From assembly GCA_017538365.1 (NCBI GenBank), contig JAFYIZ010000016.1, positions 1-39,337 on the forward strand: a stretch of DNA of 39,337 nucleotides. Reading direction: 5' to 3'. Below are positions 1-39,337 of this stretch, in pieces. Position 1 is the first letter of the stretch; every line of letters starts with the position of its first letter. This DNA is from a bacterium. GTDB lineage: Bacteria > UBP6 > UBA1177. The notes beneath the pieces are model-generated. The model had not been told where the DNA came from and ran no database searches. It saw only the letters and a list, made by a program, of their open reading frames with translations. A program made the position numbers and the translations under genes.

Positions 1-1107
1 AAGGAAACCTGCGAAAATCTTAAAACTCTCAGAAAAGAAAATTTCGGAGAAAAAGATGTTTCCGAAGAAGAAAAAAAGCTTGTCAGACAGATCAAAACCA
101 ACGAAGAAAACATAAAACATCTTTCAGACACAAAAGAAAAAATCTCTCAGGAGCACACCGCTCTGCAGGCAAACCGTGAATCTCTCAACAAACGGACGCA
201 AGAGCGAGGGATTCAATTGAATGAAAAAGAGCGTGAATTTAAAGTATTGATTCAAAGCAGAAATTTTGCAGATGAAAAAGAATTCTGTGAATCACTTCTT
301 GAACCTGACAAACTCAATTCTCTGCGCGAAGAAAAGAAAAAAGTTGATGAAGAATTCCACTCGGCGCAGAAGGACAGGGATAAAACCGAATCGGCTTTAA
401 AAGAGTTCGCCGCAACAAAAAGGGATTCAATGCCTGATCGTAACGAATGCACGAAACAGCTGGATGAAATAGAAAAAGAAACCGGTGAGCTGAATCAAAA
501 ACTCGGACAGATCAACCAGCAGATTCAGGAAAGTGAAAAAAACAGAAACTCAGCGCTCGAAATTCAAAAAGAATACGAAAATCAGAGAAGCATATTCTTA
601 AAGTGGGAACAGATGAAGAAATGGATCGGCAACAAGGACGGCTCGACATTTTCCGTGTTTGTCCAAAGCCTCACATTCAGGCAGCTCATCGCGATTTCCA
701 ACAAATATCTTCACCGGATGAAGGAACGTTACACCCTGACTGCAAAAGGCGATCTCGACTTTCAGATTGAAGACGCGAACTTCAGCGAACCGCGCAGCAT
801 CTCCAACATTTCAGGCGGAGAACGCTTTCTTGTAAGCCTCTCCCTTGCATTGGGAATAGCAGAATTTGCAAGCCGGAACGTAAAAGTCGACTCGCTTTTC
901 TTAGACGAAGGTTTCGGAACACTGAGCGGGCCTGAACTTTCCAACGTTCTTGACACACTCAAGTCGATGCAGAAATCAGGAAAAATGCTCGGCATAATCT
1001 CGCACCTTCCCGCAGTTATCGACGCAATAGAACAAAAAATAGCGGTAGTTCAGGTTCCCGGCGGTCACAGCATTTTAAAGGGAGACGGTATCGCTGGTCC
1101 GCAGTAA
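1..1107 (+). CDS. sbcC: SbcC-type nuclease ATPase subunit, C-terminal part (5' end outside window)
   Basis: The reading frame is open from the first base, so the gene enters from the left and only its last 368 residues are here. The first two thirds are a Glu/Lys/Gln-rich coiled coil. The C-terminal lobe shows the ABC signature (SGGERF), a Walker B with D-loop (LFLDEGFGTLS) and the switch histidine (ISHLP). This order (coiled-coil arm, then signature, Walker B and H-loop at the very end) is that of SbcC/Rad50-family ATPases, which pair with the SbcD nuclease to cut hairpins and blocked DNA ends. The N-terminal Walker A half and any sbcD partner would lie to the left. RecN/SMC relatives are less likely, because the DEGFGTLS motif is typical of SbcC. 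Confidence 0.9.
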   Translation, partial: KETCENLKTLRKENFGEKDVSEEEKKLVRQIKTNEENIKHLSDTKEKISQEHTALQANRESLNKRTQERGIQLNEKEREFKVLIQSRNFADEKEFCESLLEPDKLNSLREEKKKVDEEFHSAQKDRDKTESALKEFAATKRDSMPDRNECTKQLDEIEKETGELNQKLGQINQQIQESEKNRNSALEIQKEYENQRSIFLKWEQMKKWIGNKDGSTFSVFVQSLTFRQLIAISNKYLHRMKERYTLTAKGDLDFQIEDANFSEPRSISNISGGERFLVSLSLALGIAEFASRNVKVDSLFLDEGFGTLSGPELSNVLDTLKSMQKSGKMLGIISHLPAVIDAIEQKIAVVQVPGGHSILKGDGIAGPQ

Positions 1108-1141
1108 CGGCTTCCGCTTACCCGAAAAACCGCTTTAATCC

Positions 1142-1169
1142 TTGATTTTTCAGCAGGTATTTGTATAAA
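1142..1169 (+). promoter_or_regulatory. putative sigma70-type promoter for the small membrane protein gene
   Basis: A TTGATT -35 (1142-1147) and a TATAAA -10 (1164-1169) are separated by 16 bp, followed by a GC-rich discriminator (ACCGCG). A short dyad ACCGC/GCGGT (1171-1175 with 1184-1188) follows in the leader. The spacing matches other promoters in this window. Confidence 0.5.
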
Positions 1170-1211
1170 AACCGCGTTTGTCTGCGGTGGTTTTAGTTTT
1201 CGAGGTGAAAA

Positions 1212-1634
1212 ATGAACAGAATTTTTACGGTCATTCTGCTTATTGCGGCGATTGTTTCGCTCGTTTATTCCGGAATAAACATGAAAAAAATCTCTTCAAT
1301 GGAAAAAGAGATAGCAACACTGAAAGATGAAAAAATCGAGCTGATGCAGGAGCATGAAGAGTGTCTGACCTACAAGGAAAAGTCACTCAGAAAGGAACTT
1401 GTTACAAAGTATCTCGATTCGATTATGCTGCTTCTCAACAACATGGAAAAGGGATATGAACCGACAAAAGAAGATACTGAAAATTTTTACGAGAGAACCG
1501 ATTTCATAGCAAAAAACATCAATTCAGTCGCAGTTTCGAAAGAAGAAACCAACCTTGTCATGACTTTTCTCGATTCGGCCAAAAAAACGTTCGAAACAAA
1601 AATCAAGACGGCGCCGGAAAAGGATAAAGATTGA
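1212..1634 (+). CDS. small membrane-anchored coiled-coil protein, unknown function
   Basis: I do not recognise the family. The 140-residue protein begins with a hydrophobic segment (about residues 4-22) that would anchor it in the inner membrane, with no lipobox. It continues as a charged, Glu/Lys-rich stretch (about residues 28-65) predicted to form a coiled coil, then a mostly helical C-terminus. A GAGGTG ribosome binding site lies 5 bases before the ATG. It follows sbcC by about 100 bp and has its own candidate promoter, so it is probably transcribed separately from sbcC. The architecture is reminiscent of small FtsB/FtsL-like or Lpp-like spacer proteins, but no sequence motif supports either. 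Confidence 0.6.
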   Translation: MNRIFTVILLIAAIVSLVYSGINMKKISSMEKEIATLKDEKIELMQEHEECLTYKEKSLRKELVTKYLDSIMLLLNNMEKGYEPTKEDTENFYERTDFIAKNINSVAVSKEETNLVMTFLDSAKKTFETKIKTAPEKDKD

Positions 1635-1702
1635 ATTTTCTTGAAAATAAATTCTTATTATAGTATAGGGCGGTGTTTTTGAACCTTTGAGAGGAGATTG
1701 TT

Positions 1703-2896
1703 ATGGGCAAATACAGCAATTTGGTAAAAAACCTCGGAACGGACACGGATAAAATCAAGTTCACGTTTATAAAAGGAAAGTACTCCGGCGGTGAATTTTC
1801 CATCCGTGAAGGGCAGAAACTTTCTATCGGCCGTGATATTTCTTCCGATGTTGCAATCGTAGATTCGAAAGTCAGCCGCAATCACGCTTCAATAACGGCA
1901 CGCGACGGCAAACTTTTCATCGAAGACCACAACAGCACGAACGGAACTTATGTAAACGGCGAAAAACTGGGACCTTCGATCGAAACGGAACTCAAAATCG
2001 GATCGAATTTCTCTGTCGGTGACTCAACGATTCTTGTCGGTGACGAAGCCGCTCCGGATGAAAACGCGCCTGAAGTTTCATTCAGAGAAAACAGTTTCAC
2101 CAAATCCAGAAAAGCTCAGGAAAAAACGATCCCCGAAACAAAGGTTGAAACTCCGGAAGAAGATGAAGAAGAGGCATTCACGCTTGACGAGTCACTTCAG
2201 GTTATAACTACAGATCAGCCGGAATCTCCGGACAAAGTCAATATCGGAAAACTCAACCTCAAGAAAACGACAAAATCGGATATTGAAAAGGATAACCTTG
2301 CAAATGCCAGCACTTCATCTACCGGCAGCCTTTCGGCAATGGATGTAGCCGATCTGCTCAAGATTCTCGCTCAGTCGGCTTCCGCAGGATATCTCAAGCT
2401 CAATATAACTTCTCCTTTTGCGGAACAGATCGAAGTGACAATCAGCACAACCGGAATCGTTGCCTGCGAATCGATCACAAACAAGAATTTCGCTCAGGAA
2501 AAAGCTCTTTCCCGTGCACTTCTGGCGCGTGACGGCGAATATTCGTTCAAAATCGACAACGCACCGAAAGAGGAAGTTGCAAACAGACAGCTTGAAGACG
2601 TTTTCATGGAAATTTCCAACCAGAAAGAAAACCTTACCAAGTACAGAAGTATTGCAAACAACGGAAAACTTGAGTTTGCGAACCCGATCAAAGGAAAACT
2701 TTCCGATCTTTCCAAAACAGAGCTCGACACGCTTCAGTTCATGGTAAATTCAAAAGAAGTCATCAAATATCTCAATGCTTTTGCAGATAACGACGACTTC
2801 ATTCTCATGTCGGAAATCGTGAAATACCTTGATTTGGGCATCATTTCCGACGGCAAGAAATTCGATAAACTTTCCGATGACATCCTCGATTTTTAA
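1703..2896 (+). CDS. FHA domain protein with C-terminal DUF4388 (PATAN-like) domain
   Basis: The 397-residue cytoplasmic protein has no signal peptide. Residues about 20-113 form a forkhead-associated phosphothreonine-binding domain, with the hallmark GRD at 43-45, SRNH at 58-61 and NSTNGTYVNG at 77-86. A low-complexity acidic linker (about 115-205, with an EEDEEEA run) follows. Residues about 208-284 resemble the DUF4388/PATAN family (SGSL-type start, DLLK core, GxIVAC turn, ALSRALLARDGEYSF end), a module found in bacterial signalling proteins. FHA domains read Ser/Thr kinase phosphorylation, so this is probably a regulatory adaptor. No kinase or phosphatase gene lies beside it. GAGAGGAG precedes the ATG. 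The gene ends 3 bases before aroE. An AT-rich TATTATAGTAT stretch at 1656-1666 could hold its -10 element, but no well-spaced -35 is evident. Confidence 0.88.
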   Translation: MGKYSNLVKNLGTDTDKIKFTFIKGKYSGGEFSIREGQKLSIGRDISSDVAIVDSKVSRNHASITARDGKLFIEDHNSTNGTYVNGEKLGPSIETELKIGSNFSVGDSTILVGDEAAPDENAPEVSFRENSFTKSRKAQEKTIPETKVETPEEDEEEAFTLDESLQVITTDQPESPDKVNIGKLNLKKTTKSDIEKDNLANASTSSTGSLSAMDVADLLKILAQSASAGYLKLNITSPFAEQIEVTISTTGIVACESITNKNFAQEKALSRALLARDGEYSFKIDNAPKEEVANRQLEDVFMEISNQKENLTKYRSIANNGKLEFANPIKGKLSDLSKTELDTLQFMVNSKEVIKYLNAFADNDDFILMSEIVKYLDLGIISDGKKFDKLSDDILDF

Positions 2897-2899
2897 AAA

Positions 2900-3652
2900 T
2901 TGATCCCTCAGAATCATACAAATTTCATCTACATCTGGGGAAACCCGCTCGATTTTTCGCTTTCGCCTTTTTTTCAGGAACACTGCGCGATTCTTGCAGG
3001 CAAGCGCATTCTTTACAAAATTTTCAGAGGAAGCGCACGGGAATTTCTGCAACTTTTAAAAAGCGGAAGATGTATCGGCGCAAATGTCACGATCCCGCAT
3101 AAAATCGAAGCGGCCGAGCTTTGTGACGAACTTACCGAAAAAGCTCGAAAGGCTGGAAGCGTCAACACGATTTTTAAAGAAAACGGCAGAATAATCGGCG
3201 ACAACACCGATGGAGCAGGGCTCGTAAAATGGCTAAAAATCAAGGGCGCTGACCTCGAAAGATGCGCGATTTTAGGCAACGGCGGCAGCGCAAGATCAAT
3301 TGCAGCAGCGCTTTCTGAAGAGAAGTGCAAAATCACGATTTTCGGTCGCACTGAAAAAGGATGGGAGAAAAATTTCGGCGGATTCAAAAATCTTTCCGAG
3401 TGGGAAAACGATGTTTTCACGATAAGCACACTGCCCTTCGAGGTTAAAGGAAAAAATCTTATAAACATCGGATATTCCAGCGGAAATATTTCAATTGACG
3501 CAACAATGATGCTTGCATTCCAAGGCTGGCTGGGTGCTCAGAGATGGTTCGGGGAAACCGTTTCGGAGGAAACTTTTGCGCGTGTTACGCTCCTTCATGC
3601 AAAAGCCCAGTCAAATCAGAAGTTTATATTAAATCTGGCGGCTAAAAAATGA
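2900..3652 (+). CDS. aroE: shikimate dehydrogenase
   Basis: AroE reduces 3-dehydroshikimate to shikimate with NADPH in aromatic amino acid synthesis. The 250-residue protein has the substrate-binding Ser pair (Ser20 and Ser22), the NVTIPHK motif with catalytic Lys68, and the GDNTDG motif with catalytic Asp104. A Rossmann-type cofactor loop (GNGGSARS, about 126-133) and a basic GRTEKG stretch follow, the latter suggesting NADP preference. The C-terminal LHAKAQ...Q motif is present. It is a little shorter than typical AroE (about 270 residues). The start is taken as TTG three bases after the FHA stop, because the next in-frame Met would remove the substrate-binding N-terminus. There is no clear ribosome binding site, so translation is probably coupled to the upstream gene. 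It overlaps the rsmB-type gene by 4 bases. Confidence 0.92.
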   Translation: MIPQNHTNFIYIWGNPLDFSLSPFFQEHCAILAGKRILYKIFRGSAREFLQLLKSGRCIGANVTIPHKIEAAELCDELTEKARKAGSVNTIFKENGRIIGDNTDGAGLVKWLKIKGADLERCAILGNGGSARSIAAALSEEKCKITIFGRTEKGWEKNFGGFKNLSEWENDVFTISTLPFEVKGKNLINIGYSSGNISIDATMMLAFQGWLGAQRWFGETVSEETFARVTLLHAKAQSNQKFILNLAAKK

Positions 3653-4833
3653 GATTTAATCAGTTTCTGGGAAACATTCTTGCAGCTGCTTTGGAAAGAG
3701 AGTGTAGCGGTGACAAATACGACATTCTTCTTAACGATATTTTCAAGGCAAAAAGGCTCGGAAAGCGGGATCGCATCTGGGTTTCAGACCGTTTTTTCTT
3801 CTACTTAAGACACAAACTTTTTTTCGATGAAATTTCTGAAAACGCTGAAATCTGCGCAAAAAACATCGCCATGGTTTTTGAAAATGAGCCCGATGAAAAT
3901 CTGAGCGGAAAAATAGAGATCCTGCAGAAAAACGGAACTTACGACCAGCTTTTCAACGAATCTTTCCCCGAATTTTTATCCAATAAAATCAGAAGTTTAT
4001 ATGATTCTGACGCATTTGGTTGGTTCAATTCGAAAGCAAGAACTGTTTTAAGGACAAATCTTCGTAAAATTTCGCGCGAAGATCTTTCCGGAATGCTTAG
4101 AACAGAAGGTTTTGAAAACTCTTTTACTCCACTCTCCCCTGCCGGAATCATTCTTGAACCGACAAACAAAAGTCTTAAGAATATTGAGCTTTTTGAAAAA
4201 GGTTTTTTTGAGTTTCAGGATGAATCGAGCCAGCTTGCAACTCTCTTGGTGAACAAAAACAGCAGAACTCTGCTTGAACCGTGCGCAGGCGGCGGCGGAA
4301 AATCACTGGCAGTAAGTTCGTTTTTCAGAGACATCAAAGTGACGGCAAGCGATACGCGGACACATCTTTTCAAAGAGATAAAAGAGCGTGCAGCACGTGC
4401 CGGAACAAGCATAAAAACAGCCGCTTTTCAGGATATAAATGACGATTTTGATACCGTTTTCATCGATTCTCCGTGCAGCGGCAGCGGCGTCATCAGACGC
4501 AATCCCGGCGACCGCTGGAAAATCGACGAAAAGATGCTTTCAGACTTGAATAAACTGCAATCCGAGCTCATCAGAAAATTCGCCGAGAAGGTGAAAAAAG
4601 GCGGTGAACTCATCTATATCACGTGCAGTTTCCTCGAATGCGAAAATGAAGAGATCATCCAGAATTTCCTTAATGAAAACAGAAGTTTTTCACTCATTAC
4701 GGCAGAGACAAGACTTCCAGAAAACATCAAAAATTCAACCGATTTTTCAGCAGTAACGGCCGGCCTTTTTTTCAGAACGAAACCTTTTGCCGAACGCGAC
4801 CTTATGTTCGGCGCGGTCATGAAAAGGGATTGA
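3649..4833 (+). CDS. rsmB: RsmB/NOP2-family 16S rRNA m5C methyltransferase
   Basis: This S-adenosylmethionine-dependent methyltransferase of 394 residues has an N-terminal helical region compatible with the NusB-like RNA-binding domain of RsmB (about 1-130) and a C-terminal catalytic domain. Motif I is PCAGGGGKS (about 210-218). The motif IV Cys lies in DSPCSGSG (about 273-280), and the catalytic motif VI Cys is Cys326 in YITCS. Two conserved cysteines are the mark of RNA m5C enzymes. RsmB modifies C967 of 16S rRNA in E. coli; assignment to that exact site rather than RsmF-type positions rests on the NusB-like N-terminus and is less sure. Its ATG overlaps the aroE stop (ATGA), so the two are translationally coupled. 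Confidence 0.85.
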   Translation: MRFNQFLGNILAAALERECSGDKYDILLNDIFKAKRLGKRDRIWVSDRFFFYLRHKLFFDEISENAEICAKNIAMVFENEPDENLSGKIEILQKNGTYDQLFNESFPEFLSNKIRSLYDSDAFGWFNSKARTVLRTNLRKISREDLSGMLRTEGFENSFTPLSPAGIILEPTNKSLKNIELFEKGFFEFQDESSQLATLLVNKNSRTLLEPCAGGGGKSLAVSSFFRDIKVTASDTRTHLFKEIKERAARAGTSIKTAAFQDINDDFDTVFIDSPCSGSGVIRRNPGDRWKIDEKMLSDLNKLQSELIRKFAEKVKKGGELIYITCSFLECENEEIIQNFLNENRSFSLITAETRLPENIKNSTDFSAVTAGLFFRTKPFAERDLMFGAVMKRD

Positions 4834-4836
4834 TCC

Positions 4837-5090
4837 GTCGTCATTCTGAGCGTGAGCGAAGAATTTCAGATGTTTCGGCAAGAAGCCTCGACATGACAAC
4901 TTGTCGTCATTCTGAGTGTGAGCGAAGAATCTGAGATCTTTCGGCAAGAAGCCTCAACATGACAAGTTGTTGTCATTCTGAGCCTAAGCGAAGAATCTGA
5001 GATGTTTCGGCAAGCCTCAACATGACAAGTTGTTGTCATTCCGAGCGTAAGCGAAGAATCTGAGATCTTTCACATTCGTTCAAGATGACG
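4837..5090. repeat. four tandem copies of a 63-66 bp intergenic repeat
   Basis: Units begin at 4837, 4903, 4969 and 5032. Each starts GTCGTCATTCTGAG or GTTGTCATTCTGAG, continues with an AGCGAAGAATCTGAGAT core and, in the first three, ends with GGCAAG..CCTC.ACATGACAA. Unit 3 lacks 3 bp (AGA) and the end of unit 4 diverges. At unit junctions the ATGACAA end and the TTGTCAT start form an inverted repeat (for example 4959-4965 with 4970-4976). Elements of the TCATTCTGAGCG/GCGAAGAATCT type are known as dispersed non-coding repeats in many unrelated bacterial genomes. On the minus strand they give spurious peptides of the RFFAHAQND kind. They fill most of the 329-bp gene-free gap between rsmB and the lipoprotein array. 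Confidence 0.88.
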
Positions 5091-5101
5091 GCTTATATTT
5101 A

Positions 5102-5129
5102 TTGAGTTTTTTACCGAAAATCTTAGAAT
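5102..5129 (+). promoter_or_regulatory. putative promoter of the lipoprotein array
   Basis: A TTGAGT -35 (5102-5107) and a TAGAAT -10 (5124-5129) are separated by exactly 16 bp, about 35 bp upstream of the AGGAGG ribosome binding site of the first lipoprotein gene. No other good promoter was seen between the five genes, so this one may drive the whole array. Confidence 0.6.
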
Positions 5130-5162
5130 ATTACGTTTTGAATTTGTCTAACAGGAGGAACC

Positions 5163-7508
5163 ATGAAAAAACTCCTCACTTCAATCCTGATTCTGATGTT
5201 TTTCTTGATCTCATGCGGCAGCTCGAAAAAGACTGAAAACGATGCCGATATTCTGCCGGATGAAGATGAGATAAATGATGACACACAGGCAAACCCATGC
5301 GAAAACATCGAAAATTCCGACGGATCCATCGTAGATCCCATCTATATCGGCCAGGTAGGAATAGAATGCGGCTGTATTGAAGGATATTTCTGGGCTTATG
5401 AAAACTGCGTAAGTCCGTGCGATCCGAACCCATGCGAAAACGATAAGAATTCGACAGGCAAATGCGCTCCTTTAAGTTTTGATTCCCATAGCTGCGGCTG
5501 TAATGAAGGTTACTTCTGGGACGGTAAAAAGTGTTCTTCACCATGCGACCCTAATCCGTGCGAAAACGACGAACATTCAACAGGTGAATGCGCTCCTTTA
5601 AGTGTTGATTCCCATAACTGCGGCTGTAATGAAGGTTACTTCTGGAACGGTAAAAAGTGTTCTTCACCATGCGACCCTAATCCGTGCGAAAACGACGAAC
5701 ATTCAACAGGCGAATGCGATCCTTTAAGTGTTGATTCCCATAACTGCGGCTGTAATAGAGATTACTTCTGGGACGGTAAAAAGTGTTCTTCACCATGCGA
5801 CCCTAATCCGTGCGAAAACGACGAACATTCAACAGGTGAATGCGCTCCTTTAAGTGTTGATTCCCATAACTGCGGCTGTAATGAAGGTTACTTCTGGGAC
5901 GGCGAAAACTGCATTCAGAATCCGTGCAACGATGATCCGTGCAAAAACCACGAGCATTCGGATAACCAATGCGTTCCTCGCGACAAAATACGCTACACCT
6001 GCGGCTGTGAGGAAGGTTTCTGGTGGTGGGGACAGAACAAAGGCTGCATTGAAAGAAAGCCGGATACCGCAAACATCTGCACAGGCCAGACAAAATGTTA
6101 TAACAAATCGGAGGAAACCGACTTCCCTGCAGAGGGAGAAGACTTCTTCGGACAGGATGCATACTATGCCGACATGGGATTCTGCGCACTGCATAATTTC
6201 TCGATCGATGATTCAGTCGAAAACGAAAAAACAGTCATTGACAACAATACAGGTCTTGAATGGCAGCAGACATTCTACGGAACGATAGCAGATTGCCATT
6301 ATCCGTGCACAGAAGCAGTTGATTACTGTGAAAATCTGAATTACGGCGGTCACGACGACTGGCGGCTCCCGACCATACTGGAACTTCATACGATCGTTGA
6401 CAACGGAAAGAGATATCCTGCTATAAACACAGATTATTTTCCGAACACGCCGCCGGAATATTTTATAACTTCATCTTCGAGTATTACACTCGAGGCGGCA
6501 GGAGGACCGCATAATTCCTATCAGGACGGCACAAGAAAGCATTGGAGCGTTGATTTTTCAACAGGAATTTCAAAAATGCACATAAAGAGCTATGTCCGCT
6601 GTGTCAGAGGCGAAAAGCTGCCGAATAAGGATTTTGACGTTTTTGTAGGCAGTAACAAAAAGGATGCTGAAATAGCCTTTAATTCAAACGGAACTTTGAT
6701 CTGGCAGGCAGGAACAAAATCCTACATCTGGCAGAATGCCCTTAAATACTGCGAGAATCTGAAACTTGGAGGACTTTCCGACTGGCGGCTTCCGAACAAA
6801 AACGAATTACTTGAGTATTTTACGCCGTGCAACAGTTATTCGGCTTCTTATTATGCAGCTTATTGGATCACCTATAATTCCTCCAGTTACCACTGGTCAT
6901 CCACGACAGTTTACGACAAACCTGAAAATGCGTGGATCGTTGATTATGGAAACTGTCTTGGATATGCCCATTATGATAGCTTTCAGGACAAAACAGATTC
7001 ATACCTCATCCATACGCGCTGCGTCACCGACAATCCATGTCCAAAAGGCGAAATATGGAACGGTGAAACCTGCGTGAAAGAAAACCCGTGCGAACCGAAT
7101 CCGTGCAGCGACCAGTCTTACAGCACCAAGACCTGTATTATAAGCACAAAAGAAACAACCGGATATTTCTGCGAATGCTCTGAAAACGCTTTCTGGAGTT
7201 CCGATGAAAAGAGATGCATCAGAACCTGCGGCGGAACGAACCCGTGCATATACTATTCAAACAGCGACCAAAAATGCTACGAGGACGAAAAAGGGGAATT
7301 CTACTGCGGCTGCAAGGAAGGATACTTGTGGGACAGCAGCGAAAGAAAATGCCTTAAGAATGCGGCATACAATGACAACGACAATGAAATGTCAGATGCT
7401 GATTCAGACAGCAGCGAAACACCCGATATCGATACCGACAACATCACCGTTTCCGATACAGATATCGCAGAAACACCGGACGAAACAAACGATGACGACG
7501 GAGAATAA
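5163..7508 (+). CDS. modular lipoprotein 1: six EGF-like units, two DUF1566 domains, more EGF-like units, acidic tail
   Basis: The 781-residue protein has a lipoprotein signal peptide with the lipobox LISC (Cys18), followed by an acidic linker (DADILPDEDE). Residues about 44-297 hold six Cys-rich EGF-like units of the pattern CDPNPC..HSTGEC....CGC.EGYFW.G..C; four of them (85-252) are 42-residue tandem copies. A conserved block (ICTGQTKC...GEDFFGQDA...ENEKTVID, about 303-365) precedes two DUF1566 (Lcl C-terminal-like) domains, each marked by DWRLP (about 364-495 and 515-630). At least two further EGF-like units follow, and the end is an Asp/Thr/Glu/Ser tail. It is expected to be lipid-anchored and extracytoplasmic. 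Function is unknown; adhesion or surface binding is only a guess from the domains. AGGAGG lies 4 bases before the ATG. Confidence 0.88.
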   Translation: MKKLLTSILILMFFLISCGSSKKTENDADILPDEDEINDDTQANPCENIENSDGSIVDPIYIGQVGIECGCIEGYFWAYENCVSPCDPNPCENDKNSTGKCAPLSFDSHSCGCNEGYFWDGKKCSSPCDPNPCENDEHSTGECAPLSVDSHNCGCNEGYFWNGKKCSSPCDPNPCENDEHSTGECDPLSVDSHNCGCNRDYFWDGKKCSSPCDPNPCENDEHSTGECAPLSVDSHNCGCNEGYFWDGENCIQNPCNDDPCKNHEHSDNQCVPRDKIRYTCGCEEGFWWWGQNKGCIERKPDTANICTGQTKCYNKSEETDFPAEGEDFFGQDAYYADMGFCALHNFSIDDSVENEKTVIDNNTGLEWQQTFYGTIADCHYPCTEAVDYCENLNYGGHDDWRLPTILELHTIVDNGKRYPAINTDYFPNTPPEYFITSSSSITLEAAGGPHNSYQDGTRKHWSVDFSTGISKMHIKSYVRCVRGEKLPNKDFDVFVGSNKKDAEIAFNSNGTLIWQAGTKSYIWQNALKYCENLKLGGLSDWRLPNKNELLEYFTPCNSYSASYYAAYWITYNSSSYHWSSTTVYDKPENAWIVDYGNCLGYAHYDSFQDKTDSYLIHTRCVTDNPCPKGEIWNGETCVKENPCEPNPCSDQSYSTKTCIISTKETTGYFCECSENAFWSSDEKRCIRTCGGTNPCIYYSNSDQKCYEDEKGEFYCGCKEGYLWDSSERKCLKNAAYNDNDNEMSDADSDSSETPDIDTDNITVSDTDIAETPDETNDDDGE
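5415..5918 (+). repeat. four in-frame 126-bp tandem repeats inside lipoprotein 1
   Basis: Units lie at 5415-5540, 5541-5666, 5667-5792 and 5793-5918, each coding one 42-residue EGF-like module. Units 2 and 3 differ at 6 of 126 positions. Unit 4 matches unit 2 at all but one of about the first 110 positions and diverges at its end. Unit 1 is more diverged. The high identity at DNA level suggests recent unit duplication and the potential for copy-number change without a frameshift. Confidence 0.95.
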
Positions 7509-7520
7509 AAGGGGGCGGCC

Positions 7521-9191
7521 ATGAAAAAACTCATCATTTTTCTGATTCTAACAACGCTTTTCATCATTTCATGCGGCAGCTCGAAAAAAGCAGAAAACGA
7601 TACCGACATCCTGCCGGATGAAGATTCTAATAATGATGAAGAAGCGGTAGAAAATGTGGAAGATGAAAATGACGAAGAAGCAGGCGAGCTGAACGATACA
7701 GATGAAGATGAGCTTGAGGATATAGATCCGTGCGATCCCAATCCCTGCACCGGAATAGAAAATTCTACTGAAGAATGTATCACTGATGCAGACAAATACT
7801 CCTGCGGCTGCGTTGACAACTATTTCTGGGACGGCGTTAAGTGTGTAAATCCGTGTGAAGGAATCGACTGCACTAAATTTGAACACGCAACAGGTCTCTG
7901 CAAACCGAATAACGCTTTTTCCTTTTCATGCAACTGCGACAAAGGTTACTTCTTCTGGCGATGGGAAGATAAAAAATGCCTTGCAAAAGAACCAACCGCA
8001 GTGAATATCTGCACCGGTCAGACGAAGTGCTACGACAACGAAAAAGAGATTGCATGTCCGGCTGAAGGCGAAGAATTTTTCGGTCAGGATGCCAACTATG
8101 CAAAACTAGAATACTGCATCCCACAGAGTTTTTCTATCGACAATTCAGTTGAAAACGAACCTGTCGTAATCGACAACAACTTAGGTCTGATGTGGCAGAG
8201 AAATAAAATTCCTCCTGTGGAAGAACTTTATATCAAAGATGTCTTGCAATACTGTGAAGATCTTGTTTACGGCGGTTATAGTGACTGGAGACTGCCGACA
8301 GTGGAAGATTTCATGACTATTGCCGACTACGGCAGATACGATCCTGCAGTCGACACAGAATATTTTCCCGATTCAGGAGAATTCTGGACATCTTCGGAAT
8401 TTAAATCTTATAAAGGATGGTTTTACGGCGAATCTGAAGTACTTTACACAATATTCAACTTTGAAGAATCTTCCGCATATCTAACAACGACATACGCAAA
8501 CAGACAGATTCTCAGGGCTTTTTCAATCAGATGTGTCCGCGGAGGCACAGCAAAAACTTCAGGCTATATTCTGCCTGATACTTTAGAAGAAAATATCGTA
8601 TGGAGTGACAAAAATCTGATCGTCATGAAAAAAACTGGCACAGATTTCACTTGGGCTGAAGCTCTGAAATACTGTTCTGAGCTCGACTATGCAGGTATTT
8701 CAGACTGGAGACTGCCTAACGTCAGAGAACTTGTCCTGAGCCGCTGGGGCAGCAGCGACTTTTCCTTGTGGGAAAACGCTCTGACATCAACAACAAAACC
8801 TGCCGATCCGGCTTTCAATTTTTCGAATTTAAACTACCGGCTGGCATCTTACAACTACTCTGCATATTTTTATTCAAAAAAAGAAAAGGTTCCAAGCACT
8901 ATTTTCTGCGTCGCAAACGATCCGTGCGGCAAAGGAGAGTTATGGAATGGAGAAAAGTGCGTGAAAAACCCGTGCGACCCCAATCCGTGCGAAACGGAAG
9001 AGGGTCTCAACACAACATGCAAGGTCATTGATGAGGAGACTTACTTCTGCGGCTGCGGCCTATGTCTGGACACCTATACGGAACACACCACAGGAAAGTG
9101 TTACGATAGTAACTATTGGGGTCCGTACTGCGGCTGTGAGGAAGGATACCGCTGGGATAATGTGGAATACACAGGATGCTTCAAAGATTAA
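7521..9191 (+). CDS. modular lipoprotein 2: EGF-like units flanking two DUF1566 domains
   Basis: The 556-residue paralogue of its neighbours has the lipobox IISC (Cys18) and an Asp/Glu-rich linker (about 25-68). Two EGF-like units follow (CDPNPC..., about 70-150). The conserved block ICTGQTKC...GEEFFGQDANYA...PQSFSID...NEPVVID comes next (about 160-215), then two DUF1566 domains with SDWRLP at about 255 and 394. The C-terminus has two or more EGF-like units. The signal peptide is nearly the same as in lipoproteins 3 and 5 (MKKLIIFLI). A purine-rich GGGGGCGG stretch precedes the ATG, 12 bases after the previous stop, which argues for cotranscription. It is probably lipid-anchored outside the cytoplasmic membrane; the ligand is unknown. 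Confidence 0.87.
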   Translation: MKKLIIFLILTTLFIISCGSSKKAENDTDILPDEDSNNDEEAVENVEDENDEEAGELNDTDEDELEDIDPCDPNPCTGIENSTEECITDADKYSCGCVDNYFWDGVKCVNPCEGIDCTKFEHATGLCKPNNAFSFSCNCDKGYFFWRWEDKKCLAKEPTAVNICTGQTKCYDNEKEIACPAEGEEFFGQDANYAKLEYCIPQSFSIDNSVENEPVVIDNNLGLMWQRNKIPPVEELYIKDVLQYCEDLVYGGYSDWRLPTVEDFMTIADYGRYDPAVDTEYFPDSGEFWTSSEFKSYKGWFYGESEVLYTIFNFEESSAYLTTTYANRQILRAFSIRCVRGGTAKTSGYILPDTLEENIVWSDKNLIVMKKTGTDFTWAEALKYCSELDYAGISDWRLPNVRELVLSRWGSSDFSLWENALTSTTKPADPAFNFSNLNYRLASYNYSAYFYSKKEKVPSTIFCVANDPCGKGELWNGEKCVKNPCDPNPCETEEGLNTTCKVIDEETYFCGCGLCLDTYTEHTTGKCYDSNYWGPYCGCEEGYRWDNVEYTGCFKD

Positions 9192-9220
9192 AAACCGACT
9201 TGTAATAAAGAGGTGAACAC

Positions 9221-10546
9221 ATGAAAAAACTCATCATTTTCCTGATCATGGTGACATTTTTCGCCGTTTCGTGCGGAGACTCTAACAAGACTGAAAACGA
9301 CGCGGATTTATTGCCTGATGAAGATGAAATCAGCGATGAAAGAGCAGATGATGACGAAGAAGAGGAATCATCCGTTTCCGACGAAGATCTTCCTCTCAGT
9401 AAGGCTGTCTGCGACCCTAATCCGTGTGCAAATCTACCCCACTCCACAGGGAGATGCGAATTTGACGGTGACAAAAGTTATGTCTGTCACTGCAAGGAAG
9501 GTTATTTCTGGGAGGATTACAAATGCGCAAGTCCGTGCGACACGAATCCGTGTGACAAAATAGAGTTGGCGACAGGGTGCATATCAAAGGCGCGCGGTGA
9601 TTATGAATGTTCCTGCGAAACGGATTATTTCTGGGATGGCGAAAAGTGCATGACTCCGTGCGAAGGAAAAGAGTGTCAGCCTCATTCCCACTGCCGTGCA
9701 TACAGCCATGTTACCGCAAAATGCCTGTGCGACGACAACTTCTTCGAACTTGTTAGCGGCGAGTGCACAGGCCCGTGTGACCCGAATCCGTGCGAAGGTT
9801 TGAGCAATTCACCGGAAAAATGCATCGCGGAAGATGACTATTACTATACTTGTGAATGCAACGACACCTATCTTTTCTCTCCGAGCGAAGGCTGTCTCAA
9901 TCCGTGTCTTCCAAACAAATGCGAGACAAGTGAAAACGCTGAGGGGATATGTTACCCGATACACGCTTTGAACTATTCATGCAAGTGCAAAGAAGGTTTT
10001 TTCTGGTCGAGAGAAGCTGAAGCATGTCTTGAAGAAATGCCTCAGTGCAGCCCTGAAAACAACGGAGTGTGCAAAGATTACGACAGCGGGATCATCTGGT
10101 CGGCGCGCGCTGAAAAAGAAAGAAACACCGAAGGTATAGACCTTTTGTATATCAAAGAGGCTTTGGAATACTGCAAGAATGCGAGAGACGGCGGTTTCAG
10201 CGACTGGCGGCTCCCGACAATAGACGAACTCAGAACTCTGGTAGTCAACTGCCCGAATTTGGAACCTGACGGAGCCTGCAAAGTGAGCGACAAGAAGCAC
10301 TGCCTTTCGGAAAGCTGCTACAATGAAGAAGACTGCAGTTGTCAGGGTGAGGCGCACGATACCAGCTTCGGCAAGTTCGGAGTCGAAATATTCGGCAGCT
10401 ACTGGTCTTCGTCAACCGGCGGCGGATTCTTCGAAGGAGAAAGAAACTGGCTCATAGACTTTAGAGGTGATGCAAAGATATTTACATACGATCCTTTTTC
10501 TTATCCATTAGCCAACTATGCACCTGTCCGCTGTGTCCGCAAATAA
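9221..10546 (+). CDS. modular lipoprotein 3: five EGF-like units then one DUF1566 domain
   Basis: This is a 441-residue lipoprotein with lipobox AVSC (Cys18) and an acidic linker (DADLLPDEDE and an EEEE run). About five Cys-rich EGF-like units span roughly residues 65-290 (starts CDPNPC, CDTNPC, CEGKEC, CDPNPC, CLPNKC). A single C-terminal DUF1566 domain has SDWRLPTIDELRTLV near residue 327, followed by a Cys-rich insert (CPN...GAC...C...C.C) also seen in lipoprotein 4. It lacks the FFGQDA block of genes 1, 2 and 5. AGAGGTG precedes the ATG. The domain order is the reverse of lipoprotein 5, so modules appear to be shuffled within the array. Confidence 0.87.
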   Translation: MKKLIIFLIMVTFFAVSCGDSNKTENDADLLPDEDEISDERADDDEEEESSVSDEDLPLSKAVCDPNPCANLPHSTGRCEFDGDKSYVCHCKEGYFWEDYKCASPCDTNPCDKIELATGCISKARGDYECSCETDYFWDGEKCMTPCEGKECQPHSHCRAYSHVTAKCLCDDNFFELVSGECTGPCDPNPCEGLSNSPEKCIAEDDYYYTCECNDTYLFSPSEGCLNPCLPNKCETSENAEGICYPIHALNYSCKCKEGFFWSREAEACLEEMPQCSPENNGVCKDYDSGIIWSARAEKERNTEGIDLLYIKEALEYCKNARDGGFSDWRLPTIDELRTLVVNCPNLEPDGACKVSDKKHCLSESCYNEEDCSCQGEAHDTSFGKFGVEIFGSYWSSSTGGGFFEGERNWLIDFRGDAKIFTYDPFSYPLANYAPVRCVRK

Positions 10547-10556
10547 GGGGGTTTTC

Positions 10557-11987
10557 ATGAAAAAAATCATTCTTTTGATAATCGTCGCGGCAACATTTTT
10601 TGTGGTATCGTGCGGAAGTTCCAAAAAGACCGAAAACGATGCCGATGCTGCGGAAAATCGTGACGGAGACACCTTGGAAACAGGCGATACCGATGAAATA
10701 CAGACAGATGAAGAACCGGATGACGGCGATACACCTGAACAGCCCGAAGAACCTGATTACATGGAACTTTACGGCGTTCCCAAGTGCTCTCTTCAAGGCA
10801 AAACACCGTGCTACGACCCGGAGAGCGATCTTGTATGGTCATCCATATCAGCTGCGGAACTCTCTCACAACAACGCTCTTATATACTGCTACGATCTGGA
10901 AGAAGGCGGCTTTAAGGACTGGCATCTGCCTACAATAGATGAACTCAGGACTCTTGTCAGGAAGTGCCCGCAGCTCGAGACCGGTGGAGCATGCCAAATA
11001 AGCGAGGAATGTTCTGATCCGGAAAACTGCTGGGTAAGCGAAGCATGCGAGTGTTCCCTGGAAAATGAAATATTCAGCAAACTCTACGATACGGAAGAAC
11101 TGTGGTCAAGCACCGAAATAAATTCAAAATTCTGGACTCTGGATTTTGATAAACCCGACCTAAACCTGCAATATGATATCCCGGACTTTAAGACCCGCTG
11201 CACGAGAAATGTTCATTCAAGCGGAAAAGCGGAAGAAGTTAAAACGCAGAAAGTCGACTGCGAAGGACTCCTTGAAAATGCGCAGTGGAACACGGTTTCA
11301 AGCATCACACAGACTTGGAACGGAGCATACTGGACACCGACTCAGCAAGGTGTATTCAACGAAGAACCTACAACTGAAGAATGCCGCTTCAAGTGCAAGG
11401 AAAATGCCTTCAGAAGAGTGTGGATCAACGACTATAACCATAGCAACGTCGAAAAATGCCTGCTTGACTGCAGCAAAACGAAAAACGCGCTATGCTCCTA
11501 CCCCGACACCGACATATTCTACGACAACGATTCGGGTCTATACTGGGGTTCGCTTACAAAGGGAAAAGTTTATAATCAGAATCCTGAAGAGAGCGCATGG
11601 ACGAATGCGATGAATTACTGCGAGAACCTTGTCGAAGGAGGCTACGACGACTGGCGGCTTCCCACTATCGACGAGCTGCGTACTCTGATCCAGAACTGCC
11701 CCGAAACCGAACCTGGCGGAGCGTGCGATCTTGAGCAGGAAGACCATTCAAACTGCTACTACACCTGCGACATTGACGGCGAATTCACCGGTAAATACAG
11801 CAGAATAGGCGACATTCGCATATCGCTGTGGTCTTCCTCGATTACCTACACAGGTCCTTATCCACCGACAACGAGAAGTTTCTGGGTCGTCGATTTTGCA
11901 TACGCAAACATCTGGGGAAGCAATGAAAATAACGAAAAAGACCTACGCTGCGTAAGGAAGGACGAGACTCCGACAGAAGGAGAATAA
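10557..11987 (+). CDS. lipoprotein 4: two DUF1566 domains, no EGF-like units
   Basis: The ATG at 10557 is chosen because it follows an AAGGGGG ribosome binding site and begins a standard lipoprotein signal peptide with lipobox VVSC (Cys19); the longer reading frame would add 13 unrelated residues. After an acidic linker the 476-residue protein has two DUF1566 domains. Each carries DWHLPTIDELRTL or DWRLPTIDELRTL followed by CP..E.GGAC and a Cys-rich insert (near residues 120 and 365). They look like an internal duplication, with a unique linker containing several Cys between them. It is the only member of the array without CDPNPC-type EGF-like units. It starts 10 bases after the previous stop. 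Confidence 0.86.
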   Translation: MKKIILLIIVAATFFVVSCGSSKKTENDADAAENRDGDTLETGDTDEIQTDEEPDDGDTPEQPEEPDYMELYGVPKCSLQGKTPCYDPESDLVWSSISAAELSHNNALIYCYDLEEGGFKDWHLPTIDELRTLVRKCPQLETGGACQISEECSDPENCWVSEACECSLENEIFSKLYDTEELWSSTEINSKFWTLDFDKPDLNLQYDIPDFKTRCTRNVHSSGKAEEVKTQKVDCEGLLENAQWNTVSSITQTWNGAYWTPTQQGVFNEEPTTEECRFKCKENAFRRVWINDYNHSNVEKCLLDCSKTKNALCSYPDTDIFYDNDSGLYWGSLTKGKVYNQNPEESAWTNAMNYCENLVEGGYDDWRLPTIDELRTLIQNCPETEPGGACDLEQEDHSNCYYTCDIDGEFTGKYSRIGDIRISLWSSSITYTGPYPPTTRSFWVVDFAYANIWGSNENNEKDLRCVRKDETPTEGE

Positions 11988-12000
11988 AAGGAGAGTGCCT

Positions 12001-14004
12001 ATGAAAAAACTCATCATTTTCCTGATTTTAGCGATGGTTTTCGCAGTTTCGTGCGGCGGCTCGAAAAAAACTGAAAACGATGCGGATCTGTTTCCGGATG
12101 GAGATAAAATTAATGATGAAGAAGCGGTCGGACCGGATGATGAAGACGAAGATAAGGAAAAAAGTGACAGCGATGCCGACACCGCGGAAGAGGAAATTGT
12201 CGCCAAAATATCTTCTTTTGCCGAAATATGCACCGGACAGACTGATTGCGCCGGGGAATGCCCCGAAAAGGGAAGCGCTCTTTACGGCCAGGATGCTCAG
12301 TATGCCGCCCTCGGATACTGTGTTCCTCAGAGTTTTTCTATCGACAGTTCTGTTGAAAATGAGCCGACTGTTATTGATCTCAATACCAGACTTGAATGGC
12401 AGCAGACATTTTCCGACGCAATAGACGTATGCGAAACTTCAGAGACATCGGAAAATGCATGTAAAATATGCGAAAATGCGGAAAATTACTGCAAAAATCT
12501 GAATTACGGTGGACACAGTGACTGGAGACTTCCCGATATTAAAGAACTTCTTTCCATCACCAATATCGCAAAATATCCTGCAATTGATACGGCTTATTTT
12601 CCAGGCACTCCGTCAGGTAAATTCTGGACATCATCCTATTTCTGGCAGGACGATATAAGATCAGGCTGGGGTTCACAAGTGGCCTGGACAGTAAACTTCA
12701 GCGACGGGGCTTCCAACGCTGAACCTCTGACTTTATATTCATCCGGAGAGATAGTGAAACACTCCGGTATTCGTGCGCGGTGTGTCAGAGGCAAAACTCT
12801 GCCGGGCAGTCAGCTGACCGCTTTAACCATAGGCGAAGAAAAGATCATAGTTGATGCAAAAACGGATTTTATCTGGTTATCTGGCTATGGAACCGTATCA
12901 AGCTGGGAAGAGGCTCTTCCGTACTGCGAGAATCTGACTTATGCGGGCATCTCCGACTGGAGACTTCCCAACAAAAACGAGCTTACATCTTTTTTTAACT
13001 ACAGTTTAAAATATCCCTCTACTATGGACTATTTTCTTTCGTCTACATCTTCCGGAAGCAGCTTTGTCTGGGTTGTCAGATTTTCCGGGACAGCTCCGCA
13101 CATTGCGGAAAGAGTTGAAAAGCATCCTTTTGACGAAGTTTTCGGAACTACTCACACTTATGCAGTGCGCTGCGTCGCCAAAAATCCGTGCGCAGAAGAC
13201 GAAATATGGAACGGAAAAGAATGTGTAATGCACGCTTGCTCTGCAGTCAAATGTCCCAAGGATGAACATTCAACAGGCAAATGTACTGTTTTGGGTATTG
13301 ATTCTTATAAATGCGGCTGTGTCGAAGGCTGGTTCTGGAACGGCGAAAAGTGTGAAGATCCCTGTCAGGCAGAGCCGTGCAAAGATATGCCGCACTCGAC
13401 AGGAATATGCAGCGCTAAAGACTGGAATAAATATATCTGCGGATGTAATGGAGGCTATTTCTGGGACGGAGAGAAATGTATGAATCCTTGCGATGCTGAG
13501 CCTTGCAAAAATATGCCAAACACAACAGGAAAATGCAACGCTAAAGACTGGAACAGATATATCTGTGAATGTGATGCCGAATCTTTCTGGAGCTCCAGCG
13601 AAGAATGCATTGACTCTTGCGATCCCAACCCGTGCGACATGCCGCATTCTACCGGCCTCTGCAAAAGATCGTCAGATAATGTCTCCCCTATCTGCGAATG
13701 TGAAGAAGGCTATTTCTGGAACGGTATCAAAAGAGGATGCGTCGATCCGTGTGAAACAGCCAAATGCGATAAACCGCATACAACGGGAATATGCACAGGT
13801 AAAAGTGTGGATGAATATTACTGCGAATGCGAAGGATATTATTTTTGGAATCCTTACTCATACTCGTGCATAACCATTTGCGAAACTATTTCGTGCCGCA
13901 ATATTCCACATGCAACCGGCGACTGCACGCCTATAAGCAAAACCGAATACCAGTGTGACTGCGAAAACGGCTATAATTGGAATGGTGAGGAATGCCTTCC
14001 TTGA
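12001..14004 (+). CDS. modular lipoprotein 5: two DUF1566 domains then six EGF-like units
   Basis: The ATG at 12001 follows AAAAGGAGAG and starts the signal peptide MKKLIIFLI with lipobox AVSC (Cys18); an in-frame ATG two codons earlier is less well placed. The 667-residue protein has an acidic linker, then the conserved ICTGQTDC...YGQDAQYA...PQSFSID...NEPTVID block (about 75-135). Two DUF1566 domains follow (SDWRLP near 176 and 319), and then six EGF-like units (about 405-667) with spacing C....C......HSTGxC....C.C..G.FW.G..C. The last residue group ends at a unit boundary. It is the last gene of the array; a convergent DUF4143 gene follows 54 bases later, and no terminator hairpin was found between them. 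Confidence 0.87.
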   Translation: MKKLIIFLILAMVFAVSCGGSKKTENDADLFPDGDKINDEEAVGPDDEDEDKEKSDSDADTAEEEIVAKISSFAEICTGQTDCAGECPEKGSALYGQDAQYAALGYCVPQSFSIDSSVENEPTVIDLNTRLEWQQTFSDAIDVCETSETSENACKICENAENYCKNLNYGGHSDWRLPDIKELLSITNIAKYPAIDTAYFPGTPSGKFWTSSYFWQDDIRSGWGSQVAWTVNFSDGASNAEPLTLYSSGEIVKHSGIRARCVRGKTLPGSQLTALTIGEEKIIVDAKTDFIWLSGYGTVSSWEEALPYCENLTYAGISDWRLPNKNELTSFFNYSLKYPSTMDYFLSSTSSGSSFVWVVRFSGTAPHIAERVEKHPFDEVFGTTHTYAVRCVAKNPCAEDEIWNGKECVMHACSAVKCPKDEHSTGKCTVLGIDSYKCGCVEGWFWNGEKCEDPCQAEPCKDMPHSTGICSAKDWNKYICGCNGGYFWDGEKCMNPCDAEPCKNMPNTTGKCNAKDWNRYICECDAESFWSSSEECIDSCDPNPCDMPHSTGLCKRSSDNVSPICECEEGYFWNGIKRGCVDPCETAKCDKPHTTGICTGKSVDEYYCECEGYYFWNPYSYSCITICETISCRNIPHATGDCTPISKTEYQCDCENGYNWNGEECLP

Positions 14005-14020
14005 GCAAGTGATCGAATCT

Positions 14021-14048
14021 TTCTACTCAAACGGCCTGATGATTTCCT
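14021..14048 (-). pseudogene. vestigial 3' end of the PreT-like gene
   Basis: These 28 bases match the 3' end of the PreT-like gene (15565-15592) at 25 of 28 positions, in the same orientation. Read on the minus strand they would code EIIRPFE-stop against EIIKLFE-stop in the intact gene. The preceding codon is TAG where the intact gene has CAG. The copy lies 10 bases from the stop codon of the DUF4143 gene, so that gene sits between the true and the vestigial 3' ends. Confidence 0.6.
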
Positions 14049-14058
14049 ACGGCAAAAA

Positions 14059-15396
14059 TCACAAAAAAGGAGTCATGTAAACAGGAAGGCATGTAGTCTG
14101 ACCGTCTTTCTGAAGGTCTTTTGTGTAAAGCAAAATCCTTTCCGAAATCCGCGAAGAAAACTTTTCGCAGAAAGCATCCAGAGATTTATGTGTTTTATAT
14201 CCCGAAGATTTGACCTCGACCGGAACCAGTTTGTTCCCTTTCGACAAAAGGAAATCGACTTCGTAGCTGTGGTTGCCTGATGCCGGAAAAGTGTAGTAGT
14301 AAAGCTCGTAACCTGAAGCCCGGAGCATCTGTGCGACAACATTTTCATAAATGTAGCCCAAATTGGCTTCAAGTTTGTCGGAAAGGAGCTTCTGATAGAT
14401 GATATTTTCGGTGAAATCCTTGTCCCAGAAGGCCAGAGTAACAAAAAGTCCCGTGTCTCCCATAAACATTTTGAAGCGTGTAGTTTCCCGACTCAAAGCA
14501 AGTCCTGCATTCGGGTCTGAAGAATGATACGCGATATTGACTATCATGCTTTCATAAAGCGTTTCAAGCAGTTCAAAAGTCTTTTCCTTTCTGATGTTTT
14601 CCACAACCGTAGTCACTTGATAATGCTTTTCAGTTTTGCCGAGTTCGGACGGTATGGCGCGGAACATCGCGCGAAGTTTGCCTGTCGAATCGAGCTTGTG
14701 AAGGTCTTCGATATAGAGATTGATTATTCTTCTTTTAGCGGCATCTACAGCCTGAAGATTGTTGGTTTCAAGATAGGTTTCAACTGCCTGAGGCATTCCG
14801 CCTACCAGCATATAAAGTCTGAAATCGCGCATGATTTTGCGGTTTACGGCTTCTCCGAGAGCAGTGCGGTTCAAAAAAAGATCTTTCAGAATCGGCATCG
14901 TTGCAGTATCGCCTATCGCCCATGAAAACTCCTCATAATCCATCGGAAACATCTGTATGCGCTCTTCCTCGCTAGGAATAACGATGTTCTGCACATTCTG
15001 CTTGATGCTGATAAGCGAACCTGTTTCGATGTAATCGTATCTTCCGTCTTCAACAAGATGTTTGATCGCCTGTCTCGCATCAGGCCTGAGCTGCACTTCA
15101 TCGAAAATAATAACGGATCTGCGTTCATAAAGGTTTACGCGGTAAAGAATCTGCAACCGCATGAAAAAGTAGTTGAGATCTGCAAAACCGAGATCCAACA
15201 GATTTCGGACATCTGCCGACAGCTTGGAACAGTCGATCAGAATATAGGATTTATACTCGTTTGCAGCAAACTGCCTTGCCAAAGTTGACTTCCCGACACG
15301 TCTTGCACCTTCTATCAGCAAAGCACTTTTTCCGTTGGATTCTGCCTTCCATTTAAGCATTTTTTCGTAAGCTTTTCTCTTAAAAATTTTCTCCAA
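14059..15396 (-). CDS. AAA ATPase with DUF4143 C-terminal domain
   Basis: This is an ATP-binding protein of the AAA_14/DUF4143 family (445 residues from the chosen start). Walker A is GARRVGKS (about 30-37), a Walker B-like DEVQ follows at about 100, and ETGSL is the sensor region. The C-terminal DUF4143 part has the PVEVKSS motif seen in nuclease-like folds. The cellular role of these ATPases is not settled; they are often multicopy and patchily distributed. A TTG start at 15396 is preferred because GGAGGT lies just upstream; a TTG at 15408 would overlap that site, and an ATG 12 codons in is an alternative. It is convergent to the lipoprotein array and flanked by repeated copies of the PreT-like gene end, which suggests acquisition by insertion. 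Confidence 0.88.
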   Translation of the reverse strand: MEKIFKRKAYEKMLKWKAESNGKSALLIEGARRVGKSTLARQFAANEYKSYILIDCSKLSADVRNLLDLGFADLNYFFMRLQILYRVNLYERRSVIIFDEVQLRPDARQAIKHLVEDGRYDYIETGSLISIKQNVQNIVIPSEEERIQMFPMDYEEFSWAIGDTATMPILKDLFLNRTALGEAVNRKIMRDFRLYMLVGGMPQAVETYLETNNLQAVDAAKRRIINLYIEDLHKLDSTGKLRAMFRAIPSELGKTEKHYQVTTVVENIRKEKTFELLETLYESMIVNIAYHSSDPNAGLALSRETTRFKMFMGDTGLFVTLAFWDKDFTENIIYQKLLSDKLEANLGYIYENVVAQMLRASGYELYYYTFPASGNHSYEVDFLLSKGNKLVPVEVKSSGYKTHKSLDAFCEKFSSRISERILLYTKDLQKDGQTTCLPVYMTPFL

Positions 15397-15424
15397 AATG
15401 ACCTCCAAAAATCAACTGCACACT

Positions 15425-15453
15425 AGCATACTGATTTTATTACAATTTTTCAA
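15425..15453 (-). promoter_or_regulatory. putative promoter of the DUF4143 ATPase gene
   Basis: On the minus strand a TTGAAA -35 (15448-15453) and a TATGCT -10 (15425-15430) are 17 bp apart, about 30 bp upstream of the start codon. The gene can thus be transcribed apart from the PreT-like gene upstream. Confidence 0.45.
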
Positions 15454-15483
15454 GAAAATACTGCTATCCGCAAATTTTTTTTA

Positions 15484-15549
15484 GCCAAAATTACAGCTGA
15501 GCGCAAAATCTTTTTCGCCGAAATTACAGCTGAGCGCAAAATTTGAAAG
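15484..15549. repeat. two 33-bp tandem repeats in the DUF4143 upstream gap
   Basis: Units at 15484-15516 and 15517-15549 share GCC(A/G)AAATTACAGCTGAG followed by CGCAAAAT; a half unit (CCGCAAATTTTTTTTAGCC, about 15468-15486) precedes them. The 15-mer GAGCGCAAAATCTTT recurs at 38163-38177 and a related GCGCAAAATTTG word occurs near 36273-36284 on the minus strand. Confidence 0.7.
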
Positions 15550-15566
15550 GTTCTCAGATCTGTTTT

Positions 15567-16736
15567 CTACTCAAACAACTTGATGATTTCCTGAGCCGCT
15601 TTGCGGCCTGAAGATATCGCTTCGACGATGGTGGAACCTCCCGTTTTGCAGTCGCCTGCGTAAACAAGTTTCGCGCTGTCATCGTTTTTGGTGTCGGAGC
15701 GGCTTCCGACTGCTCTGATGATGAGGTCGAAATAAGGAAGTGCGATCGAAGAATTTTCGACCGGGATCCATTTTTCACCGTCGAAGAAGTTTCTTCTCAC
15801 GGTGAGGCAGAGTTTGTTTCCGATCTTTTCGATCTTTTCGGGGCTCGTCATGCCGTTGAGGTCGATCCTGTGGTTTACGAGATCGAGGTATTCAGCTTTC
15901 GAGATTCGCATGTCCGAAATGCGGCGTCTTACGAACATTTCGACCGATGCCGCGCCGTTTCTCATCGCTGTCTGGGCGCAGTCCGCCGCGACGTTTCCGC
16001 CTCCGATGACCGCAACGTGACCGTTCGTCTGGAAATCTTCGGGATGGTAGAGGAAATCGGTGTATGAAACGCTGAGTTCTTCTCCCGGGATCTTGAGTTC
16101 AAGGCAGTTGGGCTCGCCGGTTGAGACGATGACCGCATCGAACCGGTTGAGAAGTTCGACAGTGTGGCTGACTTTCGCGTTGAGCTTGAGAGTAACTAGA
16201 TCGTTGCTGCTGATAAACTCCCAGTCGCGCTCGATTACTTCGTGCGGAAGCCTGTTTTCGGGAATCATGCAGAGTGCGCCGCCGATCTCGTGACGACCTT
16301 CAAAAATCGTGACTTTGAAGCCGTTTTTAACAAGAAGCGCAGTTGCCGCAAGCCCGGCAGGCCCTGCTCCGACGATGGCAACAGTGTGACCGTTGTGCGG
16401 AAGAGTCACCTTTTCAGGATGATCCACCCTGAAATTGTGCAGAATAGTCGCCTGAACTCTCGGAATGTTGACGGGAAAGTCGATTCCCGAGCGGGTGCAC
16501 GCCTTCATGCAGAATTTGTCAGGACAAATCAAACCGCAGGTCTGACCCATAGGATTGACGCGGGTGATCGCCGCGACCGCCTCGTTCCACTCCTCCGCCT
16601 TCGAATACTGGATGAATTCACGCGGATTGCAGCTGACCGGACATGCATTCATGCAGGGTTCCGTTTTGCAGTTGAGGCAGCGTTTCAGCTCCTCGCGAAG
16701 CTGTATCTTGGTAAGATAAAGTGATTTTTCGGACAT
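15567..16736 (-). CDS. PreT/GltD-like FAD-NAD(P)H oxidoreductase with N-terminal Fe-S domain
   Basis: The 389-residue cytoplasmic flavoprotein has an N-terminal Fer4_20-type domain with two cysteine sets (Cys20, 23, 28, 32 and Cys67, 71, 76, 80) for two [4Fe-4S] clusters. An FAD Rossmann loop GAGPAG (123-128) and an NAD(P)H loop GGGNVA (245-250) follow. A final AGDCKTGGSTIVEA motif contacts FAD. This layout is shared by the glutamate synthase small subunit and by PreT, the electron-input subunit of dihydropyrimidine dehydrogenase; the CTRSGID and NIPRVQ stretches resemble PreT. No large subunit (GltB or PreA) lies next to it, so the electron acceptor is unknown. It follows the isocitrate dehydrogenase-type gene by 21 bases and probably shares its transcript, though its ribosome binding site is weak. 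Confidence 0.85.
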   Translation of the reverse strand: MSEKSLYLTKIQLREELKRCLNCKTEPCMNACPVSCNPREFIQYSKAEEWNEAVAAITRVNPMGQTCGLICPDKFCMKACTRSGIDFPVNIPRVQATILHNFRVDHPEKVTLPHNGHTVAIVGAGPAGLAATALLVKNGFKVTIFEGRHEIGGALCMIPENRLPHEVIERDWEFISSNDLVTLKLNAKVSHTVELLNRFDAVIVSTGEPNCLELKIPGEELSVSYTDFLYHPEDFQTNGHVAVIGGGNVAADCAQTAMRNGAASVEMFVRRRISDMRISKAEYLDLVNHRIDLNGMTSPEKIEKIGNKLCLTVRRNFFDGEKWIPVENSSIALPYFDLIIRAVGSRSDTKNDDSAKLVYAGDCKTGGSTIVEAISSGRKAAQEIIKLFE

Positions 16737-16757
16737 GATTTTTTATCGAAAAAGTGT

Positions 16758-17888
16758 TTATTTAAGTGCGTTTTTAAGGATTTCTTCAGCAACTTCGAGC
16801 GTTTTTGCAGTTCCGCCGAGGTCGTAAGTTACAACTTTGCGCTCTTTAACGGTGAGTTCTACTCCTTTCTGGATTCTTGCAGCCATTTCGTGTTCGCCGA
16901 GGTATGTGCAGAGCATTTTTCCAGCGAGAATTGTTGCCATCGGGTTTACCTTGTACATTCCGGTGTATTTCGGAGCGCTGCCGTGAACAGGCTCGAAAAC
17001 AGCGTAGTTGGAGCCGATGTTTCCGCTGTGAGCGAAGCCGAGGCCGCCTACAAGCTGGCTGCAGAGGTCGCTGATGATGTCGCCGAAAAGGTTTTCCGCA
17101 ACAAGAACTTCATACTTCTCGGGGCATTTTACAAGCCACATTCCGATAGCGTCTACGTTGTCGAACCAAGCTGTGATCTCAGGATATTCAGCTGCGATCT
17201 TCTCGAAAACTTCGACCATGAGTCCGCCGGTCTTTCTGAGAACGTTCGGTTTTTCAACGAGCGTAACTTTTTTCTTTCCGAATTTTCTTGCGTGCTCGAA
17301 TGCAGCTCTGATGATTCTTTCAGCACCTTTTCTCGTGATTATTCTTGTCGAGATAGCAAGGTCTTCTCCGGGAGTATCCATGAAGAACTTCATCTTCGGC
17401 GAATCTTTTGCAAGAGCAGCTTTGAGCTCGTCGCTTACAGGACCGTATTCAACGCCTGCATAGCTGCCTTCGGTGTTCTCTCTGAAAACCGTGATGTTGA
17501 TGTCTTCTTTTCCGTTGAGGTTGAGCGGGTTACCCGGGATCGCGATGTTCGGTCTTTCGTTGCAGTAAAGGTCGAATTCCTGGCGGAGTCTGACTATCGG
17601 AGAGAAATAGGTGAGACCTTTGTCTCTGAGCTCGGGAATAAGCTCGTTTTTAGCCTCTTTCTGCGGTTTTGAAGTGATTGCACCGAAAAGAGCAGCATCG
17701 GTAGTCTTCATCATATCGGTCGTTCTTTTGGGAAGCGGATCGCCCTCTTTGCACCAGAATTCCCAGCCGATGTCGCCGTGAATGTACTCAGCATCAAGTT
17801 TAAGACCGTCGAAAACGATCTTTGCAGCTTCCATAACCTCTTTTCCAACGCCGTCACCCGGCAGCCAAGCGATACGATACTTTGCCAT
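16758..17888 (-). CDS. isocitrate/isopropylmalate dehydrogenase family enzyme, probably isocitrate dehydrogenase
   Basis: The 376-residue beta-decarboxylating dehydrogenase starts with LPGDGVG. It keeps the substrate and metal motifs: Ser96 six residues before Arg102 (as Ser113/Arg119 in E. coli isocitrate dehydrogenase), ERP with Arg112, FRENTEGSYAG, DNVDA and NLFGDIISDL. The equivalent of the phosphorylatable Ser favours isocitrate over isopropylmalate. HGSAPKY carries Lys-Tyr at the positions that select NADP in E. coli Icd, where NAD enzymes usually have Asp-Ile; this is my reading of the motif, not a test. No leuB neighbours (leuA, leuC, leuD) are present. AAAGGAG lies upstream of the ATG, and a good promoter is present. 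Confidence 0.82.
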   Translation of the reverse strand: MAKYRIAWLPGDGVGKEVMEAAKIVFDGLKLDAEYIHGDIGWEFWCKEGDPLPKRTTDMMKTTDAALFGAITSKPQKEAKNELIPELRDKGLTYFSPIVRLRQEFDLYCNERPNIAIPGNPLNLNGKEDINITVFRENTEGSYAGVEYGPVSDELKAALAKDSPKMKFFMDTPGEDLAISTRIITRKGAERIIRAAFEHARKFGKKKVTLVEKPNVLRKTGGLMVEVFEKIAAEYPEITAWFDNVDAIGMWLVKCPEKYEVLVAENLFGDIISDLCSQLVGGLGFAHSGNIGSNYAVFEPVHGSAPKYTGMYKVNPMATILAGKMLCTYLGEHEMAARIQKGVELTVKERKVVTYDLGGTAKTLEVAEEILKNALK

Positions 17889-17953
17889 GATTTTCTCCTT
17901 TGAAAAAAATTATTAAAAAACTCAAAACAGTGAATGAACTTCAAAAGCGGTTG

Positions 17954-17981
17954 ATTCTACACTTTGATTTGTTTTGGTCAA
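17954..17981 (-). promoter_or_regulatory. putative promoter for the isocitrate dehydrogenase-type and PreT-like genes
   Basis: On the minus strand a TTGACC -35 (17976-17981) and a TAGAAT -10 (17954-17959) are 16 bp apart, about 65 bp upstream of the start codon. Confidence 0.6.
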
Positions 17982-17995
17982 ACAAAAAAACTGAT

Positions 17996-19105
17996 TTATT
18001 CGTCTTCGTCCGTACCTGAGAACTCTTCGACGCTCTGACCGAGCAGAAGCGCGTTCTGATAGTGGATTAAAGGATCGATTATCATGTCGAGTGAACCTTC
18101 CATGATTTCGTTTATCCTGTAAAGCGTAAGTTTTATGCGGTGGTCGGTGACGCGGCCCTGCGGGAAATTGTAAGTTCTGATTTTCTCAGATCTGTCGCCG
18201 CTTCCGACAAGGCTCCTGCGCTGCGAGCTGACCTCCTGGTCGCGTTTTTCGCGCTCTAATTTAAGAAGTTTTGCTTCCAGAACTTTCATTGCCCTTGCAC
18301 GGTTCTGAATCTGGCTTCTTTCATCCTGCATCGCGACGACGATTCCCGTCGGAATATGTGTAATTCGGACTGCGCTGTCTGTCTTGTTGACGTGCTGGCC
18401 GCCTGCGCCGCTTGAACGGTAAACATCGATTTTGAGGTCTTTTTCGTCGATCTGAACTTCATCAATTTCGTCTGCCTGCGGAAGAACAGCTACCGTGATT
18501 GCCGAAGTATGGACACGCCCTTGAGATTCAGTTACCGGAACGCGCTGAACGCGGTGAACGCCGCCTTCGTATTTGAGCCTGCCGTAGACGTCATCACCAG
18601 AAATTTCGGAAATGACTTCCTTGATTCCCGCGCCTTCAGCCGTGCTGATAGACATGATTTCGACTTTCCACTTGTTGAGTTCGGCATAACGGCAGTACAT
18701 TCTGTAGATTTCTTCTGCAAAAAGAGCCGCTTCGTCACCGCCCGTTCCTGCACGGATTTCCAGAATCGCGCTTTTCTCGTCAAGCGGATCTCTCGGAAGA
18801 AGGAGAACATTGAGTTCGTCGGTTATCGCATTGTATTTTTCCTCGAGTTCGGGAAGTTCAGCCTTGATCATGTCGATGAGTTCGGGATCTTTTTCGATCG
18901 AAAGCATCTCCTTCTGATCTGCAATTTCGCGCTCAAGTTTGTCCCACTCCAGATAGTTGTCGACGATTTTTTTCAGGCGTTTGTATTCACGCATGAGTTT
19001 CGTGTACTTTTTCACGTCGCCGACAGTTTCGGGCTTCGCGATTTCCTTTTCAATGTTCAGAAAACTTTTGTGAATCTCGGCAAGTTTGTCTTTGATTTCA
19101 AGCAT
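17996..19105 (-). CDS. prfA: peptide chain release factor 1
   Basis: RF1 recognises UAA and UAG stop codons and triggers peptide release. The 369-residue protein has an N-terminal helical domain (about 1-100), the stop-codon-reading PVT tripeptide in [15 protein letters not shown] (the RF1 type; RF2 would have SPF), and the universally conserved GGQ in SGAGGQHVN. The start at 19105 is chosen because AGAGGAA lies just upstream and family members begin with M-x-x-K-L; the longer frame adds 12 residues from the terminator region. It follows rpmE in the same direction, an arrangement (rpmE-prfA) common in bacteria. Confidence 0.96.
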
Positions 19106-19119
19106 CGGTTCCTCTTGAT

Positions 19120-19160
19120 AAAAAAATCCCGCCAATCTCACAAAAAAGGAATTTGACGGG
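19120..19160 (-). terminator. putative terminator between rpmE and prfA
   Basis: On the minus strand CCCGTCAA (19153-19160) pairs with TTGGCGGG (19128-19135) with one G-U pair and a 17-base loop, followed by ATTTTTTT. It would end or attenuate rpmE transcripts. The large loop makes it a moderate candidate, and the GGCGGGATTTTTT tail also resembles the first transcribed bases of other promoters here. Confidence 0.5.
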
Positions 19161-19183
19161 CTTTAAAACTGAAAAAAGCAGAG

Positions 19184-19405
19184 CTATTTTTTGCCTGCGT
19201 AGGTGTCTCTTTTGTACTTCGCGTTGAATTTTTCGATTCTGCCTGCGGTATCGACGATTTTTGTCTTACCGGTGTAGAACGGATGGCAGTTCGAGCAGAT
19301 TTCTACGTTGTAGCCTTCTTTTTTGGTGGAACGGGTAACATATTCCGCTCCGCATGAACACTTGACCGTTATAACTTCAAGCTTCGGATGAACTTTTTCT
19401 TTCAT
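19184..19405 (-). CDS. rpmE: 50S ribosomal protein L31
   Basis: The 73-residue protein shows the L31 signature: a first cysteine pair in CSCG, a second in [11 protein letters not shown], then [16 protein letters not shown]. The cysteines indicate the zinc-binding type rather than the zinc-free paralogue. The ATG at 19405 is preferred over the upstream frame start because GGAG sits seven bases before it and family members start M-K-x-x-I/V-H-P. It has its own promoter and is followed by prfA. Confidence 0.96.
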
Positions 19406-19447
19406 TTCAAACTCCTTCAAAAAATATGGAACAAAAAAATCGCGGGT

Positions 19448-19475
19448 ATAGTAATCAAATAAACAAAAAAAGCAA
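19448..19475 (-). promoter_or_regulatory. putative promoter of rpmE
   Basis: On the minus strand a TTGCTT -35 (19470-19475) and a TACTAT -10 (19448-19453) are 16 bp apart, followed by ACCCGCGATTTTTTT. The GC-rich discriminator plus T-run is shared with the rpoZ and purM promoters. Confidence 0.6.
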
Positions 19476-19499
19476 GTTATTTTTACACATACCGGTTTT

Positions 19500-20222
19500 T
19501 CAATCAGTTTTCAGCAGCGTTCTCACGGCATAACTTGCAAGCATAAGTCCCGCCGCCTGCGGCACAAAAACGGTCGAACCCTGAACTTTGCGGATTCTTC
19601 CCGGATTTTCGTCATTTTCTTCCTCGTTTTCTATCGGATCGCACGGGATTTCGCGGCTGAAAACAACCGAAAAATGCTTTTTTACGCCACGGTTTCTGAG
19701 CCTTTTGCGGACAAATTTCGCCAGAGAGCAGACATCGGTTTTCCAGATATCGGCAAATTCAAGTTTTTCAGGGCAGATCCTGCCGCCCGTTCCCATCGAG
19801 GAAATAAAGTTTTCGTTTCTTTCCAGAAGGGCGATTATCAGATTGACTTTCGGATTCAGACTGTCGATCGCGTCAATGTGGAAACCGGCGTCAAGAACCA
19901 TCGAAGCAGCATCGGCTCCGCGCATAAAATCGGAATAAACTTCAATATTTACATCAGGATTTACCGATTTCGCGGCATTCAGGAAAACGTCACTTTTTTT
20001 CATTCCGACAGTAGAATCGAAACCGAAAATCAGGCGGTTAAGATTGGATTCGCTCACAGTATCGAAATCGACCGCTTTTATCGTTCCGACTCCGCTTCTG
20101 ACCAGCGCCATCGCAGCGGCCGCCCCTACTCCGCCCAAACCATAGACTGCAACTGACGAATTTTTGAGTTTTTCTATTCCGGATGCACCGAAAATGATTT
20201 CGTTTCTTTCGGAAAAAGACAT
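19500..20222 (-). CDS. tcdA: TcdA-like tRNA threonylcarbamoyladenosine dehydratase (ThiF/E1-like fold)
   Basis: The 240-residue E1-like enzyme has the nucleotide loop GLGGVGA (about 28-34), the [12 protein letters not shown] motif that binds ATP-Mg, the DAIDS turn, an SSMGTGGR stretch and the [14 protein letters not shown] region typical of TcdA/CsdL. TcdA uses ATP to cyclise t6A37 of tRNA to its ct6A form. A Moeb/ThiF sulfur-carrier role is less likely, because the C-terminal zinc-binding CxxC pairs are absent. It starts one base after the dnaJ stop, so it is probably cotranscribed with the chaperone genes. tsaE, which acts earlier in the same modification, is elsewhere in this window. Confidence 0.85.
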
Positions 20223-21377
20223 CTATTTATTGAACCATTTCTTGATTTTTTCGAGGTAATCCTTCAGCGTCGGGCGCTCCTTTATCTCTTTTTCGAACTC
20301 TTTGAGCTTAAGAATCGCATCTTTGTGTGCGTCCGAAAGGTTTCTCGGCACTTCGAGCTTGAAAATTACATAAAGAACACCTTTGCCGCGACCGTGGACA
20401 TCGGGGAAACCCTTGTCTTTGAGCCTCATTTTCGTATTCGGCTGAGTTCCTGCAGGAAGAGTCATGTCGACCGGTCCGTCCATCGTCGGAACTTCGATTT
20501 TGTCGCCAAGTGCCGCCTGCGAATAAGTTATCGGAATTTCTACAAAAATATCGTTCCCTTCTCTAACAAAAAGTTCGTCGCCCCTGACCTTTACCTCGAC
20601 ATAGAAATCGCCGCGCGGTCCGCCGTTAAGCCCTGCGTTTCCCTCGCCTGCGACACGGATCTGCATTCCGTCAGCGATACCGGCCGGAACTTTGACTTCA
20701 AGCTTTTTGCTCTCTTTAAGAAATCCGGTTCCGTGACAGTGTGTGCACGGTTTTTCAATGATGGTTCCTTCGCCGTGACAGGTCGGACAAGTCTGCGCGA
20801 TAGAAAAGAAGCCGTTGCCGCTTCTGATCTGACCGCTTCCTTTGCAGGTCGGGCACGCCTTTCTCGAACTTCCCGTCTCAGCGCCCGTTCCGTTGCAGAA
20901 CTGGCAGGTCGAAGAGCGGTTGAACGAAACTTCCTTTGAAACGCCGGTGTAGGATTCTTTGAAATTAATCACTATTTTCGAAACCAAATCGGTTCCCTGC
21001 TGAGGCATATTTCTGCCGCGTCTTCTGCCGCCGCCGAAAATGTTGTCGAACATATCGCCCAGATTGTCGAAAGCACCGCCGCCGCCGAAACCTGCGTTTT
21101 TGAACATTTCCGACAAATCGACTCCGTCAGCACCGGCACCGAAGCCGCCTTTGAGTCCGTCTTCGCCGTACTGGTCGTAAATCTGACGTTTTTCGGGGTC
21201 GGAAAGAACTTCGTTGGCCTCGTTTACCCTTTTGAACTTTTCTTCGGCTTCTTTATCGCCCGGATTTCTGTCGGGGTGATATTTCATCGCCATTTTTTTG
21301 AATGCTTTCTTTATCTCTTCGGGTGACGCCGTTCTCGAAACACCGAGTATTTCGTAATAATCCTGCTTGCCAGCCAT
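20223..21377 (-). CDS. dnaJ: chaperone protein DnaJ (type I Hsp40)
   Basis: DnaJ delivers clients to DnaK and stimulates its ATPase. The 384 residues show all type I parts: a J domain (about 5-72) with HPDRN, a Gly/Phe-rich linker (about 76-130), a zinc domain with four CxxCxGxG-type motifs ([32 protein letters not shown]; about 155-220), and a C-terminal substrate domain. It lies downstream of dnaK behind a strong hairpin terminator, so its level is probably set below that of DnaK. GGAG precedes the ATG at a rather long distance. Confidence 0.97.
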
Positions 21378-21398
21378 AACGTTAAAACTCCGTAGTCA

Positions 21399-21426
21399 CA
21401 AAAAAAGTGCCGGACTTGCGTCCGGC
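21399..21426 (-). terminator. hairpin terminator/attenuator between dnaK and dnaJ
   Basis: On the minus strand GCCGGAC (21420-21426) and GTCCGGC (21409-21415) form a perfect 7-bp stem closed by a GCAA tetraloop and followed by ACTTTTTTTG. It is 9 bases after the dnaK stop. No promoter fits in the roughly 20 bases left before dnaJ, so dnaJ depends on readthrough. Confidence 0.85.
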
Positions 21427-21434
21427 TTTAAAGT

Positions 21435-23381
21435 CTATTTCTTTTCGGTGAAGTCGGCATCGACGACATCGTCACCGTCTTTGCCCGGATTGTATTCACC
21501 CGGATTCGGTTCGCCGGTTCCGCCTGCGCCGCCCATTCCGCCGAAACCGTCCATCGGGTTCTGACCATTTGCCGAAGCCGATTTGTAAACCGCTTCAGCA
21601 AGTTTGTAGGCAGCCTGGTTGAGCTCGTTTATAGCCGTTTCGATCTTGGCCGCATCATCGGTAGCCGAAGCGTCGCGGAGTTCCTGAAGTTTTGCTTCGA
21701 TCGCAGCTTTGTCGTCAGCAGTTACCTTGTCGCCGTATTCTTTGAGCGATTTTTCGGTCGTGTAGATCAGCTGTTCCGCGTTGTTCTTGGTTTCGATGAG
21801 TTTCTTTCTCTTCTCATCTTCCTCTTTATTCTTCTCGGCTTCGTTGACCATTCTTTCGATCTCTTCGTCGCTAAGTCCGCTTCCCGCCTTGATGACGATC
21901 TTGTTCTCTTTGTTGGTACCCAGGTCTTTCGCGCTTACGTTGAGGATACCGTTGGCATCTATATCGAAACTTACTTCGATTTTCGGAACACCTCTAGGAG
22001 CTGGCGGAATGTCCTTAAGTTCGAATTCGCCCAGAAGTTTGTTCTCGTTGGCTATCGTTCTTTCACCCTGGAAAACTCTGATCTGAACGCCAGGCTGGTT
22101 ATCGACCGCGGTCGAGAAAGTCTCTGTTTTCTTGGTCGGGATCGTGGTGTTTCTCGGGATAAGTTTCGTGAAAACACCGCCCAGTGTTTCGATACCGAGT
22201 GAAAGCGGAGTTACATCAAGAAGAAGGATATCTTTTACATCGCCTTTCAGAACGCCGCCCTGAATTGCAGCACCGATCGCAACGACTTCATCGGGGTTAA
22301 CACCTTTGTGAAGCTCTTTCTGGAAGAACTCTTTTACAAGTCTCTGGACTATCGGCATACGTGTCATACCGCCGACCATGATGACTTCGTCGATATCGTT
22401 GACGGTAAGTTTTGCATCGGCAAGAACCTTTTTGCACGGCTCAAGAGTTTTCTTAGCCAGATCTTCGACAAGGCTTTCAAGTTTTGCTCTCGACATCGTG
22501 ATGTTGAGGTGTTTAGGACCTGTTGCATCAGCAGTGATGAACGGAAGGTTGATGTTGGTTTCCATCGTCGAAGAAAGCTCGTGTTTAGCTTTTTCAGCAG
22601 CTTCTTTAAGTCTCTGAAGCGCCATAGGATCGCTTGAAAGGTCGATCCCCTGCTCTTTCTTGAATTCGCTTACAAGGAATTCTATTATCCTCTGGTCGAA
22701 GTCTTCGCCGCCCAGGAACGTATCGCCGTTTGTCGAAAGAACTTCGAAAACGCCGTCGCCGAGTTCAAGAATTGAAATATCGAACGTACCGCCGCCCAGA
22801 TCGTAAACCGCGATCTTCATATCCTTTCCTTTGTTGTCTACGCCGTAAGCAAGTGCTGCAGCGGTAGGCTCGTTTATGATACGGAGAACGTTGAGGCCCG
22901 CGATTTTGCCGGCATCTTTCGTTGCCTGTCTCTGCGAATCGTTGAAGTAAGCAGGAACCGTGATGACTGCATCGGTAACTTTCTCGCCCAGATACTCTTC
23001 AGCGGTCTCTTTCATTTTGCTGAGGACCATAGCAGAGATCTGCTGCGGGCTGTACTCTTTGTCTTCGATCTTTACCCACGCATCGCCGTTTGCAGCCTTG
23101 ATGATCTGGAACGGAACGACCGATTTCATCTTCATGACTTCGGTAGCCTCATACTTTCTTCCGATAAGTCTTTTGATCGAGTAAAGAGTTCTCTGCGGGT
23201 TCGTGATCGACTGTCTTTTTGCAAGCTGACCGACCAGTCTCTCGCCTTTGTCTGTGAACGCTACGATACTCGGAGTGGTTCTTGAACCTTCCGAATTTGC
23301 GATGACCTTAGGCTCTCCGCCTTCCATGATACTTACGCAGCTGTTGGTCGTACCAAGGTCAATACCGATAACTTTTCCCAT
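21435..23381 (-). CDS. dnaK: chaperone protein DnaK (Hsp70)
   Basis: The 648-residue Hsp70 has the nucleotide-binding domain motifs [11 protein letters not shown] at the N-terminus, [30 protein letters not shown] and the GGMTRMP loop. The substrate-binding domain (about 390 onward) and the lid follow, ending in a Gly-rich stretch and an acidic DDVVDADF tail typical of bacterial DnaK. The start at 23381 is chosen because GGAGG lies upstream and [10 protein letters not shown] is the family start. It is 20 bases after grpE. Its partners grpE and dnaJ flank it. Confidence 0.98.
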
Positions 23382-23401
23382 GATTTCCTCCAATTATAAT
23401 G

Positions 23402-24226
23402 TTAACAATTACCGTTTTCTTCATTATTTTCAGCAGTTTCCGAAACATTTTCTGTTGTTTCAGCCTGCTCTTCAACTTTATTTTCCTCTGCTTCCGCCGG
23501 TTCTTCTACTTTCGTTTCTTCCGGTTTCGTCGCAGGAATACCGCTTGCAACAACGACCATCGCCGGTCTGATCACTCTGTCGTGAAGTTTGTAGCACTTT
23601 ACATACTCCGCAACGATCTCGTTTGCCTCTTTTCCGTCAACGTTTATCATGCTCATAGCCTGATGGATTGCCGGATCGAACTTCTCACCGATGCTGCTGA
23701 TGCAGACCAGACCGTGCTTGTTGCAGATATTGTCGAATTTGGCGCCGAGGTGTTTGATTCCCTGAATGAAAGGATCGCTTTCAGCTTCTTCACTCTTCGG
23801 AATGAACTCCATCGCCTTGTCGAAATCGTCTTTTACAGTAATAAAATCCTTAAAGAAGTCTTCAACCGCGAATTTTATCTTCGAGCGGAATTCGTTTTCA
23901 ATTCTCGTCTTCTGATTTCTGTTTTCAGCAACCAGCGATTTTACGCTTCCTTCAAGTTCCGCGATTTTTTCGTCTTTGAGTTTTATCTGCTCATCAAGTT
24001 TTGCGAGTTTTTCTTCAAGTTCCTTGATTTCTCTGTGAGCCTTTTCATCGCCTTTACCGCCGAACTTATTGAAAAATCTTTTCTTTTTCGATTTTTCGTG
24101 TTCACCGAGTTCATTGGCGAAAGCCTGAAGATCATTTCCGGCTACGTCTAAATTTTCATCAATCTCGATTGCGCCGTCATTCTCTTTTTCAAGCTCTTCT
24201 CTATATTTTCTTTCTTCTTCAGTCAT
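23402..24226 (-). CDS. grpE: nucleotide exchange factor GrpE, with extended tails
   Basis: GrpE releases ADP from DnaK. The 274-residue protein is longer than usual (about 190-200). It has an acidic N-terminal extension, a long coiled coil (about 68-115), the helical head region (AVEDFFKDFITVKDDFDKA, PFIQGIKH) and the beta domain with FDPAIHQAM and VIRPAMVVVA. A C-terminal extension of about 45 residues is Glu/Pro/Ala/Lys-rich and unlikely to fold. GGAGGGG precedes the ATG. As first gene of the grpE-dnaK-dnaJ cluster it lies behind a strong promoter. Confidence 0.95.
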   Translation of the reverse strand: MTEEERKYREELEKENDGAIEIDENLDVAGNDLQAFANELGEHEKSKKKRFFNKFGGKGDEKAHREIKELEEKLAKLDEQIKLKDEKIAELEGSVKSLVAENRNQKTRIENEFRSKIKFAVEDFFKDFITVKDDFDKAMEFIPKSEEAESDPFIQGIKHLGAKFDNICNKHGLVCISSIGEKFDPAIHQAMSMINVDGKEANEIVAEYVKCYKLHDRVIRPAMVVVASGIPATKPEETKVEEPAEAEENKVEEQAETTENVSETAENNEENGNC

Positions 24227-24295
24227 AACCCCTCCAAAGGCTAACTGCCTGAAATCACTAATCTCTCAATCCAAACGAGCCTCAAAGCACGCTTT

Positions 24296-24323
24296 TATAT
24301 AAAGACGGTTTCCGTAAAGTCAA
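24296..24323 (-). promoter_or_regulatory. grpE: putative promoter of grpE-dnaK with a dyad in the spacer
   Basis: On the minus strand a TTGACT -35 (24318-24323) and a TATATA -10 (24296-24301) are 16 bp apart. The spacer contains the dyad ACGG-AAA-CCGT (24305-24315), a possible operator. No CIRCE element was found in the 313-bp gap 24227-24539, which otherwise holds only the repeats at its far end. The leader before the grpE ATG is about 65 bases. Confidence 0.6.
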
Positions 24324-24390
24324 CGGGCTAACATCAAAAAATTTTTCGGTGGCAAAAGCTGCTTTTGAAATTTCCTGCAGATTCCGGCTG

Positions 24391-24540
24391 AGAAAACTCA
24401 AAATTTCTCGTTTTTTTGAACTTTCTTTCCAAAAATTGTCAAGAAAACTCAAAAATTCGTTGATTTTTGAAATTTATTCCCAAAAATTGACAAGAAAACT
24501 CAAAAATTCGCGTTTTTTTGAACTTTCTCGGAAAGGCGTT
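24391..24540. repeat. 51-bp tandem repeats, each with an AT-rich hairpin, after the LolC/E-type gene
   Basis: Units at 24391-24441 and 24442-24492 and a partial third from 24493 share AGAAAACTCAAAA and a (T)CCAAAAATTG tail. Each holds a small hairpin (for example CAAAAAT with ATTTTTG near 24450-24470) next to a T/A run. They lie just past the stop codon of the permease gene on the minus strand and may end its transcript. The plus-strand reading frame through them is a 17-residue repeat with no ribosome binding site and is not called as a gene. Confidence 0.8.
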
Positions 24541-25835
24541 TAATCCTGTCTAAGTGCTTCCGCAGGGCTCAGTTTTGCCGCCTTTCTTCCGGGATAGATT
24601 GCCGCGATCACGGTTAAGATGAGAGAACCGGCGATTGCCGCGATGAACGTGAAAGGCGACATGTCAACCGGAATTTTTTCGATGTAATAGACGTCCTGCG
24701 CAACTTTTACGGGCATATCGCTGAGGATGAGGCAGATGACAGTGCCCGAAATTCCGCCTAAAAGAGTGCCGAAAAAGCCGATTATGATTCCGTCAAGCAT
24801 GAAGATTTTCATCACCGATTTTGCGGAATAACCAGCGGCTCGAAGTATCGCTATCTCCTCTTTTTTTCCCATGACGAGCATGATGAGCGCTGAAACGATG
24901 TTAAATGAAGCAACAAGCGCGATGAAACCGATTATCAGGAACCACACGATTTTTTCCATTTCGAGAGCCGAAAAAAGAGGCTTGTTCATATCTCTCCAGT
25001 TCTTGACGATGATTCCTCTTCCCAAATCTGCCGAGATAGCCTTTTCTGCTTCGTCTATCCGCTTCATATCCTTGAGTTTTATCCCGAGATGATCGACACT
25101 TTTTCCGGCAGAAAAGAAATTCTGAGCAACCTCAAGCGTGATGTAGGCGTAGTTGAAATCGTACTCGTAAAGCGAGCTGAAAAATATCGCCGCGACCTGA
25201 AAAGTCTTTATCTGCGTTTTCGGTCCTGCAATGCCCATTTCGCCTGTCGGAGAGATGATTTTCACTTTGTCGCCGAGGTCGATCCCGTAATATTTCGCAA
25301 GTTCGACACCTATTGCGATTCCGGGAAAGTTTTCAGGTTCTATCTCCCCTTTTTTCCCGGTAAATTCCTGAACAGATTTGCGTTTTTCAATGATTTCAGG
25401 GCATTTGTCGGGGTTTACAATGCAACTCATCGAACCATGCTTAATCTGCTGCGGAAATAGCATCGCGTTTCCGACAGTCGCCGGATCGACACCGTTTATC
25501 ACAAGTCCGTTGAGTTCATCGCTCACTGAAATGATGACATCCCTCGAAATTACAGGTGTTACGCCGGCGATTTCGGGATTTTTCGAAAGTTTTTCCATTT
25601 TCGGCACGTAGTCTTCAAGTCTTCCGCTTTCGGTCGTGACTAAAGCGTGAGTTTTTGCTCCCAAAACCGTCGCCCGCATCTTGTTCTGAAGACCGTCCAT
25701 TATCGACTGCACCGCAATAAGCGCCGCGACACCGATCGCGATTCCTAAAACACAGATCAGAGTTATAACACTCAAAAAGCGCGTTCTTCTTGAATTCCAG
25801 AGATATCTAAGCCCTATAAAAGTTTCAGCTTTCAA
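24540..25835 (-). CDS. LolC/LolE-type lipoprotein-releasing permease
   Basis: The 431-residue integral membrane protein of the LolC/E (MacB/FtsX-like) type has one hydrophobic segment near the N-terminus (about 20-45), a large periplasmic domain (about 50-280), and three C-terminal membrane segments (about 288-310, 330-355, 395-420). The family end AAKLSPAEALRQD is clear. With the LolD ATPase it would release mature lipoproteins from the inner membrane to LolA. No lolD-like ATPase is next to it. The window encodes several lipoproteins that could be substrates. The start is TTG with GGAG six bases upstream, inside the end of the preceding EI24 gene, which suggests coupled translation. Confidence 0.88.
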   Translation of the reverse strand: MKAETFIGLRYLWNSRRTRFLSVITLICVLGIAIGVAALIAVQSIMDGLQNKMRATVLGAKTHALVTTESGRLEDYVPKMEKLSKNPEIAGVTPVISRDVIISVSDELNGLVINGVDPATVGNAMLFPQQIKHGSMSCIVNPDKCPEIIEKRKSVQEFTGKKGEIEPENFPGIAIGVELAKYYGIDLGDKVKIISPTGEMGIAGPKTQIKTFQVAAIFFSSLYEYDFNYAYITLEVAQNFFSAGKSVDHLGIKLKDMKRIDEAEKAISADLGRGIIVKNWRDMNKPLFSALEMEKIVWFLIIGFIALVASFNIVSALIMLVMGKKEEIAILRAAGYSAKSVMKIFMLDGIIIGFFGTLLGGISGTVICLILSDMPVKVAQDVYYIEKIPVDMSPFTFIAAIAGSLILTVIAAIYPGRKAAKLSPAEALRQD

Positions 25836-26793
25836 TTATTTCTCCTTCTTTTTCAGGCGTATCTCCCCTTTCGGCACAGGCAAAATTCATCGTCGCGTGC
25901 ACTACGAAAACGGGGAAGAGAAATGCCGTAAATATCGTATTTATAACGGGAATGAACGATATCAGAGTCGGCAGAAGCGCCGTTTTAAGCATAAGTGCGG
26001 GGTGAAAAACAAGCCATTTTGCCTTATTTACAAATGTCCAGCGCCTCCTTGAAGTTACGAAGTCGAAAATAAGAAGCGCATTCATGAAAAAGCAGAAAAC
26101 AAGTGCCGCAACCTGCCCCAAAACAGGAACAAATCCGATAAAAAACGCGATGACACCCAGCAGGAATGCGGCGAGAGTCACTTTCAAAGCCTGTTTTACG
26201 TCTTCGATAATTCCTGAAAGCGAAAGTTCGGCATCGTCCTGCGGTTTTCCGAAATAGACATCCTCAGCGATTATCGAAATAAAGGAGTAAAGCGGCGAAG
26301 TGAGGGCATAAGCGAGAATAAACGACAGGTAAAACGAAAGAACGTTTACGACAAGTTTGAAAAGAAAGGCGCTGCAAACTTTCAAAGCGTGGTAAATTTG
26401 CGAGAAAAGTTCGTCAGTCGCGGGCGTAATCTCAAAAAAATCGAGCGTTTTCACCGTTACGAACGAAGTTACGCGGTGATAGAAAAAGAAAGTGAGAATC
26501 ATCATTATCAGAATGACGCCGATTGAAGCAAAAAAGAGTTTACCGCTTTTCAAAATCGCTTGGAAAGCCTGGATTACGGAAATCCCGCCCTTCAAATCCG
26601 CAGAAGTTTTCTTAACAAATTCAATAGCCTGATCTTTTTTTGTTTTCTGAATTTCCTCTTCCGGTTTCTCTTCCGGAAAATCCGGCTTAGGCGCAAATTC
26701 AGGCTTTTTCGAACGCGCCATTTCAGGTTTTTTGTGCGGCGCGTGCAGACTTTCTATCAGCTTTTCAGTCGATTCTTCCGATACTGATTTCAC
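25825..26793 (-). CDS. EI24/CysZ-like domain membrane protein
   Basis: After a charged, Pro/Lys/Glu-rich N-terminal region (about 1-75), the protein (about 322 residues) has a GGISVIQAFQAILKS-like amphipathic start and several membrane segments, matching the EI24 family (PF07264) that includes CysZ. A GFVPVLGQ turn and a C-terminal PVINTIFTAFLFPVFVVHATMNF stretch (shown here only as landmarks, about residues 288-310) are typical. CysZ is a sulfate transporter in some bacteria, but the substrate here is unknown. The GTG at 26793 is preferred because GGAG lies nine bases before it; a TTG five codons upstream lacks such a site. It overlaps the end of tsaE and the start of the LolC/E-type gene. 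Confidence 0.72.
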   Translation of the reverse strand: MKSVSEESTEKLIESLHAPHKKPEMARSKKPEFAPKPDFPEEKPEEEIQKTKKDQAIEFVKKTSADLKGGISVIQAFQAILKSGKLFFASIGVILIMMILTFFFYHRVTSFVTVKTLDFFEITPATDELFSQIYHALKVCSAFLFKLVVNVLSFYLSFILAYALTSPLYSFISIIAEDVYFGKPQDDAELSLSGIIEDVKQALKVTLAAFLLGVIAFFIGFVPVLGQVAALVFCFFMNALLIFDFVTSRRRWTFVNKAKWLVFHPALMLKTALLPTLISFIPVINTIFTAFLFPVFVVHATMNFACAERGDTPEKEGEIIES

Positions 26794-27211
26794 GTTCGTT
26801 TTCTCCAATACCGAATTTTATTTCAATCCTGATCACCGGGCGGTGCGCTTCCCAGCACTCTTTGAACATATCGGCCCATTCAACTATCGTCACCGAGTTT
26901 TCAGCTTTCAGATACTCCGGAAAATCGGCGATATAAAGCTCGTCAACTGACGAAATCCTGTAAAAATCCCAGTGGTAAATATCGAATTTTCCTGAATATT
27001 TTTTCATTATCACAAAAGTGGGGCTTGAAACTTTTTTTCGGTCTACTCCAAGCGCCTCACACATTGCTCCCGTAAAAAAAGTTTTTCCCGCGCCCAAGTC
27101 TCCGTCAAAAACAATGAGTTCGCCGCCGCGAAGGTTTGACGCCAGTTTTTCGGCAAGGGCAATAGTTTCAGCCTCATTTTTCACAAAAAAAGTTTCTCTC
27201 TTTTCAAACAT
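26765..27211 (-). CDS. tsaE: tRNA t6A biosynthesis ATPase TsaE
   Basis: TsaE binds the TsaB-TsaD pair and hydrolyses ATP in formation of t6A37 in tRNAs that read ANN codons. The 148-residue protein has Walker A GDLGAGKT (37-44), the SPTF motif (about 63-66), the HWDFYR motif and VEWAD near residue 110, as is usual for the family. It starts one base after the nnr stop and overlaps the EI24-type gene, so nnr, tsaE, the EI24 gene and the LolC/E-type gene form one operon. Adjacent nnrE/nnrD and tsaE genes are seen in many bacteria. Confidence 0.95.
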   Translation of the reverse strand: MFEKRETFFVKNEAETIALAEKLASNLRGGELIVFDGDLGAGKTFFTGAMCEALGVDRKKVSSPTFVIMKKYSGKFDIYHWDFYRISSVDELYIADFPEYLKAENSVTIVEWADMFKECWEAHRPVIRIEIKFGIGENEREISIGRID

Positions 27212-27212
27212 T

Positions 27213-28673
27213 TTATCTCTCTGTCAGTACAATCATTTCAACAAGTTTTTCAATATCGTGCGTCACCGCGCTGAAGCGTTTTTCAAGTTCGAGCCCCGCT
27301 GCTCTGTGCCTGATTACAGCATTGACGCAGCCTTCGAAAAGCTCACTCTGCAAAGTTTCAAAAGCCACGATTCCGGTAAGCGCGTCTCCGCTTCCACCGA
27401 AAGCAAGCGCCCTGGCTCCTGCCGGAATAATGACCGTTTTTTCCGGATTTCTCACAAAAGTTGCGTGGCTTTTTGCAATGAGAACATGATTTTTTTCAAG
27501 CGGAAATCTTTCAACAAGGTTTATCCACGGCTCATTTTTACCGGCTTTGAGGAAGCGCCTGATCTCACCCTGATGCGGCGTGAAGACGACTTTTTTATCT
27601 TTCAGAATTTCAACGACCTTTCTGTTTTCGGGCATAATGTCGAACATTCCGGCATCAACAACGATTACCCCTTCGAAATCTTTCAGAATTTCAAAATCAA
27701 ACGGGATTTCGCTAAGTCCCGGGCCGATAACTATCGCCTGAAATCTGTGGAGCTCGTTTTTGAGTTCCGCAACGTCAACAAGCATAAGTCCCGGCATTTT
27801 TCCGGCGATGGAAGGAAGAAAATCCTTTTTGAAAGCGGACGAGACAAGCCCGCCGCCGCAGGACATGAAAGACTTTGCAGAAATTATCGTCGCCCCCACT
27901 TTTTCGACATCTCCACCGACAACAAGCAGGTGTCCGTTGCGGTTTTTAAAGGAATCAAGCGGGATTTCGCGGTTTTTAACAACCGGATTTTCTTCAACGA
28001 AATATTTGAAAGCATCCGCTTTTCCATCGACAGCAGAAATGTGACCGAGAACGATTTTTCCCGATCTTTCCGTACCGTTTCCTGCAAAAAGTCCCGTTTT
28101 GTAAATTCCCATCGTAACGGTGAGAGAAGCTTTTACCGCATCCCCCAAAACCGCGCCGGTATCGCAGTCAAGCCCTGTCGGAACATCGACTGAAACAACG
28201 AATTTCTGATCAGCAGGATATGAATTTATAAATTCAACAGAGTCTTTTATTTTTCCCGAAATTTCGCTTTTGAGCCCAGTTCCGAGCATCGCATCAACGA
28301 ACAGAACTTTTCCTGAAACATCTTTAAAATCAACAATTTGAACTTTTTCAGGAAGCATCAGCCGGTTAGCCCATGCAGAATTTTCCGGAATTTTGTTCTG
28401 CTCTTTAAATTCAGCCGCCTCGACTAAAAAAAGAGGAATTTCAGGAACTCTGTCAGCCAAGATCCGAAGCAGCGCGAAACCGTCGCCGCCGTTGCCTCCG
28501 TTTCCTGCAAATACGACGATTTTTTCAGGTTTCCACTCGTCAATCACACGCTTCACTTCGATAAAAAGCGAGAAAGCGGCGTTTTCCATCAGAATCAGTG
28601 ACGGAATCCCCGCATCCATCGACCTTTTGTCGAAAGCCCTTGAATCTGCCGTTTTTCCTGCCGGAACTCTCAT
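27213..28673 (-). CDS. nnrDE: bifunctional NAD(P)H-hydrate epimerase / ADP-dependent hydratase
   Basis: This fused metabolite-repair enzyme (486 residues from the chosen start) has an N-terminal NnrE (YjeF_N) epimerase domain with LMENAA and VFAGNGGNGGDGF. Its C-terminal NnrD (carbohydrate kinase-like) dehydratase domain has GHLLVVGG, FTPHQGE and the GSGDALTG catalytic-type motif. Together they convert damaged NADHX/NADPHX back to NAD(P)H. The ATG at 28673 has GGGAGG upstream; an upstream TTG that lengthens the frame by 18 codons lies inside the promoter. It heads the nnr-tsaE-EI24-lolC/E operon. Confidence 0.94.
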   Translation of the reverse strand: MRVPAGKTADSRAFDKRSMDAGIPSLILMENAAFSLFIEVKRVIDEWKPEKIVVFAGNGGNGGDGFALLRILADRVPEIPLFLVEAAEFKEQNKIPENSAWANRLMLPEKVQIVDFKDVSGKVLFVDAMLGTGLKSEISGKIKDSVEFINSYPADQKFVVSVDVPTGLDCDTGAVLGDAVKASLTVTMGIYKTGLFAGNGTERSGKIVLGHISAVDGKADAFKYFVEENPVVKNREIPLDSFKNRNGHLLVVGGDVEKVGATIISAKSFMSCGGGLVSSAFKKDFLPSIAGKMPGLMLVDVAELKNELHRFQAIVIGPGLSEIPFDFEILKDFEGVIVVDAGMFDIMPENRKVVEILKDKKVVFTPHQGEIRRFLKAGKNEPWINLVERFPLEKNHVLIAKSHATFVRNPEKTVIIPAGARALAFGGSGDALTGIVAFETLQSELFEGCVNAVIRHRAAGLELEKRFSAVTHDIEKLVEMIVLTER

Positions 28674-28698
28674 GACCGCCTCCCGAAAAATGCGCGTA

Positions 28699-28727
28699 AT
28701 TTTATTAAATTCAGCTGAATCTTTCAA
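28699..28727 (-). promoter_or_regulatory. putative promoter of the nnr-tsaE operon
   Basis: On the minus strand a TTGAAA -35 (28722-28727) and a TAAAAT -10 (28699-28704) are 17 bp apart, followed by TACGCGC. It is divergent from the flippase promoter, with only 23 bp between the two -35 boxes. Confidence 0.5.
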
Positions 28728-28750
28728 GAAAACCTGAGATTTAAGATAAC

Positions 28751-28778
28751 TTGAAAAAGATTTGGCTGAAACTATAGT
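28751..28778 (+). promoter_or_regulatory. putative promoter of the flippase gene
   Basis: A TTGAAA -35 (28751-28756) and a TATAGT -10 (28773-28778) are 16 bp apart, followed by a CGCC discriminator and a short leader to the ATG at 28807. This argues against the longer reading frame whose TTG start lies inside the promoter. Confidence 0.6.
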
Positions 28779-28806
28779 CGCCTGTATTTTGATTTTGCGG
28801 GGTAAT

Positions 28807-30309
28807 ATGGCTTCAAACGGTTCAATAATGAAAAAGCTGCTCGGAGAGAGTGCGGTTTACGGCCTTTCCAGCATTGTCGGGCGTTTTCTCAACTGGATGC
28901 TGGTGCCGGTCTATACGAGAGTTCTCGTCCGGACGAGCGATTACGGCATAGTTACTAATCTTTACGGCTGGACCGCGCTGATGCTCGTCATTCTGACTTA
29001 CGGAATGGAGACCGGTTTTTTCCGTTTCATCAACAAGGAGCCTGATCCGAAGCGGGTTTACGGCACGATTCTGACTTCGCTTGCAGCGACTTCGACACTG
29101 TTTGTTCTTGCTGTCGCCCTTTTTCTGAAACCGGTTTCAGCCGCGATGGGCTATGCCGGCTACAGCGAATTCGTGATGATGCTTGCCGTGATTGTCGCGA
29201 TGGATGCTTTCTGCGCCGTTCCTTTCGCAAACTTGAGACACAGACAGAAGGCGTTCCGTTTTGCAGGCATAAAACTGGCTTCGATCGCGATAAATATCGG
29301 GCTCAACCTCTTTTTCCTCATTGCCGCGCCTTGGCTTTCGAAAAACGGTTTTTCGGCTGTAAATTTGATTTGGACTCCGGGACTTGAGATCCGTTACGTC
29401 TTCGTTTCAAACGTGGTTTCTTCGGCTTTTGTCCTGCTCGCGCTTTCGCCCGATTTCATGTTCAAGTGGTCTTTTGACGCAAAACTTATGAAGAGGATTT
29501 TCACATATTCGTTCCCGATCCTTCTTTTCGGAGTTGCCGGGATTTTCAACCAGACGGCAGATAAAATCCTGTTTCCATATCTTTTTTCCGACCCTGCCGA
29601 AGCAAATTCGCAGCTAGGAATTTACGGCGCGTGCTTTAAAATCAGCGTGATAATGGTAATGTCGCTTCAGGCCTTCAGATACGCCTACGAACCGTTCGTT
29701 TTCCGCTACAAAAAAGGGGACGACACTTCGATTTACGTCGATGTAATGCACTTTTTCCTCCTTTTTTCGCTTTTTGTTTTCCTGGGAATCACGTTCTATC
29801 TCGATATTTTCAAACATCTTATCGGAAGCGCATACTTTGCCGGACTTGCGGTAGTTCCGATAGTCATGCTGGGCGAACTTTTCTTCGGCGTCTATTCCAA
29901 CCTTTCGATCTGGTACAAACTCACCGACAGAACGAAATGGGGAAGCTATTTTTCGATAGTCGCCTGCGTTATTACAGTCCTTATCATCGTGATTTTCGTG
30001 CCGAAATTCGGCTTTATGGCGTGCGCTTATGCTTCGCTTATCTCGAATTTAGTGATCATGGCGGCTTCATACTTCATCGGACAGAAATATTTCCCGATCG
30101 CCTACCGCGTAAAAAGCGGCGTTTTCTATTTTGCCCTTGCAATGATTCTCTGGGCTGTCGCAGCATTCGTTCCGATCGAAGGAAAAATCGTTTCTCTCGC
30201 TTTCAAAACCGCGCTTCTCATAGTTTTTGCGGCGATAGTAGTTTTCAAAGAACCGCTTCTGCGCGGCGGAGCAGTCAAAGTTAAGAAAAAACTTCTCGGC
30301 GGAAAGTAA
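28807..30309 (+). CDS. polysaccharide/lipid flippase of the MOP superfamily (Wzx-like)
   Basis: The 500-residue protein has about 12-14 hydrophobic segments across its length and begins with the GESAVYGLSSIVGRFLNW type start typical of oligosaccharide flippases (Polysacc_synt family). The LVPVYTRVL and DYGIVTNLYG stretches are hallmarks. It would move a lipid-linked sugar across the inner membrane. No glycosyltransferase or polymerase genes are adjacent, so the substrate is unknown. The ATG at 28807 follows GGGG; a second Met seven codons later is a possible alternative. Confidence 0.85.
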   Translation: MASNGSIMKKLLGESAVYGLSSIVGRFLNWMLVPVYTRVLVRTSDYGIVTNLYGWTALMLVILTYGMETGFFRFINKEPDPKRVYGTILTSLAATSTLFVLAVALFLKPVSAAMGYAGYSEFVMMLAVIVAMDAFCAVPFANLRHRQKAFRFAGIKLASIAINIGLNLFFLIAAPWLSKNGFSAVNLIWTPGLEIRYVFVSNVVSSAFVLLALSPDFMFKWSFDAKLMKRIFTYSFPILLFGVAGIFNQTADKILFPYLFSDPAEANSQLGIYGACFKISVIMVMSLQAFRYAYEPFVFRYKKGDDTSIYVDVMHFFLLFSLFVFLGITFYLDIFKHLIGSAYFAGLAVVPIVMLGELFFGVYSNLSIWYKLTDRTKWGSYFSIVACVITVLIIVIFVPKFGFMACAYASLISNLVIMAASYFIGQKYFPIAYRVKSGVFYFALAMILWAVAAFVPIEGKIVSLAFKTALLIVFAAIVVFKEPLLRGGAVKVKKKLLGGK

Positions 30310-30318
30310 TTGTTTTTC

Positions 30319-30347
30319 TTGATTAAACCTTTTGCAGACACCATAAT
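30319..30347 (+). promoter_or_regulatory. putative promoter of the unknown membrane-anchored gene
   Basis: A TTGATT -35 (30319-30324) and a CATAAT -10 (30342-30347) are 17 bp apart, followed by AGCCCGC, about 30 bases before the ATG at 30381. Confidence 0.5.
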
Positions 30348-30380
30348 AGCCCGCTTTTAAGGTGTTTCGGATCTGACGGC

Positions 30381-32177
30381 ATGATCACTATCGAAAAAGT
30401 TTTAAGGTTCGTTTCGGCTTCAACGCTTGCCGCAACGGTCATATTCACGATTGTCGTGATAATTCAGGAACTCACGAAACCGAAAGATGTTCTCGAGCGC
30501 ATAAAGCTTGAGCACTGCACCTCTGTTGCAGAGCTCGATAAAGCACCTTCATTCGAATATGATCTGAAAGAATCTGAAAGTGAGTGTGTTTTTGTTTCAA
30601 GCAATTTACGCGAAAAAACCGATTTTGCAGATTCCCTTTTTAAATTCAGAAAACTTGAGAGTTTTGACTATCTTTTTGCAGGCAAAAACGGGATTTTGCT
30701 GAAAAAAAATGATAATTCCATTGAAAAGGAAGCCGATTCCATCATCAAATGTTTCCGCAACGAAAAGTGCCCTGACACTGTTCCCGACAAAAAGCGCACT
30801 GTTACGGCTACAGCTTGGGATGTCAACGGAAACGTAGTAATGTCAGTCACTTACGAAGACGAACTTATTTCTTCTACTGCAAAAAATCTGAAAAAACTTT
30901 TTAACGAGATAGCGAAGATAAAAAAACTCGACCTGTCAAAACTCCGCCTTATTCTCTACTTTCATTCCAAGTACGCATATCTTGAAGACAAAAGTGACAA
31001 GTATCTGATAACGCTACCCAAAAGCAGTGTTGACGGACTTTATTTAAAGTCGCGCGGCGCAAAGATCAGGCTCCTTCCGTGGGAATATTCGACAAATCCC
31101 CTTTCAGTCCTCGACAGAAAAGGCTCGCAGTACGGGCTTGACAAGGATGAATACAAAAAAGATGTCGCTTCGGTCTATTTTTACAGAACGACACAGTTTT
31201 CCGAAGACGACGGCAATGCTGTTCCGTGGATTGACGGCTCGGCACTGAAAAAAGCGGACTATTCGCCGAATTTTTCCCTTCATCTTATTTCCAAACACTT
31301 GAAAAACATCCAGCGCGAAGACGGCTCATTCCCGACCGAGCTCGAAACAACGGACGCAAAGGAAAAAAATGCGAAAGAGTCACTTCTCATGCAGGCTTAC
31401 GCGTCGGAAGTCCTATTCAGGATGGCTGAAAGGCTTGAAGACAAAACTCTTGCCGAAGCAGCTGAAAAAACTTTTAAATACGTTCTCGAAAAAGAGGAAA
31501 AGGACGATGCTGCAAGAGCCAAATTAGAAGCTCTTATGATCAGGCAGAAAAAAGATATGGGATACCAGTTTCAGTTTTTCGATTTCGCCCGCACAGAAAA
31601 GGCGATAACTGCAAACTTCATATATTCGGGCATTTTCATCGAGGCGTTTTCACTCCTTTCAAAAGATAAAAACAAAGACGAAAAGATCGTAATGCTGATT
31701 AAAAAGGCTATATCCCTTTTTGAAAACGCAAATACCGAAAACAAGATGCGTTTCATCGCCTATCTTGCCGATTTTACTCCTGAAAAAGAGAGCACTTTCT
31801 ACAAAGTGATGAAAGATTTTTTTGCTTCGCAGACCAGTTTTCTAAAAGAGAGGAGATTCGATTCGCGTAATTTCTGGCACGAAAAAGGAACTTTTACAGT
31901 CGACAAAAACAGGAATTTTCCCGACACTTCGCTTTCGCTGCTCCTTGCAGACGGTCTGCTGAAGGCACATATGAACGAACTGATTGACAGAGAAACAGGC
32001 TTACGTCCTTCTGACTTCATAACAAAACTTGTCGTCAGCGGCGACGACTTTCCGAACTGGGGAAGCACAAAGGCGAAAGCAAAGATCCAGGGCGGCGTCC
32101 GTGCTTCAGACCGCTCGAAAACGGTCAAACTTTCAAACACACTGCGTGCCGCGTCTTACTTTACCCGCGTAGAATAA
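30381..32177 (+). CDS. unknown 598-residue membrane-anchored protein
   Basis: I do not recognise the family. One hydrophobic segment near the N-terminus (about 10-29) has no lipobox and would act as an anchor, leaving the rest in the periplasm. A mixed region follows (about 35-300). From about residue 305 to the end it is mostly helical, with a short motif QREDGSFPTE reminiscent of alpha/alpha-toroid (terpenoid cyclase-like or glycosidase-like) proteins, where similar RxDGSF turns start helical hairpins. That link is only a suggestion. The ribosome binding site is weak. The YkgJ-type gene follows 15 bases later and is probably cotranscribed. Confidence 0.75.
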   Translation: MITIEKVLRFVSASTLAATVIFTIVVIIQELTKPKDVLERIKLEHCTSVAELDKAPSFEYDLKESESECVFVSSNLREKTDFADSLFKFRKLESFDYLFAGKNGILLKKNDNSIEKEADSIIKCFRNEKCPDTVPDKKRTVTATAWDVNGNVVMSVTYEDELISSTAKNLKKLFNEIAKIKKLDLSKLRLILYFHSKYAYLEDKSDKYLITLPKSSVDGLYLKSRGAKIRLLPWEYSTNPLSVLDRKGSQYGLDKDEYKKDVASVYFYRTTQFSEDDGNAVPWIDGSALKKADYSPNFSLHLISKHLKNIQREDGSFPTELETTDAKEKNAKESLLMQAYASEVLFRMAERLEDKTLAEAAEKTFKYVLEKEEKDDAARAKLEALMIRQKKDMGYQFQFFDFARTEKAITANFIYSGIFIEAFSLLSKDKNKDEKIVMLIKKAISLFENANTENKMRFIAYLADFTPEKESTFYKVMKDFFASQTSFLKERRFDSRNFWHEKGTFTVDKNRNFPDTSLSLLLADGLLKAHMNELIDRETGLRPSDFITKLVVSGDDFPNWGSTKAKAKIQGGVRASDRSKTVKLSNTLRAASYFTRVE

Positions 32178-32192
32178 GAATAGGAGAAAAGA

Positions 32193-32708
32193 ATGAACTT
32201 TTTTAAATGTACTGCATGCGGAGGCTGCTGCTCGGGCGACGGGTCGGTTTTTCTCTATCCCGAAGACGTCAGAAGTCTGGCAGAAAACTTCAAAATGACA
32301 CTTCAGGAATTTATCGACAAATACACCGATTTCGTGATCTTTGAATACTGCGAAGAAGGATCTTCTTACTCATATCTTCCTTATATCATTATGAAAAAAG
32401 AGAACGATGCCTGCATTTTTTTAAAGTCGAAAAGATGCTCGATCCACGATTTCAAACCTTTCCAGTGCAAAAACACTCCTTTCGTGAGCGAATTTTTCAC
32501 AGATAAGGAATGGCGAAAATATTTAATGAAACACTGCCCCGCACTTATGAGGCTCAAAGAAGAAGATCTTGAGCAGTATAAGCCGCTTGCGCAGATTTCG
32601 GATGAAAAAAACAAAGAGTATGAATTCATTTTAAGGCAGAACAACTACAGCCTTGAAAAAATCTTGGGAGTAACTCTTCCTGAACCTAAAATTATCCCTG
32701 TTGACTGA
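32193..32708 (+). CDS. YkgJ-family cysteine cluster protein
   Basis: The 171-residue protein begins with CTACGGCC, the N-terminal Cys cluster of the YkgJ/CxxCxxCC family (PF03692). A second cysteine group, CIFLKSKRCSIHDFKPFQC, has the usual C-x(n)-C-x-I-x-x-x-x-P-x-x-C shape. These proteins are thought to bind a metal, possibly zinc or an Fe-S cluster; the function is unknown. AGGAG precedes the ATG. It converges with miaB and the two coding ends overlap by 17 bases. Confidence 0.88.
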   Translation: MNFFKCTACGGCCSGDGSVFLYPEDVRSLAENFKMTLQEFIDKYTDFVIFEYCEEGSSYSYLPYIIMKKENDACIFLKSKRCSIHDFKPFQCKNTPFVSEFFTDKEWRKYLMKHCPALMRLKEEDLEQYKPLAQISDEKNKEYEFILRQNNYSLEKILGVTLPEPKIIPVD

Positions 32709-34014
32709 CGATTTTCTCGCCGCGCATTGTATTTTCAAGTATTTCGACAACTTTGACAGGAATGATCTTCCCTTTGTCAGCCGCAGTTGAGCCTGCAATG
32801 TGAACGATCAGATTGTGTTCGCTTCTACCCATGAAAGTGTCGCCTTTCGGGCTTGCCGATTCGACCAGAACATTGACAGTTCTGCCCAAATAACGACCGC
32901 GGACATCTTTCAATCTTCTCTTTTCGAGATCCAAAAGCTCGTTGAGGCGCGCGAATTTTTCCTCTTCGGGAACATTGTCAGCCATTTTTTCTGCTTTTGT
33001 AAAGGGTCTCGGAGAGTAGTTGAAAGCAAAAATCGAGTCGTAACCGACAAGATCGACAAGTTTCATCGTATCTTCAAATTCTTCGCGCGTTTCTCCCGGG
33101 AAACCGACGATAAAATCGCTACTCAAAGCAATGTCGGGGCAATATTTTCTCGCGAGTTCCATCTTTTCAATGTAGTTTTCAACGGTGTAGCGCCTGTTCA
33201 TCAGCTTCAGAATACGATTGTTGCCTGACTGAGCCGGAAGATGAAGATAAGGCATAAGATTAGGAATTTCGCCGAATGCCCGAGCCAGCTCTTCGCCGAA
33301 ATCTTTCGGATGACTCGTGATAAAACGGATCCTTTTTAAAGCCGTTTTTTCAGAAATTTCATGCAGAAGAGCAGCAAAAGTTTTGCCGGTTTCCGGGTCT
33401 TTGTAGCTGTTGACATTCTGGCCTAACAGAGTGACTTCCTGAATGCCGGAATCTACAAGTTTTTTGATCTCATCAAGAATTACGGCACTTTTTCTGCTGA
33501 TCTCACGTCCTCTCACAAAAGGAACGATGCAGTAGCTGCAGAAGTTGTTGCAGCCGTGCATGACGGTAACATATGAAGAATACGGGCTGAAAAAACTCCC
33601 CTTGGATCTTGCCGGAAAAATCTCCTCGCGCTCAAGCGAATCGGCTTTGTTCGAAACGAACGGAAAAACTCCTTTTTCAGCGACATCAGGAATCATATCT
33701 TCCGCGCCGGGACCGAAAACTCCGTCAATGTACGGAATCTTTTCGATTATTTCACCACCCAGCTGCTGAGCAACGCAGCCCATTATAAAAATTCTCGTTC
33801 CTTTCGATTTTTTCTGCGGCAGATAACGGCCGGCACAGCTGTAGAGTTTTAGAAGCGGCTTTTCGCGCACACTGCAGCTGTTTATTATGATAAGCTCTGC
33901 CTCTTCCGCATTTTCGGTATATCCCCAGCCTTTTTCGGCAAGCATGACGGCAACCCGCTCGCTGTCGTAGACATTCATCTGACAGCCGAAAGTATGAATA
34001 AAAAATTTCTTCAC
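32692..34014 (-). CDS. miaB: tRNA-2-methylthio-N6-dimethylallyladenosine synthase MiaB
   Basis: This radical SAM methylthiotransferase adds the 2-methylthio group to i6A37 of tRNA. The 440-residue protein has an N-terminal methylthiotransferase domain with three cluster cysteines (Cys11 in TFGCQMN, Cys47 in NSCSVRE, Cys80 in MGCVAQQ). The radical SAM motif CNNFCSYC (Cys155, 159, 162) and a C-terminal TRAM domain follow. The PFVRGRE and LLGQNVNSY stretches fit MiaB rather than RimO or MtaB. The GTG at 34014 is chosen because GGAGGA lies just before it and family members start K-x-x-I-x-T-x-G-C. It lies behind a terminator that follows the kelch-like lipoprotein gene. Confidence 0.95.
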   Translation of the reverse strand: MKKFFIHTFGCQMNVYDSERVAVMLAEKGWGYTENAEEAELIIINSCSVREKPLLKLYSCAGRYLPQKKSKGTRIFIMGCVAQQLGGEIIEKIPYIDGVFGPGAEDMIPDVAEKGVFPFVSNKADSLEREEIFPARSKGSFFSPYSSYVTVMHGCNNFCSYCIVPFVRGREISRKSAVILDEIKKLVDSGIQEVTLLGQNVNSYKDPETGKTFAALLHEISEKTALKRIRFITSHPKDFGEELARAFGEIPNLMPYLHLPAQSGNNRILKLMNRRYTVENYIEKMELARKYCPDIALSSDFIVGFPGETREEFEDTMKLVDLVGYDSIFAFNYSPRPFTKAEKMADNVPEEEKFARLNELLDLEKRRLKDVRGRYLGRTVNVLVESASPKGDTFMGRSEHNLIVHIAGSTAADKGKIIPVKVVEILENTMRGEKIVSQQG

Positions 34015-34030
34015 GACTCCTCCAAAAAGC

Positions 34031-34059
34031 AAAAAAAAACGGGGGAAAACCCCCGTTTT
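34031..34059 (-). terminator. strong hairpin terminator between the kelch-like lipoprotein gene and miaB
   Basis: CGGGGG (34040-34045) and CCCCCG (34050-34055) form a 6-bp GC stem, extended by AAAA/TTTT, with a 4-base loop. On the minus strand it is followed by a run of T. It ends the lipoprotein transcript, or attenuates it before miaB, which starts about 17 bases further on. Confidence 0.88.
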
Positions 34060-34079
34060 AAATTAAATCGGACAAGCGG

Positions 34080-35804
34080 CTACGGAACCGCGTAGCTGCC
34101 TACCTGATAAACATATTGTCCGCCAAGCATGAAAACCTGACCGAGAGCATCAACTGCAACAGGACCATCCAGAATGATTGCATCACTTTCCGGATCATTG
34201 TTTCCTTCCATCAAGCTGTCTTTAACAGAAGATGAGAAAACTTCTATACCGAGGTCGGAATCTTTAACCCTCTTGACCTGAAGAACGAAAACAACCTGAT
34301 CTGTAGCATTTCTCTTTATTCTGTCGATTTCCTGCGTACCACAGTTTACAGCGACATATTTAATAACATTCTTTTCTTCAGAACCAAGAAGAGCTGCAGA
34401 AGGTCTTGCACATTCGTTAGCGGTTCCGTTTTTATCGTAGACAAGTGTATTCTCGCCTTTTTCGCTGAAAACCAAAAGGCTCGGGTTTGAAACCCATGTT
34501 TCAGCGTCGCCTTCGCCGTTACGAAGGTATCCGCCGAGAACTGCAACAACTGTTTCAGTTTCTTCTTTGTCATCCATAAGAACGCCGACTGCCGCAGGAG
34601 AAATAAGACCTTTTGTCTTCAACTCAGCATCGTCACCGCCGTTTCTGTCAGCAACAGCCATCGGTGTAGATACGCCCTGAGTTACAAGCTCTGCAAAATT
34701 TTCACCGAGAACCGGAGTCTCTTTTCCTTCTTTTGCATCTGTTGATCCGCCGATTACCAAAATTCTCGGGGTGACGGTTTTAACGCCGTTTTCATCAACA
34801 TTGACTATTGAAACATCAGCAATTGCGTGATTGCAGCGACCTTGTTTCAGTGTTGCAAAAGTCTCGGAAACAACAGAACCTGTTTTCGCCGAAATTCTAT
34901 AAACGCCAGCTTCACCTTTATTAGAACAACCACCGACGATATAAACATCACCGTCAATCGTGATTGCTTTAGCCTTTGTCATCTCAGGAGCACCGAGAGC
35001 AAACAAATCATACTTGTTATTTTTCGGATCATAAATCCAAACTGAAGCGTTCAACTGATCTTCTTCAGTCATACCGAGACCGACAACGATTTTTCCGGTT
35101 TCCGTTCCGTCGTCAAGAAGTGCTGCAATATGATCATAAAGTGTTACTGGAAGATCTTTCACTTCATTTTTAGAAATGGACTGCATGTCAAAAACAACTG
35201 CTTTTTTAGAAACTTCTTCTTCTTCAAGATCAAAACCGCCGGCCATATAGATGCTGCCGTCTTTGAGGGCAACAGCCGCCGCACCTTTAGAACCGCCTTC
35301 ACCGAAATATGACTTGAGCGAAGTCTTGCCGGCATCTCCTCTGTCAGCAACAACTCTTGCAAAATCACCGACCGGTGCAAGGAAAATATCTACATCATAA
35401 TTGTTTTTATCATCATAATAAACACCGTCGATACCACCGGTGAGTTTCAACTTTTCGTTTGAATTCGTAACTTCGACAAAGAAACGGTAGTAAGCACCTT
35501 TTTTAAGAGATCTGATGAACTCTTCCTTTCCGCCTTTGTTGTCGGTAACTTTTATGAGTTTACGGTCTGCATAAACATAATCATCGGCAATATTGGATTT
35601 GGAATAAATTGAAAGCATAACCTGATCGCTTTCATTTATACAGTAGGTATAGTCAGAATTGGGATCATCTAAATCATTACAAACACTTTCGTAATCGATC
35701 GGGAGTTTAAGCGTGATTTTGAAATCACCGGTATTGCCCGAATCGCAAGATATGAGCATAAAGGCTAAAATGAAAGCCAAAGAGAGAAAAAACAATCTTT
35801 TCAT
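34080..35804 (-). CDS. kelch/beta-propeller-like lipoprotein
   Basis: The 574-residue protein (ATG at 35804 after GGAGGA) has a lipoprotein signal peptide with lipobox LISC (Cys20), and Asp at the residue after Cys. An N-terminal beta-rich part (about 25-135) precedes a series of kelch-like blades, each with a GG turn after a beta strand: IYMAGG, IVVGLG, VYIVGG, ILVIGG, VAVLGG and VFMLGG at roughly regular spacing. This suggests a six-bladed propeller, often used for sugar or protein binding; no catalytic residues are evident. It follows the small membrane protein gene by 20 bases in the same direction and probably shares its transcript. Confidence 0.82.
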   Translation of the reverse strand: MKRLFFLSLAFILAFMLISCDSGNTGDFKITLKLPIDYESVCNDLDDPNSDYTYCINESDQVMLSIYSKSNIADDYVYADRKLIKVTDNKGGKEEFIRSLKKGAYYRFFVEVTNSNEKLKLTGGIDGVYYDDKNNYDVDIFLAPVGDFARVVADRGDAGKTSLKSYFGEGGSKGAAAVALKDGSIYMAGGFDLEEEEVSKKAVVFDMQSISKNEVKDLPVTLYDHIAALLDDGTETGKIVVGLGMTEEDQLNASVWIYDPKNNKYDLFALGAPEMTKAKAITIDGDVYIVGGCSNKGEAGVYRISAKTGSVVSETFATLKQGRCNHAIADVSIVNVDENGVKTVTPRILVIGGSTDAKEGKETPVLGENFAELVTQGVSTPMAVADRNGGDDAELKTKGLISPAAVGVLMDDKEETETVVAVLGGYLRNGEGDAETWVSNPSLLVFSEKGENTLVYDKNGTANECARPSAALLGSEEKNVIKYVAVNCGTQEIDRIKRNATDQVVFVLQVKRVKDSDLGIEVFSSSVKDSLMEGNNDPESDAIILDGPVAVDALGQVFMLGGQYVYQVGSYAVP

Positions 35805-35824
35805 AAAATCCTCCAACCGATTTA

Positions 35825-36208
35825 TTACTTTGCGTTATCCCATTCAACAGTTTTGCCGTTAGGCTCAGAGGTTCTTGTTCCGTAGTAAACACCTACTGCT
35901 GCGCCTGCAATAACGACAATCGCTACCGTAGCGATGAACCAGGTCTGTTTGTAGATAGGAGTAGACTGGGTCTCAGCCATTGATTCCTCTTTGTCATCAT
36001 TGGCGTTGTCATTGACGTTGCCTTCGAAATAGAAGTTGTCACCGACTTTGAGGTTGACACCTGACTGTTGTTCCTGAGCAGCCGGCTGAGCTTCCTGAGC
36101 CTCCTGAGCTTCCTGAACTTCCTGCTCATCTTCCGCTTCTTGAGAATAAGCCGGAGAAACCAAACTTACGATCAAAACCATAACAAGCAATTTTGAAAAA
36201 AACTTCAT
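35825..36208 (-). CDS. small secreted/membrane protein with Gln-Glu-Ala repeats and C-terminal membrane segment
   Basis: The 127-residue protein is not recognised. It starts with a Sec signal peptide ending near SPAYSQEA, followed by a QEA-type repeat (VQEAQEAQEAQ), an Asn/Asp-rich middle, and a hydrophobic segment (about 90-110) that would anchor the C-terminus in the inner membrane. Thus most of the mature protein would lie in the periplasm. It is the first gene of a unit with the kelch-like lipoprotein, so the two may work together. The ribosome binding site is weak (AGGG at some distance). Confidence 0.72.
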   Translation of the reverse strand: MKFFSKLLVMVLIVSLVSPAYSQEAEDEQEVQEAQEAQEAQPAAQEQQSGVNLKVGDNFYFEGNVNDNANDDKEESMAETQSTPIYKQTWFIATVAIVVIAGAAVGVYYGTRTSEPNGKTVEWDNAK

Positions 36209-36262
36209 GTCGCTAACCCTATAAAAAATTGTCCAAATTACACCTAAAACAATCAGCGGCGG

Positions 36263-36291
36263 TGTTTACCAAATTTTGCGCCGTCAGTCAA
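36263..36291 (-). promoter_or_regulatory. putative promoter of the small membrane protein and kelch-like lipoprotein genes
   Basis: On the minus strand a TTGACT -35 (36286-36291) and a TAAACA -10 (36263-36268) are 17 bp apart, followed by CCGCCG. The -10 is a weak match. The spacer holds GGCGCAAAATTTGG, a word related to the repeats near 15484-15549. Confidence 0.4.
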
Positions 36292-36343
36292 ACTTTTTTT
36301 GCAATTAAAAAATTTGCACGTCAAAACATATTTTTCTGAGCAA

Positions 36344-36709
36344 TTATTCATCTTCAAAAACAAGAATTTTTTTAATATTTTCAACAACTTTAGTTTTAAC
36401 ATCAAAACCGGAGCGAAATTCTTTTTTCATATAAAGCGCGGCAAAATCGACGTTGTTTCCGCTGCCGGAATCCGTTTTCGTTGAAAAAATTGCAGGAACT
36501 TTTTCCGCAATCCGATTATGCCGGCTGCGGATATCATCCTCCGAAAAATTTTCTCCGGGCAAAGTGTTGAAAGAAAAAACGGCACCGTTTGACGACGAAA
36601 CAGAAGTGTTGATTTTAAAAGCCGCTCCCGAAGGAACGAGTTCCGTATGTATGCTGAATTTCAGACCTGAGGCTGATACTTCTGAATCAAAACAAGGAAA
36701 ATCCGACAT
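36344..36709 (-). CDS. unknown 121-residue protein coupled to rpoZ
   Basis: The family is not recognised. The protein is soluble, Ser/Asn/Val-rich in its first half and more helical with Lys/Glu at the end (VKTKVVENIKKIL). It has no signal peptide and no clear motif. Its ATG overlaps the rpoZ stop codon (TAATG), so it is translated by coupling and must lie on the rpoZ transcript. Nothing in the sequence reveals a function; a link to RNA polymerase is only suggested by position. Confidence 0.65.
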   Translation of the reverse strand: MSDFPCFDSEVSASGLKFSIHTELVPSGAAFKINTSVSSSNGAVFSFNTLPGENFSEDDIRSRHNRIAEKVPAIFSTKTDSGSGNNVDFAALYMKKEFRSGFDVKTKVVENIKKILVFEDE

Positions 36710-36975
36710 TAGTCTTCATCTTGACTGCGGATGTATCTTGAAATTTTGCGGCGGCGGTGAAAATGTTTCTTCTGCTTGTTAGCCGCATAACCGAGTTCTA
36801 TTTTGCCCGCGCTGACTTCACGCAGTGCGATGATCGGCGGTTTATTGCCTTTTGTGTTGGCAATAAGCGGCTCGGCACCGTCAAGAAGCTGACGCGTTCT
36901 TTTTGCCGCAAGAATTATAAGTTCCATTCTGTTCGGAACTTTTTCGAGACAATCTTCAACTGTTACTCTTGCCAT
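36709..36975 (-). CDS. rpoZ: DNA-directed RNA polymerase omega subunit
   Basis: The 88-residue protein (ATG at 36975 after AAGGAG) matches omega: [20 protein letters not shown], the AAKRTRQLL helix, the [15 protein letters not shown] stretch (all within residues 1-65). It then ends in a basic/acidic tail. Omega helps fold beta-prime and, in proteobacteria, forms part of a ppGpp site. It has its own promoter and precedes the coupled unknown gene. Confidence 0.93.
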
Positions 36976-37008
36976 GAATTTCTCCTTCAAACAAAAAAAA
37001 TCCGCGAT

Positions 37009-37036
37009 AGTATAGTAATATTTTTCTGAAAATCAA
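37009..37036 (-). promoter_or_regulatory. rpoZ: putative promoter of rpoZ
   Basis: On the minus strand a TTGATT -35 (37031-37036) and a TATACT -10 (37009-37014) are 16 bp apart, followed by ATCGCGGATTTTTTTT. The start region is nearly the same as that of purM. Confidence 0.62.
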
Positions 37037-37049
37037 TTTTTCGTGATCT

Positions 37050-38081
37050 TTAAGCGAAATAACTCTTCGGAATTTCGACTCTTTCCGCCTTGTCTGTCTT
37101 CACGATTCTGCCGACAACGTATCTGTCGGAATTTTCAAGCAGTGCCGGGACCTGCTCAGGCGGCACGATAAGCATGAAACCGGTTCCGCAGTTAAATGTC
37201 GTGAACATTTCGCGCTCGCTCAGATCAGCGCATTTTTTGAGCCATTTGAATACCGGAAGCACTTTGAAATCGCCGTCAATCAAAGCTCCGAGACCTTCGG
37301 GAATGACTCTAGGAATATTTTCGTAAAAACCGCCGCCCGTGATATGAACCATGCCGCGGATGTCGAATTTTTTGATGAGGTCGAGAACTTCCCTGACGTA
37401 AATTCTCGTCGGTTTCAAAAACTCTTCAGCGACCGTGCAGCCGAGTTCTTCGATTCTGTCGTTTATCTTGAGTCCCATTTTTTCAAGAACGATTTTTCTG
37501 ACGAGCGAATATCCGTTCGAGTGAACGCCCGTTGACGGGATTCCGACAATCACATCGCCTTCTTTTATTTTTGAGCCGTCAATTATCCTGCTTTTGTCAA
37601 CTACACCGACGTTGAAACCTGCAAGGTCGTATTCGCCTTCCGCGTAAAATCCCGGCATTTCGGCAGTTTCGCCGCCGACAAGAGCGCATCCCGCCTGACG
37701 GCAGCCTTCAGCGATACCGGTAACGACTTCCGCGCCGACTTCGCTTCTCAGTTTTCCCGTTGCGAAATAGTCAAGGAAAAAGAGCGGTTCCGCGCCGCCG
37801 ACAATGACATCGTTTACGCACATCGCAACCAGATCAATGCCGATCGTGTCGTGTTTGTCGGCAAGAAAAGCGAACTTGAGTTTCGTTCCGACGCCGTCGG
37901 TTCCGCTGACTAAAACGGGTTCCCTGATTCCTTCGGGAATCGAAACAAGTGACGAAAACCCGCCGATAGCTGCAAGAACTTCGGGACGCATGGTTTTTTT
38001 GACGATAGGTTTGATCTTGTCGACCATCGCCGCACCTTCGGCAATATCGACACCGGCATTTTTGTAATTGATTTCGGACAT
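37050..38081 (-). CDS. purM: phosphoribosylformylglycinamidine cyclo-ligase (AIR synthetase)
   Basis: PurM closes the imidazole ring in purine synthesis, making AIR from FGAM with ATP. The 343-residue protein has family motifs YKNAGVDI at the N-terminus, VSGTDGVGTK, GIDLVAMCVND, GGETAEMPG, GIPSTGVHSNGYSLVR, and HITGGG toward the end, and is of usual length. The ATG at 38081 has GGAG upstream; the longer frame would begin within the promoter. No other pur gene is adjacent. Confidence 0.97.
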   Translation of the reverse strand: MSEINYKNAGVDIAEGAAMVDKIKPIVKKTMRPEVLAAIGGFSSLVSIPEGIREPVLVSGTDGVGTKLKFAFLADKHDTIGIDLVAMCVNDVIVGGAEPLFFLDYFATGKLRSEVGAEVVTGIAEGCRQAGCALVGGETAEMPGFYAEGEYDLAGFNVGVVDKSRIIDGSKIKEGDVIVGIPSTGVHSNGYSLVRKIVLEKMGLKINDRIEELGCTVAEEFLKPTRIYVREVLDLIKKFDIRGMVHITGGGFYENIPRVIPEGLGALIDGDFKVLPVFKWLKKCADLSEREMFTTFNCGTGFMLIVPPEQVPALLENSDRYVVGRIVKTDKAERVEIPKSYFA

Positions 38082-38109
38082 CTCTTTCTCCAAATAAAAA
38101 ATCCGCGAA

Positions 38110-38137
38110 AATATAGTCAAGCGGTACGTTTTTGCAA
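38110..38137 (-). promoter_or_regulatory. purM: putative promoter of purM
   Basis: On the minus strand a TTGCAA -35 (38132-38137) and a TATATT -10 (38110-38115) are 16 bp apart, followed by TTCGCGGATTTTTT. No PurR-type or purine riboswitch-like structure was recognised in the short leader. Confidence 0.55.
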
Positions 38138-38188
38138 ACTTTATGATGCAATATCTGGCAAGAGCGCAAAATCTTTAAATCTGAAGGG

Positions 38189-39337
38189 TCAGAATGTTTC
38201 GTAGGAATAAGCCCTGACTTCCTTTCTATCCCTCTCGTCATTCGAATAATCTTTTACAGCGGATACCGGATAGCCGTCTTCATCGTATTCTATTTCCATA
38301 TTGTACCGTTGCGCACCTGTACCATACTTCTCGGACACAAGGTTGCCCTTTTCGTCATATTTTAAAACAGTTGTTCCCCATCTTAACCATGTTTTGTATT
38401 TCATGTCAGTGTCGCCGCGGTATTCGTAAATATGGCTGTTATCAGCAACGACTCTGTCAAGCGAATCATACTCAGTGTATTGAACTGACATGGATTCCAC
38501 GTCCGGATTTTCTTCATCCCAGCTGCTTGCTGAGCGTATTTCGATGAGCCTGTCCTTATCGTCGTAAACATAGATCTCTATCCTCTTTTTAGAAGTAGTT
38601 TCCGGAGCAGTTTCATCCTCATAATCTCTTTGAATCGTATATGCCCTTGTTTCTTTCAGCTTTCCGGTCGCAGTATATTTGTAATAAGTGACATCCACCT
38701 GTTTCTTCCACTCAGATGTATAGATTTCGACCCATACCTGAACAGGATCATCATATTCCTTGCTTTTTTTGGTTACACGCCCGATACCGTCGTGTTCGTA
38801 GGTATAGGAATAGGATTTGCACTTTTCTTCCTCATTGCAGACAGTTTCATGCTTGATTTCGCTGCTGTTATAGTAGAAAGTCCTTGTTGTCCTCTCATAC
38901 ACCCCGGAATAATCGATCTTATTGTATCCGGTCTCGCGCCCTTTCTCGTCATAGATTCTTTCCACGGCTATGGGAGGATAATAATAACAGGCGTTCGTGT
39001 TGTCATCATCGTCGAGAGTTTCGACTCTCCGCTTCAGAGAGCCGTCGGGATAGTATTCCCATTCGTCGTCAATAGTCACCGAATATCTTTCATCCGGACT
39101 TGTCGTTATCCTGACCGGGCGCATTTCTTCATCATAGAAATATTCCTTCTCATGTTCCCGCTTGCGCCAAGCCCATGAAGCACCACTGCAAACCATGTAG
39201 TATTCGTAAAAATCGTGATGGCTTTTAACCAGAAATCCGTCTGAATAGTCATATTTTATCGTCTTTTTCGTCGTCATATCGATAGATGCGACCCATGCGG
39301 GAACATAACCGTAATAGTAAACTGCGGCATCATTGCC
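38189..39337 (-). CDS. YD-repeat (RHS-like) protein, 5' end outside window
   Basis: The frame stays open past the ATG at 39277 to the window edge (the extra codons read in frame as ...VYYYGYVPAW...), so the gene continues beyond and 382 codons are visible. The sequence is made of beta-strand repeats of the YD type (YDEKGRETGY, YDDKDRLIEI, YDSLDRVVAD, YDEKGNLVSE, YDEDGYPVSA), each about 20-45 residues apart. It is rich in Tyr, Asp and Arg. Such repeats occur in RHS and teneurin-like shells and in secreted surface proteins. No toxin domain follows; the protein ends soon after the last repeat. A signal peptide, if any, is outside the window. Confidence 0.82.
   Translation of the reverse strand, partial: GNDAAVYYYGYVPAWVASIDMTTKKTIKYDYSDGFLVKSHHDFYEYYMVCSGASWAWRKREHEKEYFYDEEMRPVRITTSPDERYSVTIDDEWEYYPDGSLKRRVETLDDDDNTNACYYYPPIAVERIYDEKGRETGYNKIDYSGVYERTTRTFYYNSSEIKHETVCNEEEKCKSYSYTYEHDGIGRVTKKSKEYDDPVQVWVEIYTSEWKKQVDVTYYKYTATGKLKETRAYTIQRDYEDETAPETTSKKRIEIYVYDDKDRLIEIRSASSWDEENPDVESMSVQYTEYDSLDRVVADNSHIYEYRGDTDMKYKTWLRWGTTVLKYDEKGNLVSEKYGTGAQRYNMEIEYDEDGYPVSAVKDYSNDERDRKEVRAYSYETF

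Follow-up and report, generated by a model that had tools for sequence, protein, structure and literature searches.

A DUF4143 ATPase gene, with its promoter and upstream repeats, lies between the intact 3′ end of a preT-like gene and a second, displaced copy of that same gene end, in a 39,337-bp stretch of DNA (hereafter, the window) from a group of uncultured bacteria living in the guts of cud-chewing animals. Whatever the mechanism, this arrangement very probably arose when DNA was inserted at the gene end and the resident end was displaced. The explanation that we favour, with a probability of about 0.5, is more specific: an integron-like, site-specific insertion of cassettes at gene 3′ ends.

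According to this explanation, the ATPase gene, its repeats and its promoter would form a mobile gene cassette, which would have entered by recombination within the last few dozen bases of the preT-like gene. At its left edge, the incoming unit would have brought a separate version of the gene end, which leaves preT with an intact end, and the resident end would have been pushed to the far side, as the 28-bp vestige found before a lipoprotein gene. Other cassettes would enter likewise at preT and behind genes ending in KSDGCSMLF elsewhere in the genus. The working would be integron-like (one short site per cassette, arrays, a resident insertion site), and the sites would be the 3′ ends of coding sequences; it presumably involves a recombinase acting on the gene-end site and a free form of the cassette.

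The preT 3′ end and the ATPase unit

The PreT-like label is fair, since the ORF carries the two domains given in Table 1; of the other 14 genomes in the genus, 12 have orthologues with 89–98% protein identity (split or partial in three). The ATPase is above the Pfam cut-offs for both AAA_14 (80.1 bits, cut-off 27) and DUF4143 (73.3 bits, cut-off 28.1). The 21-base core of the 33-bp repeats has exactly two occurrences in the genome, both at this locus, and a third, degenerate copy adjoins the promoter (by eye); the repeats may work as an operator.

Table 1. Features around the insertion (window coordinates)
Feature	Position	Strand	Basis or remark
PreT-like gene, 389 aa, resident host gene; its 3′ end is the insertion place	15567..16736	-	Fer4_20 and Pyr_redox_2
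True 3′ end of preT, left repeat copy	15565..15592	-	Pattern match and comparison with relatives
Spacer, preT end to first 33-bp repeat	15545..15564	-	Homology to the ATPase unit's copies elsewhere stops before it
Mobile ATPase unit (33-bp repeats, promoter, ORF)	14057..15544	-	Identical end points at three other loci
Tandem repeats of ~33 bp by the promoter, two good and one degenerate; putative operator	15446..15544	-	
ATPase gene, 449 aa, TTG start, AAA_14 and DUF4143	14059..15408	-	
Displaced preT 3′ end with stop codon, right copy	14021..14048	-	Similar copies in G002, G014, G013 and G011
Original preT 3′ flank, common to G002 and G014	14005..14020	.	Sequence comparison
669-aa lipoprotein-like gene (Lcl_C), far side of the unit	11995..14004	+	

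The 28-mer AGGAAATCATCAAGTTGTTTGAGTAGAA occurs exactly at 15565-15592 and with 3 mismatches at 14021-14048, both on the minus strand, and no further match was found in the window. This bears out the sequence-only reading, which had described a repeat in the same orientation, identical at 25 of 28 bases and including the stop codon (EIIKLFE and EIIRPFE), as well as its claim that direct repeats about 1.54 kb apart bracket the ATPase gene, the 33-bp repeats and the promoter: the start-to-start distance is 1,544 bp. None of 100 dinucleotide shuffles contained such a match. A genome-wide search for a chance-level match, with a 25-base degenerate version of the preT end (up to 3 mismatches), returned these two places only in the 2.32-Mb genome, and none for the reversed control.

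The displaced preT ends of the window's genome (G000), G002 and G014 have the right flank TTTGAGTAGAAAGATTCGATC in common, and by eye the window's 3′ flank of preT carries a 39-bp deletion relative to G002 and G014. The last 0.4 kb of the 669-aa lipoprotein gene is 98–99% identical in G014 and G011, and the 44 bp of it present at a contig end in G002 are 100% identical; overall, a search for its 3′ region (E 1e-5 or better) picked up 6 of 15 genomes, with strong matches in G000, G014 and G011.

We compared the ATPase unit (15544-14057) with its copies at three unrelated loci, G009:C24, G006:C1 and G008:C21 (the last internally deleted). The homology ends at two constant points, the upstream one being 15544 (against L176 and L177) or 15543-15544 (against L199). 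Because the same two end points recur, the insertion of the unit is supported. In G006, the unit lies behind a gene ending in KSDGCSMLFI and is followed by a 49-bp displaced end; G004 holds the uninterrupted counterpart of this locus, with exactly one gene 3′ end. Indeed, positions 1-1319 and 2848-3315 of L177 (G006) match positions 1-1325 and 1277-1743 of L297 (G004), giving a 49-bp overlap on both sides of a 1,528-bp insert. Thus, the empty site that had been proposed as a check on the insertion exists, at a second host gene.

The two copies of the gene end in G006 differ near their right ends only: the present gene end matches the left copy by the ATPase unit in G008, and the displaced copy matches the empty site. 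The gene end therefore seems to have been delivered with the unit, and since the copies differ by donor and recipient, a plain target duplication is doubtful. Accordingly, of the earlier proposal of an insertion into the preT 3′ end with duplication of the target, the insertion stands, the simple target-site duplication is doubtful, and the link to the ATPase in particular is lost, as described below. In the window the unit has a site of the preT type, but at other loci its sites are of the KSDG type; a lasting bond between unit and site is therefore lacking, which counts against the integron-like explanation.

Other units and reused gene-end sites

The region downstream of preT was scanned in eleven relatives, and in 3/11 other units are enclosed by preT on one side and a displaced preT end, or two of them, on the other: a further DUF4143 ATPase, a lipoprotein gene, and a HepT/nucleotidyltransferase pair with an 807-aa gene. 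In G013 two units stand in a row, and the HepT unit is antiparallel to preT, so that not every unit meets the displaced preT end by its stop codon. The displaced preT ends range in length from about 20 to about 50 bp, besides two mosaic relics; the duplicated lengths are 29 bp (G000), about 42 bp (G014), about 50 bp (G002) and 49 bp (G006). This variation among the preT ends is not what a strict att site predicts, and it counts against one. The sequence-only reading had expected a single preT end in relatives lacking the ATPase gene, and had named both copies in such relatives as a refutation. G013 and G014, which lack this ATPase, still have both ends; there they bracket other genes, which means that duplicated ends do not depend on the ATPase.

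A single preT end near a lipoprotein gene, also expected, was found in unit-free relatives (within 7–16 bp in L044, L046 and L085, and 86 bp in L086), but those lipoprotein genes differ from that of the window. A direct junction of preT with the 669-aa gene was not found in the sequence available for G000, G014, G011 and G002; the preT contigs of L042, L061 and L086 are short, extending 1.4–3.0 kb beyond preT.

The KSDGCSMLF genes finish in a 33-bp site with sharp borders, which is reused behind many unrelated genes. Across 15 genomes we counted 112 copies of it, against 0 in the control, often after stop codons. In 24 non-gene copies, in an analysis that also admitted up to 5 mismatches, nearly every position inside the site holds 1.0–2 bits, and positions outside mostly 0.5 or less; the in-frame class was set by an open-frame rule, and one or more of its members are displaced copies (L177 position 2864). 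The contexts are reshuffled at the site: for 59 of the 112 copies listed, compared with their flanks after merging near-identical contexts, 11/11 right-hand contexts seen at least twice pair with different left-hand contexts, a somewhat generous figure since left clusters L0, L1 and L7 are probably all KSDG genes. Three different contexts come after the ATPase unit of the window type and its site.

The window's genome encodes ten DUF4143 ATPases, a family hardly discussed in print (a single paper among open-licence full texts names DUF4143). The suggestion that other DUF4143 genes are also surrounded by direct repeats was confirmed for a share of them: 14 of 72 loci (from 82 matches, short flanks and repeats dropped) have a repeat score of 20 or more, against 4/150 for mismatched-flank controls, which are strict because related families are included. 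Moreover, in a comparison that drew on 66 units, 56 of the 64 DUF4143 unit pairs with at least 85% identity have neither flank in common, and in 37 of these 56 no more than 25 bp separate the stop codon from the point where homology stops. The corresponding value for control pairs of other genes is 7/66, six of which involve one partial preT copy (L048).

Other ways to the same arrangement

The main rival is homology-facilitated illegitimate recombination of imported DNA, in which a donor fragment with the 3′ part of preT and the cassette recombines homologously in preT, and its other join forms illegitimately inside the recipient preT 3′ end, which is left over. The scattered starting points of the displaced preT ends agree with it, as do the variation of gene ends by unit and the right flanks, which are the recipient's (G000, G002 and G014, with the shared flank given above). 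On the other hand, scattered starts would be expected at the KSDG site too, whose left border is sharp in non-gene copies, and the end points of the ATPase unit are constant at three loci (possibly from one ancestral insertion). Overall, this route is possible and somewhat doubtful.

Less probable, and in our view unlikely, is a tandem duplication of preT or KSDG paralogues whose second copy was replaced or decayed down to its 3′ end. Such a history could be read from G008:C16, where internal preT pieces (residues 67-96 and 230-251) are fused to the 3′ end, from a similar relic at C66, and from the tandem KSDG genes, for example three in G005:C8. However, different units in four genomes must each have left just the last 20–60 bp, and the G006/G004 pair is a clean insertion, in which a second gene copy is otherwise traceless. 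This comparison counts against the duplication followed by replacement that had been proposed for the window, and the data do not need it.

If the ATPase unit had simply transposed and duplicated its target site, the defined unit ends and the direct repeats on either side would be accounted for; this is nevertheless very improbable: the duplicated lengths are unequal rather than fixed, the differences near the right end of the G006 copies point to a donor origin, and units lacking the ATPase behave alike. Furthermore, the unit encodes the ATPase ORF alone, with no integrase or transposase, and by eye no terminal inverted repeats were seen at its ends. Finally, even though all the genomes are metagenome assemblies, in which short repeats invite false joins, a chance match or an assembly error can practically be dismissed, given the shuffles, the uniqueness of the repeat in the genome, the parallel cases in G002, G013, G014 and G006, and the independent assembly UBA1177 (G011:C11, L139), in which the homology (93%, window positions 14083-13501) covers the ATPase 3′ end, the displaced preT end and part of the lipoprotein gene, so that the junction did not arise as an error in a single assembly.

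Candidate machinery and known systems

What counts against the favoured explanation, site-specific cassette insertion at gene ends, is that no dedicated enzyme for it was found in the recombinases checked. Among the 43 PF00589 matches of the genus, 16 were scanned for integron integrase (TIGR02249 / NF011946) and none seems to reach the cut-offs: member 1 scored 139.8 and 86.3 bits against cut-offs of 265 and 435, and the best E-value of the 16, 1.5e-43, would imply a score slightly higher than that of member 1 and below the integrase cut-off. Two PF00589 proteins are encoded by the window's genome, L336, which meets the XerD cut-off, and L337, which looks XerC/D-like. Serine recombinases (PF00239) gave no match in this genome and matched in 2 of the 15 genomes of the genus. 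Neither strand of the preT and KSDG sites folds into an attC-like hairpin (minimum free energy −2.4 to 0 kcal/mol, which does not improve on shuffles), and no dif-like inverted arms were seen in them by eye. A phage origin of the sites was also rejected, as viral contigs contained 0 matches to the exact patterns that represent the ends of preT, the KSDG site and one further repeat.

The trait of integrons, one site per cassette with arrays and exchange at the site, is found here. As in integrons, one-gene units form arrays mostly in one orientation, a single short site lies behind each stop codon, neighbours are reshuffled at the site, and a resident site stands at one end. Integrons (IntI, attI, attC) differ in their integrase, of which the 16 scanned recombinases include none, and in their sites, which here are coding 3′ ends without attC folding, of at least two unrelated types, either possible on one unit. 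Integrative elements with attB in a gene end encode their own integrase. They similarly keep the gene intact with an end from incoming DNA and displace the old end, but the unit here has the ATPase gene alone.

Immunity-gene arrays (Vibrio cholerae T6SS, Rhs), which arise through homology-facilitated illegitimate recombination, share with our loci the repeated insertion at one place and the displaced 3′ pieces of earlier genes behind a new module. The pieces displaced there come from toxin or immunity genes, whereas here they are the last 20–60 bp of a metabolic gene, and a second host gene has a sharply bounded 33-bp site. In the pdif modules of Acinetobacter plasmids, sites of ~28 bp bracket single genes and the host XerC/XerD are used. 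Likewise, the sole PF00589 recombinases in the window's genome appear to be Xer-type; a difference is that no dif-like arms were seen by eye in the preT and KSDG sites. We found no similar system in the literature searched, which included PMC5361080.

Tentatively, and with less confidence than in the favoured explanation, one may consider a lineage-specific, integron-like gene capture that lacks an integron integrase and uses the preT and KSDGCSMLF ends as sites, possibly driven by XerC/XerD or another enzyme, with DUF4143 ATPases as its commonest passengers or even as part of the machinery. The resident sites, the empty site and the 33-bp consensus make the system testable. DUF4143 ATPases behave here like compact mobile genes with definable ends. 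If a recombinase works the gene-end sites, this would be a second bacterial route, besides integrons, to collect single genes; the captured genes would include toxin-antitoxin and surface-protein genes, with the neighbouring genes left unharmed.

Displaced gene ends in the region behind preT

The sequence-only reading had placed the DUF4143 ATPase gene between direct repeats of the preT 3' end, and had proposed insertion with target duplication, or tandem duplication followed by replacement. The 28-base repeat at the preT end was borne out as real and occurs at no other locus of the genome.

Layout of the window locus around the ATPase gene
Feature	Positions	Strand	Remark
preT-like gene, true 3' end	15565-15592	-	
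Short spacer, then three ~33-bp repeats, then promoter		-	Between preT end and ATPase gene, in this order; third repeat degenerate
DUF4143 ATPase gene	15408-14059	-	
Displaced preT end	14048-14021	-	A few bases past the ATPase gene
669-aa lipoprotein-like gene	11995-14004	+	Opposite strand, beyond the displaced preT end

The genus relatives of the host genome (G000) are metagenome genomes, with yak, goat, buffalo and reindeer among their sources, and two carry the name UBP6. We scanned the region 3' of preT in 11 relatives: preT is kept across all of them, the downstream content varies genome by genome, and the region is a hot spot. Displaced preT ends occur in three of the 11 (G002, G014, and G013), the window not being counted. 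In G002, preT is followed by another DUF4143 gene and a displaced end; in G014, by a forward lipoprotein-like gene and a displaced end; and in G013, by an opposite-strand HepT/nucleotidyltransferase pair, a displaced end, an 807-aa gene, and a second displaced end. Beyond the displaced end, G000, G002, and G014 share both the original flank and the lipoprotein gene. A single preT end, 7-86 bp from where a lipoprotein gene ends, is found at loci L044, L046, L085, and L086. A second preT end was absent from L044, L045, L046, L048, and L085 over the at least 5.8 kb scanned downstream in each; for L042, L061, and L086, the scan covered just 1.4-3.0 kb downstream of preT. In its last part, the 669-aa lipoprotein gene has 98-99% identity among G000, G014, and G011, while the preT 3' ends of G014 and G011 differ from that of the window by several per cent, which suggests that the lipoprotein block was recently exchanged between species.

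End points of DUF4143 units and an empty site

The window ATPase unit has its nearest relatives in G009 (contig C24, 95% protein identity) and G006 (C1, 94%), and a deleted copy in G008 (C21); none of them adjoins preT. The unit has defined ends: at all three loci, the DNA matches the window from 15543-15544 and ceases to do so at 14057-14059. Some sequence immediately outside the unit is common to the three, so these copies may descend from one insertion. A second unit, the ATPase unit of G002, shows like behaviour: its counterpart in G012, with 97.8% identity over 1,389 bp, follows a reversed lipoprotein gene, not preT.

Comparing the flanks of 66 DUF4143 units (64 pairs with at least 85% identity), we found that neither flank was common in 56 pairs, one in seven, and both in one, against seven, 54, and five, respectively, in a control of 66 pairs of other genes from preT regions. 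In the 56 flank-unlike pairs, homology begins 7-208 bp upstream of the start codon and, in 37 of them, runs out no more than 25 bp from the stop codon. Direct repeats around other DUF4143 genes, as the first reading had proposed to look for, were indeed found, with a score of at least 20 at 14/72 loci vs 4/150 controls; some reproduce the upstream repeat array, not a gene end. G000 has 10 DUF4143 genes in all. In several DUF4143 genes, repeats of roughly 30 bp stand in tandem directly upstream of the promoter (window version, 15446-15544, GCGCTCAGCTGTAATTT), where the ATPase itself may bind them as operators. A second copy of the array, about 1.5 kb off, stands right behind the DUF4143 stop codon at L105 (5375-5430 and 6889-6944), L195, L275, and L274.

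The empty site, sought in relatives at preT, was seen at another host gene (G004 compared with G006). In G006, a window-type ATPase unit lies behind a 315-aa gene ending in KSDGCSMLFI, whose last 49 bp recur at the ATPase stop codon. The arrangement is uninterrupted in G004 (L297) and, as far as the contig reaches, in G014 (L230). Positions 1-1319 of the occupied locus (L177) match 1-1325 of L297 at 91%, and 2848-3315 match 1277-1743 at 98%, giving a 49-bp overlap and a 1,528-bp insert. The displaced copy in G006 has the end of the empty site, TTTATTTAATTTATTCC, and the present end of the gene, TTCATCTAAAAATTTC, agrees with the left copy next to the window-type unit in G008. From these matches, the present end probably came with the ATPase unit, and recombination probably occurred within the gene end.

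The KSDG site and its contexts

The last 33 bp of genes ending in KSDGCSMLF (KSDG site; pattern AAATCCGACGGCTGTTCGATGCTGTTT, up to three mismatches) gave 112 matches in the 15 genomes of the genus, 4 to 13 per genome, and none in the reversed control. Among 59 distinct copies with flanks, 35 extend an open frame of at least 60 codons, for the most part in KSDGCSMLF genes, and the other 24 lack such a frame. These 24 have abrupt conservation borders around the 33-bp stretch, with the stop codon at its end, which marks the KSDG end as a defined site. Many of them start no more than a few bases from the same-orientation stop codon of an unrelated gene (e.g., lipoprotein-like genes, the ATPase unit); in G000, one lies 22 bp after a Schlafen AlbA_2-type gene and others after uncharacterised genes. 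The flanks are reshuffled, as all 11 recurrent right-hand contexts pair with more than one left-hand context, and the window-type ATPase unit with its site has three different contexts downstream.

Displaced ends turn up at places remote from preT as well: a search for preT ends, with near-identical contexts merged, returned 13 non-gene copies (the window's among them), 10 gene ends, and four weak matches treated as unrelated. Among the displaced ends, two mosaic relics in G008 (C16, L136; C66, L137) join inner preT pieces to the preT 3' end, with KSDG sites adjoining. In G001 (C226), a preT end directly follows a KSDG site, and in G011 (C30), a preT end is fused to a KSDG site of which the left part is present. 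Many copies of the preT end and of the KSDG site share GCTGTTTG, with a stop codon two bases later, a likeness that is suggestive only. The KSDGCSMLF proteins are exported-looking, about 290-350 aa long, with the C-terminus KSDGCSMLF(V/I), and sometimes in tandem (e.g., L177:372-1319, L293, L288); one member scanned had no Pfam match, and the tail is a possible signal for sorting or anchoring.

Likely mechanism and a possible wider set of gene ends

Insertion at gene ends is observed, as are the displaced ends, the limits of the units, the borders of the site, and the reshuffling around it. In the likely mechanism, an incoming unit would carry one copy of the site and recombine inside the resident gene end, supplying the gene's new last bases and shifting the old end to its far side; repeated rounds would build arrays, as in G013. 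Integrons work in the same way, with a site-bearing unit, a resident site, and arrays. However, they have an integrase, and no integron integrase was present among the recombinases scanned; nor do the preT and KSDG sites show the attC-like folding of integron sites. As G000 has two tyrosine recombinases, one meeting the XerD cut-off, and no PF00239 serine recombinase, the work would be done either by Xer proteins, by an unrecognised enzyme, or without a dedicated one. The main rival is homology-facilitated illegitimate recombination, which has a published parallel in the Vibrio immunity-gene arrays (PMC5361080). It accounts better for the uneven lengths of the displaced preT ends, but less well for the sharp 33-bp KSDG site.

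A third repeat was also observed, with 11 copies in G000, 19 in G009, and none in the reversed control. It occurs (TTTTGTGAAACCGTGCGCTAATC) in 13 of the 15 genomes, behind genes such as DUF4143 and what we take to be KilA-N/Bro-like genes. Outside the window, it stands (TTTTGTGAAACCGTGCGCTAATCAGCGTTGCGGACAC) behind accessory-gene stop codons on contigs C10, C13, C16, and C25 of G000 and at other loci (e.g., L108, L109, L110). It holds two small inverted repeats, and none of 36 distinct copies lies within an open frame of 60 codons. Given its position behind genes in 13/15 genomes, there may be a larger set to which the preT and KSDG ends both belong.
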